Assembly: GCA_938092135.1 (NCBI GenBank)
Contig: CALLJL010000003.1
Coordinates: 62,001-126,000, forward strand
DNA: 64,000 nt
Reading direction: 5' to 3'
DNA from: an uncultured bacterium
GTDB taxonomy: Bacteria; Acidobacteriota; Aminicenantia; Aminicenantales; CALLJL01
The notes below the pieces were generated by a model. That model saw only the letters and a list, made by a program, of their open reading frames with translations, had not been told where the DNA came from and searched no databases. This document shows positions 1-64,000 of this stretch, one piece after another (within the stretch, counting starts at the first letter, position 1; every line of letters begins with the position of its first letter). Made by a program: the position numbers and the translations under genes.

Positions 1-2
1 TT

Positions 3-1673
3 CCTGCCCAACCTTCGCTTCCCTTTACTTTTAGTGAAAGAAAGGCGGAGATGGTTATCAATTCAGCCCTCCACTGGCTCGAAGGACAAAGGGGCCCTTG
101 GTTTTGCTGGCTTCATCTGTGGGATCCCCATACTCCCTATCTTCCGCCTGAGTCTTATCTGAAACGTTTTTCCCATGACCCTTATAGTGGTGAAGTGGCC
201 TATGTTGATGACCAGCTGGGCCGGCTTTTTGCCTTTCTTGAAGAAAGAAAACAATTAGCCGAAACTCTGATTATTATTACGGCTGATCATGGGGAATCAT
301 TGGGCGAACATGGCGAGTTGACCCATGGTTATTTTATATACAACAGTACTCTTTGGGTGCCCTTAATCATTGCTGGTCCTGGGATAAAGCCAGGTCGGGT
401 CTCTGAATTTGTCAGCCACATTGACCTTTTTCCCACTATCTGCGATTTGCTAAGGATTAAAAAACCGGCTTTTCTTGAAGGGACTTCGCTCTTCCCCTGG
501 CTTCAGGGGAAAAAGGCTGGAGGTCATCCCATATATATTGAATCCCTTGATCCCTATCTTAATCGGGGATGTGCCCCTCTTTTTGGATTTATTTCAGATA
601 GCTTTAAATTTATCGATTCCCCCATACCCGAGCTCTACGATTTAAAAAATGATTTTGGAGAAAAGAACAACCTGGCTGGGAAAGTGGATCTAGGCTCCTA
701 TAAGAAAAGACTCAAAGAAATAATTTCTCTTATGCCCGAAGCCAGTTCTATGACGGCCAGAAAGCCTGTAGACCAAGAAATTAGGCGACGGCTTCAGAGC
801 CTGGGATATATTATTTCAACCACGCCTCCTCGGCAGAAGACCTTTACGGCTGAGGATGATCCCAAGAGTTTTCTTTTAGTTCAGCAAAAATTGGAAAGGG
901 CCATTATTTTTCACGATATGGGGAAAAAAGAGGAAGCTATCCATCTCCTTGAACAGGTTATCACTGAAAATAAGAATTTCTCGGCTGCCTATATATATTT
1001 AGCCCATATTTATTATTCTCTTAATCGTGCAGAGCAAGCTTTGGCCGTTCTCCAGGAGGCCTTAAAGGTCAATCCTTCTGACCATAGTCTAGCCTCGGCT
1101 TATGGTTTACATCTTGTCAGAGAAAGGCGTTACCAAGAGGCTATAAAAATCCTAGAACAGGCTATCAGACTCTATGATGAAGATCCTGAAACCTGGGATC
1201 AACTGGGCATTGCCTTTTGGAGGCTGGGCGATTTTGATCGGGCTGAATTTGCTTATAAAAAAGCCCTTTCCTTGGATCCGACCCATGCCTTAGTGTTATC
1301 CAATTTGGGGGCTCTTTATCTTTCCCGATATTTCCAGACTAAAGACCAGAATCAACTTCAGGAAGCCTTAAATTATCTCGAAAGGGCCACACAACTTGAT
1401 CCCCAGTTAAACTTAGCCTTTCGTGCTCTCGGCGTGAGTTACAAGCTTTCTGGACTTCCTGATAGGGCAATCGAAGCCTGGAAAAAGGCTGTGGCCATAG
1501 AACCAAAAGATGATTTTTCTTTACTCAGTCTTGGGACAGCCCTGTTTGAAAAAGGGGAAAGAACCCAGGCCCTTCCATATCTTGAAAGTTACCTCAAGCT
1601 TAAGGAGAAAGAATTAAGCCAGGCTGAAAGGCAAAAGATTGAAGAACTAATAAGGCAATGCCGCCAGAAATAA
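3..1673 (+). CDS. Sulfatase/alkaline-phosphatase-superfamily protein with C-terminal TPR repeats (5' truncated by window edge)
   Basis: Frame is open to the left edge. Contains HLWDPHTPY, TADHGESLGEHGE and HIDLFPTICDL sulfatase-fold motifs followed by TPR units. Closely parallels the intact paralog at 6989-9142. Confidence 0.9.
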   Translation, partial: PAQPSLPFTFSERKAEMVINSALHWLEGQRGPWFCWLHLWDPHTPYLPPESYLKRFSHDPYSGEVAYVDDQLGRLFAFLEERKQLAETLIIITADHGESLGEHGELTHGYFIYNSTLWVPLIIAGPGIKPGRVSEFVSHIDLFPTICDLLRIKKPAFLEGTSLFPWLQGKKAGGHPIYIESLDPYLNRGCAPLFGFISDSFKFIDSPIPELYDLKNDFGEKNNLAGKVDLGSYKKRLKEIISLMPEASSMTARKPVDQEIRRRLQSLGYIISTTPPRQKTFTAEDDPKSFLLVQQKLERAIIFHDMGKKEEAIHLLEQVITENKNFSAAYIYLAHIYYSLNRAEQALAVLQEALKVNPSDHSLASAYGLHLVRERRYQEAIKILEQAIRLYDEDPETWDQLGIAFWRLGDFDRAEFAYKKALSLDPTHALVLSNLGALYLSRYFQTKDQNQLQEALNYLERATQLDPQLNLAFRALGVSYKLSGLPDRAIEAWKKAVAIEPKDDFSLLSLGTALFEKGERTQALPYLESYLKLKEKELSQAERQKIEELIRQCRQK

Positions 1674-2195
1674 TCATTTAGGCTGATAGATTGAATATTA
1701 TAATGAAAAAATTTCATAAAAAATTGAGTGATTTAAAATGAAAGCAATTTGATTAAAAATAAATTGGCAAAAATTTTACTATTTAAAAAATCTAATTTTC
1801 ATTGAGCCTAATATTCAAAAACTTAAATTCAAAAAGTTAAATTTATTCAAAAAGACGAATTTTAAGACTCATATTTATATTAAAAAAAAGGCAAATTTCC
1901 TAGAGAATAAAAGAAATTAAATTTTTCTATAATTTGGCCCAAAAACTGCATTAATATTGATTGAAATTGGACAAAAAATACTTAAAGGATATCTTAACAA
2001 GAAAAAATGAGAGGGGAGGGAAACCAAAATCAATTAAACATTAGACCTAGTCAAATTTCCACGGTGCTTTATTTGTTTATTTTAATCTTTGAAAGTGCTA
2101 AAATTGTTTTTTTTTAAAAGGAGGTGAGAAAGAGTTAGTAAAAAACAAAGGCTAAAGGTTTAATTAAAAAAAGATGATGAAAAGGAGGAGAAAAA

Positions 2196-5051
2196 GTGAG
2201 AAGAATTTGGCTAATGCTTGTGGCCATTGTGATGATGGCTGGCCTTTCTTTTGCTCAGGATTACGGCTCCCTTTATGGGACAGTCGTTGATCCTGATGGC
2301 AATCCTTTGCCTGGTGTAACGGTGACTATTTCCTCAGCCTATTATCCTGAAAGAAGCGTCGTCACCTCGGAATCAGGGCTCTTTCGCTTTCCCCGTTTAC
2401 CGGTAGCCCGAGATTATAAGCTCAAATTCGAGCTTCAGGGATTTAAAACAGTCATCAAAGAAAATATAGTCGTTGAATTTGGTAAAGATTTCCGCCTAGA
2501 TATTACCATGGAGCCAGCTCCTATTCAGGAAGAGGTGGTAGTCACAGCGGTAACGCCGGTCATTGATACCAAAAAAGCTCAGGTCGGGGTCAGAGTCTCT
2601 AAGGAAATGCTCATGGACCTGCCTACGGCGCGCAATCCTTGGGTAATCATGCAGTTAGCCCCTGGAATACTCGTAGATAGAGAAGATGTGGGCGGCAACG
2701 AGGCGGGGCAGCAATCAGCTTATTATGGCCATGGTTCTTCCGGTGATGATAATACCTGGATGATCGATGGCGGTAATATTACTGATATGTCAGCTTTGGG
2801 GGCAGCTCCAGCCTATGTTAACCTCGCTGGCTATGAAGAGCTGGTGATTAATTACGGAGTTAATGATGTAACGAACCCCACTGGTGGTATCCAGCTGAAT
2901 ATTGTTAGCAAAAGAGGTGGCAATAATTACGCTGGCGAATTCTATCTTGACGCTTCCCAGAAGGAATGGCAGTTGAAGAATATTCCCAATGAATTAGAAG
3001 CTAAGGGTTATACTGGTTCGGGCGTCAACAAGATTTATCTTTACGGTGTTAATTTCGGTGGACCAATTATTAGAGACAAATTCTGGTTTTATGGCAGCTG
3101 GGGAGTCCAGGATATCGATTCCTTAACTTTGAAGAAAGGAATCACTGATAAAACTTGGTTACTCAGCGGTTATGGTAAGCTCAATTTTCATCCCTTTAAG
3201 GGCAATCGGGCTGAATTTTTCATGGAATATGATAACAAGCTGAAATGGAATCGGACAGCTTGGGGAGTAGAGTATCAAGCTCCTGAAACTATGTGGAATC
3301 AGACTGGTCCTGGTTATATTTATAAATTTGAAGATGAGCAGATTATCGGCAACTTATTGCTTACGGCCAAGGCTATTTATACAGATGGAGGCTTTTACCT
3401 GACGCCCACAAAGATGGGTTCTGGCAAGTACATGTGGATAAGTTATGATCCCACTTTTTTTGTCAGCGGTAACATCGACTATTATGGAACAGATAGGAAT
3501 CAGCTCAATGTGGTTGCGACCGGTAATTATTTTAAGGAAAAACTTTTCGGCGCCGATCATGAAATTAAGTTTGGAGTTGATTATCTAACAGCTACCGTTA
3601 CTACCTTTGACTTATATGAGGGTAATGTAACGATAGTTGAATACGATGTGACCGATCCTTTTAAAGAAATCTGGATTCACCGTGATTATTACATCAATAT
3701 GTGGATGGATAGAATTGCCTTCTTCTTCCAAGATACGATAACTGCAGGTCGCTTTTCTTTCAATCTTGGATTACGCTACGACCGAGAAAGAGCGAAGGTT
3801 AAGAACGAACATCAGCCAGCCGCGCCTTTCCTGAGCTATTTCCTGAGAGAGATTACTATTGAAGAATACGATCCTGGTGTTGGCTGGAAGTGTCTGTCAC
3901 CTCGGTTGAGCATAACCTATGATATTTTCGGCACCGGTAAGGATGTCATCAAATTTTCCATTGCTCGCTATGGCTCCCAAGCAGCTTATTGGCAGACGGC
4001 GGCCTTTGATAACCCCGCTGGTTGGTCAGAAATTGACCTCTACTGGAATGACCTGAATCGTGATGGCAAAGTAACTGAAAATGAGCTCTTTGGCTGGGAT
4101 CTTACCAATAATATTTATGATCCAAATAACTGGCTCTGGTACAGTGGTATTAACCCCTATGACCCGACTTCCCTTGAAAATCCCAATGAGATTGATCCTA
4201 AATTCAATACTCCGCTTCTTGATGAGTTGACCATTTCCTATCAAAAAGAGGTTTTACCTGACTTTGCCGTTTCCCTCGAGCTCTTTGCCAAAAAGCGGCA
4301 TCGCCTGGTCTGGGATGTGCCCATGAAAATGGACGGTTCACTTTACACTCAAAATGACTACACTGTCTATACCACTTATACTTTTCCTCGGACTGGAGAG
4401 AAAAGAACCATTTATCGCCGTCCCTATCCTTATGCTTATTACAGAACCAATTCAGATAAAGCCTATGAGCGCTATTATGCCGCCCAGATTGTCTTTAATA
4501 AGAGATTTTCCAATCGCTGGATGCTCTATGGTTCTTTCACCTATGCTGACTGGAGATTCTATTACAACGGAGAATTCGATTGGGGAGCCGTCAATAACAT
4601 GACTTTTTATGATGGTGGAGTTGTTGCGCCCCAAAGTGGCGGCTCTGGCTTAACTGACATCTTTGTCAACGCCCGCTGGATGGGCAAGCTATCTTGGTTG
4701 TATCAGTTCCCCTTCGGTGTAAATTTCAGTGGGGCTTTCCAGATTCGAGAAGGCTATGCCATGCCCGACTATGTCAGAATTGCTGTGCCTGGCTTTGGCT
4801 CCATCAGACTTTATGCCGGTAAACAGGGCGACAACCGGTTGCCTGTCTTCTACGTCCTTAACCTGAGATTGGAAAAGACTTTTCAAATAAGTGAGACGGG
4901 AAAGGTTGTCCTTTCAGTAGATGGCTTTAATATTACCAATAACAACGTTGCCCTGAAGAAGCAGAACCTACTGACAGCGAGCGACTACGGCGAAACCGTA
5001 CGAATTCTCAATCCCTGTGTCTTCCGCTTTGGAGCCCGCTTCTCGTTCTAA
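2196..5051 (+). CDS. TonB-dependent receptor, Oar-like, with N-terminal carboxypeptidase-regulatory-like domain
   Basis: GTG start with AAAGGAGG RBS; signal peptide; GTVVDPDGNPLPGVTVTI (CarboxypepD_reg); plug-like region; C-terminal aromatic residue (RFGARFSF). Confidence 0.92.
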   Translation: MRRIWLMLVAIVMMAGLSFAQDYGSLYGTVVDPDGNPLPGVTVTISSAYYPERSVVTSESGLFRFPRLPVARDYKLKFELQGFKTVIKENIVVEFGKDFRLDITMEPAPIQEEVVVTAVTPVIDTKKAQVGVRVSKEMLMDLPTARNPWVIMQLAPGILVDREDVGGNEAGQQSAYYGHGSSGDDNTWMIDGGNITDMSALGAAPAYVNLAGYEELVINYGVNDVTNPTGGIQLNIVSKRGGNNYAGEFYLDASQKEWQLKNIPNELEAKGYTGSGVNKIYLYGVNFGGPIIRDKFWFYGSWGVQDIDSLTLKKGITDKTWLLSGYGKLNFHPFKGNRAEFFMEYDNKLKWNRTAWGVEYQAPETMWNQTGPGYIYKFEDEQIIGNLLLTAKAIYTDGGFYLTPTKMGSGKYMWISYDPTFFVSGNIDYYGTDRNQLNVVATGNYFKEKLFGADHEIKFGVDYLTATVTTFDLYEGNVTIVEYDVTDPFKEIWIHRDYYINMWMDRIAFFFQDTITAGRFSFNLGLRYDRERAKVKNEHQPAAPFLSYFLREITIEEYDPGVGWKCLSPRLSITYDIFGTGKDVIKFSIARYGSQAAYWQTAAFDNPAGWSEIDLYWNDLNRDGKVTENELFGWDLTNNIYDPNNWLWYSGINPYDPTSLENPNEIDPKFNTPLLDELTISYQKEVLPDFAVSLELFAKKRHRLVWDVPMKMDGSLYTQNDYTVYTTYTFPRTGEKRTIYRRPYPYAYYRTNSDKAYERYYAAQIVFNKRFSNRWMLYGSFTYADWRFYYNGEFDWGAVNNMTFYDGGVVAPQSGGSGLTDIFVNARWMGKLSWLYQFPFGVNFSGAFQIREGYAMPDYVRIAVPGFGSIRLYAGKQGDNRLPVFYVLNLRLEKTFQISETGKVVLSVDGFNITNNNVALKKQNLLTASDYGETVRILNPCVFRFGARFSF

Positions 5052-5071
5052 TTAAGGATTAAGAAGATTAA

Positions 5072-5100
5072 AAAGGGGCCCTTAAAATAAGGGCCCCTTT
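5072..5100. terminator. Rho-independent-type terminator hairpin downstream of the TonB receptor
   Basis: Perfect 12-bp inverted repeat aaaggggccctt-aaaat-aagggccccttt, 20 nt after the stop codon. Confidence 0.85.
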
Positions 5101-5251
5101 GCTTAAAAAAGTAGCGCTTTATATATTTACTATATATTTGATAAAAAAGTTTGTATTTTAAAAAAGTTCCCTTCATTTTAAAAAAGGGCAATTTTATATA
5201 TAAGTTACCCGAATAAAAAAAGGTATCACTATTTATAGACGCACTTCGAAT

Positions 5252-5470
5252 ATTGAATTTTGAAGACTAAAGTTTAAAGGTTCGCCTCAGGCGACATACC
5301 TGATATCTTTTAAATTATATTTCCATGCCAAAGGAATAGAGCTAGGTTTTAGACAGTTGGCTGCTTAAAGCTTCGAGTAAGGCCCAAAATTGTAGGGCCA
5401 GGATGGATATATCTCGGTCCAAACTTGACCATCCTAAAAAATGTTTGCATTTTCAGAGACTTAATTTTTT
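5252..5470. repeat. Copy A of a diverged direct duplication in the intergenic spacer
   Basis: Matches copy B at a constant +301 offset: attgaattttgaagactaaagtttaaagg vs attgaattccgaagattaaagcttaaagg; aggatggat; ttaattt. Confidence 0.55.
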
Positions 5471-5552
5471 AATACTCCCCTTTAAATAGGTGCCATCTAA
5501 ATCGGTGCCAACTTACATATTTACAGTTTATTTTTAATGGAGTATTTAAAAG

Positions 5553-5771
5553 ATTGAATTCCGAAGATTAAAGCTTAAAGGCTAACTTCAGCAGCTATGG
5601 TTATTCTTTAAGAGATGCCTCCAAAGAGCTTAATAAATGAAGCCAGACGTTAGACCGTTTATTATCTAGCTATGCTAACAGGGGATTAAAATGGGGAAAT
5701 AGGATGGATCGGTCGCGAGCAAAATTTGTCCAAAGCGGTAAGTAGTCTCTTCCTCAAATAATTAATTTCCA
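5553..5771. repeat. Copy B of the diverged direct duplication
   Basis: See copy A; aligned blocks at 5553, 5701 and 5762 keep the same 301-bp spacing. Confidence 0.55.
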
Positions 5772-5938
5772 AGCATGGGATTATAAGGTATAATATGAAT
5801 ATGATTAATACCTTAAATTTGGTTAAATTTTATAGCAATAATAAAAAAGGCGAGCCTGAATTGAAGGATAAATAAAGAATTATGATTAAATTAAGCTTAA
5901 ATATAATTTTTTTCTTGCCTTTATAAGGAGCATTGCTA

Positions 5939-6886
5939 ATGAAAAAAATTATTTTGCCCTTTCTGTCCATTATGCTTCTAGTTTTTATTCTTCAAAATTT
6001 TTCCTCAGCGCAGGGATATCAGGGTAAGGGAAGGATAAGAGGTTTTGTTTATGACGAAGACGGGAAACCTCTGGAGAAAGTCAAGGTTAAGCTTTTCTGT
6101 CTCAAGGCCGCGAGCGGCTTTATTACTGAAACTGATAAAAATGGCGAATGGAAAGCTCTCTGGATTCGTGGTGGCAAATGGAATATAGATTTTGAAAAAA
6201 TTGGTTATGAGCCGAAAAAAATTAGTGTGGAAATCAATGAATGGGGAAAAAACCCCGATATTGAAGTCAAGATGAAAAAGATTGAAGGGTTTGTCGTGAC
6301 CGATGAGATTAAAGATGCCCTCGAAAAGGGTAATACCCTTTTCGATGAAAAGAAATATGAGGAAGCTATTAAAGTTTTCGAAGCTATTTTGCAGCAGGAG
6401 CCAGAGGCTTATATCATCAATTTAAACATTGGCCATTGCTATTTTCAGATGGAGAAGTATGACCAGGCGATAGAATATTATAAAAAAGTTCTTGAACAGC
6501 AACCTGAGAATAAGAATGCCCTGCTTGGTCTTGGCAATGCTTATCTAAATATGGGAAAAAAGGAAGAGGCCCTGGCCTGGTATTCAAGAATAAAGTTTGA
6601 GGATATTGATGATCCTATCGTGCTTTATAACATGGGTAATTCTTTTTATGAGAATTCCTTATATGAAGAATCTCTAAAGTATTACGAGCGGGCCCTAAAG
6701 CTTCAAGATGATTTTCTTGATGCTAGATATCGCCTAGGTCTTACTTATATTACCTTGGGAAAAAATGAGGAAGCTTTGAAGGAATTTGAAACATATCTAA
6801 AGTACGATAATGAATCGGAAAGAGCCAACCAAGTTAAAAGTTTTATCGAATACTTGAAGAAAAAACTGGTTAAGGATGCTCTTTGA
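5939..6886 (+). CDS. Exported TPR protein with N-terminal carboxypeptidase-regulatory-like domain
   Basis: ATG at 5939 with AAGGAG RBS (ORF track begins at an upstream TTG); signal peptide; GRIRGFVYDEDGKPLEKVKVKL; several TPR units. Confidence 0.85.
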   Translation: MKKIILPFLSIMLLVFILQNFSSAQGYQGKGRIRGFVYDEDGKPLEKVKVKLFCLKAASGFITETDKNGEWKALWIRGGKWNIDFEKIGYEPKKISVEINEWGKNPDIEVKMKKIEGFVVTDEIKDALEKGNTLFDEKKYEEAIKVFEAILQQEPEAYIINLNIGHCYFQMEKYDQAIEYYKKVLEQQPENKNALLGLGNAYLNMGKKEEALAWYSRIKFEDIDDPIVLYNMGNSFYENSLYEESLKYYERALKLQDDFLDARYRLGLTYITLGKNEEALKEFETYLKYDNESERANQVKSFIEYLKKKLVKDAL

Positions 6887-6988
6887 ATGATTATAAATAA
6901 ATTAAAAAAGTTTTATATTGAGGAAAAATTGGCCTTGAAGTCGGAACTGAAGTTAAAAAACAATTAAAGGATTTATATTTCTGTAAAA

Positions 6989-9142
6989 ATGAAATTCTCT
7001 TTTAAAAGGAGTTTCTATCTAAAAGTTAGGTTAATTCTTCCTCCTATTATCTTTGTAATTTTATTAGTATCGATTTCATTTTTCCAGCCAAATAAATTGC
7101 CCGCGCCTGGCGGAAAAAATAATTTAAATATACTTCTTATCTCCATAGATACTATCCGGCCGGATAGACTCAGCTGCTATGATTCTCGTTATGTTCAAAC
7201 AGTCAATATTGACAAGCTGGCTCGTCGAGGCCTTGTTTTTGACCGGGCTTTTGCCCACACGCCCCTGACCCTTCCTTCCCATGTCAATATGCTCACCGGT
7301 TTAACACCTCCTTATCATGGCGTCCATGACAATGCCCGTTTCAGGCTGAGTCAGGATATTCAGACGATGGCTGAATATTTAAAGGCCAGGGGATATTCGA
7401 CCGGCGCCTTTGTTGGCGCCTTCCCCCTTGATTCCCGTTTTGGCCTTAATCAGGGCTTTGATGTTTATGATGACCGTTATGGAACTAAAGCTCGGCAGGA
7501 ATTTTTTTATATTGAAAGACAGGCTGAAAAGGTGATTGATGCTTCCCTCAACTGGCTTACAGACCAAAGAAAACCCTGGTTCGCCTTTATCCATCTCTGG
7601 GACCCCCATCAGCCTTATAATCCCCCTGAACCCTTTAAAAGCCAATTTACCCATGATCTCTATTCAGGGGAAGTCGCTTATGTTGATAGCCAGCTTGGCC
7701 GGCTTTTTTCTTTTCTGGAGGCAAATCGCCTTTTTGAAGAAACCATTGTTATCTTAACGGGTGACCATGGAGAATCCTTGGGTGAACACGGTGAATCCAC
7801 CCACGGCTATTTTGCCTACAACAGTACCCTCTGGGTTCCTTTGATTATCGCCTCTCCTCAAATCAAACCTGGCCGGAATAATGATTATGTCTTTCATATT
7901 GACCTTTTTCCGACTGTCTGCGAATTAATCGGGGCTGAGAAGCCCAAAGTTTTGCAAGGACTTTCTCTTGTTCCATTGATAAAGGGCAAGAAATTGCCCC
8001 GCCGTAAGGTTTATTTTGAAGCTCTTTATGCCTATTACAATCGGGGCTGGGCGCCGATTAAAGGCTATTTTGAAGGGGAGAGAAAATTTATTGATTGCCC
8101 CCTTCCTGAATTTTATGACCTCCAAGTCGACTTTGAAGAGAAAAACAATCTGATAGCTCAGGTCAAATTAGATGGCTATCGCCACGAGCTCGAGCAACTT
8201 GAAAAGAATCTCGCCAATCCAAAGGGTAGTGAAAAGCAAATAATAGATGCTGATACCCTTGAGAAACTACGCAGCTTGGGCTATGTGGCCCAGCCCGCAA
8301 TCGCTTCCAAAAAGATTTTTGGACCAGAAGATGATCTCAAAACTCTTCTTCCTTTGCAGGAAAAATTCGCTAAGGCTATGGGTGGTTACCATCATGGAAA
8401 AGTTAAAGAAGCTGTGGCTGCTTTGAAAGAGATAATTGCTGAGAGGAAAAATTTTGATCTGGCCTATTCCTATCTCTCCACAATTTATAAGAGGGAGGGC
8501 CAAATCGCTGAGGCCATAAAAATCTTAAGAGAAGGTCTAGCGAACAATCCTCAAAGCTATTCAATTATCAGTTCCTTCGGCATTCTTCTGGCTGAGACAG
8601 GCCTCCATGATGAGGCTATTTCGGTTCTTCAGATTGGCGTTAGTCTCTGGGATTATGATCCGGAGATGTGGAATTATTTAGGTATGGCTTACTGGGGAAA
8701 AGGTGACTTCGACAAGGCTTATGAAGCCTATGAAAAAGTCCTGGCCCTTGATCCAGATTATCCCATTGTGTTCAATAATCTTGGGTCTCTTTTCCTTTCC
8801 CGCTATTTAAAAAATAACCAACCCGAAGATATCGATAAAGCTCTGAATTATTTTAAAAAAGCTATCTCTTTAGATCCCGAACTGGTTTCAGCCTATAATG
8901 GCCTTGGTGGAGCCTATAAAAAAATAGGCCGATGGAAAGAGGCTATTGATTGCTGGCAAAAGGCTCTTGAACTCAACCCCAATTATGATTTTCCCCTTTA
9001 TAATCTCGGGATTACCTATTATGAGCTCGGAGATAAAAAGGCGGCTTTGAAATATCTCGAAAGCTACCTGAAAGCGAAAAAAAATATTTCAGCTGCGGAA
9101 AAAGAAAAAATAACTACCTTAATCAACGAGTGCCGCCGTTGA
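6989..9142 (+). CDS. Sulfatase/alkaline-phosphatase-superfamily protein with C-terminal TPR repeats
   Basis: NILLISIDTIRPDRLSCY metal-binding N-terminus, TLPSHVNMLTG active-site region, GDHGESLGEHGE; C-terminal TPRs. Confidence 0.92.
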   Translation: MKFSFKRSFYLKVRLILPPIIFVILLVSISFFQPNKLPAPGGKNNLNILLISIDTIRPDRLSCYDSRYVQTVNIDKLARRGLVFDRAFAHTPLTLPSHVNMLTGLTPPYHGVHDNARFRLSQDIQTMAEYLKARGYSTGAFVGAFPLDSRFGLNQGFDVYDDRYGTKARQEFFYIERQAEKVIDASLNWLTDQRKPWFAFIHLWDPHQPYNPPEPFKSQFTHDLYSGEVAYVDSQLGRLFSFLEANRLFEETIVILTGDHGESLGEHGESTHGYFAYNSTLWVPLIIASPQIKPGRNNDYVFHIDLFPTVCELIGAEKPKVLQGLSLVPLIKGKKLPRRKVYFEALYAYYNRGWAPIKGYFEGERKFIDCPLPEFYDLQVDFEEKNNLIAQVKLDGYRHELEQLEKNLANPKGSEKQIIDADTLEKLRSLGYVAQPAIASKKIFGPEDDLKTLLPLQEKFAKAMGGYHHGKVKEAVAALKEIIAERKNFDLAYSYLSTIYKREGQIAEAIKILREGLANNPQSYSIISSFGILLAETGLHDEAISVLQIGVSLWDYDPEMWNYLGMAYWGKGDFDKAYEAYEKVLALDPDYPIVFNNLGSLFLSRYLKNNQPEDIDKALNYFKKAISLDPELVSAYNGLGGAYKKIGRWKEAIDCWQKALELNPNYDFPLYNLGITYYELGDKKAALKYLESYLKAKKNISAAEKEKITTLINECRR

Positions 9143-9324
9143 ACAAAATAACTTCCACTTAATTTCAAATTAAATCTGCCTATTTAAACCGCAAAAGCTG
9201 GCTTTTACATAAACGATTCTTATTTAAAATATATGTTCAACCTTTGCCCCGGAAGCGGAGATCTTAACTCGGTCTATTTATTTGCATCCCCCTAAATAGC
9301 CGCCTGTCGTTGGCGCTTCTCGCA

Positions 9325-9480
9325 TTATCGACGATATTCAAGGGGCAATCGATAGCCCAGCGCCGAATGAACCTAAAGCTGGTTCAAATCATTTCTAATC
9401 CAGGTTTCAATCGCATTATAGGCCTACTCAAAGCAGGTGAACTCATTCAGCCAGAGAAGTTCTTCCTTTATTATGAGGAT
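9325..9480 (-). pseudogene. Relic of an IS3-like (rve/DDE) transposase C-terminus
   Basis: Minus-strand translation KEELLWLNEFTCFE*AYNAIETWIRNDLNQL*VHSALGYRLPLEYRR* resembles the IS3-type ORFB C-terminus (HSALGY.xP.EY), with two in-frame stops. Confidence 0.72.
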
Positions 9481-9715
9481 CATCATTCCGTTCTCGGTAC
9501 TCCTCTTGGAATTATCATATAAACAGAATGCCTAACTTCCCTTATTCTTTCAGCCAGTGTCTAGTTCAGGGATAAAGTTCTCTTCCCTGACTCATCTTCC
9601 TATATTCAGCCATCCATTTCCTGCGCCTCATGCTTCTACCTGATAAGTTGACTATAATCTCTATCTATTAGAAGTGTCTATCTGCTCAAGGGCTTGGGAT
9701 AAAGCAATTATCTAT

Positions 9716-10534
9716 CTAAATCAATTTTTTAGTAGAAGCAATTTCTTTCTTAAGTTCGATAACCTCAACGGGACAGGAAGGAAAATCGTTTTCCCAACAA
9801 ACAACATAATCGCATCTCGTTTGGGCGTGAGTTTTATTTTTTATATGCTCACGAAATTTTGAGGCTTTGAATTCGAATTCAATATATTTCCTTGAAAAAT
9901 TGTCTCCTATTTTTTCAATTGCACATGCGTCAGGAAAACCTGATCTTATAAACTCAATCTTAACGAAGTGGTGACTTCTTATTCTGGTCATAAAATGAGA
10001 AAAGAGCGCCACAACTCCCTGTTCTGATGTGGGTGCGTAATTCATAACTTCTAAATCCATAGGCTCACCTAAGTTTGTGTCATTTGGGCTACCCTTAAAG
10101 AGTGCATTATTAGGAAGCTTAAAAGATTTTATATATTTCTCGATAGAAATAAAATCTTTCTCAGTTATTTCAACTGCAGTTCTATCTTTGAACTTAATCG
10201 CTTTAAATTTTCCTTTGGGAAATATTGATAAAGGAGGTCTAATATTTTCTACTAAATCATGAATTCTTACAAAAAGCGGCGGCTTTGCGAGTCTTCTCTG
10301 TTTAATTTTCATGACAACATGAGGACCTTTCCAAAAGCTGTCATCAGGCCATTCCTTTTTGTTGCTTACTACCTCGAACGTTCCCACCACTACGGAGTCA
10401 CCTTTAGCATAATAAACTATTTTATCGCCTTTGTTTACCTTTTCGATCCTCTCGGACTTGCCTTTTTTATGCCCAATGAAATCACTATGGGCGAAATAAT
10501 CCTTGAGACTATGAATAATAAACCAATATTTCAT
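9716..10534 (-). CDS. EVE-domain protein with a PD-(D/E)xK-like C-terminal nuclease domain
   Basis: N-terminus MKYWFIIHSLKDYFAHSDFIG...VNKGDKIVYYAKGDSVVVGTFEV reads as EVE/PUA-like. C-terminal half has GFPDACAIEK...KYIEFEFKASKF...CDYVVCWEND. Start placed at 10534 (AAGGAG RBS upstream) rather than 10573. Confidence 0.72.
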   Translation of the reverse strand: MKYWFIIHSLKDYFAHSDFIGHKKGKSERIEKVNKGDKIVYYAKGDSVVVGTFEVVSNKKEWPDDSFWKGPHVVMKIKQRRLAKPPLFVRIHDLVENIRPPLSIFPKGKFKAIKFKDRTAVEITEKDFISIEKYIKSFKLPNNALFKGSPNDTNLGEPMDLEVMNYAPTSEQGVVALFSHFMTRIRSHHFVKIEFIRSGFPDACAIEKIGDNFSRKYIEFEFKASKFREHIKNKTHAQTRCDYVVCWENDFPSCPVEVIELKKEIASTKKLI

Positions 10535-11023
10535 CTTATTATGCTCCTTATGTTGCTTCTTAAATAAGATCAAGGAGAAATAATGATTTTATCTCTTTCG
10601 CATCATCCCTCTTGACTATTCTATTTAAAATCAGGGGCCAAGGCAATTCTTCGAAAGTCCTAGGATAAATCTGAGAGAAATTGATTTATTGCCTCATAGT
10701 AAAATCTTCATGAAATTTAATTGTCTTCTCTTAATTAAAACCGATATTTTCAATGGAAACTTTAGATAAGAGATAGATGAATAATAAATTTTGCTATTAA
10801 GTTAGTTAAGAGCGCAAAATGGAGCGATCATGATAGCGAAATGAAGAAAAAGATTTTCCATAGCCTAATTAAATTTAAAAAGGTTGTTTTCAATTACCCT
10901 TTGTCTTTAAATTAAAGGGAATTAAAAGAGCCTTGTTTTTATCCTTTTTTATAGTTAATATCCAGAGAAAATGATAATTTTCCGAATAAAACCTTCTTCT
11001 AAGAAAGAATTGAGGAGGAAAGA

Positions 11024-12568
11024 ATGAACCTCCACTGGGCAGATTTGGCCATTTTTATTTTATTTTTCATCGTGGTGGTTGGGGTAAGTGTTTATAAGAG
11101 CCGGCGACAGAGAACTGGTGAGGAATTCTTTTTAGCTGGCCGTGGCCTCATCTGGCCCCTGATCGGTTTTTCTCTTATTGCCGCCAATATTTCGACCGAA
11201 CATTTTGTCGGCATGTCGGGTCAAGGAGCTGGATTGGCCGGAATGGCCGTGGCCAGCTATGAATGGATGGCAGCGATTACTCTGGTTTTTGTGGCCGCCT
11301 TTTTCCTGCCTAAATTTTTACGTAGCGGCATCTATACCATTCCTGAATTTCTCGAATACCGCTATTCGCCTGTAGCTCGAGCAATTATGGCTTTTTATCA
11401 AGTGATTGTGTATATCGCAGTTAGTATCGCCGCCGTCGTCTACACCGGAGCTTTAGCCCTTCATACTATCTTTGACCTTGATCTTACCCTTTCTGTGTGG
11501 CTCATTGGCCTTATTGCCGCAATTTATACCACCTGGGGAGGACTTAAGGCTGTGGCCTGGGCTGATCTTTTTCAGGGCTCAGGTCTGATTTTAGGTGGTC
11601 TCGTCGTCATGATTCTTGGTTTTAAAGCCGTTGGGGGAGTAAAGGCCTTCCTGATGGCCAATCCCGAAAAACTCCATGTCATTTTACCGGCCAGCCATCC
11701 CGTTGTTCCCTGGACCGCCCTGGTTATTGGCCTCTGGATTCCCAATTTTTATTATTGGGGCTTAAATCAATTTATTACCCAGAGAACTTTAGCTGCCCGG
11801 AGCTTAAGCCAGGGACAGCTGGGAATTATTTGGGCCGCCTTTTTAAAGCTTCTCATTCCTTTCATTATTATTTTTCCTGGCATAATGTCTTATCAGCTTT
11901 TCAAGGACAGGCTCACCGCTCCTGGGGCCACCACGGACATGGCCTATCCATTGCTTATCAGGAATCTGGTTGGACCAGGTCTGCGTGGTTTTATTCTGGC
12001 CTCAGTTGCCGGAGCAGTTATTAGTACCCTCGGTTCCCTTTTGAATTCAGTTTCCACTTTGCTTACCATGGATTTATATAAGCGCCATATAAATAAGGAG
12101 GCCAGGGGCGAATCGCTGGTTAAGATTGGCCGCATAGCTAACCTAATTTTCGTTTTCTTGGTTTGTCTTTTGGCCCCTCATCTCGGCGATCCAAGATTCA
12201 AGGGTATTTTTAATTATATTCAGGAATTTCAGGGTTATATTTCCCCAGGAATTCTGGCCGCTTTTCTTTTTGGGCTTTTCAGCCGGAGGACTCCCGCGGC
12301 TGCCGGGATTACTTCTCTTATTGCCTGTGTGCCCATCTATGGATTTCTCCAGTTGAAGTTTGGCCACATTGCTTTCCTGAATCGAATGGCCATAACTTTT
12401 GTTATCTTGATAGTAATTATGACCATCATTACTCTTTTTAAGCCTCTTCCTGAACCAAAAAAGCTTCCCCTTCAAGCCAATTTTGATCTTAGACCAGCTC
12501 GATCGCTTAAATGGCTTGGGCCTCTGGTAATAATCATAACTTTAATTCTCTATGCCATTTTCTGGTGA
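11024..12568 (+). CDS. Sodium:solute symporter (SSS) family transporter
   Basis: Multi-TM; GEEFFLAGRGLIWPLIGFSLIAANISTEHFVGMSGQG and YTTWGGLKAVAWADLFQG motifs. Confidence 0.92.
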   Translation: MNLHWADLAIFILFFIVVVGVSVYKSRRQRTGEEFFLAGRGLIWPLIGFSLIAANISTEHFVGMSGQGAGLAGMAVASYEWMAAITLVFVAAFFLPKFLRSGIYTIPEFLEYRYSPVARAIMAFYQVIVYIAVSIAAVVYTGALALHTIFDLDLTLSVWLIGLIAAIYTTWGGLKAVAWADLFQGSGLILGGLVVMILGFKAVGGVKAFLMANPEKLHVILPASHPVVPWTALVIGLWIPNFYYWGLNQFITQRTLAARSLSQGQLGIIWAAFLKLLIPFIIIFPGIMSYQLFKDRLTAPGATTDMAYPLLIRNLVGPGLRGFILASVAGAVISTLGSLLNSVSTLLTMDLYKRHINKEARGESLVKIGRIANLIFVFLVCLLAPHLGDPRFKGIFNYIQEFQGYISPGILAAFLFGLFSRRTPAAAGITSLIACVPIYGFLQLKFGHIAFLNRMAITFVILIVIMTIITLFKPLPEPKKLPLQANFDLRPARSLKWLGPLVIIITLILYAIFW

Positions 12569-12688
12569 CAAGGCTTATAAAATTGTTGTTAATCTTTATA
12601 ATTTTATATTCGATGGTCATATGTTTTGGAAAAGTTTTTTCTTATCCTATAAATCTTTTTGAGCTTAAATTCATGACAAGGAGGTAAA

Positions 12689-15454
12689 ATGAAATTCCTA
12701 AAAAAAGAAGGTCATTTAATTTCTTTTTATTTAACCTTGGTTCTTTTTTTAATGTTCTCTTTTCTGGTTGATCCTGCCTCCAGTCAGACAAAGATTCCTT
12801 CTTCAAATCAGAAGGCCAAACCTTGGACACCGGAGGATATTCTTCTGGCCGAATCGGCCTCGAGCTGGCAAATTTCCCCTAATGGCCAGTGGGCCGTATG
12901 GGTCAAAGGACACATGGATAAAGAGAAGAATGGTCGAATCTCCAATCTTTTTTTGACTAACCTCGAAACGGGAAAAGAAATTCAATTGACTAGAACTCAG
13001 GAAAACCATTCTCAACCCAAGTGGTCGCCTGATGGGAACTTGATTGCCTTTTTATCTACCAGGCCCTTACCTAAGCCTAAATCCGATGTTGCCTCGACGC
13101 AGCTTTGGCTGATTAATCCCTTCGGCGGCGAGCCCTATCCTATAACGGAACTAAGCCGTCCCATTCGTAGCTATTACTGGATTAATGCAGAGACTATTCT
13201 TTTTATAGCTCAGGAAGATCCCACGCTTTACGAACAAGAACTGAAGAAGAAAAAAGACACTTCTCGGGTAGTAGATGATGTTGACCATGAACCGCCAGTG
13301 AGAATTTTTAAATTAACCATTAAAGATAAAAAGATAACCCGCCTTACCGATAACCGCGATTTTATTCGCCTTTGGGCCCCATCGCCTGATGGAAAGATGG
13401 CCGTGGCCAGCCATCATCAATATTTGAGTTTCGAGTGGGATCACCGGATACTGCCCAAAACATTTCTTTTCAATCTGGAAACGGGAGAAAAAAAGGAGAT
13501 ATTAGTCGGGCGGAGAATTTTGCCCCAATCCTTTAAATGGGCTAAAGATGGATCAGGTTTTTATATCGTTGCCCCCTATACCACGGATCCCCGTTTTTTC
13601 ACCGCCACGATTTCTCTTCTTTATTTTTATGATCTAAGCCAGGATAAGCTCGTTCAAATTGACTTGGGATGGCCTAATGGATTAGCCGAAAGGGATATTG
13701 AGGTTACGCCAGATGGCTTTTTGGCTTTTCTGGCCGATGGGACAAAATTTAAATTGGCGCGTTACATTAAAAAGGGATTAGAATGGAAAAAGGTGGAGAT
13801 TAAAGGTGACCATGCCGGTCATATCTTTGATTTAACTGTGAGCGAAGATGGCCGAAAAATCGTTTATCTTTATACAACAGCCAGTTTGCCACCCCAGTAC
13901 TATGCAGGCTCCTTAAGCGAGGATTCGATTGAATCTCCCCGACAGATAACAAACCTCAATCCCTCTTATAAAGAGAAAATTATTGCTCGGACTGAAATCG
14001 TCCGCTGGAAAGGGGCTTTAGGTGAGGAAATTGAAGGAATTCTTTATTATCCCCATAATTATGAACCAGGCAAAAAATACCCTCTTTTTGTAGCTCCCCA
14101 TGGTGGTCCCGCAGCTGCCGATACTGACTCCTGGGATGAAAGCTACGCTTATCCTCAACAACTTATTTGTCAACGGGGAGCCTTTGTTTTCAAACCCAAT
14201 TATCATGGCAGCTCCAATTATGGCTTGAAATTTGTGGAGTCTATTAAGAATGGCAAATACTATGAATATCCCCTTGAGGATATTGAGAAAGGAGTGGATT
14301 ATCTCATCAGCCGAGGCCTCGTTGATCCCGAGCGAATCGGTGCCTTTGGTTGGTCAAATGGTTCGATTTTGTCCATTGGTCTGAGTGTTCATAATCCTAA
14401 GCGCTATAAAGTCATCGGTGCAGGTGCTGGCAACGTTGAATTCATCAGTGACTGGGCCAACGTTGATTTCGGTCACTCCTTTGATACCTTTTATTTTGGT
14501 AAATCGCCCCTTGAAGATCCTCTTCTTTACCTAAAATTATCACCCTTTTTTAAGCTGGATCGAGTTGAAGCGCCAACCATCATTTTCTTTGGTACTGAGG
14601 ACCGAAATGTCCCCACTGATCAGGGGTGGTCCCATTATCGTGCCCTTTATCATTTGAATAAGGTCCCAGTTAAATTCATTCTTTTCCCTGGGGAAGCCCA
14701 TGGCCTTCGCCAATTCAGCCACCAGCTAAGAAAAGTAGAGGAAGAAATGGCTTGGTTCGACCGATATTTCTTTAAAACCTGGCAGGCTAAAAATGAAGCC
14801 TTCAAGGAGGATTCTCCCCTTGGCTGGGCTCTGCGATTGAAAAAAGCAGCCAGGGATGGCTCTCTTTATGGTGTAAGATTGGAGAGCGGCGAGTTAATTC
14901 CTGAAGTTGTTAACCGTGGTGAAATAGCCATCGGTCGTTTTGAGGTCACCAGGGCCCAATTTGCTTCGTTTGATCCTAATTACAAATTTCCAGCGGGAAC
15001 CGAAAATTACCCAATGAACAATCTGAGTTTTGAAAAAGCTAAAGCTTATGTTGAATGGTTATCTAAAATAACAGGTGAGACTTGGCGATTGCCCCAGGAA
15101 GAGGAGATGACTAAATATTATGAAACCCGAGAAAATGAAAATACGCTCGATTACTGGGCTGGCTACAAACTAAACCCCGACGATGCCCTCAGACTTAGGG
15201 AGAAAATAAAAGAGTTAGGAGAAGGAGCCAGGTTGATAAAAGAAGTAGGCAGTTTCCCTGGGGCAGGCTCCAGCGAGGAAGACTTTATTTTTGATCTTGG
15301 AGGCAATGTGGCTGAATGGGTTATTGGCAAAAATGGGCATCCTAAAGTCATGGGAGGAAGTGCAGATCGGCCAGCTGATACTAAGGGTGTCTTTTTTGAG
15401 CCAGCTCCCGAATACGTTGGCCTTCGGGTGGTAAAAGAAATTAAGGTAAAATAA
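12689..15454 (+). CDS. S9-family (prolyl oligopeptidase/DPP-like) peptidase with C-terminal FGE/SUMF1-like domain
   Basis: TolB-like WD40 N-terminus; Ser motif GWSNGS, Asp in GTEDRNVP, His in GEAHGLRQF. C-terminal GEIAIGRFEVTRAQF...WRLPQEEE...FDLGGNVAEWV...GGSADRP...GLRVVKE is FGE-like. Confidence 0.88.
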   Translation: MKFLKKEGHLISFYLTLVLFLMFSFLVDPASSQTKIPSSNQKAKPWTPEDILLAESASSWQISPNGQWAVWVKGHMDKEKNGRISNLFLTNLETGKEIQLTRTQENHSQPKWSPDGNLIAFLSTRPLPKPKSDVASTQLWLINPFGGEPYPITELSRPIRSYYWINAETILFIAQEDPTLYEQELKKKKDTSRVVDDVDHEPPVRIFKLTIKDKKITRLTDNRDFIRLWAPSPDGKMAVASHHQYLSFEWDHRILPKTFLFNLETGEKKEILVGRRILPQSFKWAKDGSGFYIVAPYTTDPRFFTATISLLYFYDLSQDKLVQIDLGWPNGLAERDIEVTPDGFLAFLADGTKFKLARYIKKGLEWKKVEIKGDHAGHIFDLTVSEDGRKIVYLYTTASLPPQYYAGSLSEDSIESPRQITNLNPSYKEKIIARTEIVRWKGALGEEIEGILYYPHNYEPGKKYPLFVAPHGGPAAADTDSWDESYAYPQQLICQRGAFVFKPNYHGSSNYGLKFVESIKNGKYYEYPLEDIEKGVDYLISRGLVDPERIGAFGWSNGSILSIGLSVHNPKRYKVIGAGAGNVEFISDWANVDFGHSFDTFYFGKSPLEDPLLYLKLSPFFKLDRVEAPTIIFFGTEDRNVPTDQGWSHYRALYHLNKVPVKFILFPGEAHGLRQFSHQLRKVEEEMAWFDRYFFKTWQAKNEAFKEDSPLGWALRLKKAARDGSLYGVRLESGELIPEVVNRGEIAIGRFEVTRAQFASFDPNYKFPAGTENYPMNNLSFEKAKAYVEWLSKITGETWRLPQEEEMTKYYETRENENTLDYWAGYKLNPDDALRLREKIKELGEGARLIKEVGSFPGAGSSEEDFIFDLGGNVAEWVIGKNGHPKVMGGSADRPADTKGVFFEPAPEYVGLRVVKEIKVK

Positions 15455-15602
15455 TCAAATTAAAGAGGGTTAGACAAATTAAAAGCAAATAAACAAAGGG
15501 GAAAAAATAAAAAGAAAAGATAAAAAATAAAAATTACAAGATAAAAATCAATATAAAAAAATATATCAAGAATTAAGAAGATAAGACTATTAACAAAGCA
15601 AT

Positions 15603-16496
15603 TTAGTTTTTTCTGGCCAAAAGAACAATTTCGTCTTCTCTATTTAGAAATCGGGCCAATAAGAGAACGAAGAGCGAAAGAAATGACAAGATTTTTTCGA
15701 AAAGCCAATTTCCTGGCCTAAAAGTTAAGCGATATTTAAGCGTCGTCCCATCAAAGCCGAATTCTTTTTTCATCCAGAGTGGCCGAAAACCAGTTTTTTC
15801 TAAAAGACGGATGAGGCTGGATTCATTGAAGAGAAAAAAATGGCTGGAGTACCAATCCAATTGATAGAATTGCCTTAAAGGCCAAGCTATTTTGTGCCCG
15901 CTAAGTTTATAAGCTCCAAGGCAAAGAAAATTGATTAAACTTGACCCAAGGGGGACGCGAAGGGCAAGAAGGCCCTTCTTTTTAAGAAGATGGCAAGCTT
16001 TGCGCAGAAAATCAACAGGTTGGGTAACATGTTCAAGAACTGACCATAGGGTGATAACTTCAAAATAATTTTCCCTGAGGCTTTGATTCTCGAATTCACC
16101 CTGAAGAACATAGCCAAATTTAGAAGCTTCCTGACAGGCCTTCTTGGACGGCTCAAGTCCAAAGGCAATAAAGCCATGCTCAGAAGCTACTTTTAAAAAT
16201 TCACCTGTTCCTGTCCCAATATCAAGAAGCCGCCCTCCCTGAGGAAAGAATTTTTTTATTAATGCTATATCATTTTGAAATTGTCGGTATCGAAAATCAT
16301 CGATAAAACAATGATAGGCTTTCCAGTCCAAGATTTCATAATCATCAGCCATAGCTTCGCTTTTAAGCTGGGGATTCATCCAGATAAGAGCGCATTCGGT
16401 GCAGCGAACATAACGAAAGGAACGATAAAGAAAGATTTCTTTCGGTCTCGCTGCCCCACAAACAGGGCAGAAAGGAAAATAATTTATTAATTTCAT
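15603..16496 (-). CDS. Class I SAM-dependent methyltransferase
   Basis: GGRLLDIGTGTGEFLKVA SAM motif, WSVLEHVTQP; N-terminal CPVCG...CTEC zinc ribbon. Confidence 0.85.
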   Translation of the reverse strand: MKLINYFPFCPVCGAARPKEIFLYRSFRYVRCTECALIWMNPQLKSEAMADDYEILDWKAYHCFIDDFRYRQFQNDIALIKKFFPQGGRLLDIGTGTGEFLKVASEHGFIAFGLEPSKKACQEASKFGYVLQGEFENQSLRENYFEVITLWSVLEHVTQPVDFLRKACHLLKKKGLLALRVPLGSSLINFLCLGAYKLSGHKIAWPLRQFYQLDWYSSHFFLFNESSLIRLLEKTGFRPLWMKKEFGFDGTTLKYRLTFRPGNWLFEKILSFLSLFVLLLARFLNREDEIVLLARKN

Positions 16497-19216
16497 CACC
16501 TCTGCGTTTTAATCGCCAGAGTCAGAACGGGCGAAAGAAGTCTATACTTTGCCTCAAGAAAGCCTTCAAGATCAGGATAATATTTGAGATAGTCAAAAAT
16601 TAAAGTTTGGCTGCTTTGAATTTCCAAGCGAAAGCTTATGTTTTCAACTAAATTAGTATGGCTGAAAAGGAGGGAAGCTAGGGAAAACAAATTTTCGTTA
16701 ACCCCTTGAATTACTAGAGGATATTTCTGAACTCTCTTTTCCTGACCATTGAATTCAATAATTATGTTTCCTATTGTTCCAAAAAATTTAATGGGATTAT
16801 AAAAATAAATTTCAAGCTGATAGTTTCCAGGAACCAGTTCGAAAGAAGAAGAGGAGATGATAAAACCAGTTTCATTAAGTTTGGGCCCTAGGCCTTTTCC
16901 ATTAAGAAGAAAATCGCCTTCATAGACCTGTCCTCTTTCTACTTTAAACATGTCGTCTTCTATAATATTTCCTTGGCTTAAACGCCAAAGGTTATAATTA
17001 ACACCTGAATATCTTTCAAAATGACGGAGCCAAAGGTTTTCTTTTCCAAGATTTTGATATAAATTCAGATATCGTTTGAATTCAGGCGTTTCGGTCAGAT
17101 CCTTTAAAATCCTCTCAGCCTCCTCTTTTTCTCCCAATTGCTCAAAACAAAGGGCCAAAAAGAGATAGACCTCAACATTCTTTATTCTTTCTGGTTCCTT
17201 AAGCAGGATTTTCTCGAAATATTTCTTGGCTTCTCTGTATTCACCAATTCTGAAGAAATTAAGACCTAAACTAAAATAGTCGGAGGCAAGATTAACCATG
17301 ACTTTTTGGCTAAGGGATGAGCCTTTAATATCAATACGGTACACAGGTTTTAAAAAGGGAAAGGTTCTCCAAGGCTTGATAGTTGTCCAGGTTGGCTCAT
17401 TGTTTTTAAACTTTATTTTTTTCCGTCTTAGACCGCTAAAAATTTCAAGCTGTCCTTTCGGATCAACAGGCTGAACAAATATCCCCAAAATGGGCAGGTT
17501 ATTTTCGCCAATAAAAAATCTTCTAATTTTTTCCTGGCCGTGAAGAAAGAAAGTATTGATATCTTTTTCATAGGGACTTTTATCGACCACATGGAATTCC
17601 CTTTTCGGGTTAATCAGCGGAGGCACCCGAGGTAACCAGAAATATAATTTTCCCTTTCTTTCAACGGGTCCGCTATAAATTTTTATTTCTGGATTTTTAT
17701 ACTCAAATGGCCGAAGAAAGATTCTTTTTAAAAGTTCGTGTTGGCGGTCTAATTCGAGATAAGTCCGGCTCCAGTGGGGATAAAATTTTTGATTGGCCAA
17801 GAAAAGAGAAGAGCAGGCACTTGAAGTAATAATATAATCATATTTTTTTAATGGGTGAAGATTAACATTAAATAAATAAGGTCTGGAAGAGAAACGAAAT
17901 TTTAAATTGGGGTCAGGATTGGCCGGAGTAAACCATTCCTTGCCTATCCAGCTTCTTTCAGGAAGATTTCGTTTCATCCATCTTGAGGCAATTTGGGTGG
18001 TGTCATCCTGCCAGAGATAATAGGTCATGGCTAAAGTTCTATATCCGAGAATGACCATAATAAGAGCGATAAGGGAAGCGTTGAGCAGTTTTCTTTTTCT
18101 TATAAAATCAGGGAAAAGAGAGAAACTGAAGGAAGCCAGGAAGGAATAAAAGGGGGACAAGGGGACAAGATCCCGATAGCGATAAAAACCAAGAAAACCT
18201 AAAGCTCCAAGAAAATAAAGGAGAGCTGAAATAAGGAGGAATTTGTGCTCCCTTTCTCCCCGAAGCAGGACCCAAATGAAGCCTGCAAAAATCAAAAGTG
18301 AAAATAGCAGCCCCTCCCCCTGATAAAGATTAACAACGCCGAGAGAATATTTGTTAAATTTAATATGCTCCAAAATAGTCTGGGGATTGATTGGTTGAAG
18401 ATGCCATTCAATCTCATTCACGGTCTTGGCCAACAACCACGTTGCCCGAACAAAGTGGCGAAATCTGGTAAGAGCATAGGGGTGTCCAATAAAAAAAGCC
18501 AAAACCGAGGTCGAAGCCGCTAAATAAATTTTTGGGGAAAGAAAAAGCTTTTGGAATTTTCTTTTTTCTTTCCAGCAGAAGAAAAGGTGAGCGAGAAAAA
18601 TAGAGAAAATAATATAAATTCCGTTATATTTAGTTGCCATGGCCAGGCCGGCAAAAAAACCGGCTAAAAGATAATGAATTGTCTTTCCCTCCTTTAAAAT
18701 GAGAAAGCAAAAATAAAAGCAGACGGTATAGAAAAAGGTCATAGGGCCGTCGAGCACGATTTGGTGGCTATAAATAATATGAATAAAAGAAAAGGAAAAA
18801 ATTAGGGAAACAAGCAGAGCCTGAGTATAATTTAACCATCTTTTCCCTAAAGAATAAACAACTAAAATCGTCAGCGAACCGAGAAAAGCAGAAAAAATTC
18901 TAGCTATGGTCAGGGCTTCAACAAGACTGAAGGGATAAAGACCTGGTTCGGCCTTAAGGCGAAGAACGTTGATAAGAAAGGAGATTCCATGCATCAGCAA
19001 AGCCACAAGATAATTGAAAAAAATTGGGTAGAAATAAATGGGGTCAGGTCGCCAATCACCATGATAAATGGTTAAAATGGAGCGGGCGACAGGCACATCA
19101 TCAACCCGCTGGTAAACTGAAGACAATCCCCAAAAACGAAGAAAAACTCCCAGTAGGAAGATCACTCCTGTCAAGATCAAAGGCAATTTCTCTTTGGTCA
19201 AAGCTCGGCGATTCAT
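16496..19216 (-). CDS. GT39-like membrane glycosyltransferase with C-terminal TPR and beta-sandwich-like region
   Basis: Many TM helices, QRVDDVPVAR N-terminal acidic motif typical of the GT-C/PMT group; central TPR-like repeat; C-terminal soluble region. Confidence 0.75.
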   Translation of the reverse strand: MNRRALTKEKLPLILTGVIFLLGVFLRFWGLSSVYQRVDDVPVARSILTIYHGDWRPDPIYFYPIFFNYLVALLMHGISFLINVLRLKAEPGLYPFSLVEALTIARIFSAFLGSLTILVVYSLGKRWLNYTQALLVSLIFSFSFIHIIYSHQIVLDGPMTFFYTVCFYFCFLILKEGKTIHYLLAGFFAGLAMATKYNGIYIIFSIFLAHLFFCWKEKRKFQKLFLSPKIYLAASTSVLAFFIGHPYALTRFRHFVRATWLLAKTVNEIEWHLQPINPQTILEHIKFNKYSLGVVNLYQGEGLLFSLLIFAGFIWVLLRGEREHKFLLISALLYFLGALGFLGFYRYRDLVPLSPFYSFLASFSFSLFPDFIRKRKLLNASLIALIMVILGYRTLAMTYYLWQDDTTQIASRWMKRNLPERSWIGKEWFTPANPDPNLKFRFSSRPYLFNVNLHPLKKYDYIITSSACSSLFLANQKFYPHWSRTYLELDRQHELLKRIFLRPFEYKNPEIKIYSGPVERKGKLYFWLPRVPPLINPKREFHVVDKSPYEKDINTFFLHGQEKIRRFFIGENNLPILGIFVQPVDPKGQLEIFSGLRRKKIKFKNNEPTWTTIKPWRTFPFLKPVYRIDIKGSSLSQKVMVNLASDYFSLGLNFFRIGEYREAKKYFEKILLKEPERIKNVEVYLFLALCFEQLGEKEEAERILKDLTETPEFKRYLNLYQNLGKENLWLRHFERYSGVNYNLWRLSQGNIIEDDMFKVERGQVYEGDFLLNGKGLGPKLNETGFIISSSSFELVPGNYQLEIYFYNPIKFFGTIGNIIIEFNGQEKRVQKYPLVIQGVNENLFSLASLLFSHTNLVENISFRLEIQSSQTLIFDYLKYYPDLEGFLEAKYRLLSPVLTLAIKTQR

Positions 19217-19227
19217 ACGGCGAGATT

Positions 19228-20082
19228 TTAGTGAAAGCCGTTTCCTTTGTCAAAATGGGAAAAGCCAAAATAGTCCCTGATGGAAGTGAACTGGAAATCC
19301 TGAAGAAGAGCCTGCAGTTTGGTCAGAGCTTTTTTTATTCCAAAATAATGGATAAATCTGGGTTTCAAAGTTAAAGTCAGGTGAGGAGAACTCGGGTCTA
19401 TCTCTCTTGGATGGAGATAGACTATGGCTGGCAGACTGTCCTGATTAAGCTTCTTAATGCCTTTTTTAATTAAAAAGTAGGGTAAAGCCCGGAAATAAAA
19501 TCCCCCGGAAAAGGGAATTTTCAATAAGGAAAAAGTTATAACCGAAGGGGGTAACTCGAGGAGCCCACCAATGAAATGGGGCCTCGGATCAACCCCTTTT
19601 TCGCCATAGAGAAATGTCTTTATGGGGAAAAGGCTGGAATCATAGACTAGGCCATTTTCTTCAAGAATTTGAAAAAACCAGGACATATCTTTGCGGATTG
19701 ACCATGACGGTGCCCGAAAGCCAATTATTTTTTCTCCGGCCTGGTTTTCTAATATTTTTAAGGCCCTTTTAAGATCGCTTTCAAATTCTTTTGGCGAAAG
19801 GTTATAAATAAGATCATGGCGATAACCATGACAGGCAATTTCATGACCTTTAGCCTTAATCATGGGAACAAGACTAGGGTATCTTTCCGCAGTTGTTCCC
19901 AAAATGAAAAAAGTAGCTTTAGCCTGATGATGATGGCAAAGCTCCAAAAGACGGCTAATATTTTCCTCTAGATTTTTATCTTCAAGATTCTCTGAATTCT
20001 TTTCAAAACCAGGATAATTAGCCTGATACCATTCTTCTACATCGAAGGTTAAAATATTTAATTTTTTGTTTCTACTTAGCAT
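19228..20082 (-). CDS. Polysaccharide deacetylase, XrtA/PEP-CTERM-locus type
   Basis: LTFDVEEWYQ, ATFFILG, GHEIACHGYRHDLIY, GFRAPSWS motifs of NodB homology. Confidence 0.9.
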   Translation of the reverse strand: MLSRNKKLNILTFDVEEWYQANYPGFEKNSENLEDKNLEENISRLLELCHHHQAKATFFILGTTAERYPSLVPMIKAKGHEIACHGYRHDLIYNLSPKEFESDLKRALKILENQAGEKIIGFRAPSWSIRKDMSWFFQILEENGLVYDSSLFPIKTFLYGEKGVDPRPHFIGGLLELPPSVITFSLLKIPFSGGFYFRALPYFLIKKGIKKLNQDSLPAIVYLHPREIDPSSPHLTLTLKPRFIHYFGIKKALTKLQALLQDFQFTSIRDYFGFSHFDKGNGFH

Positions 20083-20911
20083 CGGAACTGAATGAAGAGT
20101 CTATTTTTTTAGCCTCAATGACAAAAGATGAGGCTAAGAAAAGAAAAATTGATTGAAGTTTTCTAAAATTGATGAATTTTTTTTTAAATTTCAAAGGGTA
20201 AAATAAAAGATAAATTCCTAAGATTCCAACTTTCTGTTTAGAAAGAAGCTTAATAATTTTTTTCAAGGGATGAAGAAATAAAGACGGTTTTCTCTCTGGT
20301 TCTAAATGGTGAAGAATCCGGAAAAAGATATTCTGGCTGTTGAAAGCGCTGATTATGATTCGGCCGCGGGGAATGCAGATTCGCACAAGCTCAGCAAGAA
20401 ATTTCTCAGCATCGGCGAGGCATTGAATAATACTGTTGGCTAGAACCAAATCGAAAGAATTGTCAGCCAAAGGCGGCTCGAGGGCTGAGGCCTGGATAGG
20501 ATGAAATCCTTTGGCTTGAGCTGCTTGGAGCATTTTATGAGAAAGGTCAAGGCCGACCAGGTAATTATCGGTGACCAGAGGAAAACTAAAATGGCCTGTG
20601 CCACAGCCGACATCAATAATCATTAAATCCTTGATATTGCCTGTAACTTTGAGGACGGTTTGCTGGAGTAAACGAAAATGACCCTGATTTAAATAACTAT
20701 TAGCCGCTAAGGAGTCGCCCTTTTTTTCAATTCGCTCATCAAAATAATTTTGCCAGTAGCTTTGAATCTCGGTTAACTTCAATAGCCGAGGAATTTTATT
20801 ATAAATAGAATAAGTTTCCTGACAGCCTGAGCACATAAGAATCTGGTCTTTTAGGGAAAGAGAAGAGTGGCAGAGCGGACAGCGGAGTCGGGAAAGAAGT
20901 CTTTCGTCCAT
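20072..20911 (-). CDS. SAM-dependent methyltransferase with N-terminal zinc-ribbon (Trm112-like) segment
   Basis: LRCPLCHSSL...CSGCQETY then MIIDVGCGTGHFSFPL. Confidence 0.87.
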   Translation of the reverse strand: MDERLLSRLRCPLCHSSLSLKDQILMCSGCQETYSIYNKIPRLLKLTEIQSYWQNYFDERIEKKGDSLAANSYLNQGHFRLLQQTVLKVTGNIKDLMIIDVGCGTGHFSFPLVTDNYLVGLDLSHKMLQAAQAKGFHPIQASALEPPLADNSFDLVLANSIIQCLADAEKFLAELVRICIPRGRIIISAFNSQNIFFRILHHLEPERKPSLFLHPLKKIIKLLSKQKVGILGIYLLFYPLKFKKKFINFRKLQSIFLFLASSFVIEAKKIDSSFSSDAK

Positions 20912-21982
20912 TTATAGGGCCATCTCACGTCGAAAGAATTTACCTAAAAAGGCGGTCATTGGCAAAGGCAAAAGGGATTTCCATATAGAAGGAGCCATTC
21001 GGGTTAAAAATGAATTTGAGGAAAAAATGTTTCTCACTTTATTTAAATCATTACATAAATAAACATAATAATAATCCTCAAGTTTGAGCAGCCACTTCTT
21101 TTTAAATATTTCCTGGCCACGATACCTCACCGGTCCAAAATCAAAGATTTTAAAGCCCTCGTTGTAGGCCCAGCTGAGAAATTCCCAGATGGCTAAATCA
21201 TTAGGCTTGACAAAGAAAAATCTTTCATCGGAAACCATATCGGTAATGTGAACTGTTACACCCACGGCCCAGGCAATTAAAGCCGCCACCGGTCTCGTTT
21301 TAAAATTAACGATAAAAATTTTCAGATAGGGCCTAAGGTAGTGAAAGAGGTTTAAAAAATAGATAAGAGGATGAGGTGGGCTACCTAATCTTTTCATTGT
21401 TCTTAAATAGAGAGGATAAAATTTTTCTTTTAGTGTTTCCATATTGTTAGCCAATTCAATTTTTAATTTATAGGACTCAGCTTTTCTCAGAATATTCCTT
21501 TCTTTTGGGTCAAGCTTCTTCCAGAAAATATCGGGAGCTTCGATTTCAAGCCAACTTCGCCGGAATAATTTACGGGCCTGAAGACTTTCAGTTTTTACTC
21601 CCAGCATCTCTTGGGGATGGCGCATTTCAAGAGCAAGATAATTTTTTTCGGTTAAAAAATTTTTTATCAATTTCAGAAATTGGTCGATAATAATTAATCT
21701 TTTCTCGTGGGGAACATCAGACCGAAAAAGAAGACCGCCGTATTCTGAAAAGGGCTGGGAAATAATTTTTCTTCCAAGAAATAAGCCTCGATGGAAAAAT
21801 CCAGGAAAAAGACTTAAAATCTCGCCCTTTTCAAGATAAGCTAGATAAATCGAATTCAGGTGATAACAACCTTCGATGGCTTTTTTAAATCCCAGGAGAT
21901 GGATAAAACGGCCATGAAGATTACTTTCCACCAGATTGTCCCATTGTAAAGAGAGGGAATCATTGAAAAGGGTCCAACCCAT
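20912..21982 (-). CDS. FemAB/GNAT-like family protein
   Basis: GRFIHLLGFKKAIEG..., FSEYGGLLF, RNILRKAESYKLKIELA, AIWEFLSWAYNEGFKIFDFG resemble FemAB-like XrtA-associated proteins. Confidence 0.8.
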   Translation of the reverse strand: MGWTLFNDSLSLQWDNLVESNLHGRFIHLLGFKKAIEGCYHLNSIYLAYLEKGEILSLFPGFFHRGLFLGRKIISQPFSEYGGLLFRSDVPHEKRLIIIDQFLKLIKNFLTEKNYLALEMRHPQEMLGVKTESLQARKLFRRSWLEIEAPDIFWKKLDPKERNILRKAESYKLKIELANNMETLKEKFYPLYLRTMKRLGSPPHPLIYFLNLFHYLRPYLKIFIVNFKTRPVAALIAWAVGVTVHITDMVSDERFFFVKPNDLAIWEFLSWAYNEGFKIFDFGPVRYRGQEIFKKKWLLKLEDYYYVYLCNDLNKVRNIFSSNSFLTRMAPSIWKSLLPLPMTAFLGKFFRREMAL

Positions 21983-21988
21983 AAAAAC

Positions 21989-22342
21989 TTATCCCTTAAG
22001 AACAAAAAAGACGCCAGCGATAATCAAGGTGGCTCCGAAAATTTTGAAAAAAGAAAAGGATTCATGGAGAAAGATGGCCGAAATGATCATAATTAAAACA
22101 TAGGTTAAGCAGACAAGGAGATTAGAAAATGCCAGGTCATAGCGGGAAAGAATCATCAGCCAGAAGAGAACACCAACTCCTGAAAAAAACAAACCAATAA
22201 GGACAAAATGGGAGCTAAGAGCCTTGATAAAAAATTTAAGGCTAAAAGGTTCGTTAGCTAATTTAGCCAAGCCGATTTTTATTAGAACCTGCGATGAAGC
22301 CCAGAGGAAAATAGCCAGAGAAAAGAGAGGAAAACCTTTCAC
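21989..22342 (-). CDS. EamA/EmrE-like small membrane transporter (4 TM)
   Basis: 117 aa, four hydrophobic segments, SMR-like C-terminus IFGATLIIAGVFFVLKG. Confidence 0.75.
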   Translation of the reverse strand: MKGFPLFSLAIFLWASSQVLIKIGLAKLANEPFSLKFFIKALSSHFVLIGLFFSGVGVLFWLMILSRYDLAFSNLLVCLTYVLIMIISAIFLHESFSFFKIFGATLIIAGVFFVLKG

Positions 22343-22707
22343 TTTTCCCTCCTTTCTTTTTCTTCAAGCTCGGCCCTGAGCAATCCAAGTTCCTGCAACA
22401 ATTTTTTATTTGTTTCCTTAAGCTCAGAAATGGCTATAGAAAAATGGATGCAAACCATGATCAGGCCAAGAATTAGAATGAGAAAAAGAGCTGCCGGTGG
22501 GTAGTCTATTCCCAGAAAGTAGGAAAATTTATCAAGCAGGGGCCTAAAGATAGAAATTAAAAGGAAGATGAAGGCTGTCACCAGCCAGAGAATTGAAAAT
22601 TCTTCCCGCAATTTTTTCTTTCTAATAAGATTAAGGATAAAAATAATCAAAGCCACGCTGCCAAATATAGCTAAAATTTGAATTCTCATTGTATTGACTT
22701 CAGCCAT
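22339..22707 (-). CDS. DUF2304-family membrane protein
   Basis: Small TM protein REEFSILWLVTAFIFLLISIFRPLLDKFSYFLGIDYPPAALFLI with C-terminal coiled coil; next to a DPM1-like GT2 as is typical for DUF2304. Confidence 0.8.
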   Translation of the reverse strand: MAEVNTMRIQILAIFGSVALIIFILNLIRKKKLREEFSILWLVTAFIFLLISIFRPLLDKFSYFLGIDYPPAALFLILILGLIMVCIHFSIAISELKETNKKLLQELGLLRAELEEKERREK

Positions 22708-22724
22708 GGTTGGCCTTTTTGTTG

Positions 22725-23417
22725 TTATTTTCTAAGCATCAGAATAGAAATGGCCAGGATTACTTTGACCATATAATAAATGGATTTAAAGAAGCTTAGA
22801 GAAGATCGGCCCGCTCGTCTTGCTTCCATGGAGACGGGAACTTCCATGATCCGAAGCCCCTTCTTTTTTAGGAGAAAAATCGCCTCCGGTTCAGGAAAGT
22901 CATCGGGATACTCCTCACTCAAAATTTCTATCGTCCGGCGATTAAAGGCCCTGAAACCGGAGGTACTATCTGTGAATTTTTCCCCGAGAAAAATTAGATT
23001 AAGGAAGGAAAAGATTTTAATCCCCAGGCGTCGCCAAAAAGTGCCTTTGTATTTTGATTGAGACAAAAAGCGAGAGCCAATGACCATGTCCGCTTTGTCA
23101 GCTAGGATTGGTTCAATTAATTTTTTTATCTCGGCCGGATCATGCTGGCCATCACCATCAATCTGGATAGCTAGATCATAATTTTTTCGACGGCTGTAAA
23201 TAAAACCAGTCTGAACAGCTCCACCAATACCAATATTCGACAAAAGATCAATAACGAGAGCTTGGTTGGTCTTTCTGGCGGCGAGGGAAGTTTGATCAAA
23301 GGAACCATCATTAATTACCAAAATATCAAAGTCAGGTTGATATTGTTTAAGAGAAGAAATAACGCCTTGGATATTTTTTTCTTCATTAAAAGCAGGGATA
23401 ATAGCTATTTTTTTCAT
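22725..23417 (-). CDS. Glycosyltransferase family 2 (dolichol-phosphate-mannosyltransferase-like)
   Basis: AIIPAFNEEKNI, QIDGDGQHDPAEI, DMVIGSRF. Confidence 0.92.
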   Translation of the reverse strand: MKKIAIIPAFNEEKNIQGVISSLKQYQPDFDILVINDGSFDQTSLAARKTNQALVIDLLSNIGIGGAVQTGFIYSRRKNYDLAIQIDGDGQHDPAEIKKLIEPILADKADMVIGSRFLSQSKYKGTFWRRLGIKIFSFLNLIFLGEKFTDSTSGFRAFNRRTIEILSEEYPDDFPEPEAIFLLKKKGLRIMEVPVSMEARRAGRSSLSFFKSIYYMVKVILAISILMLRK

Positions 23418-23540
23418 TTATTGATTTACTAAACTCAATAATATTATCTTAAAAGAAAGCGGAGCTTCAAGTTCTTTGGTCGCTTCCTTTCAATTATGTT
23501 TGTTTAAAGATAAGGACATCGGCTCCTTTAATTTCTGATT

Positions 23541-26500
23541 TTAATCTCTTTTTTGATGGAGACTCTGAAGGCAATAAACATCAGGCTCCTTTTTTCTTCT
23601 GATGTGAATAGCCGAGCAGGCAGCACTGGCCGAGGGGATGGTCGTGAAACAGGGCACGCGATAGCTGAAGGCCACATGACGAATAATGCGGGCATCATCC
23701 ATTTCTTGTCGACCATTGGGAGTATTAAAAATTAAATTAACCCGGCCTTCTTTTATATCATTTAGGATGTTATGGCGAGAAGATGCAATTTTTCCTACTA
23801 TTTTTGCTTTGAATCCATGGCGCTTTAAATATTGAGCTGTGCCTTCAGTGGCCGTAAAGCGAAAACCTAAATTCGCCATTTTTTCCACGATGGGTAAGAA
23901 CCTCGGCTTATCCTCATCAGGAACGCTGACAAAAACTTGGCCAGTTGCTGGCAGCTTAAAGCCGGCTCCCTCCATGGCCTTGAGAAAGGCCAAGGCAAAA
24001 TTACGATCAAGGCCAATTGACTCGCCTGTGGAGCGCATTTCAGGTCCGAGAACAGGGTCAACTTCATGAAATTTATCAAAGGAAAAAACAGCTTCTTTGA
24101 CAGCGACGAGATTATGACTAGAAGGCTGAAGATTCATTTTCTTTAGTTTTTCACCCATAATAAGATGAGTGGCAATTTTAGCTAGCGGCAAACCTATAAC
24201 CTTGGAAACAAAGGGGACTGTTCGCGAAGCCCTTGGATTTACCTCAAGGATGTAAAGTCGACTTCCTTTGACGGCCATTTGGATATTCATAAGGCCGACA
24301 ATGCCGAGTTCTTTGGCCAAAAGAATAGACTGCCTTTTAATTTCCTCGACAATTCGGTCGGCCAAAAAATAGGGGGGAAAAACCATCGTAGCATCCCCTG
24401 AATGGACCCCAGCTTCCTGAATGTGTTCTAGGATACCCCCAATAAAAACATCTTCACCATCGGCGAGAAGATCCACATCGACTTCAACCGCATTTTCCAG
24501 AAATTCATCGATCAGCAAAGGATGTTCACCCATATGGTCAGTAATTGAATTTAAATATTTTTCAAGATCCTCTTCAGAATGAATTATTTTCATGGCTCGA
24601 CCACCCAAAACATAGGATGGCCGAATTAAAACGGGATAGCCAATTCGGGCAGCGACCTTGAGAGCTTCCTTGATGGTTCGAGCGGTCCCATTTCTTGGTC
24701 GAATCAGCCCGAGCTTTTGCAGAAAGTCATCAAATTTTTCTCTATCTTCGCAGAGATCGATAATTTCGGGTGATGTGCCGAAGATTTTAAGGCCATAACT
24801 TTTTAATTCGCCCGCCATTTTAAGGGGTGTCTGACCGCCAAATTGAACAATAAGACCAGCCGATTTTTCCTTTAACGCTATTTCTAGAACATCTTCCGTT
24901 GTGATAGGATCGAAGTAGAGTCGGTCAGAAATATCATAATCGGTGGAAACTGTTTCCGGGTTAGAATTAATCATAATGGCCTTTAACCCCATTTCTTTAA
25001 GAGCTAATACGCTGTGAACACAGCAATAATCAAATTCTATCCCTTGACCAATTCGATTTGGACCAGAGCCAAGGATAATTGCCTTCTTTTCCTTTATTTC
25101 CGGAACTTCATCTTCGTCTTCATAGGTGGAGTAAAAATAGGGGGTTTCTGAAGTAAATTCTCCAGCACAGGTATCGACAACCTTCCAAACTGGTCTAATG
25201 CCCTCCTTCCAACGAAGGGCGCGAAGGGCTTCTTCCTTTATTCTCAGCAAATCAGCTAAACGACGGTCGGCTAGGCCCATTTTTTTGGCTTCATGGAGAA
25301 GGGAAGGCTCAAGGGAGGCGAAATCGGATTTTTCAAAGGTTTCTTCCATTAAGACAATTTCTTGGATATGGGCTAAGAAAAAGGGATCAATTTTAGTCAA
25401 AGAGGAAATTTTTGTCAGGCTCATTTTCCGCCGAAATGCTTCGGCTATGGCCCAAAGGCGGTCAGCCTGGGGCTGACTGAGTTTTTTTTCTAAATCGGTC
25501 TCAGTTAAATAAGCCAGGATTTTCTCCAAGCCATAGCGGTTGATTTCTAGGGATCGGATGGCTTTAAGTAAAGCTTCTTTAAAGGTCCGTCCAATTGCCA
25601 TGACTTCGCCTACCGACTTCATCTGCGTAGTCAGAGATGCTGATTCTTCTGGAAATTTTTCAAAGGCAAAACGAGGAATCTTAACCACAACATAATCAAT
25701 CGCCGGTTCAAAGCAGGCGGGGGTCTTTTTAGTGATATCATTAAGCAATTCATCAAGGGTATAACCCACAGCCAGCTTAGCCGCTATTTTGGCTATGGGA
25801 AAGCCGGTTGCTTTGGAAGCTAAAGCTGAAGACCGGGAAACTCTCGGATTCATTTCAATAACCATCATCTCACCATTTTCTGGATTAATTGCAAATTGGA
25901 TATTAGAGCCGCCGCAGGTTATGCCTATTTCCCTCATAATATTTAGGGCCGCATCCCTCATCTGTTGATATTCTTTATCAGTTAAGGTTTGAGCTGGAGC
26001 GACAGTTATGGAATCTCCGGTATGAACACCCATAGGATCAACATTTTCAATGGAGCAAACAATGACGGCATTATTCTTATTATCCCTCATCACTTCCAGC
26101 TCAAATTCTTTCCAGCCCGCAATCGATTGTTCTAGGAGAACCTGGGAAATTGGACTTATGGCCAAGGCAAGAGGGACAAAATGGTAAAAATCATTCCAAT
26201 CATAAATTATGCTGCCTCCAGTCCCACCCAAGGTGAAGGACGGTCGAATGACTAGAGGGAAGCCAATTTTTCGGGCTACTGCCTCGGCTTCCTTGAGATT
26301 ACGGGCAATTCCCGAGACGGGAACTTTCAGGCCAATTTTTTCCATGGACCGGCGAAACATTTCTCTATTTTCAGCTTTGCGAATGGAATCAGCTTTTACG
26401 CCAAGAAGTTCGAGGCCATACTGGGATAAAATCCCTTTTTCCTCTAGTTCGATGGCTAGATTGAGGGCTTTTTGACCTCCCAATGTAGCCAGCAAAGCCT

Positions 26501-26768
26501 GAGGTCTTTCTTTGACAATAATTTTTTCAATGTATTCCAAGATTAATGGTTCAAGATATGTCCGGTCGGCAAATTCAGGGTCAGTCATAATAGTAGCAGG
26601 ATTAGAGTTCACCAAAATAAGTCGATAGCCTTCTTCTTTTAGAGCCTTCAGGGCCTGGGTTCCAGAATAATCAAATTCGCAGGCCTGGCCGATGACAATC
26701 GGTCCCGAACCGATAATCAAAATTGATTCGAGATCATTCCTTCTGGGCATGGGCTTGTTTAAATTCAT
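23541..26768 (-). CDS. carB: Carbamoyl-phosphate synthase large subunit
   Basis: 1075 aa, duplicated ATP-grasp halves, [22 protein letters not shown] and [21 protein letters not shown]. Alternative start MPRRNDLES at 26750. Confidence 0.98.
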
Positions 26769-27894
26769 TCATCAGATTAAAAAATTGATTAAAAAGATAA
26801 CGGGCATCATGAGGGCCAGGGGAGCTTTCTGGATGATACTGGACTGAAAAGGCCAGAAGTTCTGGATACGCCAGACCTTCAACTGTTCCATCGTTAAGGT
26901 TAATATGGGTGAGTCTGGAGCCAGAGGGTAAAGAGGACATTTCCACGGCAAAACCATGATTCTGGGAAGTGATTTCCACTTCACCGGTGATTAGATTTTT
27001 TACAGGATGATTGGCTCCATGGTGACCGAACTTTAATTTATAGGTTCGCCCACCAAGAGCCAGAGCAAGAAGTTGATGACCCAGGCAAATTCCGAAGATG
27101 GGCAGCTTTCCCACTAGTTTCTTTATAGTTTCAATGGCAGCCACGAGCGGTTCTGGATCCCCTGGCCCATTGGAAAGAAGCAGACCATCAGGCTGAAGAG
27201 AGATTATTTCCTCAGCGGAAGTTCTCGCCGGAACCACTTGAACCTTGGCTCCATGGGCAACCAGAAGGCGGAGGATATTTCGTTTAACGCCAAAATCAAG
27301 AACAACTACTTTAAACTTTTGGCTATTTTTTCTAACATAACCAAAAGGCCAGACATAATCTCCCTCATCAAAAATATATGGTTTTGAACAGGTGACTGAG
27401 CTGGCCAAATCTGTGCCGACAATAGAAGGAATTTCTTTCACCTTTTTCCTGAGAATATTAGGATCATAAACTTCAGTACTCAGTAGGGCCCTTTGGGCTC
27501 CAACTTCGCGGATCATTTTAACTAGGCGGCGCGTATCAATTCTTTCGATGGCCGGAATTCCTTTTTTTATTAAATAGTCCCGCAGGCTTTCCTTAGCTCG
27601 CCAGCTTGAAGGGATCTGAGTCATTTCCCGGACAACAAGGCCTTCGACCCAAGGTTGATGAGATTCCATATCCTCGAAATTAATCCCTGTATTGCCAATA
27701 AGAGGATAGGTCATAACGACAATCTGACCACGATAGGATGGATCGGTCAAAATTTCTTGATAACCTGTCATGGCCGTATTAAAGACAATTTCTCCAGCTG
27801 CTTCACCTAAAGCTCCGCAAGATAAGCCCTCAAAAATGGTTCCATTTTCTAGGACGAGATAGGCGGGAGTTCTTTTTTCAGAAGGACCTGACAT
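26734..27894 (-). CDS. carA: Carbamoyl-phosphate synthase small subunit
   Basis: [50 protein letters not shown]. Confidence 0.98.
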
Positions 27895-28040
27895 TTGCCT
27901 TATTTTAGCACATTTTTTTCTAGTCTCCAGCGAGAAAATAAAAAAATTAGTAAATTTGAAAATTAAAGAAAAAAAATTTAAATTTTAATTGAAAATATAA
28001 AAAAGCTTAAAATTTGGTTTTTATCTTAAGACCAAACGTT

Positions 28041-28979
28041 TTAGGACAGACGAAGGCAAACCCGGTTTCTTCCAAGCCATTTACTATGGAGCATCAATTT
28101 TTCAGCCCGATCAATAATTTCTTTAACGGTATCTCGCTTCCGAGCCATTGTGGCCCCGATGGAGACAGTTGTGCTGACCGAAAGACCGTTGGTAAAGATG
28201 AAGGAGTTTTGAGCTAGAAGGCGCAGTTTGTTGGCCACTACATCCAGTTTGGCTTCATTAACATTAGTAATAATGGCTAGAAAAGCATCGTCTTCCCAGC
28301 GACCGAGAATATCTATGAACCTCAAGTTATTTAGAAGAGTTCGGGCAATAGCAGCAATGAGACGATCTCCAGTCGAGCGACCATAAAGATCATTTATTTC
28401 AGCTAGGCGATCAATATCTATAAATAAAACTCCAAAAGTGAGGCCAAATTTTTGCATTTCTTGAAGCCTCGATTGAAGATAAATTTTAAGGAAATTACGG
28501 TTACCAATGGAAGTCAGAGGATCGATGAGATCAAGCCGGTTGAGTTCATCAATTCGGGGTGGCATGGTCAAGCGAGGTGAGGTATCAATAAAGATATGAG
28601 CTGTGCCAATAACTTCATCTGTTCGGCTTTTTAAAGGGGCTATCCTCATCAATACAGGTAGGCGATAGCCTTCTCGATGATGAATATATAATTCCAAAAT
28701 TTGGTTAGAGGTCCCAGTTTGAATTTTATTCAAGGGACATAGCTCTGAGCAAAGAAGCCGGCCTTGGTCATCTATGGGGACAAGAAGTTTATCTGAACAT
28801 TTTCGCCCCAGAGCTTCCGAACTTGGATAGCCAGAAATTTTCTCGGCCGATTTATTCCAGAAGAGGATATTTTTTTCTCTGTCGATTAAAAATATGCCCT
28901 CAAAGGACCCCGATAAAATTTCTATCCAGCAAGAAGAGTCTATTTCTTTTAAGATATTTCCCTTATCAATGGGATTCAT
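28041..28979 (-). CDS. PAS-GGDEF-fold protein with degenerate GGDEF motif
   Basis: N-terminal PAS (GIFLIDREKNILFWNKSAEKISGY), C-terminal DPLTSIGNRNFL...FIDIDRLAEINDLYG...GRWEDDAF. Confidence 0.88.
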   Translation of the reverse strand: MNPIDKGNILKEIDSSCWIEILSGSFEGIFLIDREKNILFWNKSAEKISGYPSSEALGRKCSDKLLVPIDDQGRLLCSELCPLNKIQTGTSNQILELYIHHREGYRLPVLMRIAPLKSRTDEVIGTAHIFIDTSPRLTMPPRIDELNRLDLIDPLTSIGNRNFLKIYLQSRLQEMQKFGLTFGVLFIDIDRLAEINDLYGRSTGDRLIAAIARTLLNNLRFIDILGRWEDDAFLAIITNVNEAKLDVVANKLRLLAQNSFIFTNGLSVSTTVSIGATMARKRDTVKEIIDRAEKLMLHSKWLGRNRVCLRLS

Positions 28980-29277
28980 TATTGTTCCCTTTCTGAAAAA
29001 AACCCTCTTTTTTCTATATCAAAATATAATAAAATTTGTCAACAGAACAAGGCATTCCATCTTTTCGTTATCCTAAATTGCCTTTTCTTGACCTTCAATT
29101 AAAGTTTTAATTTGATTTTGAAAAAACATGGATCATTAAATTTTTTCTCTTAAATATTTATTCTAACTTAAAATCCTTTTAAAACTATTCATGATCGGCT
29201 TAGCTTGACACTTAGGCTGGCGAAGGTTATCCTGTGGAGTAAATTTTTTCTTAAATGAATTGAAGAGTGAGGCCACA

Positions 29278-30876
29278 ATGGAAAAATTTGTTGCCTTGGG
29301 CGATGAAGCGGTTGCCCTTGGAGCCATCCATGCCGGTCTGGCTGCTGCCTACTCTTATCCTGGAACGCCTGCCTCAGAAGTCATGGAATTTTTAATTAGA
29401 GCTTCCCAAGAGAAAGGATTTGTTGCCCGCTGGTCAGTTAATGAAAAGGTCGCTTTGGAGCAAGCTTTAGGAGTATCCTTTGCCGGCAAAAGGGCCTTGG
29501 TTTCGATGAAGCATGTGGGGCTCAATGTGGCTGCCGATCCCTTCATTAATTCCAGTCTAACTGGTGCCAATGGCGGGCTCGTAGTGGTTGTGGCCGATGA
29601 TCCCAGCATGCACAGCTCTCAAAATGAACAAGACAGTCGTTTTTATGCCCAGTTCGCCCAAATATTTTGTTTTGAACCTTCCTCTCATCAAGAAGCCTAT
29701 GAAATGACCCGCCAGGCCTTTGACCTTTCTGAGGCTGTGGGATTACCGGTTATGATCAGGCTTGTTACCCGTTTAGCCCACAGTCGCTCTTCCATTTTTC
29801 CGCGAGAACCAGTTTCACCCAAATCTTTGCCGACTGGCGAAAGAAGCCATTGGACCCTGTTGCCCATTAATGCGCGTCGTCGTTTTCAAGTTGTCTTGAA
29901 CAAACAGGAAGAATTGCGTCGTCTTTCAGAAGAATCTCCTTTTAACCAACTTAAATTAGCTGGCCGAAGTTCTCCTCTTGGAATTATTGCTTCCGGAATT
30001 GCTGCTAATTATGTTCTTGAGAACTGGCCTGACCTTGAATCTAAACCTTCCTTCCTTAAAATTTCAACTTATCCTTTGCCCGAGAAACTCATCCGTAAGC
30101 TTATGGATGAGGTCGATACAGTTCTCGTTGTGGAGGAAGGCTATCCTTTTATTGAAAGAAATTTGCGAGGGCTTATGGGTATCCCCGGCAAAAGGATAAG
30201 AGGTAAGCTCAGCGGTGATCTACCTCTCTCTGGCGAGCTTTCTCCTGATCATGTTCGCCAGGCCCTCGGTCTTAAGGCATTAGCCAGACTACCTAAGCTT
30301 TCATCTCCTATAGCTTCCAGGCCCCCTCAACTCTGTCAGGGATGCCCCCATGCCGATACTTTTTTGGTTCTCAAAGAAGCTTTGAAAGATTTTCCCCAGG
30401 CCATGGTCTTTAGCGATATCGGCTGTTATACTTTGGGATATTTCCCCCCTTACTCGGCCATTGATACCTGTGTTTGCATGGGCGCAAGCATTGGAATGGC
30501 CAAAGGAGCGGCTGATGTAGGTTATCATCCGTCGATTGCAGTTATCGGTGATTCCACTTTTGGCCATTCTGGTCTTACCCCTCTGCTTGAAGCTGCCAGG
30601 ACCAACACAAAAATGACAGTCATTATCCTTGATAATGGAACAGTGGCCATGACAGGTGGCCAGATGAGCTATGCTTCCGGCGAATATCTGGTGAAAATGG
30701 TCGAAGGGCTGGGCGTAAATCGCGAGCACCTGCGACTTATCGAGCCCTTGCCTCGGAATTTAGAGGCAAATGCGGCCTTGATTAAGGAAGAAATAAATTA
30801 TCCTGGTCTTTCGGTTATTATTGCTTCCCGAGAATGCATCCAGGAGGCAAGAAAAAAGAAACGGGGTCAAGAATGA
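29278..30876 (+). CDS. iorA: Indolepyruvate ferredoxin oxidoreductase alpha-type subunit lacking the C-terminal ferredoxin domain
   Basis: SYPGTPASEV, CQGCPHADTF, GDSTFGHSGL...ILDNGTVAMTGGQ (TPP). ATG at 29278 preferred over TTG at 29260. Confidence 0.9.
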   Translation: MEKFVALGDEAVALGAIHAGLAAAYSYPGTPASEVMEFLIRASQEKGFVARWSVNEKVALEQALGVSFAGKRALVSMKHVGLNVAADPFINSSLTGANGGLVVVVADDPSMHSSQNEQDSRFYAQFAQIFCFEPSSHQEAYEMTRQAFDLSEAVGLPVMIRLVTRLAHSRSSIFPREPVSPKSLPTGERSHWTLLPINARRRFQVVLNKQEELRRLSEESPFNQLKLAGRSSPLGIIASGIAANYVLENWPDLESKPSFLKISTYPLPEKLIRKLMDEVDTVLVVEEGYPFIERNLRGLMGIPGKRIRGKLSGDLPLSGELSPDHVRQALGLKALARLPKLSSPIASRPPQLCQGCPHADTFLVLKEALKDFPQAMVFSDIGCYTLGYFPPYSAIDTCVCMGASIGMAKGAADVGYHPSIAVIGDSTFGHSGLTPLLEAARTNTKMTVIILDNGTVAMTGGQMSYASGEYLVKMVEGLGVNREHLRLIEPLPRNLEANAALIKEEINYPGLSVIIASRECIQEARKKKRGQE

Positions 30877-31463
30877 AATTTGATTTGATTTTAGCCGGGG
30901 TGGGTGGTCAAGGCATTCTTTCTATTGCCTTTGTTATTGATCGGGCAGCCCTGCTTCAGGGTTTGAATTTTAAGCAAGCTGAAGTTCATGGAATGGCCCA
31001 AAGAGGTGGGGCTGTTCAATCGCATCTTCGTCTTTCTGATGGTCCTATCTATAGTGACCTCATTCCCAAAGGAAAGTGTGACCTTATTTTGGCTGTGGAG
31101 CCCCTTGAGGCTCTCCGTTATCTCGATTATTTGCAACCAGAAGGGACAGTTGTTTCCAGTTCCTCTCCTTACGTCAATATCCCTGATTATCCCCCTATAG
31201 CTGATCTTTTAGATTCAATCAGAGAGATCAAAAACCATCTAATTATTAATGCCGATCAGATAGCTCGAAAGGCGGGCTCTGGCCGAGTGCAGAATATAGT
31301 TATGCTTGGAGCAGCGTCTCTTTTCTTGCCTCTTGAGCTTGACCATCTCCTTTCGGCCCTCAAGGAGTTCTTTCAGCCCAGAGGTCAGAAAATAGTTGAT
31401 CTCAATCTGAAAGCTTTTGAGCTCGGAAGGCAAGAGGCCAGGCTTCAATTGAAAATAAATTAA
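30873..31463 (+). CDS. iorB: Indolepyruvate ferredoxin oxidoreductase beta-type subunit
   Basis: LILAGVGGQGILS, AEVHGMAQRGGAVQSHLR. ATGA overlap with iorA stop. Confidence 0.93.
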   Translation: MKFDLILAGVGGQGILSIAFVIDRAALLQGLNFKQAEVHGMAQRGGAVQSHLRLSDGPIYSDLIPKGKCDLILAVEPLEALRYLDYLQPEGTVVSSSSPYVNIPDYPPIADLLDSIREIKNHLIINADQIARKAGSGRVQNIVMLGAASLFLPLELDHLLSALKEFFQPRGQKIVDLNLKAFELGRQEARLQLKIN

Positions 31464-31557
31464 TCTTTAAAGTGAAAATAAAAAATCGATAAAATTTTAT
31501 TTCGATTTTAGGAAGAGTTAAATTCATAATTCAATCTAAAAATTGAGGAGAAAGGAG

Positions 31558-33891
31558 ATGATTGAATTCTATAGGTCAATTAATAGATTATTCGAGAAAG
31601 CTCAGGCTGAAGGCCGCAATCATCTCCTCGAGCCGGAAGTCTATTCAATCCTCAAAAAAATTGGCTTAAAGGTTCCTCAATTCATTTATGTTCCTAGAGG
31701 AGAAGTTTCTGCCCTAAATAAGCTTAAAGGTTTGGAAACATCAGAGGTGGTTTTGAAGGTAGTTTCTCCTCTTATTCTCCATAAAACCGATGTCGGCGGG
31801 GTTAGATTCGTGGCCAATAATTTTAAAGAAATAAGAGAAAATCTGAAAGCCATGGAAGAAGAAATTCCCCAAAAATGGCTGAAGTGGTCCCAGGCGCGGG
31901 GTACCATTAAAAAAATAGGAAGCAAAATTGATGAATCTATAGTTAGGGAATCTATCCTTGGTTTTTTAATTATTGAAAAGGTGAATTATGAAAGAATAGG
32001 TCTTGGGGAGGAATTACTTTTAGGTTTAAAGCAAACCAGGGATTTTGGCCCCATAATTACGATTGGTTGCGGCGGAATTGATGTGGAATATATAACCCCG
32101 CGGCTTAAGGAAGAACAGGCCCTAGGCTTTTTTTCGCCCTATTTCATTAAGCGTAGAAAAATAGTTTTCGAGCTTTCTCGCTTGGCTTTTTATGAAAAAA
32201 TAATAAAAGGACCAAGAGGGGGTCGACCAGTTTTAGCTGTTACGAAATTAATTGAAGTTATTGAAAATTTAGCTCGTTTGGCCAGGTTTTTCTCCATTTT
32301 TTACCCTGGAAAAGGTTTTGTCCTCGAAGAACTTGAGGCCAATCCTGTAGTTATGGCCCAAGGAAATTTGATACCCCTCGATGGCTTGGTGCGCTTTTCC
32401 AAAGAAAAAGAGTTTCGATTGAGACCGCCGATTAACCAGCTATCTCAACTTCTTTTTCCTCGATCCATAGGCATAATAGGGGTTTCTGAAAGAATGAACC
32501 TAGGACATATTATTCTGAACAATATTCTCCAGGCAGGCTATCCAAAAGATAAAGTTTTTATTGTTAAGCCCGGTTCAGAAGTCATTGAGGGCTGTCGATG
32601 TTACCCTGATATCGCTTCTTTGCCCGAAGCTGTTGATCTTTTTGTTTATGCTCTGCCCGCTGAGCAAGTTTATTCTTGCCTTGAAAGCCTGATTAATGAA
32701 CAAAAAGCCTCTTCGATGATCATAATTGCTGGTGGTCTCGGAGAAAAGAGGGGAACCCAGAAAGAAGAAAAAAGAGTGAGAGAATTAATTGCTAAGTCTA
32801 GAAGAGAGGGACGCCTAGTCCCGGTAATCAACGGGGCTAATTGCCTGGGGATAATTTCGAGGCCAGGCCAGTATGATACAACCTTTATTCCCGAATATAA
32901 ATTTCCCAGAAAAAAAGAAAGTGAGCCGGGGCTAATTTTTATATCCCAGAGCGGCGCTTTCATGATTACTCATTTAAGCAGATTGCCTCAGCTTGGGCCG
33001 GAGATGGCCATTTCCATTGGCAATCAATTGGACCTCACCGTTGCTGACTATCTTGATTATTTTTCTCAATCATTAGATGGCCAGGCCAAGGTTTTTGCTA
33101 TCTATCTTGAAGGTTTAAGGGAAGGGGATGGGCTGATCCTAGCGAAGGCTTCTTCAAGGATTATAAAATCAGGTTCGAGGATAGTTATATATAAGGGAGG
33201 GCGAACTCCCCAAGGTCAATTAGCCACAGCCAGCCATACGGCCTCAGTTGCCGGGGATTATTCAATTTTTAGGGCATTGATGAATCAGCAGGGGGTTTAT
33301 GTAGCCGAGACCTTAACTGAATTTGAGCTGGCCTTGAAAGCTCTTTTTTATCTAAGAAATAAAAAAGTTCCTGGTTCAAGAATTGGTTTGCTGAGCAATG
33401 CTGGCTTTGAGTGTGTTATCATGGCTGACCGCATTTTCCCTGATGGGGTCTTAAAGCTAGCAAAGTGGTCACCCCAGACAAAGGAAAAGCTTCTTAAGGC
33501 CCTTTCGCCTCTGGGGATTGACCGACTTCAGGACGTTCGTAACCCCCTTGATCTGACCCCCGTGGCTGACGATTCAGCTTTTGCCGCCTGTGTTGAAGCC
33601 ATTCTTGAAGATCCTGGCGTTGATTGCGCCTTAATTTCTCCTGTTCCCCTGACCCCAGCTCTGAAAACTCTCCAGGCCAAGGAATATGGGGAGGATTTTC
33701 AAGAACCTTCAAGCCTTGTTTCCAGGCTCATTGAGCTTTTCTATCAAAGCAGTAAACCCTTTGTTATCAGTCTTGATGCTGGTTCTCTCTATGATCCTCT
33801 GGCTAATTATCTGGAAAGCAAAGGCTTACCTGTTTTCAGGCGGGTAGATCAGGCTCTTCTTTTTTTCGAAAAATTTGTGCGCCTTGATTAA
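31558..33891 (+). CDS. ADP-forming acetate/acyl-CoA synthetase, fused beta (ATP-grasp) - alpha (CoA-ligase) order
   Basis: VVLKVVSPLILHKTDVGGVRF (ATP-grasp), then FPRSIGIIGVSE, ISQSGAF and ASHTASVAGDYSIFRA (alpha). Start at 31558 after GAGGAG. Confidence 0.9.
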   Translation: MIEFYRSINRLFEKAQAEGRNHLLEPEVYSILKKIGLKVPQFIYVPRGEVSALNKLKGLETSEVVLKVVSPLILHKTDVGGVRFVANNFKEIRENLKAMEEEIPQKWLKWSQARGTIKKIGSKIDESIVRESILGFLIIEKVNYERIGLGEELLLGLKQTRDFGPIITIGCGGIDVEYITPRLKEEQALGFFSPYFIKRRKIVFELSRLAFYEKIIKGPRGGRPVLAVTKLIEVIENLARLARFFSIFYPGKGFVLEELEANPVVMAQGNLIPLDGLVRFSKEKEFRLRPPINQLSQLLFPRSIGIIGVSERMNLGHIILNNILQAGYPKDKVFIVKPGSEVIEGCRCYPDIASLPEAVDLFVYALPAEQVYSCLESLINEQKASSMIIIAGGLGEKRGTQKEEKRVRELIAKSRREGRLVPVINGANCLGIISRPGQYDTTFIPEYKFPRKKESEPGLIFISQSGAFMITHLSRLPQLGPEMAISIGNQLDLTVADYLDYFSQSLDGQAKVFAIYLEGLREGDGLILAKASSRIIKSGSRIVIYKGGRTPQGQLATASHTASVAGDYSIFRALMNQQGVYVAETLTEFELALKALFYLRNKKVPGSRIGLLSNAGFECVIMADRIFPDGVLKLAKWSPQTKEKLLKALSPLGIDRLQDVRNPLDLTPVADDSAFAACVEAILEDPGVDCALISPVPLTPALKTLQAKEYGEDFQEPSSLVSRLIELFYQSSKPFVISLDAGSLYDPLANYLESKGLPVFRRVDQALLFFEKFVRLD

Positions 33892-33962
33892 AATATCCTT
33901 AAATTTCTTTTTCAGAATGTGATATAATAAAATAAATTTTTGATTGATGAGGTAAAGGGGAA

Positions 33963-35498
33963 ATGAAGTCAGGTTTTCGAATGTTTGATGAATTTGAAGA
34001 TGAATTTGAAGACGTAGTTGAAGGACAGACTGAGCGCCATCGAGTCTTAGATAATGTCGTCAAAGAAGAGAACTTGTTGCCTTTAACTGAAGAGTCGACG
34101 GAAATTTTAGAAAGCGAAGCTGAGGTCGAAACTTCCAATGACCCCCTTCGTCTTTATTTTCGGGATATGGGCCGCGTTCCTTTGCTGACCAGGGAAAAAG
34201 AAATTGCCCTGGCCAAGCAAATGGAAAGAGGGGAAAAAATAATCCTTAAAGCCGTTACCAAAACCAAACTATTTTTTGAGGAAATTCTTAAGCTTGAAGA
34301 AAAAATGCTAAAATCACCTGAAAGCCTGGGTGATGTTTTTGACCAATCGGCTGAAATTGACCGAGTTAATCCTGAAAAGCGATATGAAAATCAGCTTAAT
34401 CAAATAAGAAAACTCAAAAGTTTGCTCAATCGACTCGCCAAGATTCAGAAGGGACGGATTAATCGATGGAAAAGAGGGCGTCTTGTTATTGAAATAATCT
34501 ATCTTATCCGGAGCTTGAATTTTTCCACCTCTTTCAAGGAGAGAAGTTATGAAATCGTGCGACAGGCTTTGCAGCAGTTAATTGAGATTGAAGCTGATCT
34601 TGAGGAATTGAATAAAGAAATGGCTGGCCGGATTTCAGCTGAGAGGAAAGAAAATCTGATAGCCAGGATAAAAGAAGCCAAACAGAAGCGGCAGGAGATG
34701 AGAGAAAAACTCAAGGTTTCTCCTAAAGAAGCTAAGGCTATTTTGAAACAATTAAATGAAGGCCGGCGGATTCGTGATCGGGCTCGTCATGATTTAATCG
34801 AAGCCAATCTTCGATTGGTCGTATCTATAGCCAAAAAATATACCAATCATGGAGTTAAATTTCTCGATTTAATTCAGGAAGGCAATATCGGTTTGATGAG
34901 AGCAGCTGAGAAATTTGATTACCGTCGGGGCCATAAATTTTCAACTTATGCGACTTGGTGGATTAAGCAAGCCATCACCAGAGCTATCGCTGACCAGGGC
35001 CGAACTATTCGTATCCCTGTCCATATGGCTGAGATTCTGAGCAAAATGAGGAAGATTGCCCAGGAAATTCAGAGGGAAAAGGGAAGGGAGCCAACAGTGG
35101 AGGAATTGGCCCGAAAAATGAGAAAACCAGTGGAAAAAGTTAGAGAAATTATCCGCCTCACCCAAGAATCTGTTTCCCTTGATGTTCCCATTAACGATGA
35201 TGAAGAAAGCTTTCTCCGTGATTTTATTCAGGATAAAAGTATACCTTCACCGGCTGATTTGGCCATTCAAAGCAGTTTGAAGGAACAAATTCTTGAAGCT
35301 CTCAATACCTTGACCGAAAGGGAAGCTGAAGTATTAAGAATGAGATTTGGCCTTGATGGTGGCCGAGAGTATACCTTGGAAGAGGTCGGCCAACATTTTA
35401 AACTAACTCGTGAACGAATTCGACAGATTGAGGCTAAAGCTTTACGCAAGCTTAGGGAACTCAATCAGAACGCTAAATTAGGAAGCTTTATTAAATAA
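33963..35498 (+). CDS. rpoD: Primary RNA polymerase sigma factor (sigma-70/RpoD)
   Basis: [57 protein letters not shown] and C-terminal [15 protein letters not shown]...[17 protein letters not shown]. Confidence 0.97.
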
Positions 35499-35700
35499 AG
35501 AACCCTGTTTAGATTGATTAATTTTCTATACTCCTTAAAATTTTATTCCCTTTAAGTTAGCCATTTATTTCTTCTTTATAGGAATTTTAAATTCAGAATT
35601 AAAATCCTCTTTTAACCTGTGGCTGACTATAGAATTTTCTTTTTCTTGACAGGTAAGGTTCAATCTTTTAGAAAAGAAAAGGACTTTATCAAGGAGGCAA

Positions 35701-36606
35701 ATGATGAAAAAAGCTTTTTCTTTTATTATTTTTATGCTTTTTTCCACTTTGCTTTTCTATTCTGGTTTTGGCCAGACCAAACCTCTCAAGATTTATATTT
35801 CCGTTGATATGGAAGGAATCTGGGGCGTGGTTCATAGCAATCAAGTTTCCCCTGATTCGCCCGAATACAGCGCTGCCCGTCGCTGGATGGTGGAAGATGT
35901 AAACGCGGTGATCAATGGTCTCTTTGAGGCTGGCGTCCAAGAAATCGTGGTTAACGATTCCCATGGTAGCATGAGGAATATTCTGGCCCATGAGTTAAAT
36001 CCAAAAGTAAGCCTAATTTCAGGTTCGCCTAAGCCTTTATCCATGATGGAAGGCCTAGATGAAACATTTAATGGCGTTATCTTTGTGGGTTATCATGCCC
36101 GGGCTGGTACTCAAGCTTCTATTCTCGATCATACGATTTCGGGAGCTTCTGTTTATGCCATAAAAATTAACGGTCAGGAAATGCCTGAGCTGGGAATAAA
36201 TGCTGCCATTGCCGGTTATTACAGGGTTCCTGTAATTATGCTAAGTGGGGATGCTGAAACCTGTCGCCAGGCTCAATCAATTCTGGGAGATAAACTGGTG
36301 ACAGTTGCGGTCAAAGAAGGAGTTGGCCGATATGCCGCTAAGATGTTACCCCGGGAATTAGCCCTAAAAAAATTAACTGAGGGAGCTAAGGAAGCAGTGG
36401 GGAAGATTTTTAATTTTAAACCTTTTTTACCTTCCCCTCCCTATGATTTTGAGCTTTGCCTTCACAATAGTAATCAAGCAGAATTAGGTGCCATGATTCC
36501 CCAGGTTAGGCGAGTTGATGCCAGGACTTTAAAATTTCAATCTAAGGATTTTCTCGAAGGCTTCAAGCTCCTGCGGGTTTTGATTGCCCTTAGTTCCACG
36601 AGCTAA
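35701..36606 (+). CDS. Exported M55-family D-aminopeptidase-like peptidase
   Basis: Signal peptide; ISVDMEGIWGVV, VVNDSHGSM, VGYHARAG. Confidence 0.9.
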   Translation: MMKKAFSFIIFMLFSTLLFYSGFGQTKPLKIYISVDMEGIWGVVHSNQVSPDSPEYSAARRWMVEDVNAVINGLFEAGVQEIVVNDSHGSMRNILAHELNPKVSLISGSPKPLSMMEGLDETFNGVIFVGYHARAGTQASILDHTISGASVYAIKINGQEMPELGINAAIAGYYRVPVIMLSGDAETCRQAQSILGDKLVTVAVKEGVGRYAAKMLPRELALKKLTEGAKEAVGKIFNFKPFLPSPPYDFELCLHNSNQAELGAMIPQVRRVDARTLKFQSKDFLEGFKLLRVLIALSSTS

Positions 36607-36740
36607 AGGCTGGATTCAAAAAATTTTTGACAAAGAAACAAAAGATAAATTAATATAACAAAGTATTCTATCAATTTATTTTTTATAGAGAAAAAGCAAA
36701 AAATTTTTAATTATATTTTCATTTCCGAAAGGATGAGCTC

Positions 36741-38051
36741 ATGTGGCCAGAAATAAGAATGAAGTTTATTAGTTGTTTTCTTAAAACCTGGTTATGTTTA
36801 ATTTGGCTTCCATTTCTTTTCTGGAGTTACCTGGCGGCTGCATCTGGATTTCAGGAGTCGAATCAGGAAAACCAGGATTTACGCAATAAAGCTCCACGAG
36901 TTTTTATTGATTGTCGGCATTGCGACCTTAACTACATCAAAACAGAAATCCCTTTTGTTAATTTTGTCTGGGATAGGAAGGAAGCTGATGTTCATATTTT
37001 GATAACCACTCAACCTACCGGGGCTGGAGGGACAGAATACACAATTTCCTTTCTGGGGCAGGGGAATTACGCTAAAAACAATTATTTTCTCACCTATTCA
37101 TCAAATAAAACGTCTACTGAGGCTGAAATCAGGGCTGGTTATACCCGTTTGATAAAAATGGGGTTGATGCCTTATCTGGCCCAAACCCCTCTGGCCGAAT
37201 ACTGTTCAATTTCCTTCCGTCAAGTTCCTTCGCCCACTGAGGTTACCGATCCCTGGAACTTCTGGGTTTTTGGCTTGAGCATTGGAGGAAGATTCGAGGG
37301 AGAATCCAAGAGAAAGACAGATTCTTTTAATTTCAATCTTTCAGCTAACCGAGTTACTCCAGAATTGAAAATTCGTCTTGGCTTTAATGCAAATTTTGAT
37401 GAGCGAAAATATATCTATTCAAATAATACAATTATTAGTACGACCGAATCAGAAAATTTTTCGGGTTTAGCCGTGAAAAGTTTAAATGGCCACTGGTCCA
37501 TAGGAGCCTATCTTAATCTGGCATCCTCCGTTTATAACAATATAAAATTTAGTTTTAATCCTGCCCCTGCTATTGAATTTAATGTCTTCCCTTACTCAGA
37601 ATCAACGCGGCGAGAGCTTCGATTTCTTTATCGGGTTGGTTTGAATGCAGTTACTTATCGAGAGGAAACCATTTATTTAAAAACAGCCGAAAATCTTTGG
37701 AGTGAGTCTCTTTCCGCCACTTTAGAACTCAAAGAACCCTGGGGCTCTTGGGAAGCAAGTATTCTTGGCTCCCATTATTTTCATGACTTCGATAAAAATA
37801 GATTAAGACTCTCAAGCTCATTATATTTCCGAATTTTTAAAGGGCTGGCCATTAGCCTGAATGGACGTTATGAAAGAGTCCGGGACCAACTCTCCCTACG
37901 CCGCGGCGAGGCGACCCTTGAAGAGGTATTGCTCAGGCGAACTCAATTGGCCACGAGCTATGAATATTCTCTCTCCTTTAATATCAATTATACTTTCGGC
38001 TCTATTTTCAGTAATGTCGTTAATCCCCGCTTCGGCGATAGGGGCCGGTAA
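36741..38051 (+). CDS. Conserved hypothetical exported protein, predicted outer-membrane beta-barrel C-terminus
   Basis: Signal peptide; APRVFIDCRHCDLNYIKTEIPFVNFVWDRKEADVHILIT; alternating amphipathic strands in the C-terminal half. Confidence 0.7.
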   Translation: MWPEIRMKFISCFLKTWLCLIWLPFLFWSYLAAASGFQESNQENQDLRNKAPRVFIDCRHCDLNYIKTEIPFVNFVWDRKEADVHILITTQPTGAGGTEYTISFLGQGNYAKNNYFLTYSSNKTSTEAEIRAGYTRLIKMGLMPYLAQTPLAEYCSISFRQVPSPTEVTDPWNFWVFGLSIGGRFEGESKRKTDSFNFNLSANRVTPELKIRLGFNANFDERKYIYSNNTIISTTESENFSGLAVKSLNGHWSIGAYLNLASSVYNNIKFSFNPAPAIEFNVFPYSESTRRELRFLYRVGLNAVTYREETIYLKTAENLWSESLSATLELKEPWGSWEASILGSHYFHDFDKNRLRLSSSLYFRIFKGLAISLNGRYERVRDQLSLRRGEATLEEVLLRRTQLATSYEYSLSFNINYTFGSIFSNVVNPRFGDRGR

Positions 38052-38068
38052 GTCTTTTTTAAAATAAT

Positions 38069-39970
38069 TTATCCTGCTTTAATATTCAACCGCTTGCTAT
38101 CTTTGCCGCCATTTTTAGAGATAACCTTAACTTCGACCCAACCTTCCTCACCATCGATTTTTATAAGATACCTATAAATTAGAGAATCGTGGCCTTTAAG
38201 CCTAAATTCAACTTCTTTTCCCTTGGCTATAGGGACAAAAGTAGTTCTGTCGGTTAAATCGATGGCTGATAGGGCTGCGGGCAATTCAATCAGGGTGATA
38301 TTGGAAGAACAATTAAAAATAAGTTTATCCTTTATGGCCTTGCCTAACTGAATGGACCGATCAGAAGAAGTAGGATAAGCTCTTTCATTCTTGACTGTGA
38401 CGTCGATCCAGAAAAGGTTAGAGGTGGCTGGCGTAATTTTTATTTCATCTATTTCAACTCTTGGGAACTGGCTGACGCAATAGAGGACAAAATGAGTGTT
38501 GCGTAGGGCTTCTTCTTCCATGTAGCGAGCTGGAGGTGTTCGGGTAATATGTTTTTTGGCAGTTCCCCCAATCCATATTTCGCCATAATCGGGATGACGA
38601 ACTTTATGGGGATTAATCCAGCCCTCGCCAGTTAATTCAATATCGATCCACTTGAGAAATTCTTCATCAGAGACCCGACCATCGCCATTTTCGTCGGCGT
38701 CGAAATCAGGAGTTCCCCAGAGTTCAATGAGATAGGCATAGCGGCCGAACATTTCATAAGAAGCCGCCTGGGCCTGACCAACTCGGCCCGAAGGAGTTGG
38801 CCGGTAATTTTTGAGAATACGGGCGCCCATGGTAACTATTTCTGTTTGGACGCGTAGATCCTCCTGATATTCGGCCGGGACTTCAATGTCGAAAAGCTGA
38901 GCATATTTATTAGTCTGTTTTAATTCAGCTAAGCGTTGCTGGAATTGCTGCTGTCTTTGTTGCCTCTGTTCAGGAGTGAGAGAAGTTTGAATTCGGGGTG
39001 GAGGAGCAAACATAATGAGCCGTCCCGTATTATGATAATGGAAACTAGCCAGGATGTTGGGATGGCGAAGCCAGAATTCATAGACATTCCGGGTTTCAGG
39101 TTCAGATAAGGGGTAGGGATTGCCTTGTTGTAAATTCCAGTCAGCTGGAAAATTGCGATTTGGGTCAGGCCCGCCAATGTCATCTTCGTTGATTCGGCCA
39201 TCGCCATCATTATCAAAACCTTCAGGTCCGAGGAAACGAAAACGGCGAGAAGGGTCATTGGGCTCAGTGACGCGGACGAAGCGGCGGCCATCGGAGGAGA
39301 GTTTAAAATCTCCTTTGGGGTCCTCTATATACATCATAGAAAGTTCTCCATCGCCATCAACATCTTCTGTTTGATCTTCATCATAGAGACCATCACCATC
39401 ATCGTCCTCTGGCCGATAGGGTTTGCGAGGATTATTACTTGTATTTGGCCAGGTAACGTAAGAATCGTTGGCGTCAACATTAAATCCAGGGAGAATGTAA
39501 AAGGTATAGCGATTAACAAGGTCATGAACATAGGGGTCATAGTCATAGCGGGTGAGAAGATACCAGGCTAAATAAAGAGAACAGGTAATACCATTGACTT
39601 CATTGCCATGGATGGCTCCATCGACCCACATGGCTGGCTTATCATCAGGTTTACCTGACGATTTATTGGATATTGTTAGGAGGAACATATCCCTGCCCAT
39701 ACGGCTTTTGCCTATGCTTTGAATATCAGCCAATTGAGAGTATTGTTTGGCCATGTCATGCATGATTTTTGTCCATTCAGCGTAACTATAGTAGCGCTTC
39801 CAGCTAATAGGGAAATCCAGTTCGCCATGGTAACCTCCTGGACTTGATTGATATTTTTTCTGGCCAGCTAGAGGTAAAAGAAGACACAGAATTAATAGCC
39901 CAGAAAATATATTTTTTAAAAGGGTTTCATTCATTCCTTTTTTCATATTTAATCTTTTCATTTTTATCAT
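38069..39970 (-). CDS. Exported M14-family zinc carboxypeptidase with Asp-rich Ca-binding-like loops
   Basis: HGNE zinc motif, DPNRNFP, SFHYH; DDDGDGLYDEDQTEDVDGDGE, DNDGDGRINEDD and DADENGDGRVSDEEF inserts. Confidence 0.92.
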   Translation of the reverse strand: MIKMKRLNMKKGMNETLLKNIFSGLLILCLLLPLAGQKKYQSSPGGYHGELDFPISWKRYYSYAEWTKIMHDMAKQYSQLADIQSIGKSRMGRDMFLLTISNKSSGKPDDKPAMWVDGAIHGNEVNGITCSLYLAWYLLTRYDYDPYVHDLVNRYTFYILPGFNVDANDSYVTWPNTSNNPRKPYRPEDDDGDGLYDEDQTEDVDGDGELSMMYIEDPKGDFKLSSDGRRFVRVTEPNDPSRRFRFLGPEGFDNDGDGRINEDDIGGPDPNRNFPADWNLQQGNPYPLSEPETRNVYEFWLRHPNILASFHYHNTGRLIMFAPPPRIQTSLTPEQRQQRQQQFQQRLAELKQTNKYAQLFDIEVPAEYQEDLRVQTEIVTMGARILKNYRPTPSGRVGQAQAASYEMFGRYAYLIELWGTPDFDADENGDGRVSDEEFLKWIDIELTGEGWINPHKVRHPDYGEIWIGGTAKKHITRTPPARYMEEEALRNTHFVLYCVSQFPRVEIDEIKITPATSNLFWIDVTVKNERAYPTSSDRSIQLGKAIKDKLIFNCSSNITLIELPAALSAIDLTDRTTFVPIAKGKEVEFRLKGHDSLIYRYLIKIDGEEGWVEVKVISKNGGKDSKRLNIKAG

Positions 39971-39983
39971 GGCTTCCTCCTCT

Positions 39984-42113
39984 TTAAAAAGAAATGTCCT
40001 TCACTTTAGTTCCGCCCTTTTGGGAAGTCACAACAACTTTAATTGGTGTCTCACCTTCAATCGCAATAACCCAAGTGACTTCTCGTGAAGAAGGAGAAAG
40101 AACTTTAACCGTTTGGGCTTCGACTGCCTGGATTTCAGGTCTTAGTCGGGGCTGAACTGGAAGAAATGGTTGACTTGCCCTCGGAGCCTGACTAGTTTCT
40201 TGACCAGTTTCTATCTGAGAAGGGGGGACAGGTATTTTCATTTGGCCCTCCAGTACTCCCAGCCTTTGCCAGACAGAGCCTACCAAATATTTAATTTTAT
40301 CCCGATCCCCCAGAAGCCAAACCACATCTTCTCGGTTGAGGGGAAGGTTGGCTCCTCTGGCTACATGAGTTGGCAATTGACCTTTGTTTTCAATAATGAC
40401 TTTAATTTCGAGAACAATGAATCTTTCTTTGGGTTGTCCTTTCTTGATGATGGCCTGGTTTTCCTTTAAGTCCACTTGAGCTGAAGAGGGGTTGTCACTT
40501 AGATAGAGAATTTTAGTTTTGACGTCATTGATAACTACTTCAGGCAATAATTTGGCTCGGAAGAGTTCAAACTGCCAGTGTTTTTCACAGACATTGAGGA
40601 GTGGCTCGCCTGGATAGGCATTATTTCCAGAATAAATAGGAATCCACCCACCTATCTCTCCCTCGCCGAGTTCAGGGTGAGAGAATTTCTTCCAGGGAAG
40701 GAATAATTGGCCACCATATTTCTCATCTTGATAGCGGAGCAAAGCTCGCTGAATTTCTATGCGCGGGGCATCTTCCCTAATTTCAGGAAAATCTGGTAAA
40801 TCCCTTAATGGATTCCAAAGTTCAGTGGTGACGCTATAGGCGCCATATTGCCTATATATCCAGTCAGCCTGAAGGCCATAACCGTAGGGTCTATCGTCAT
40901 TCTCATTGTAGGAGACACGCCAGCCACGAGGAAATTCATAGCCTCGGTCAAGGGCATAGCGATTTCTCGTCCGACCCCGAAGGGCGGTCTTGAATTTTTC
41001 CATTTCCTCAGGATTCTGCCAGGGTTCAGGAACGGGCTCGCCGATTATCTCAAGGTATTTTTTTCCCAGAATGAAATCATAGACAGCCACATCCTTGCGG
41101 TGAACAGCTGTATCGGGCGACGAACCCATTGGCCTATAGGTAAAGCCGCCGGAGGTGTGGAAGAACTGAGCCATTAAAATATTGCGATAATTGGTGAAAA
41201 ATTCAGCCAGGGCCTGAACTTCAGGGGCCGAGGTGGGATAATCTCCTTGCCCACCAGGAAAACCATCTGCTCGGAACCAACCTTCGGGGAAATTGCGGTT
41301 CAAATCGATTCCATTGACCGGATCTTCACCTCTTTGGCCATCTTTATCGTTATCCAAATCTTCCTGAATAACTGAATAACGCTGTTTATCGGTTTTCTCT
41401 CCAGGCTGAAGTCGAATCATGAGTCTAGAATCAACATCATCAATCACATAATCGCCCTTTGGGTCTTTGTATCGGAACTGGGTTATGTAACCATCTCGAT
41501 TAAGATCATCAGGACCGTCTTCGTTGACTCGACCATCACCATCGTCATCTCGGAGCATAACGTTGCTACGCTGAAACATGCCAGCTTCGACGCTGTTATA
41601 GACACCATCGGGATTAACTATGGGGCAGATATAAAAAACTTTTTCATCGAGGAGACGACGGATTTCAGAATCATTTTCATAACCTGTAAGCAGCTTATCG
41701 ATAATATAAAGACAGACCTCTGTTCCAGTAAATTCATTGCCATGGGTAGCCCCGCAGATCCACTGTCCAGGCTTGCCCTGATGGCGCTTCATGGGTGGTA
41801 CATTCTTGACCTCATTGCGGCTATGGCGAAGGGGTATAAGAGTGTCCAAGGCTATTCCTGTTTTCATGTTGGTAATGACAAGAACATAGATGGGTTTTCC
41901 CAGGGTGCTTTTTCCAATTTCCATAAGCTCGGTCAAGTTAGGATAGGCCTGGGCTACAGCTTTTAAATAATTTACTGTCCCCGTATAGCCATGGAAAGAA
42001 TCAAATTTGATGGGCACTTTGGAAGCATCAAGGAAGGTGGCAACAAAAGAAAGAAGGATGGGAAAAATGAAAAGAAAATGAATCAACCGTCTTTTGGGAA
42101 AATAGAGCTTCAT
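39984..42113 (-). CDS. Exported M14-family zinc carboxypeptidase, paralog of the adjacent gene
   Basis: GATHGNEFTGTE, DLNRNFPEGW, DDDGDGRVNEDGPDDLNRDGYIT and DLDNDKDGQRGED loops. Confidence 0.92.
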   Translation of the reverse strand: MKLYFPKRRLIHFLFIFPILLSFVATFLDASKVPIKFDSFHGYTGTVNYLKAVAQAYPNLTELMEIGKSTLGKPIYVLVITNMKTGIALDTLIPLRHSRNEVKNVPPMKRHQGKPGQWICGATHGNEFTGTEVCLYIIDKLLTGYENDSEIRRLLDEKVFYICPIVNPDGVYNSVEAGMFQRSNVMLRDDDGDGRVNEDGPDDLNRDGYITQFRYKDPKGDYVIDDVDSRLMIRLQPGEKTDKQRYSVIQEDLDNDKDGQRGEDPVNGIDLNRNFPEGWFRADGFPGGQGDYPTSAPEVQALAEFFTNYRNILMAQFFHTSGGFTYRPMGSSPDTAVHRKDVAVYDFILGKKYLEIIGEPVPEPWQNPEEMEKFKTALRGRTRNRYALDRGYEFPRGWRVSYNENDDRPYGYGLQADWIYRQYGAYSVTTELWNPLRDLPDFPEIREDAPRIEIQRALLRYQDEKYGGQLFLPWKKFSHPELGEGEIGGWIPIYSGNNAYPGEPLLNVCEKHWQFELFRAKLLPEVVINDVKTKILYLSDNPSSAQVDLKENQAIIKKGQPKERFIVLEIKVIIENKGQLPTHVARGANLPLNREDVVWLLGDRDKIKYLVGSVWQRLGVLEGQMKIPVPPSQIETGQETSQAPRASQPFLPVQPRLRPEIQAVEAQTVKVLSPSSREVTWVIAIEGETPIKVVVTSQKGGTKVKDISF

Positions 42114-42322
42114 TAAAGTCTCCTTTCTCTTTAATTTTTATGCTGACTTATTTTGTTTCCTTTCGTTTAGGTAATGTCGAGATTTTAAATCGGGGAAAAA
42201 GAAATGTAAAGAAAATGGGAAAATTTAAAATAAGCCTGATTTTATTTTTAAGATATTAAGCCGATTTGTTGTTTAATCTAAGATTAAATATAATTCGAAG
42301 AAAGTTAAAAAAGGAGAGGTCC

Positions 42323-44203
42323 ATGAAAAGTTTCCTTAATAAAAAATTTATTTGTTTTTCAAATTTTATAATTTTTATATTGCTTTTTCCTTTCTTATCT
42401 TTTATCCAGGGCCGACCATCGAAAGATTTTTCCTCCTCCCTAAGGGATCAAAGGCCCGGAGAAAAGAAAAATATTCCTCGGCCAGAATACCCCCGGCCAG
42501 AACTTTATCGTGAGTCCTGGCTAAATCTCAATGGAATTTGGGAATTTGCTTTCGACTTTTCTAATTCAGGCGAAGAAGCGGGCAAATTCTTAGGAGTTGG
42601 TTTCGATCGAACCATTCTGGTTCCTTTTGCTCCCGAAAGCCCTCTTTCGGGAATTGGTTTTCTCGACTTCATGCCAGCTGTTTGGTACAAAAGAACTTTT
42701 ATCCTGCCCGAAGACTGGTCTAAAAAGAATGTCCTTCTCCATTTTGAAGCCTGTGATTATGAGACCACAGTGGGGATAAATGGTCATAAAGTGGGTAGCC
42801 ATGAAGGTGGTTATACTCCTTTTTCCTTTAATATCACGGCCTATCTCAAGCCGGGTGAAAATCTGATTATTGTCAGGGCTCGCGATGATGTTCGTAGCGG
42901 CCGACAAGCTACAGGAAAGCAATCCCACCGTCTTGAATCCTATAGCTGTTTATATCGCCGTACTACCGGCATCTGGCAGACGGTTTGGCTTGAGGCTGTG
43001 CCCGAAATTTATATTGAGCAGCTCCGATTTTATCCTCAGAAAGAAAGGGATGAAGCCGCTTTATTTGTCTTTTTTAATCAACCGCCTGAAGGGGGCAATC
43101 TTTTTGTTCGTCTATCTTTTCAAAGTAAAGAGGTTTATAAGGCTGTTTATACCGCAGAAAAAGTTACTTTTATTCCCATTAAAATAAAAGACTTAAAACT
43201 CTGGGACATTAAACAGCCTAATCTTTATGATGTCGAAATTATTTATTTTAGAGGAAAGGAGGCAATTGACCGGGTCAAAAGTTATTTTGGTTTTAGAACG
43301 ATTGAAGCCAGAGGTGACCGCATTTTTCTCAATGATCGCCCCCTTTTCCTTCGTTTTGTCCTTGATCAGGGTTTTTATCCTGACGGCATTTATACCGCCC
43401 CCAATGATGAGGCTTTAAAACGGGACATAGAAATTGCCCAGAGTTTTGGTTTCAATGGAGCCCGTCTTCATCAAAAGGTTTTTGAACGCCGTTTTCTTTA
43501 TTGGGCTGATAAATTTGGTTACCTTGTATGGGGAGAATTTCCTGATTGGGGGCTGGATATAAGCAATGCCGAAAATTTTCTTTCCTTTCAAAAGCAATGG
43601 CGGAAAGTTTTAAACCGAGATTTTAATCACCCTTCGATCATAGGCTGGTGTCCTTTTAATGAGCGCTGGGAAGTAATTTATCCTGGCTTCATCGAAGAAA
43701 TTTTTCATCTAACAAAAGAAATAGACCCGACCAGATTAGTCATTGATTCCTCAGGTGGTTATCATTTGGCTCCAACCGATGTTTATGATGCCCATAATTA
43801 TGAGCAAAATATTGAAGTTTTTGCCCATGCCTTTTCAGGCCTTTTAGAAGACCCGCCTAAGGTTTTCGTTAATGGAGATCCAAGGCGACATTTACCCTAT
43901 CGTGGTCAACCCTATTTTGTAAGCGAATATGGGGGGATCTGGTGGAACCCAGGTCAAAGAGATGAAAAAGCCTGGGGTTACGGGGCCAGGCCGAAGACAG
44001 CCGAAGAATTTATCGAACGCTATCGACGTCTCACTCAGGCTTTGCTCGAGAATCCAAAAATTGCAGGCTTCTGTTATACTCAGCTCTATGATATCGAACA
44101 GGAAGTAAATGGCCTCTGTAATTTTGAACGCCAACCAAAGTTTGACCAAGACATTATTCGCTCAATAAACGAACAGAGAGCCGCTATTGAATCCAGAAAA
44201 TAA
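42323..44203 (+). CDS. Exported glycoside hydrolase family 2 protein
   Basis: LNGIWEFAFDFS, sugar-binding beta domain, HPSIIGWCPFNERWEV (acid/base Glu), YFVSEYGGIWW (nucleophile Glu). Start at 42323 with AAGGAG RBS. Confidence 0.92.
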   Translation: MKSFLNKKFICFSNFIIFILLFPFLSFIQGRPSKDFSSSLRDQRPGEKKNIPRPEYPRPELYRESWLNLNGIWEFAFDFSNSGEEAGKFLGVGFDRTILVPFAPESPLSGIGFLDFMPAVWYKRTFILPEDWSKKNVLLHFEACDYETTVGINGHKVGSHEGGYTPFSFNITAYLKPGENLIIVRARDDVRSGRQATGKQSHRLESYSCLYRRTTGIWQTVWLEAVPEIYIEQLRFYPQKERDEAALFVFFNQPPEGGNLFVRLSFQSKEVYKAVYTAEKVTFIPIKIKDLKLWDIKQPNLYDVEIIYFRGKEAIDRVKSYFGFRTIEARGDRIFLNDRPLFLRFVLDQGFYPDGIYTAPNDEALKRDIEIAQSFGFNGARLHQKVFERRFLYWADKFGYLVWGEFPDWGLDISNAENFLSFQKQWRKVLNRDFNHPSIIGWCPFNERWEVIYPGFIEEIFHLTKEIDPTRLVIDSSGGYHLAPTDVYDAHNYEQNIEVFAHAFSGLLEDPPKVFVNGDPRRHLPYRGQPYFVSEYGGIWWNPGQRDEKAWGYGARPKTAEEFIERYRRLTQALLENPKIAGFCYTQLYDIEQEVNGLCNFERQPKFDQDIIRSINEQRAAIESRK

Positions 44204-44443
44204 ATAAAAAATAGCTTTTAATATAAAACTGGAAGGTCTAAAATAATTAGGCCAATGAAAGGATAATTAAAAAAAATGGGTTGAACGAATTTAAGTTGGA
44301 ATTTAGACCTGATTATTATTAAAATCTAAATAAAATCAAGACAAAAAGACAAGATAAAAAGAAAGATTTAAAATAGCCTATGATTGAGTTCAATTTTATT
44401 GAAAAAAATTTTAGCCGATAATTTGGGCTTGAGGATTAAAGCA

Positions 44444-45397
44444 ATGAAAAGAGAAAAGTTAAGATGGCTGTCTTTATTCTTTAGCCCAATATTTATTTTC
44501 TATCCTTTAATGGAGGCGGCTGTGGGCTCAAAGATTAATATAGAAGAAATGGAGAAAAGGAAAGAAATAATTAAATTCCTGGCTTCCTTTCTGCCTCCGG
44601 AAGTTGAAGGCTGGAAACCCTTCGGTGAGGATACTCTTTATGACCCAGAAACAATTTTCACTTATATTGATGGGGCAGGTGAGGTTTACCGCGCCTATAA
44701 TTTTAAGTGGCTTTTGGTTCGCCACTATCAAAAGAGAAATAACCCGACGATTATTGTTGATTTTTTTGATATGGGTCGAAGTGAAGAAGCCTTTGGTATT
44801 TTTACCCATGATCTTGAAGGCGAACGGATCCCCATTGGTCAAGACGCTTTATACAAGGGAGGCTGGCTGGCTTTCTGGAAGGACCGTTTTTATGTTTCGA
44901 TTTATTCAGAGCAGGAAACAGAAGAAACAAAAAAGGGAATTATAGCCCTGGGCGAAAAGATTGCTCAGGCTATTCCTAAGGAGGGGAAACGACCTTCTAT
45001 TCTTGAATATTTGCCAGCCGACTGGGATAAAAATAAGGTTCATTATTTTCACCTTTTGCCTATTTTAAACTATCATTTTTTTGTAACTTCCGAGAACTGG
45101 CTCGAGCTCGATGAAACCACAGAAGCTGTGTTGGCCTGGAAGATCAAAGAAAATGATAAAAAGATGTATCTTCTTATAATTAGTTATGATGACGAAACTA
45201 AGGCTGCTCGGGCGATCAACAGATTTCTCAAAAATTATCTTCCCGAAGCTAACGAAGCCGGAACCGCCAGAATTGAAGATGGTTTTTGGGATGGGGCAAA
45301 GGTTCATAAGAATGTGGGGATTATCGTTTTTGGAGCTGAATCTTCTTTTGAAGTGGAGAGTATAATTGAGCAGGTATTAATAAAATTGGAAAATTAA
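44444..45397 (+). CDS. DUF6599-like exported protein
   Basis: GWKPFGEDTLYDPETIFTYIDGAGEVYRAYNFKWL...GRSEEAFGIFTHD; signal peptide after ATG at 44444. Confidence 0.6.
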   Translation: MKREKLRWLSLFFSPIFIFYPLMEAAVGSKINIEEMEKRKEIIKFLASFLPPEVEGWKPFGEDTLYDPETIFTYIDGAGEVYRAYNFKWLLVRHYQKRNNPTIIVDFFDMGRSEEAFGIFTHDLEGERIPIGQDALYKGGWLAFWKDRFYVSIYSEQETEETKKGIIALGEKIAQAIPKEGKRPSILEYLPADWDKNKVHYFHLLPILNYHFFVTSENWLELDETTEAVLAWKIKENDKKMYLLIISYDDETKAARAINRFLKNYLPEANEAGTARIEDGFWDGAKVHKNVGIIVFGAESSFEVESIIEQVLIKLEN

Positions 45398-45416
45398 AAA
45401 AGAAGGGAGGTAAAGG

Positions 45417-46304
45417 ATGGGAAAGAATTGGTTTTCAAGGCGAGATTTCCTTAGGCTGGCCCTGTTGAGTCCTTTAGCTTTAACTTCTTTTCCCCTAGAA
45501 ACTCAGCTCAAATCTTCGGGACCAAGATCAAGGGTTGTTCTTATTCGCCATGAAAAAGTTGTGGACGAAAAAAGAAGGGTTAATAGCGAAGTTTTTCAAG
45601 CGATGTTAGACGAGGCCCTAACAGCTCTTTTTGACGCTAAAAATTCTCAAGAAGCCTGGCAAAAAATTATCAAACCCAATGATATCGTCGGGATCAAAAG
45701 CAATGTCTGGGGCTATTTGCCCACTGGAAAGGAAGTCGAGGAGGCCCTTAAACAGCGGGTCATGGAGTGTGGTGTACCTGAAAGCAGAATTGGCATTGAT
45801 GACCGAGGGGTTTTGAGAAATAAAATTTTTCTGCAGGCAACAGCTTTAATCAATGTTCGGCCAGCTAGGACCCATCACTGGTCGGGAATGGGTGGCTGTA
45901 TAAAAAATATGATAACCTTTGCTCCCGATCCTTCCGTCTACCATCCTGACACTTGCGCTGACTTAGCCTTGCTCTGGAATAATCCTCTTATTAAAGGCAA
46001 AGTGAGATTAAATATTTTGTTGATGCTGACGCCCCTATTTCACGGTATTGGCCCCCATCATTTTAGTGAAAAATATGTCTGGCCTTATAGGGGGATTCTT
46101 GTTGGCCAGGATCCGGTTGCGGTCGATTCCATAGGCGTTTTGATTCTCCAAGCAAAGAGAAAAGAATTTTTCGGTGAAGATCGCCCTCTTCAGCCTCCGG
46201 CGCATCATATCCTCTATGCTGAAACCCGACATCATCTTGGAGTGGCTGATCCTTCTCGGATTGAACTGATCAAACTGGGATGGCTTGATGGCTGTCTTAT
46301 TTAG
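45417..46304 (+). CDS. DUF362-family protein with Tat-type signal
   Basis: SRRDFLRLALLSPLALTSFP; VGIKSNVWGYLPTGKEVEEAL; LINVRPARTHHWSGMGGCIKNM. Confidence 0.82.
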   Translation: MGKNWFSRRDFLRLALLSPLALTSFPLETQLKSSGPRSRVVLIRHEKVVDEKRRVNSEVFQAMLDEALTALFDAKNSQEAWQKIIKPNDIVGIKSNVWGYLPTGKEVEEALKQRVMECGVPESRIGIDDRGVLRNKIFLQATALINVRPARTHHWSGMGGCIKNMITFAPDPSVYHPDTCADLALLWNNPLIKGKVRLNILLMLTPLFHGIGPHHFSEKYVWPYRGILVGQDPVAVDSIGVLILQAKRKEFFGEDRPLQPPAHHILYAETRHHLGVADPSRIELIKLGWLDGCLI

Positions 46305-46318
46305 GGGGGAGGGAAAAT

Positions 46319-46693
46319 ATGCCTATTTATGAGTATCGCTGTGAAGATTGCGGAAAAATTTCCTCCTTTCTCACTCTGTCAATCTCCCAAAAATATGACC
46401 CCATATGTTCTCGCTGCGGCAGCCGGCATCTTAGACGCCTCGTTTCAAGGGTGGCTGTGTTCAGATCAGAGGAGAGCCGCCTTGAGAATCTGGCTGATCC
46501 ATCGAAGTTAGGTGATTTGGATGAAAATGATCCCAAGAGCTTGGCTCGTTGGATGAAAAAAATGGGTCGGGAATTGGGCGAAGATTTAGGTGAAGATTTT
46601 GAATCCGAAATTGACCAAGCCCTTGAGGAAGCTGAAAGAGAGAAAGAAAGAGGAGAAGAGGGTGAGGAAGGTTCCCCAGAAGAAAATTTTTAA
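46319..46693 (+). CDS. FmdB-family zinc-ribbon protein
   Basis: MPIYEYRCEDCGK...CSRCGS with acidic C-terminus. Confidence 0.9.
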   Translation: MPIYEYRCEDCGKISSFLTLSISQKYDPICSRCGSRHLRRLVSRVAVFRSEESRLENLADPSKLGDLDENDPKSLARWMKKMGRELGEDLGEDFESEIDQALEEAEREKERGEEGEEGSPEENF

Positions 46694-46732
46694 TAGATTT
46701 ATTTAAAAAGGCAGCGCTGATTGTCTATTTTC

Positions 46733-47818
46733 TTAAAGAATCCTTTTCAGTTCAGTGAGCAGCTTGTCAAGATGGTCCCTGGTGTGGGTGGAAAAAATTG
46801 AGACTCGTAAAACCCCTCCAGCCGGGGCTCCCACATATTTGATATAAGCAATCGCCACTCCGCGGTCGAAAAGTTGTTGCTGAATTTTTTTCATTTCTTC
46901 AGCTGTTTTCATGGTCCAGGCCGCAATAGGGATAGGGGAATCATCGACTTCCAGTCCTAGACGCCTGAGACCTGATTTAAGATAAGCTGTATTCCATTGC
47001 AATTTTTCGCGCCATTCAGGATGGCTGGCGACAAGGTCAATGGCTTTAATTGAGGCTGCAGCCACAGGGGTAGGGGCAGGAGTGGAGCCAATATAAACAC
47101 CCACGGAGCTTCTAATTTTTTCTAAAAGATCGCGGTTTCCTGGAACAAAGCCACCATAACCTCCAAAGGCCTTAGACAGGGTAGCCCCGAAATAAAGACG
47201 ATTTCCCCGGAGACCAAAATGGTCGTAAGTACCCCTTCCTTTTGGTCCCAAAATGCCAACCGCATGGGCATCGTCAAGACAAAGAAGACCATCATATTCC
47301 TCAATCAAAAGAATGTAATCTTTCACCGGAGCCAGGAGGCCAAAAGTGGGAAAAAGGCCATCCGTAATTACCATAGGCCTTTCACCGGTCTTTAACTCCT
47401 CTTTGATTTTAATTCTTAAATCTTCAGGGTCGCGATGGCGAAAAGTTATAACTGGTTTGCCAGCTGAATGGACAGCATCGCGAATGCTGAAGTGGGAACC
47501 CTCATCCATAAAAATTTTTTCATAGAATTGGCTTAATCCCTGGACTAAGATTAGATTAGAAAGATAGCCGGAAGGAAGATAAATGGCATCCTCAGTGCCA
47601 AAAAAGTGAGCAATTTTTTTTTCGACTTCAAGAAGAACAGGATTATTGCCGAAGCCAGTTCTTGAGGTAGCTACATGCAGGCCATACTGTCGGAAGGCTT
47701 TTATTCCAGCTTCTATAATCTCTGGATGACTTTGCAGGCCAAAATAGCCTGTGCCGCCAAAATAAACACAGCGGCGGCCATTAATAATAACTTCAGCGCC
47801 TGGGGCTGTCTCCATCAT
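46733..47818 (-). CDS. PLP-dependent alpha-oxoamine synthase-like aminotransferase (AONS/KBL type)
   Basis: YFGGTGYFGLQSHPEII, LCLDDAHAVGILGPKGRGTYDHF, GATLSKAFGGYGGFVPG. Confidence 0.88.
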   Translation of the reverse strand: MMETAPGAEVIINGRRCVYFGGTGYFGLQSHPEIIEAGIKAFRQYGLHVATSRTGFGNNPVLLEVEKKIAHFFGTEDAIYLPSGYLSNLILVQGLSQFYEKIFMDEGSHFSIRDAVHSAGKPVITFRHRDPEDLRIKIKEELKTGERPMVITDGLFPTFGLLAPVKDYILLIEEYDGLLCLDDAHAVGILGPKGRGTYDHFGLRGNRLYFGATLSKAFGGYGGFVPGNRDLLEKIRSSVGVYIGSTPAPTPVAAASIKAIDLVASHPEWREKLQWNTAYLKSGLRRLGLEVDDSPIPIAAWTMKTAEEMKKIQQQLFDRGVAIAYIKYVGAPAGGVLRVSIFSTHTRDHLDKLLTELKRIL

Positions 47819-48015
47819 CCAGATAATATCATATTGATTTAAAGGAAGGGAGGAGTCAAATCAAAAATCAAAGTGTCTTCTCCTCATGACCGAAAGGAAA
47901 AAATTCGAGGTAATTTTTTTAATAAATATTCTTCTGGCCATTTTTCGCTTTTTTATAATTTACAATCTAGAGACTTACTTCCCCGTATCTTAGCCCAACT
48001 ATTTTAAAATTTTAA

Positions 48016-49269
48016 TTAAATTCGGCGGAGCTTTTTCAGGAAGGCTGGATCGACATCGCAACCAAGACCCGGCTCTTCAGGGAGGATAATTTTACCACCC
48101 TCAAGCTTCATTCCGCCAATAATTGGGTCCAAGGTATGAGAAGTAAAACCATCGAGATCGGCAAAGACAATATTATCCTTAGCGGCCATAACATGGGCAG
48201 CCGCCGTCAGAGCCAGGCGACTTTCCACCATGCAGCCGAGCATACACTTTATATTAGCGGCTTCGGCGATATGAGCAATTCGAATTGAATTGGCCAGGCC
48301 AGCGGCTTTCATTACTTTAATATTAAAATAATCGCAAGCGCCAACCTTAATTAGTCTAATAGCATCAGCGGGCAGGAAAAGAGATTCATCGGCCATTATG
48401 GGAATGGGGCTTGCCTCCCTGACAAGTCTCATCCCATCTATATCTCCGGCTGCGACTGGCTGTTCGCAGAATTCAATGCGATATTTTTCGATCCGCCTTA
48501 GGGCCTCGATGGCCTGGGGAACTGTCCAGCCCTGGTTGGCGTCGATCCTAATAGCTGGCGCTTCACCGATGCTCTCTCGGATTGCCCGTAGCCTGGCCTC
48601 GTCAAGTTGAGGCGATTGGCCTACTTTAACTTTGATAGTTCGAAAACCTCGGTCGACAAACTCCTTAGCCCGTCTAGCCATAATTTGGGGTTCATCGAGA
48701 TCGACAGTAATATCGGATTCAAGATTGGTTCTTTCCCCACCAAAAAGACGGAAGAGGGGAAGGCCGGCCACTTTACCCAGAAGATCATGGAAAGCCATAT
48801 CAAAGGCAGCGACAATGCTAGGATTAGTATGCATAAAAGGCTTCATTTCTCGAAGATGGCTTTCGATAGACAGCGGGTCTTTACCAATAAGCATATCCCG
48901 GATATGGCGGGCAGCGGTAATATTTGTTTCCTGGGTTTCTCCGGTTATGGGAAGAAAGGGAGAGGCCTCACCAAGACCTATAAGTCCTTCATTGGTAATC
49001 ACTCTAATCAAAACATCAGTGGCTGCGGTTACTGTGCCAATGGCGATTTTAAAAGGCTGAGCAAGGGGAATATCGAAATAATAAATTTCAATATCTTTAA
49101 TTTGCAATCGGCCACCTCCTTTTTTGACGGCTTCGATTTTGCTTGTTTCCCCATTAGAAGAATTTACATCACCGTAGGACGAAAGAGGAGATAAAGGAGT
49201 AATGCCTAAAACAGCTGCCCCAATGCCTAAAGTTTTTAAAAATTCCTGTCGGGAAAGTTTCACTTCCAC
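48016..49269 (-). CDS. Dipeptide epimerase-like enolase-superfamily protein with N-terminal export signal
   Basis: FRTIKVKVG, RIDANQGWTVPQA, CEQPV, MADESLF, FNIKVMKAAGL; N-terminal SRQEFLKTLGIGAAVLGITPLSPLS. Confidence 0.9.
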   Translation of the reverse strand: MEVKLSRQEFLKTLGIGAAVLGITPLSPLSSYGDVNSSNGETSKIEAVKKGGGRLQIKDIEIYYFDIPLAQPFKIAIGTVTAATDVLIRVITNEGLIGLGEASPFLPITGETQETNITAARHIRDMLIGKDPLSIESHLREMKPFMHTNPSIVAAFDMAFHDLLGKVAGLPLFRLFGGERTNLESDITVDLDEPQIMARRAKEFVDRGFRTIKVKVGQSPQLDEARLRAIRESIGEAPAIRIDANQGWTVPQAIEALRRIEKYRIEFCEQPVAAGDIDGMRLVREASPIPIMADESLFLPADAIRLIKVGACDYFNIKVMKAAGLANSIRIAHIAEAANIKCMLGCMVESRLALTAAAHVMAAKDNIVFADLDGFTSHTLDPIIGGMKLEGGKIILPEEPGLGCDVDPAFLKKLRRI

Positions 49270-49305
49270 CTCCTTTATAAAACACTAAATTAATTTTTTG
49301 TTTTC

Positions 49306-49965
49306 TTATTCCCTTGGACCGAAGATTTTGGTGCCGATGCGAACTAAATTAGCTCCCTCCTCAATGGCTACTCGGTAGGAATTGGTCATCCCCATTGATA
49401 GATAGCGCATTTCACAGTTAGGAAGATTCAACCTTTTTAATTCTTCAAATAATAGCCGCGTTTCCCGGAAATATGGTCTAGCCTCTTCTGGAGAACCGGT
49501 GAGAGGACCCATGGTCATTAGCCCCATCAATCGAAGATGGGGCAATTCGACAATCTGACGGGCTAAGTCAATTACTTTTTCTGGCCAAACACCGAATTTT
49601 TGAGGTTCTCGGCCTGAATTAACCTCAATTAAAATAGGCATAATTTTTGCTACAGCGGCGGCTCTTTTTTCAATTTCCAAAGCCAGCTCAAAGGAATCAA
49701 CGGTTTCGATGAGGTCAAAAATCTCCACGGCTTTCTTGACCTTGTTTTTTTGGAGATGCCCAATAAAATGCCAGCGAACAGAACTTCCTATGACTGCTTT
49801 GGCAGCTAAAGCTTCTTGGACGTAATTCTCACCAATAATTTTTACTCCTGCTTTAATCGCTTCAACAATTTTTTCTGGTGGCTGCCCTTTGGCTGCAGCT
49901 TCAAGTTCAACACCTGGAGGAAGCTCGGCTAGCAGGGCTTGAACGTTTTCCCTAATTGAACTCAC
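49306..49965 (-). CDS. YggS-family PLP homeostasis protein
   Basis: GENYVQEALAK, WHFIGHLQKNKVK, LMGLMTMGP, LSMGMTNSYRVAIEEGANLVRIGTKIFG. Confidence 0.95.
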   Translation of the reverse strand: MSSIRENVQALLAELPPGVELEAAAKGQPPEKIVEAIKAGVKIIGENYVQEALAAKAVIGSSVRWHFIGHLQKNKVKKAVEIFDLIETVDSFELALEIEKRAAAVAKIMPILIEVNSGREPQKFGVWPEKVIDLARQIVELPHLRLMGLMTMGPLTGSPEEARPYFRETRLLFEELKRLNLPNCEMRYLSMGMTNSYRVAIEEGANLVRIGTKIFGPRE

Positions 49966-50224
49966 GATTAAAAATTATTTCAATAAAAGTTAAAATTCAA
50001 GCCTATTTAAACCTTTGGAAAATTTTTTGACTGTTTATAAAGATCTTGTTTATTATTTAGGCAACTAAAAGCGAGGTAACAAGCTGACTTTTTTATTATT
50101 TGAAGCAACCCTGATTGGTTTTGAAAGCTTGTATTTATCTTTTTAAGGCGTCATGTTAAAATTCAAAAAAGGTTTAAATTAAGTAAATATTAGAAATCAA
50201 TAATATCAATGGGCAGGAGGAAAA

Positions 50225-51472
50225 GTGACAGATTTTAATCCAATTAAGAACGACAAAGATTCGGTTGGCCCTTCCGGAAATGAAATTATGGTTATTGGTC
50301 CAGGGAGAATGGGAACGGGCATTGCTTTAGCCTTTGCCCAGAATGGTTTTTCGGTAATTCTTTTTGGCCGGAGTCAGTCATCTTTGGAAAGAAGTATGGG
50401 CTTAATTGATCAAAGTTTAAAGGAGGGAATAGAAAAGAGAGTTTTTTCTCGCGAGGAAGCCGAGAAAATTAAAACCAGGATTTTAGCCAGAAAAAATGAT
50501 TTGGACAATCTGGAATTGGATTCAATAAAAATGGCTATAGAAGCCATTGATGAGGATTTTAAAGCAAAAAGTGAGCTTCTGGCTCAATTAGATGTTTTAC
50601 TTTTTCCTTCCATTATATTAGCTACGGCCACCTCCTCGCTTGATGCGGAAAAATTGAGCTATCATTTGAAGAATCCAGAGAGGTTCCTTTGGACCCATTT
50701 CTTTTATCCAGCTCAGAAAAACAAAACAGTCGAACTTAGTCCTTTGGAAAGAACCTCAATCGAAGCTGTCAATTTGGCTCTTGAAATTCTGGGTCAGGCG
50801 CGGCGAGAAATCATTAGGTTAAAAAAGTATCGTCGGGGCGGGGTTGCCAATATAATTCTAATCAGCCTCATTCTTGAGGCCCTCCGCCTTATTGAGGAAG
50901 GTTTTGAGGCTTCTTTGATTGAGGAAGCAGGCCGTCTAGCTTTTGATGCTCCCTATGGCTTTATTTCTCTCTTGTCCTTTATAGGCATTGAAACGGCCCT
51001 GGCAGCAGCCAGTTCCTTAGCTCAGGCATCAGAGCCATCTGATCCTTTAAGGCTGATCTATGACAATTTTTTCTCCCTTCCCTTTGAGCTTCAGCAGCTT
51101 TTAAAAAAAGAGGGTTTAGATGGTTTTGAAACTTTTTTAAAGGGAAAAGAAAGTAAGAAAAATCGTGATCTTCACCTTGATCCCCTTGTTCTTGAATTGG
51201 CTAGGCAGCGATTTCAGGCTGTAGCCTTCATGACAGCTGCTGAAGTCGTTGAGGCTGGTTTAATTGACCCTCCGGCCTGTGACCGCCTTTGCCAGCTGGC
51301 TTTCCAATGGTCAGAAGGTCCCTTTGCCAAGATGAACCGAATGGGAATTGAAGCTTCCCTTCGGCTGGTAACAGAAAGAATGGAGCTTTCCCATCGTCGA
51401 GAAATTAATTTTCCAGTCCCAAGGAATCTTATTGAAAAGGCTCAGCGAAAGGAACTTTGGCCTTTAAGTTGA
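50225..51472 (+). CDS. 3-hydroxyacyl-CoA dehydrogenase-like protein
   Basis: VIGPGRMGTGIALAFAQNGF Rossmann motif; NPERFLWTHFFYPAQKNKTVELS; GTG start with AGGAGG RBS. Confidence 0.88.
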   Translation: MTDFNPIKNDKDSVGPSGNEIMVIGPGRMGTGIALAFAQNGFSVILFGRSQSSLERSMGLIDQSLKEGIEKRVFSREEAEKIKTRILARKNDLDNLELDSIKMAIEAIDEDFKAKSELLAQLDVLLFPSIILATATSSLDAEKLSYHLKNPERFLWTHFFYPAQKNKTVELSPLERTSIEAVNLALEILGQARREIIRLKKYRRGGVANIILISLILEALRLIEEGFEASLIEEAGRLAFDAPYGFISLLSFIGIETALAAASSLAQASEPSDPLRLIYDNFFSLPFELQQLLKKEGLDGFETFLKGKESKKNRDLHLDPLVLELARQRFQAVAFMTAAEVVEAGLIDPPACDRLCQLAFQWSEGPFAKMNRMGIEASLRLVTERMELSHRREINFPVPRNLIEKAQRKELWPLS

Positions 51473-51483
51473 CTTAAGGATTC

Positions 51484-52530
51484 ATGAGCGAAGGACCTGA
51501 ATTTAATATTCGCGAAAAACTCGAGGAAATAGAAAAGCAGATCCTTCATCCTCGAGCTTGTCTTAGTTCCTCAAGCCGTGGCCGTCTTCGGCCAGAAGAA
51601 CCTCATCCTTTACGGACAGCCTTTCAAAGAGACAGAGATCGCATTATCCATTGCAAATCCTTTCGCCGCTTGAAACATAAAACTCAGGTTTTTCTAGCTC
51701 CCTTTGGCGACCATTACCGAACTCGTCTTACCCATACCTTGGAGGTTTCGCAAATCGCCAGGACTATTTCCCGAGCCCTTAGACTTAATGAGGATCTGAC
51801 TGAAGCCATTGCTCTTGGGCATGATTTGGGCCATACGCCCTTTGGACATGCTGGCGAAGAAACCCTAGCTAGTCTGCTTAAAGGTGGATTTAGTCATTAT
51901 GAGCAAAGCTTAAGGGTCGTGGATAAGCTTGAGTACGATGGTAAAGGGCTCAATCTCACTTTTGAAGTGAGGGACGGTATACTTAAGCATTCTAAAGGGA
52001 TGGGTGATATTCTTTCCAAGCGCCGGGCTGATATGCCTATCACTCTGGAAGGTCAGGTAGTTCGGGTTAGCGATATAATTGCATATGTTAATCATGATAT
52101 TGATGATGCCCTCAGGGCTGGCGTAATTAAGGAAAGGGATATTCCCTCAGATTTGGTTAAATTCTTAGGTCGATATCCTTCCACAAGGATTGACCGAATG
52201 GTTATGGATGTGGTTAAGGAAACTTTAGCCCATGATCTGGAATCAATCGCCATGAGTGAAGAGATGACCGAAGCTGTGGTTAGGCTAAGAGATTTTCTCT
52301 ATGAAAGAGTTTATACAAGTCCCTATGCTCGAGGGGAAATTGAAAAGGCCAAAAAAATTTTGATTGAGCTTTTTGAAATGATCATGAAAAACCCTGAGCC
52401 CTATGTAAAACCCTATCCTGAAAATGATCCTCTTGAAAGGCGGGTAGCCGATTTCATTGCTGGCATGACTGACCATTATGCCCTTAGTCTTTATCGAGGT
52501 ACATTGCCGAAAGAACCACCCCTGCTTTAA
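51484..52530 (+). CDS. dgt: dGTP triphosphohydrolase-like protein (HD domain)
   Basis: [57 protein letters not shown]. Confidence 0.93.
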
Positions 52531-53528
52531 AAAAGATTTTTTGTATTTTCTTTTTCTTTTTCTTTTTCTTTCTCTTTCTCTTTTTCTTTCTCTTTCTCTT
52601 TCATTTCTTCCTTTTCATCCAAGGAGGGTTCAAGATGAATGGTGGCTTCAAGGTTGAGTTTCTCTTTAAGCTCCCTTTCTACCTTAGAAGCAATTTCATG
52701 GGCATCGTCGAGTTTCATATCAGCGGGTAAACGGACATGCACAGTTAATTCTTTATGTTCTCCGTACTCATGGATATGAAGATGGTGAACTGAACTGAGA
52801 CGGTTATCAGCCAGGAGAATGGTTTCTTTAACTTGATTTTCGAGAAGAGGTGAAGGTGATTCTCCTAAAAGATAGCTTACGGAGTTTCGTAGAATACGAG
52901 CCATGGCGAAAAGAATGAGAACGCTGACGCCAAGACCAAGAACACCATCCACCCACCAGTATTTTTTGCTGGCGTAACCTCCAATTACAATAAGAGCAGA
53001 AGCGATCGCATCGCTACGATGATGCCAGGCATCAGCCTTCAGAGAAGCCGAGTTGATTTTTTTCCCGAGCCAGAAAGAGAAAAGAGCCAGACCCTCTTTC
53101 AAAATGGCCGAAAGAATAAAAACCATAATGCTTAAGGTTGAGAAGATCACAGCTTTCCTATTGGCCAGCCGGCTGATGGACTGGCCAAGAAAATTTATTC
53201 CCACCAAGGCAAGCAGAGTGCTAATAACAATAGCTCCGACGGCTTCAAATCGGCCATGTCCAAAGTGGTGACGCTCATCGGCTGGACGGGCTGAAACGCG
53301 GAAGCTGATTAAAACTAAAATTGAGGTTAAGGAATCAGAAAGGGTATGCCAAGCATCGGCAATCATAGCTACAGAACCAACGCTCAAACCAACCAGAAGC
53401 TTGGCCAAAAAAAGGATAGAATTGATAAAAACAGAAACAAACCCTTCAGTGTAGCCAACCAGCTTGCGGGTTTTAAATATATTCATTTTTTTATAAGAGC
53501 TTTTTTCAGAAAAATTTTTTCCCTTCAA
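52527..53528 (-). CDS. Cation diffusion facilitator family transporter with KE-repeat C-terminus
   Basis: [46 protein letters not shown]. Confidence 0.93.
52545..52602. repeat. Low-complexity tract of ctttct/cttttt hexamers encoding (KE)n
   Basis: Tandem near-identical hexamers in the 3' end of the CDF gene; protein ...[25 protein letters not shown]. Confidence 0.9.
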
Positions 53529-53535
53529 TCCAATT

Positions 53536-55029
53536 TTAGCTTAAAAAGCCCACAAAGGGATTTTCTCCAGGGTAAAGAATGTGGGCTGGTTGGTTAAAAC
53601 TAATGTCATCGATTCCGAGAACTCTCAAGCCAGAAAAAAGTGATTTTCCCACATGCTTAAAGGCTACGGCTGTATGATGGGGGAACTGTTTTTCGAGCAG
53701 CACATAGCGATAGAATCTGGCCATTTCTTTAATGGCAAAAACCCCAACACCGCCAAAGGTCTTTGGATCAATATCTAGTACCTCTCCCTGGGCTATATAA
53801 GCTTGGAGCCAAGTTTCAGGCGTTGCTTGAAGGCGAAAGATGGTGATGGGCCCGGGTTTAATTCGTCCCTCTAAGGTTCCCCTGGTGATATCAGGCTCCT
53901 TTCCAGCTTCAAGAAGACGATTCATAATAAGTTGATAGCGTAATTGACCCCCTATTAAGCAACAGGCTGGGGTGTTGCCGCAATGGAAGCCCATAAAAAG
54001 GTCTGTAATTTTATAAGAGCCAATTTTTTCCTTTTCTCGTTCATACATATCCCTCGGGACAGTGTTATTTAGATCAAGCAGGCTAACTGGAAAAGTTGAA
54101 GCACAGGCAGCTATATACTCGCTTAAAGCTCCATAAATGTCAGCTTCACAGGCCACAGGAATTCCCTTAGAAGCCATCCTGGAATTAACATAACAGGGGA
54201 CAAAGCCAAAATAATGTTCAAAAGCGGGCCAGCATTTATTCGCTAATACAACATATTGGGAAGAGCCCCGATTTTTTTCAATGAAATGATTTAAGGCAAC
54301 TTCATATTGAGCTAATTTTTTAAGCAAACTGGGATCTGGCTTTGTTCCCCTCAATTCAGCTCGCATCTCTTCCATCACCTCTTTGATTTCAGGATCATCT
54401 TTGCTCCTGATAAAAGCATCATATAGGTCAAGTTCGGAATTTTCCATCACCTCAATCCCGAGATCATAGAGGGGTTGAAGGGGAGCATGGCAAGTATAAA
54501 AGTCCTGAGGTCTAGGTCCAAAGGAAATAATTTTCAGATTTCGAACACCGAGGATTATCCGAGCAACGGGTACAAAGTCGCGGATCATGCTGACAATTTC
54601 AGAAGCCTCAGCTACCGGATATTCAGGCAGATAGACTTTAACTCGTCTTAAGCCGAGATTATAGCCAGCGCTCAGAAGACCACAATAGGCATCGCCACGA
54701 CCTTGAATTAAATCCTGGGATGATTCTTCAGCGGCCGCTACAAACATAACGGGCCCATTAAAATTCTGAGCGAGAAGGGTTTCAGGTCCTTCTGGGCCAA
54801 AATTTCCAAGAAAAATTATGAGAGCATTGATTCTGGCCCGGTCAATTTCCTTTAAAGCCGCAACCACGTGGTTCTCATTTTCAACGATGGTCGAAAGTTC
54901 ATGAATCGTGATTTTCTGGCGACGGCATTCCTGAATTATCCTATTTCGTCTTTTCTGGGCAAGTTCGAGGGGAAAACAGTCGCGGCTGGTGGCAATTAAT
55001 CCCAATCGGATTAAAGGTAAATTATTCAT
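53536..55029 (-). CDS. L-fucose/L-arabinose isomerase-family protein
   Basis: GFHCGNTPACCL, AEESSQDLIQGRGDAYCGLLS; follows araB-araD. Start MNNLPLIRLG at 55029 preferred over 55071. Confidence 0.82.
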   Translation of the reverse strand: MNNLPLIRLGLIATSRDCFPLELAQKRRNRIIQECRRQKITIHELSTIVENENHVVAALKEIDRARINALIIFLGNFGPEGPETLLAQNFNGPVMFVAAAEESSQDLIQGRGDAYCGLLSAGYNLGLRRVKVYLPEYPVAEASEIVSMIRDFVPVARIILGVRNLKIISFGPRPQDFYTCHAPLQPLYDLGIEVMENSELDLYDAFIRSKDDPEIKEVMEEMRAELRGTKPDPSLLKKLAQYEVALNHFIEKNRGSSQYVVLANKCWPAFEHYFGFVPCYVNSRMASKGIPVACEADIYGALSEYIAACASTFPVSLLDLNNTVPRDMYEREKEKIGSYKITDLFMGFHCGNTPACCLIGGQLRYQLIMNRLLEAGKEPDITRGTLEGRIKPGPITIFRLQATPETWLQAYIAQGEVLDIDPKTFGGVGVFAIKEMARFYRYVLLEKQFPHHTAVAFKHVGKSLFSGLRVLGIDDISFNQPAHILYPGENPFVGFLS

Positions 55030-55732
55030 GATCGCCCCCTTTTTTTTGACCATAGTAGGCATTCTGGCCATGTCGGCGAAAATAATGTTTTAATAATAAA
55101 TCCTTAGAAATAGGTTTTTTATCGGGAGAAAGAAGAAGGGTGCCGAAGGCCATTCGGGCCACTTCTTCCACGACTAGAGCATTCTCAACGGCTTTAATGG
55201 CCGATTCGCCCCAAGTAAAAACGCCATGACCTGGTAAAAGAATTGCCGGACAAGCCATAATGTCGGTTCCCTTCAATTTTTCAACAATTACTTTCCCAGT
55301 GTTTTTTTCATAATTTTCGGCTATTTCTTCAGCTGTCAGAGAGCGAGCGAGGGGTATTGGTCCGAAGAAGTAATCTGCGTGGGTAGTCCCAAGGCAAGGA
55401 ATTTCTACCTCAGCTTGAGCAAAAATAGTAGCCCAGGGGCTATGGGTATGACAGAGGCCGCCAATTTCTGGAAAAGCCCGATATATTTCAAGATGGGTGG
55501 GAGTGTCTGAAGAGGGTCTTAAATTTCCCTCAACGAGCTGACCTTCTAAATCAACGAGGACAATATCCTCTAATTTTAGTTCAGAATAGGATACACCACT
55601 GGGTTTTATAGCTACTAAACCTTCCTCTTTGTCGAAGCCACTGACGTTTCCCCAGGTGAGGATAGCCAAACGATATTCAAAAAGTTTTAGATTAGCTTCC
55701 CAGACTTTTTTTCTTAATTCTCTTAATCTCAC
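55022..55732 (-). CDS. araD: L-ribulose-5-phosphate 4-epimerase-like protein
   Basis: WGNVSGFDKEEGLVAIKPSGVSY, GGLCHTHSPWATIFAQAEVEIPCLGTTHADYF, LPGHGVFTWG. GTG start overlapping the upstream stop (TAGTG). Confidence 0.93.
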   Translation of the reverse strand: MRLRELRKKVWEANLKLFEYRLAILTWGNVSGFDKEEGLVAIKPSGVSYSELKLEDIVLVDLEGQLVEGNLRPSSDTPTHLEIYRAFPEIGGLCHTHSPWATIFAQAEVEIPCLGTTHADYFFGPIPLARSLTAEEIAENYEKNTGKVIVEKLKGTDIMACPAILLPGHGVFTWGESAIKAVENALVVEEVARMAFGTLLLSPDKKPISKDLLLKHYFRRHGQNAYYGQKKGGDHE

Positions 55733-57429
55733 TATTTTTTCCTTTGTTTCTCGGCGATCGCGATTAATTCCTTCATGACATGAAAAAGGGAACCACGCCA
55801 CTGCGGAGTTCCAAAAGCATCGTGTAGCTCTTTGTAGAGACAGTAGAGCTCCCGATAAATTTTATGATTTTCAGGGTCAGGCTTATAGCTTACCGGTTTA
55901 TTGGCACAAATTTGAGCCTGGGCTGACTCAAAATCTTTAAAACCCCCCTTTTCTTCACCGGCAACGACAGCGCCAGCAATAGCTGCTCCTAAAGCACAAG
56001 TCTGGGAGGAGCGGGCAATTTTGATTTCTCGACCCAAAACATCGGCATAAATCTGGAGTAAGAGAGGATTTTTCTCAGCTATACCACCGCAAGTTATAAC
56101 CTCGTCAATTTTAACTCCATATTCTTCAAAGCGGTTGACGATAGTCAGAGCTCCAAAGGCTGTAGCCTCAATAAGCGCCCGGTAGATTTCTTCTGGTCTG
56201 GTTTGAAGTGTTTGACCGACAAGGAGACCAGTGAGCCTTTGGTCAACAAGAATTGTCCGGTTACCATTGTTCCAATCAAGGGCCAAAAGGCCACTTTGAC
56301 CAGGGCGCAGACGACTAGCTCTTTCAGTAAGAGCTTCGTGGGAACCAAGTTTCTCCCCACCTGGTTGGATATAACTGACAAACCAGTTAAAAATATCACC
56401 AACGGCTGATTGTCCAGCTTCAAGCCCAAAATAATTGGGCAAAACTGAACCATCGACAATACCACAAAGACCAGGGATATCAGCGAGGGGCTTATCAAGA
56501 GGCCAGACGGTTATATCACAAGTAGATGTGCCAATTATTTTAATCAATTTTCCAGGAGCGACACCAGAACCTACCGCCCCTAAGTGGGCATCAAAGGCTC
56601 CAACAGCAATTGGTATTCCCACAGGAAGGCCAAGCCTTTTTGCCCATTCTGGACAGAGATAACCTGCAGGAATATCTGAAGTATAGGTCACTGAATATAG
56701 CCTATCCCTTAATTCACCGAGCTCAGGGGCAAGGCGACTGAGGAATTCTTTAGATGGTAAACCTCCCCACTGGTCATTAAACATAGCCTTGTGTCCAGCA
56801 GCGCACCGGCTCCTTTTTATTTCAGAGGGTTTGGTGTTGCCAGCTAAAACAGCGGGAATAAAATCACAGCATTCCACCCAGCTTGAGGCAGCTTTAAAAA
56901 CAATGGGGTCAACACGAAAACAATGGAGAATCTTGCTGAAAAACCATTCTGAGGAATAGCGTCCGCCGATTTTCGCCAAATATTCAGGATGTTCCTTGGC
57001 TGCTAGCTCGGTTATTTCTTCGGCCTCAGCGGTCGAGGTATGATCCTTCCAGAGCCAGGCTTGAGCATTGGGATTATTTTTAAATTCCTCATAAAAGGCT
57101 AAGGGAATTCCCTGACTATCCACGGGAAGAGGAGTAGAGCCGGTAGTGTCAATGCCAATGCCAATAATTTGGCGTAGATCAAACTTAGGATGGTTTTTTT
57201 TGGCCTGCTGCAGAAGATCATGAACAACGGCTTCAAGGCTTTTTAAGTAATCGGCTGGATTCTGCCGAGCCAAATTGGGATCTGAGGGGTCCAGGATTAC
57301 TCCTTGTTCGCCGCTTTCGTATTCTTTCACGGCGGTAGCTATTTCCTCACCGTTAGCTAGATCAATAAGCAGGGCTCTAACTGAATTTGTTCCGAAATCA
57401 AGGCCAAGGCTATATCTTTCCTTTTTCAA
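55732..57429 (-). CDS. araB: FGGY-family kinase, ribulokinase-like
   Basis: SLGLDFGTNSVRALLIDLANG, GIGIDTTGSTPLPVD, GAFDAHLGAVGSGVAPGKLIKIIGTSTCDI. Confidence 0.92.
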   Translation of the reverse strand: MKKERYSLGLDFGTNSVRALLIDLANGEEIATAVKEYESGEQGVILDPSDPNLARQNPADYLKSLEAVVHDLLQQAKKNHPKFDLRQIIGIGIDTTGSTPLPVDSQGIPLAFYEEFKNNPNAQAWLWKDHTSTAEAEEITELAAKEHPEYLAKIGGRYSSEWFFSKILHCFRVDPIVFKAASSWVECCDFIPAVLAGNTKPSEIKRSRCAAGHKAMFNDQWGGLPSKEFLSRLAPELGELRDRLYSVTYTSDIPAGYLCPEWAKRLGLPVGIPIAVGAFDAHLGAVGSGVAPGKLIKIIGTSTCDITVWPLDKPLADIPGLCGIVDGSVLPNYFGLEAGQSAVGDIFNWFVSYIQPGGEKLGSHEALTERASRLRPGQSGLLALDWNNGNRTILVDQRLTGLLVGQTLQTRPEEIYRALIEATAFGALTIVNRFEEYGVKIDEVITCGGIAEKNPLLLQIYADVLGREIKIARSSQTCALGAAIAGAVVAGEEKGGFKDFESAQAQICANKPVSYKPDPENHKIYRELYCLYKELHDAFGTPQWRGSLFHVMKELIAIAEKQRKK

Positions 57430-57559
57430 ACTATCATCTCCTTGCTAAAAATTAATTTTAAAAGGGAAAGTATAATTAACGCAAAAAAAATTAAAGAGCA
57501 AGGGGCTAATTAACTGAATAAATTGAAATCCCTATGTCTTTTAGCTATTTTTAAACTCT

Positions 57560-58300
57560 ATGTATTCACGGGTAGTAGAAGTTATCCATTTGACCAAAAT
57601 ATTTGGCTTAGCCAGAGTAGTGGATAATGTCTCTTTTTCTATCTTTCAAGGCGAGATCGTGGGATTACTTGGTCCGAATGGAGCTGGAAAAACCACTATC
57701 CTTCATATGCTCCTTGGTTTGACCTTGCCAACTTCGGGGGAGATTAGGATTTTTGGCTTAGATTTCAAACGCCATAGGTCAAAAATTCTTCAGAAGGTTA
57801 ATTTTTCTTCTAGCTATGTTTCTCTTCCTTATTCCCTGACCGTGAGGAATAGCTTAATGGTTTTTGCCTGGCTTTATGGAGTTAGCCAGAAGAAAAAGAA
57901 GATAGATGAAGTTTTAACCCTCTTTGAAATTAGGGATATTGCTGATGAGCCTATTCGAACCCTTTCTTCGGGTCAGATAACTAGGGTCAATCTGGCCAAA
58001 GCTTTGATTAATGATCCCCAGCTACTTTTCCTTGATGAACCGACAGCCAGCCTTGACCCTGATATTGCCGATAAAACAAGAAGTTTGCTTAAAAGGATTA
58101 GCCGAGACAAGAAAATCTCTATTCTCTACACTTCCCATAATATGAGGGAAATGGAAGAAGTTTCTGACCGCATTCTTTTTCTTTATCAAGGACGAATTAT
58201 TGCTAGTGGAACTCCTGAAGAGGTGGTTTCTAAATTTCAGGGTGAAGACCTGGAAGAAGTTTTTATTAAAATTGCTAGGGAAAATCGGGTGGTTTTATGA
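57560..58300 (+). CDS. ABC transporter ATP-binding protein
   Basis: Walker A GPNGAGKTT, signature LSSGQ, Walker B LLFLDEPTASLDP. Confidence 0.95.
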   Translation: MYSRVVEVIHLTKIFGLARVVDNVSFSIFQGEIVGLLGPNGAGKTTILHMLLGLTLPTSGEIRIFGLDFKRHRSKILQKVNFSSSYVSLPYSLTVRNSLMVFAWLYGVSQKKKKIDEVLTLFEIRDIADEPIRTLSSGQITRVNLAKALINDPQLLFLDEPTASLDPDIADKTRSLLKRISRDKKISILYTSHNMREMEEVSDRILFLYQGRIIASGTPEEVVSKFQGEDLEEVFIKIARENRVVL

Positions 58301-59088
58301 AATTTAATCGGATCTGGGCTCTCTTCCTTCGCCATATATATCTTTATCCCAAAAGCTTCAGCCGGATAATGGAACTAATTTACTGGCCTTTTCTTGACCT
58401 AGTTGTCTGGGGTTTCATAAGCCTTTACCTTAATCAATTCGGCAAAGATTTGCCCAATTTTGTGGCCTTTCTCTTGGGTGCTTTAATCCTCTGGGATATC
58501 CTTTTTCGCTCCCAGCAGGGAATTTCAGTTTCCTTTCTTGAGGATATTTGGGCTCGCAATTTGCTTAATTTATTTGTAAGTCCCCTCAGCCCAGGCGAAT
58601 ATATTTTTGCCCTCATGCTTTTCAGCTGCGTTAAGATTATAATGGCCGGAACAATTATGTCTCTGCTTGCTTGGATTCTCTATTCTTTTAATTTCTTCCT
58701 TCTGGGGCTTTCTCTTTTAGGTTTTATTCTTGGCCTGGTAGCTATGGGCTGGGCTATTGGACTTCTGACTCTTTCCCTTATTCTTCGCTTTGGCCAGCAA
58801 GCTGAAATTTTAGCCTGGGGCCTAGCTTTTCTATTTCAACCAGTTTCGGCTGTTTTCTATCCCCTTTCAGTTTTGCCTGTTTGGCTACAAAAGATTGCTC
58901 ATTTTGTCCCTTCTTCCTATGTTTTTGAAGGGATGAGGCAGATTATCCTTAATGGCCATTTTCCTATGAGAAATCTTCTCATCTGCTTTACACTTGATGG
59001 CTTTTATCTTGGCCTTGCTTTTCTTTTCTATTATCAAGTCTTTAAAATCGTTAGGAAAAAGGGGTTGCTCGCCAAAATAGGAGAATAA
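58297..59088 (+). CDS. ABC-2-type transporter permease
   Basis: Six-TM-like permease; 4-bp overlap with the upstream ATPase; LPVWLQKIAHFVPSSYVFEGMRQ. Confidence 0.9.
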   Translation: MKFNRIWALFLRHIYLYPKSFSRIMELIYWPFLDLVVWGFISLYLNQFGKDLPNFVAFLLGALILWDILFRSQQGISVSFLEDIWARNLLNLFVSPLSPGEYIFALMLFSCVKIIMAGTIMSLLAWILYSFNFFLLGLSLLGFILGLVAMGWAIGLLTLSLILRFGQQAEILAWGLAFLFQPVSAVFYPLSVLPVWLQKIAHFVPSSYVFEGMRQIILNGHFPMRNLLICFTLDGFYLGLAFLFYYQVFKIVRKKGLLAKIGE

Positions 59089-59222
59089 AGAACTATTAAT
59101 TCAGGATAAATTTTCTTTAATTAACTGAAGTGGAGAATTGGGAAAATTGGAAAAAATAAATTGAGAGAGGTCAGGGTAGAAAATATAATAAAGAATTTAT
59201 TAACAAGCTCTAAGGAGGTGTT

Positions 59223-61070
59223 ATGACCAAAGTAGAGAAGCTGGCCAAAATAGCTACTCGACTTAGAATTCATAGCCTTAAAATGACGACAAAGGCTGGC
59301 AGCGGTCATCCGACTACCTGTTTATCCATGGCTGAACTAATGGCTTGTCTTTTCTTTGACGAGATGAGATTTAATCCTAAGGATCACCGCGACTGGGCTA
59401 ATGATGAACTTATTCTTTCCAAAGGCCATGCTGCCCCCATCCTTTATGCAGCCTATGCTGAGGCAGGCATAATTCCCTTAAAAAAACTTGAGACTCTTCG
59501 TCTAATTACTTCAGAGCTTGAGGGACATCCAACACCCCGTCTGCCTTGGATAAAAGTGGCTACAGGTTCCTTAGGGCAAGGATTATCAATTGGAGTGGGT
59601 ATGGCCTGGGCTTTAAAGATGGGCTATTCGCCTGCTCGAGTTTATGTTCTTATGGGAGATGGGGAATGTGCAGAAGGGGCCGTTTGGGAAGCGGCCAATG
59701 CTGCTCGCTTAGCCCGATTAGATAATCTTGTGGCTATAATTGATGTCAACCGATTAGGGCAATCCGGACCAACAATGCATGGCCATGATCTTGAGGCTTA
59801 TGAGAAAAAATTTAAGGCTTTTGGCTGGGAAGTTTTCCAAGTGGATGGACATGAGATTGAAGCGATTCTTGAGACTTTCAAGAAAGTTAGGAAAAGTTCT
59901 GGTCCGACCGTTATTCTGGCCCGAACCATAAAAGGCAAAGGGGTTTCTTTCCTTGAAGACAGGAATGGCTGGCATGGTCGCCCCCTGAAACCTGAAGAAC
60001 TGGAAAAAGCTTTAAAGGAGCTTGGCCCATTTCCTCAGATTGATGCCAAGTCTCTCGTCCGATCAAGAGAGCCTTTGAAGCCTCCGGCTTTTAAAAAAGG
60101 CTTTCGTTTTAAACGGAGTAATTATCAAGAAAAAACAGCTACCAGGCTGGCCTATGGGCAAGCCCTTTTAGCTCTTGGGCATGTTCATGAAGGAGTTATT
60201 GCTCTCGATGGGGATGTAAAGAACTCTACTTATGCCGAAAAATTTTTTGCCGCTTTTCCGGAAAGGTCTTTTCAATCATATATTGCTGAACAGAACATGG
60301 TGGGCATGGCCATAGGGTTAGCAGCTAAAGGTTATTTGCCCTTTGTGGCCACCTTTGCCGCTTTCCTTACGCGGGCTCATGATCAGATCAGGATGGGCGG
60401 TTATTCTTGGGCCAATATTAAATTTTGCGGTTCCCACGCGGGCGTAAGTATCGGAGAAGATGGACCATCGCAAATGGGCATGGAAGACTTAGCCATCTTT
60501 CGGCCAATTCCTGGCTGCGTTGTTCTTTATCCCTGTGATGGACCATCGACAGAGGCCTGTGTCGAGGCCATGGCCAGATACAAAGGCATGGCCTATCTTA
60601 GAACGACAAGACCACCCACACCAATAATTTATAATTCGGAAGAAAAATTTCCCATTGGTGGCTGTAAGATTTTGCGGCGAAGTGATAATGATGTGGCCAC
60701 CGTCATTGCGGCGGGCATCACTGTTTTTGAGGCTCTTAAGGCTTATGAAGAACTAAAAAAAGAAAATATAAATATAAGAGTTATAGACGCTTACTCTATA
60801 AAACCTTTGGCTGAAGAGATTTTGAAAGAGCAAATAAGTGAAACTAGAAACAATGTAGTGGTGGTGGAGGATCATTTTGCCTGGGGAGGGCTTGGTGAAG
60901 CTGTCGCCTTAGCTCTTTCCGGCCAGGCCAAAATTATTCACCTAGCTGTAAGAGAGATACCTCGTTCAGGCAAACCAGAGGAGTTGCTTGACTTTTATGG
61001 TTTGAGCAGCCGACATATCGTAGGGGCAGTGAAAAAGCTCCTTCAAAATGAGGTTCGCTATTGCATTTAG
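59223..61070 (+). CDS. tkt: Transketolase
   Basis: GSGHPTTCLSMAELMACLFF, GDGECAEGAVWEAANAARLARLDNL, QLGxSGP region, EQNMVGMAIGLA. Confidence 0.95.
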   Translation: MTKVEKLAKIATRLRIHSLKMTTKAGSGHPTTCLSMAELMACLFFDEMRFNPKDHRDWANDELILSKGHAAPILYAAYAEAGIIPLKKLETLRLITSELEGHPTPRLPWIKVATGSLGQGLSIGVGMAWALKMGYSPARVYVLMGDGECAEGAVWEAANAARLARLDNLVAIIDVNRLGQSGPTMHGHDLEAYEKKFKAFGWEVFQVDGHEIEAILETFKKVRKSSGPTVILARTIKGKGVSFLEDRNGWHGRPLKPEELEKALKELGPFPQIDAKSLVRSREPLKPPAFKKGFRFKRSNYQEKTATRLAYGQALLALGHVHEGVIALDGDVKNSTYAEKFFAAFPERSFQSYIAEQNMVGMAIGLAAKGYLPFVATFAAFLTRAHDQIRMGGYSWANIKFCGSHAGVSIGEDGPSQMGMEDLAIFRPIPGCVVLYPCDGPSTEACVEAMARYKGMAYLRTTRPPTPIIYNSEEKFPIGGCKILRRSDNDVATVIAAGITVFEALKAYEELKKENINIRVIDAYSIKPLAEEILKEQISETRNNVVVVEDHFAWGGLGEAVALALSGQAKIIHLAVREIPRSGKPEELLDFYGLSSRHIVGAVKKLLQNEVRYCI

Positions 61071-61173
61071 TTGCCTAAAACTTGGATTGATTAATCCATG
61101 ATTTGAACGATCTAACTATTAAGTTATTCCTGTTGATTAAATTATGTCTGATGAGTGACGATTTATTTAGTTC

Positions 61174-62001
61174 TTGCTCCATAGGTTGGCGATGGCTCAG
61201 ACATTAAAAAGAGGCACTTCCCTAATAATTTTAATTTCTTTTTCTTTTTTTCTTTTTTATTCTTTTCGAGACTCGGAAAGGACGATTTCTGATTCTAAAT
61301 GGTCAGAAGAAAAAAGGGGAATTATTGTTCATATTTATGATGGTGATACTTTTAAGGTAAGGTTTAATCGGAGCGAAGAGAGGCTTAGACTATTAGGAGT
61401 CGATGCGCCTGAAATTGGCGATCCTTCAGAGGAAGTTGATTTGTGGGCCAGGTTAGCTCGGCGTTTTTCCCTTTATTACCTATTGAAAAAACAGGTAACT
61501 CTTACCTTTGAAAGGGAAAGAACAGACCGATATGGTCGGCTTTTAGCTTATCTCTGGCTGGAGAATGGTTTTTTATTTAATGAATTGATCATCAAACAAG
61601 GCTTGGCTCGATGTTTTGAAGCGGCTTCTGTCAGCCCGACCATGAAGAAAAGATTAAAGCAGGCCGAGGAAGAGGCAAAAAAGGCGAAAAGAGGAATATG
61701 GCAAAGTGAATGGCCAAAGGCGATAGAACCTGATAAGGTTCGCCATTACCTAGGCCACCTAAAGGCGGTCAATTTCGTCTGTGAACGGGTGAGGGTGGAA
61801 AGGGGATATACCCTTATTTATGCCCGTCAGGGCCACTTTCGGATTTATATCTCGCGAGATCGTCGACCTTTCTTTTCTCAGCTTGAAAAAATAAAGCCCG
61901 ATGATTTTATTTCTGTTTATGGTCTGATAGAAGACTATCGTGGTCAAACCCAAATGATTTTATTTTACCCCCAACAGCTAAGAATTATTTCTAAAACCTG
62001 A
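61174..62001 (+). CDS. Exported thermonuclease (SNase)-family protein
   Basis: IVHIYDGDTFKVRF, RLLGVDAPEI, TFERERTDRYGRLLAYLWL, NELIIKQGLA. Confidence 0.92.
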   Translation: MLHRLAMAQTLKRGTSLIILISFSFFLFYSFRDSERTISDSKWSEEKRGIIVHIYDGDTFKVRFNRSEERLRLLGVDAPEIGDPSEEVDLWARLARRFSLYYLLKKQVTLTFERERTDRYGRLLAYLWLENGFLFNELIIKQGLARCFEAASVSPTMKKRLKQAEEEAKKAKRGIWQSEWPKAIEPDKVRHYLGHLKAVNFVCERVRVERGYTLIYARQGHFRIYISRDRRPFFSQLEKIKPDDFISVYGLIEDYRGQTQMILFYPQQLRIISKT

Positions 62002-62193
62002 TTGGTTTTGATTAAGGGGTCATTCAATTTAAAAAATATGGTCCTCATCACCATTTCTTAATATCCCGCGTTTTTTATTTTTTAGTATAAAATTGAAATC
62101 TGAAGGAAATAAAATATTAGGTCTTTGTTTTCAGTTGACACTTCAGGGGAAGCTATCCATAATTAATTAACTTTGAAGAGTTAGGAGGTATCC

Positions 62194-63810
62194 ATGGGAG
62201 CTAAAAAATCTTTATTTATTTTTAGCTTAATATTCGTCTTAATATTAACTACGTCTTTTCTAATTGTTTTCCCGCGAGCTGAAAATATATCTTTTATTCC
62301 TGAGGAAACGGGCTGCACAAGTATCATGGCGGGTCGCTTAGCAACAGTTGATGGCTCGGTAATTACGGCTCATTCCTGTGATGGTAATTATCGTAATTGG
62401 CTGAATATTGTCCCTCGAAAGAAAAATCCAACTGGAGCAACAACCAAAATTTACTCAGGCCTCATGCACACCGAAACTCCTTGGGATTCAAGAAATGTGA
62501 CAGTTCGGGGCGAAATTCCTGATATTGAAGAAACCTTTTCTTTCTTAAACACTGCCTATCCCTGTTTAAATGAATATCAACTGGCCATTGGGGAAACAAC
62601 TATCGGTGGTCGCCGGGAGCTTTACAATCCTCAGGGTCTATTTGTCATAGAGGAACTTGAGAGAATCATGCTCCAGAGATGTCGGACAGCCCGGGAAGCT
62701 ATCAAGCTGGCCGGAGAGCTGGTTAAGACCTATGGCTATGGCGATATGGGCGAATGCCTGACCATTGCTGATCCAAAAGAGGTCTGGCATTTTGAAATTT
62801 TTGGCGCAGGCCTTGGGCAAAAAGGGGCTGTCTGGGCTGCGGTTCGTATTCCCGATGATCATATTGGCGTCTCAGCCAATATTCCTCGGATTGGGGAAAT
62901 TAACCTCAATGATCCCAATAATTATATGGCTTCAGATAACGTTATTTCTTTGGCTGTTGAAAAGGGCTGGTATGATCCTAAAAGTGGACGGCCTTTTCGT
63001 TTCTGGGAAGCTTACAGTGGCCGCAAACCCTTTGGAATAAGAGAATATTTTATTTTTAAAACTTTAGCGCCATCATTGAAAATTAGTCTTGATGATGAGG
63101 CTTTGCCCTTTTCTATCAAGCCTGAGAAAAAAGTTTCTGTCAGGGATATTTTAAAACTTTACCGGGAAACTTACGCCGGAACTGAATTTGATATGACTAA
63201 AAATCTCCTTGTTAAGGACCCTCGAACTGGGGAAATGGTCAAAAGTCCTGTGGCTAATCCCTGGATGTCACGGGATATGATGCTTCTTTTAAATACACTC
63301 AAACCCGGGGTTGTGGAATATCAACGGCCCATAGCCATTGCCGCCTGCGCTTACGCCCATGTCATCCAGTGCCGCAGCTGGCTACCCGATCCTGTGGGAG
63401 CTGTCTGCTGGTTTGCCTTTGATAATCCTGGCCAGAGCGCTCGTATTCCCATTTTTGCCGGAGTAACTGAACTCCCGCCGGGTTTTGAGATTTGTTCCCA
63501 GCATGAATTCAGACCTGATTCTGCTGCCTGGGCTTTCAGAAGAGCCAATCGTTTGGCTACAGTTAGATGGGGGGAAGCTGGCCGATTTATTGAAGAAGCT
63601 ATCAAGGAGTTTGAGGATAAAGCCTTTGAAGAACTTCCTGACGTCGAAAAGAGGGTTCTTCAGTTTTACAAAACCTTGCCGGCTGAGGAAGCAGCCGTTA
63701 AAGCCAAGGCTTATTTAACCAAATACACTAATGACTTTGCCCGAGCGGCTATCCAGAAATACTGGGAGCTGGGCAATAAGTTTTGGGCCATGTTTGCCCG
63801 CGGTTTTTAA
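62194..63810 (+). CDS. Exported C69-family dipeptidase
   Basis: Signal peptide; GCTSIMAGRLATVDGSVITAHSCDGNYRNW (N-terminal nucleophile Cys region); RBS AGGAGG. Confidence 0.93.
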   Translation: MGAKKSLFIFSLIFVLILTTSFLIVFPRAENISFIPEETGCTSIMAGRLATVDGSVITAHSCDGNYRNWLNIVPRKKNPTGATTKIYSGLMHTETPWDSRNVTVRGEIPDIEETFSFLNTAYPCLNEYQLAIGETTIGGRRELYNPQGLFVIEELERIMLQRCRTAREAIKLAGELVKTYGYGDMGECLTIADPKEVWHFEIFGAGLGQKGAVWAAVRIPDDHIGVSANIPRIGEINLNDPNNYMASDNVISLAVEKGWYDPKSGRPFRFWEAYSGRKPFGIREYFIFKTLAPSLKISLDDEALPFSIKPEKKVSVRDILKLYRETYAGTEFDMTKNLLVKDPRTGEMVKSPVANPWMSRDMMLLLNTLKPGVVEYQRPIAIAACAYAHVIQCRSWLPDPVGAVCWFAFDNPGQSARIPIFAGVTELPPGFEICSQHEFRPDSAAWAFRRANRLATVRWGEAGRFIEEAIKEFEDKAFEELPDVEKRVLQFYKTLPAEEAAVKAKAYLTKYTNDFARAAIQKYWELGNKFWAMFARGF

Positions 63811-63823
63811 CCTGAAAGAGAAA

Positions 63824-64000
63824 ATGAGTTCAACCTTTAAGTCAGAAAAAAAATCAGCTCTCAATTATCTTAATCAAATTAAAGAAATTGTTGGACCTGA
63901 AAATGTCTTGATTGATCCAGAAAGAATTATCGATTATAGCCATGATGAATCCACTCAGACTGAATGGCCCAGGTTACCGGAAGTAGTGGTTACGCCTACC
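63824..64000 (+). CDS. FAD-binding oxidoreductase (GlcD-like), 3' truncated by window edge
   Basis: ATG at 63824; MSSTFKSEKKSALNYLNQIKEIVGPENVLIDPERIIDYSHDESTQTEWPRLPEVVVTPT is typical of FAD_binding_4 N-termini. Confidence 0.75.
   Translation, partial: MSSTFKSEKKSALNYLNQIKEIVGPENVLIDPERIIDYSHDESTQTEWPRLPEVVVTPT

Follow-up and report, generated by a model that had tools for sequence, protein, structure and literature searches.

Restriction enzymes that combine an EVE domain with a nuclease domain are established or predicted in two forms, EVE-HNH and EVE-PD(D/E)XK (PMC7897488, PMC7641849). In 2020, Bell, Wolf, and Koonin reported EVE-PD(D/E)XK fusions and predicted them to act in Type IV restriction (PMC7641849). 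In the EVE-HNH enzyme VcaM4I, the base-binding pocket contains the residues P24, W82, and Y130, and EVE domains that have been characterized as parts of restriction enzymes recognize modified cytosine (PMC7897488). For many domains of the EVE/PUA superfamily, RNA binding or a connection with toxin-antitoxin systems or cell death is known (PMC7641849).

The locus compared here with these systems is part of a 64,000-nucleotide stretch of DNA, which is designated the window. Its central features are as follows.

9716..10534, minus strand: EVE-nuclease gene, 272 aa (open reading frame and translation, two full-length relatives, codon-position divergence)
10544..10549, minus strand: Shine-Dalgarno sequence AAGGAG, 9 nt 5' of the ATG (direct sequence read)
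10124..10534, minus strand: EVE domain, residues 1-137 (PF01878; PRK00809 and PH1033, both weak and collinear)
9737..10060, minus strand: PD-(D/E)xK-like nuclease domain, residues 159-266 (family conservation, ExK-bearing relatives)

The encoded protein agrees with the EVE-PD(D/E)XK class in the pairing of EVE with a PD(D/E)XK nuclease, in the occurrence of EVE at either end, and in the predicted modification-dependent restriction; it differs, in a comparison made by description alone, in the presence of ExE instead of ExK and in a nuclease domain for which Pfam has no model (PMC7641849). With VcaM4I it shares an N-terminal EVE domain of about 140 to 150 aa, a linker, a C-terminal nuclease, a total length of about 270 to 310 aa, and the character of a one-gene enzyme without an NTPase, whereas the nuclease is HNH in VcaM4I and PD-(D/E)xK-like here (PMC7897488). 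The initial annotation had called the nuclease an unusual partner, and this applies to the uncatalogued ExE subfamily but not to the EVE-PD(D/E)XK fusion itself, which had been published (PMC7641849). What is added is an ExE nuclease subfamily modeled by none of the four libraries searched and spread over several defense contexts, which is set apart from the published class by description only.

With a probability of about two-thirds, the EVE-nuclease should be a restriction endonuclease of the modification-dependent (Type IV-like) kind, built as a single chain. An EVE sensor and a nuclease-like domain are joined in one chain, with no cognate methyltransferase gene adjacent, and the same assignment in the initial annotation gains support from the Pfam EVE match, the conservation within the nuclease family, its ExK-bearing relatives, the defense neighborhoods of relatives, and the empty insertion site. 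In foreign DNA, the EVE domain would flip out a modified base, most probably a derivative of cytosine, and the C-terminal PD-(D/E)xK-type domain would cleave the DNA nearby, using E171, D202, E219, and E221 together with a divalent metal ion, presumably as a dimer. Activity of the C-terminal domain is not assured because the canonical lysine is a glutamate. If the assignment is true, a small one-gene enzyme is at hand whose modified-base specificity is directly testable.

The gene, its EVE domain, and its site of insertion

The initial annotation had placed the gene correctly at 9716 to 10534, and the open reading frame is read on the minus strand, from an ATG at 10534 to a stop codon at 9716 to 9718. 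Two full-length relatives were found, one in a Syntrophaceae MAG (L001, 71% identity) and one in an Aminicenantes MAG (L002, 65% identity), both sharing the start residue with the window protein (MKYW). A Bdellovibrionales MAG carries a C-terminal-only copy (L003), and two further related fragments are L004 and L005. Divergence between the relatives was about 22% at codon position 1, 16 to 18% at position 2, and about 55% at position 3, so that the third position diverged about 2.5- to 3.6-fold more than the other two. Because divergence is concentrated at the third position, the pattern expected of such a protein, the EVE-nuclease appears to be under selection.

The N-terminal half had been read as an EVE domain, and PF01878 indeed matched residues 18 to 132 with 25.3 bits, above the curated gathering cut-off of 23. 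The NCBIfam model PRK00809 (UPF0310) was collinear with residues 1 to 135 at a score of 21, far under its cut-off of 139, and the nearest solved protein by profile was PH1033 (PDB 1wmm), a stand-alone EVE protein with a weak collinear match (E 0.04) along the EVE domain; unlike the window protein, PH1033 has no nuclease. In the AlphaFold models, the EVE region reached a pLDDT of only about 50 to 80, and a close template was lacking.

The EVE domain may alternatively bind modified tRNA or phage transcripts, with the C-terminal domain acting as an RNase and the protein as an abortive-infection effector. The RNA binding within the EVE/PUA superfamily and its ties to toxin-antitoxin systems and cell death speak for this (PMC7641849), but the nuclease family is tied to DNA restriction and to DNA-binding HNH_repeat modules, and the window copy has no antitoxin gene beside it, so that an RNA target is quite unlikely.

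The gene resides in a segment that is missing from a genome of the same genus, G336.

9143..10931, strand not applicable: segment missing from G336 (insertion); the flanking genes are adjacent in G336 and homology at the DNA level resumes at 10932
about 9254..9528, minus strand: transposase relic (IS3-like by inspection) interrupted by stops and frameshifts, with 69% identity to a transposase piece in G336:C53

By inspection, a sulfatase-TPR gene ends at 9142 and a gene for a sodium-solute-symporter-like transporter starts at 11024. With the same gene order, these flanking genes are separated by about 175 bp in G336 and by 1,881 bp in the window. The EVE-nuclease gene and the IS relic lie within an insert of about 1.8 kb. 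The segment was unmatched in nineteen other relatives. The GC content of the EVE-nuclease gene is 35%, compared to 41.5% for the window. Gain by insertion in the window genome is the simplest explanation of this arrangement of sequences, and loss in G336 instead is possible but less likely. The earlier description of a monocistronic gene alongside an IS relic was borne out, and its proposed horizontal gain is supported by the empty site.

No other defense genes adjoin the EVE-nuclease gene in the window, and neither of its two neighbors is a DNA methyltransferase gene by inspection. This bears on the possibility that the protein is a stand-alone nuclease for sequence-specific restriction or for DNA processing, in which EVE provides general DNA binding instead of detecting a modification. 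Other members of the nuclease family do rely on HNH_repeat and not on a modification sensor for their presumed targeting. However, the characterized EVE domains of restriction enzymes detect modified cytosine (PMC7897488), and an enzyme for unmodified sites would attack its own host since a cognate methyltransferase is absent beside the gene, leaving this explanation very unlikely.

The C-terminal nuclease-like domain

The three motifs named in the initial annotation, GFPDACAIEK, YIEFEFKASKF, and CDYVVCWEND, were all found and in that order. Their conservation was evaluated in an alignment of 33 homologues of the domain.

10022..10024, minus strand: E171, acidic residue of helix 1, kept in 31/33 homologues
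9929..9931, minus strand: D202 of the PD motif, kept in 31/33
9872..9880, minus strand: E219-F-E221, the ExE motif; E219 in 30/33, E221 in 29/33, with K at position 221 in L022 and L024
9866..9868, minus strand: K223, the lysine of the motif as first annotated; in 8/33, constant only in the EVE-nuclease clade

W247 was invariant in all 33. The E-x-K register had been set at E221-F-K223, and these counts shift it: the conserved pair is E219 and E221, and the EFK reading was rejected as the catalytic motif of the family, K223 being kept in just 8 homologues. The assignment of the C-terminal domain to a PD-(D/E)xK-like nuclease type was retained, owing to family conservation and ExK-bearing relatives, with ExE replacing EFK as its motif. 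In the EVE-nuclease clade, K223 could be an accessory residue because positions 219, 221, and 223 would share one face of a strand.

In the divergent members L022 (ELK), L024 (PD, EFK), and L086 (PD, EWK), the canonical lysine occupies the position of E221. A profile built without these three proteins matched them with 46, 24, and 22 bits, respectively, where shuffled sequences scored at best 5.5, 8.4, and 0.5, and homology of the domain to canonical PD/ExK domains was thus observed. The order of a PD, a (D/E)x(K or substitute), and an acidic helix residue upstream was also found. Because the motif is conserved and the ExK-bearing divergent members match the profile, the family appears to be related to PD-(D/E)xK nucleases, with a glutamate in most members where the usual lysine would stand. 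BamHI is a PD-(D/E)xK restriction enzyme with an E-D-ExE arrangement of acidic residues. The family has the same arrangement of acidic residues as BamHI-type enzymes, a resemblance of motif only, and differs from them in that sequence similarity is undetectable.

Residues 159 to 266 had no significant match in Pfam, NCBIfam, PADLOC, or the PDB sequences, and PHROGs gave a marginal match only, none being significant. The matches to Pfam ZP-C (0.037), PHROG 23396 (0.004 to 0.018), and a globin and an azoreductase of the PDB were judged to be chance or unusable. Members of the PD-(D/E)xK superfamily have often diverged beyond the reach of a profile search. With this divergence and the absence of a profile match to a known nuclease, the domain is labeled "PD-(D/E)xK-like" and not filed as a member. 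Two AlphaFold models calculated from a four-row alignment had mean pLDDT values of 52 and 45, and a Foldseek search with these models, which were too poor, found nothing. The predicted order in the C-terminal domain was a helix at 171 to 183 followed by strands, which, at a low model confidence (pLDDT below 60), would be compatible with the alpha-beta-beta-beta-alpha-beta core fold of PD-(D/E)xK nucleases.

The change of the canonical lysine to glutamate across most of the family would also fit a PD-(D/E)xK relative without catalytic activity that detects or binds nucleic acids and serves, together with EVE, as a recognition adaptor for further defense proteins, such as the Type I or BREX machinery. 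Inactive REase domains of BREX-related helicases have been proposed as nucleotide sensors (PMC12839542), and Type I, BREX, and Hma genes adjoin relatives of the EVE-nuclease. The four acidic residues, however, are strongly kept without drift, the dead-looking members L012 and L020 lost all four together, and the window gene is solitary, with no partner to serve. A role as such an adaptor is accordingly unlikely, and cleavage by the EVE-nuclease continues to be the preferred reading.

The degenerate members are HNH_repeat proteins (L012/L021 and L020; G120:C48, G364:C45) with a C-terminal nuclease domain from which E171, D202, E219, and E221 are all gone; they are probably dead nucleases that a single genus within the window's class has kept. 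Two proteins of about 257 aa (L024, G091:C111; L086, G1183:C180) have alike uncharacterized N-terminal regions and a canonical PD/ExK C-terminus that is distant kin of the nuclease-like domain family.

The nuclease-like domain is present in several phyla. Whole-genome searches found it in a few percent of the genomes sampled from three phyla, namely the window's own and those to which L005 and the Syntrophaceae relative belong, while among 189 genomes from the phylum of the Bdellovibrionales relative, it was present in that relative alone. The searched phage and plasmid collections contained no relatives. A phylum search centered on G406 led back to the window's phylum and contributed little. 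The record with fragment L004 (JARYMI010000118.1) is titled Clostridiales, and the phylum search centered on its genome gave the same hits as that of the window's phylum, so either title and GTDB placement are in conflict or the bin is mixed.

Neighborhoods and domain architectures of the relatives

A search of the neighborhoods of homologues, proposed in the initial annotation as a check, located known anti-phage genes beside several relatives (L002, L004, L043, L041, and L046) but not beside the window gene; a handful of loci was inspected, and the result is descriptive, without a formal background rate. Beside L002, the order is HsdS upstream, HsdR (1144.7 bits, PADLOC), 140 bp, the EVE-nuclease gene, 341 bp, and Mrr (286 bits). 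A HsdM gene follows the C-terminal part of an EVE-nuclease by 22 bp in L004. HmaA, HmaB, and HmaC (PADLOC) are followed after 12 bp by a nuclease-EVE gene with the reversed domain order in L043. BREX genes for PglZ and BrxL precede a nuclease fusion in L041, from the sister lineage. Dcm and Vsr genes are located a few kb from a gene for the nuclease and a C-terminal domain in L046. The full-length relative L001 has a gene for a 162-aa REase_II-like protein upstream (49 bits), in a stretch that also holds genes for DNA polymerase A and ATPases, and housekeeping-type genes that are not defense-like surround L044 (G178).

An N-terminal EVE joined to the nuclease-like domain is shared by the window gene, L001, and L002. 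The order is reversed in L009, L056, L069, and L076, whose C-terminal domains are called EVE-like because all four gave weak Pfam EVE matches (E of 0.1 or below), under the cut-off wherever a score was shown. A profile-profile comparison of the N-terminal EVE with these C-terminal domains gave no significance. HNH_repeat arrays are joined to the nuclease-like domain in L012 (49.8 bits) and, under the cut-off, in L022. By inspection, a GHKL-type ATPase precedes it in L071 (G446:C58) and in L088 (G406:C111), the nuclease-like match of L088 being marginal at 13 bits.

The tree separated the N-terminal-EVE clade from the main clade with a C-terminal EVE (support 98/95), and L007, with its different N-terminus, adjoined the N-terminal-EVE clade (92/84). 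Because the two clades stand apart, the tree, which has many weak forks, suggests that EVE and the nuclease may have been paired independently. The C-terminal domain may represent an uncatalogued PD-(D/E)xK family with an E-PD-ExE site. It would be an interchangeable cutter that was combined independently with HNH-repeat arrays, a GHKL-type ATPase, and EVE sensors on either side, and that Type I, BREX, and Hma loci took up as an accessory; as a whole, this proposal is a tentative one, at slightly below even odds. If the reading as a restriction enzyme is true, the restriction repertoire would gain an unmodeled nuclease family that current defense-finding profiles miss, PADLOC giving no match. 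From the apparently independent partnerships with EVE and from the place of the nuclease as an accessory in Type I, BREX, and Hma loci, one could then ask whether modification-dependent cutters are a routine backup of modification-based defenses.

Two further arrangements were observed. The proteins L007/L016 (G203) and L055 (G504), from different phyla, have in common an uncharacterized N-terminal domain of about 230 aa, which in L007/L016 had no Pfam match; L007/L016 is encoded next to the BREX genes for PglZ and BrxL. At 5764 to 6570 of L044 (G178:C64), the nuclease and EVE-like domains occur as two adjacent short open reading frames in the window's own order, and this pair is a nuclease-EVE gene that has either been split or undergone a frameshift.
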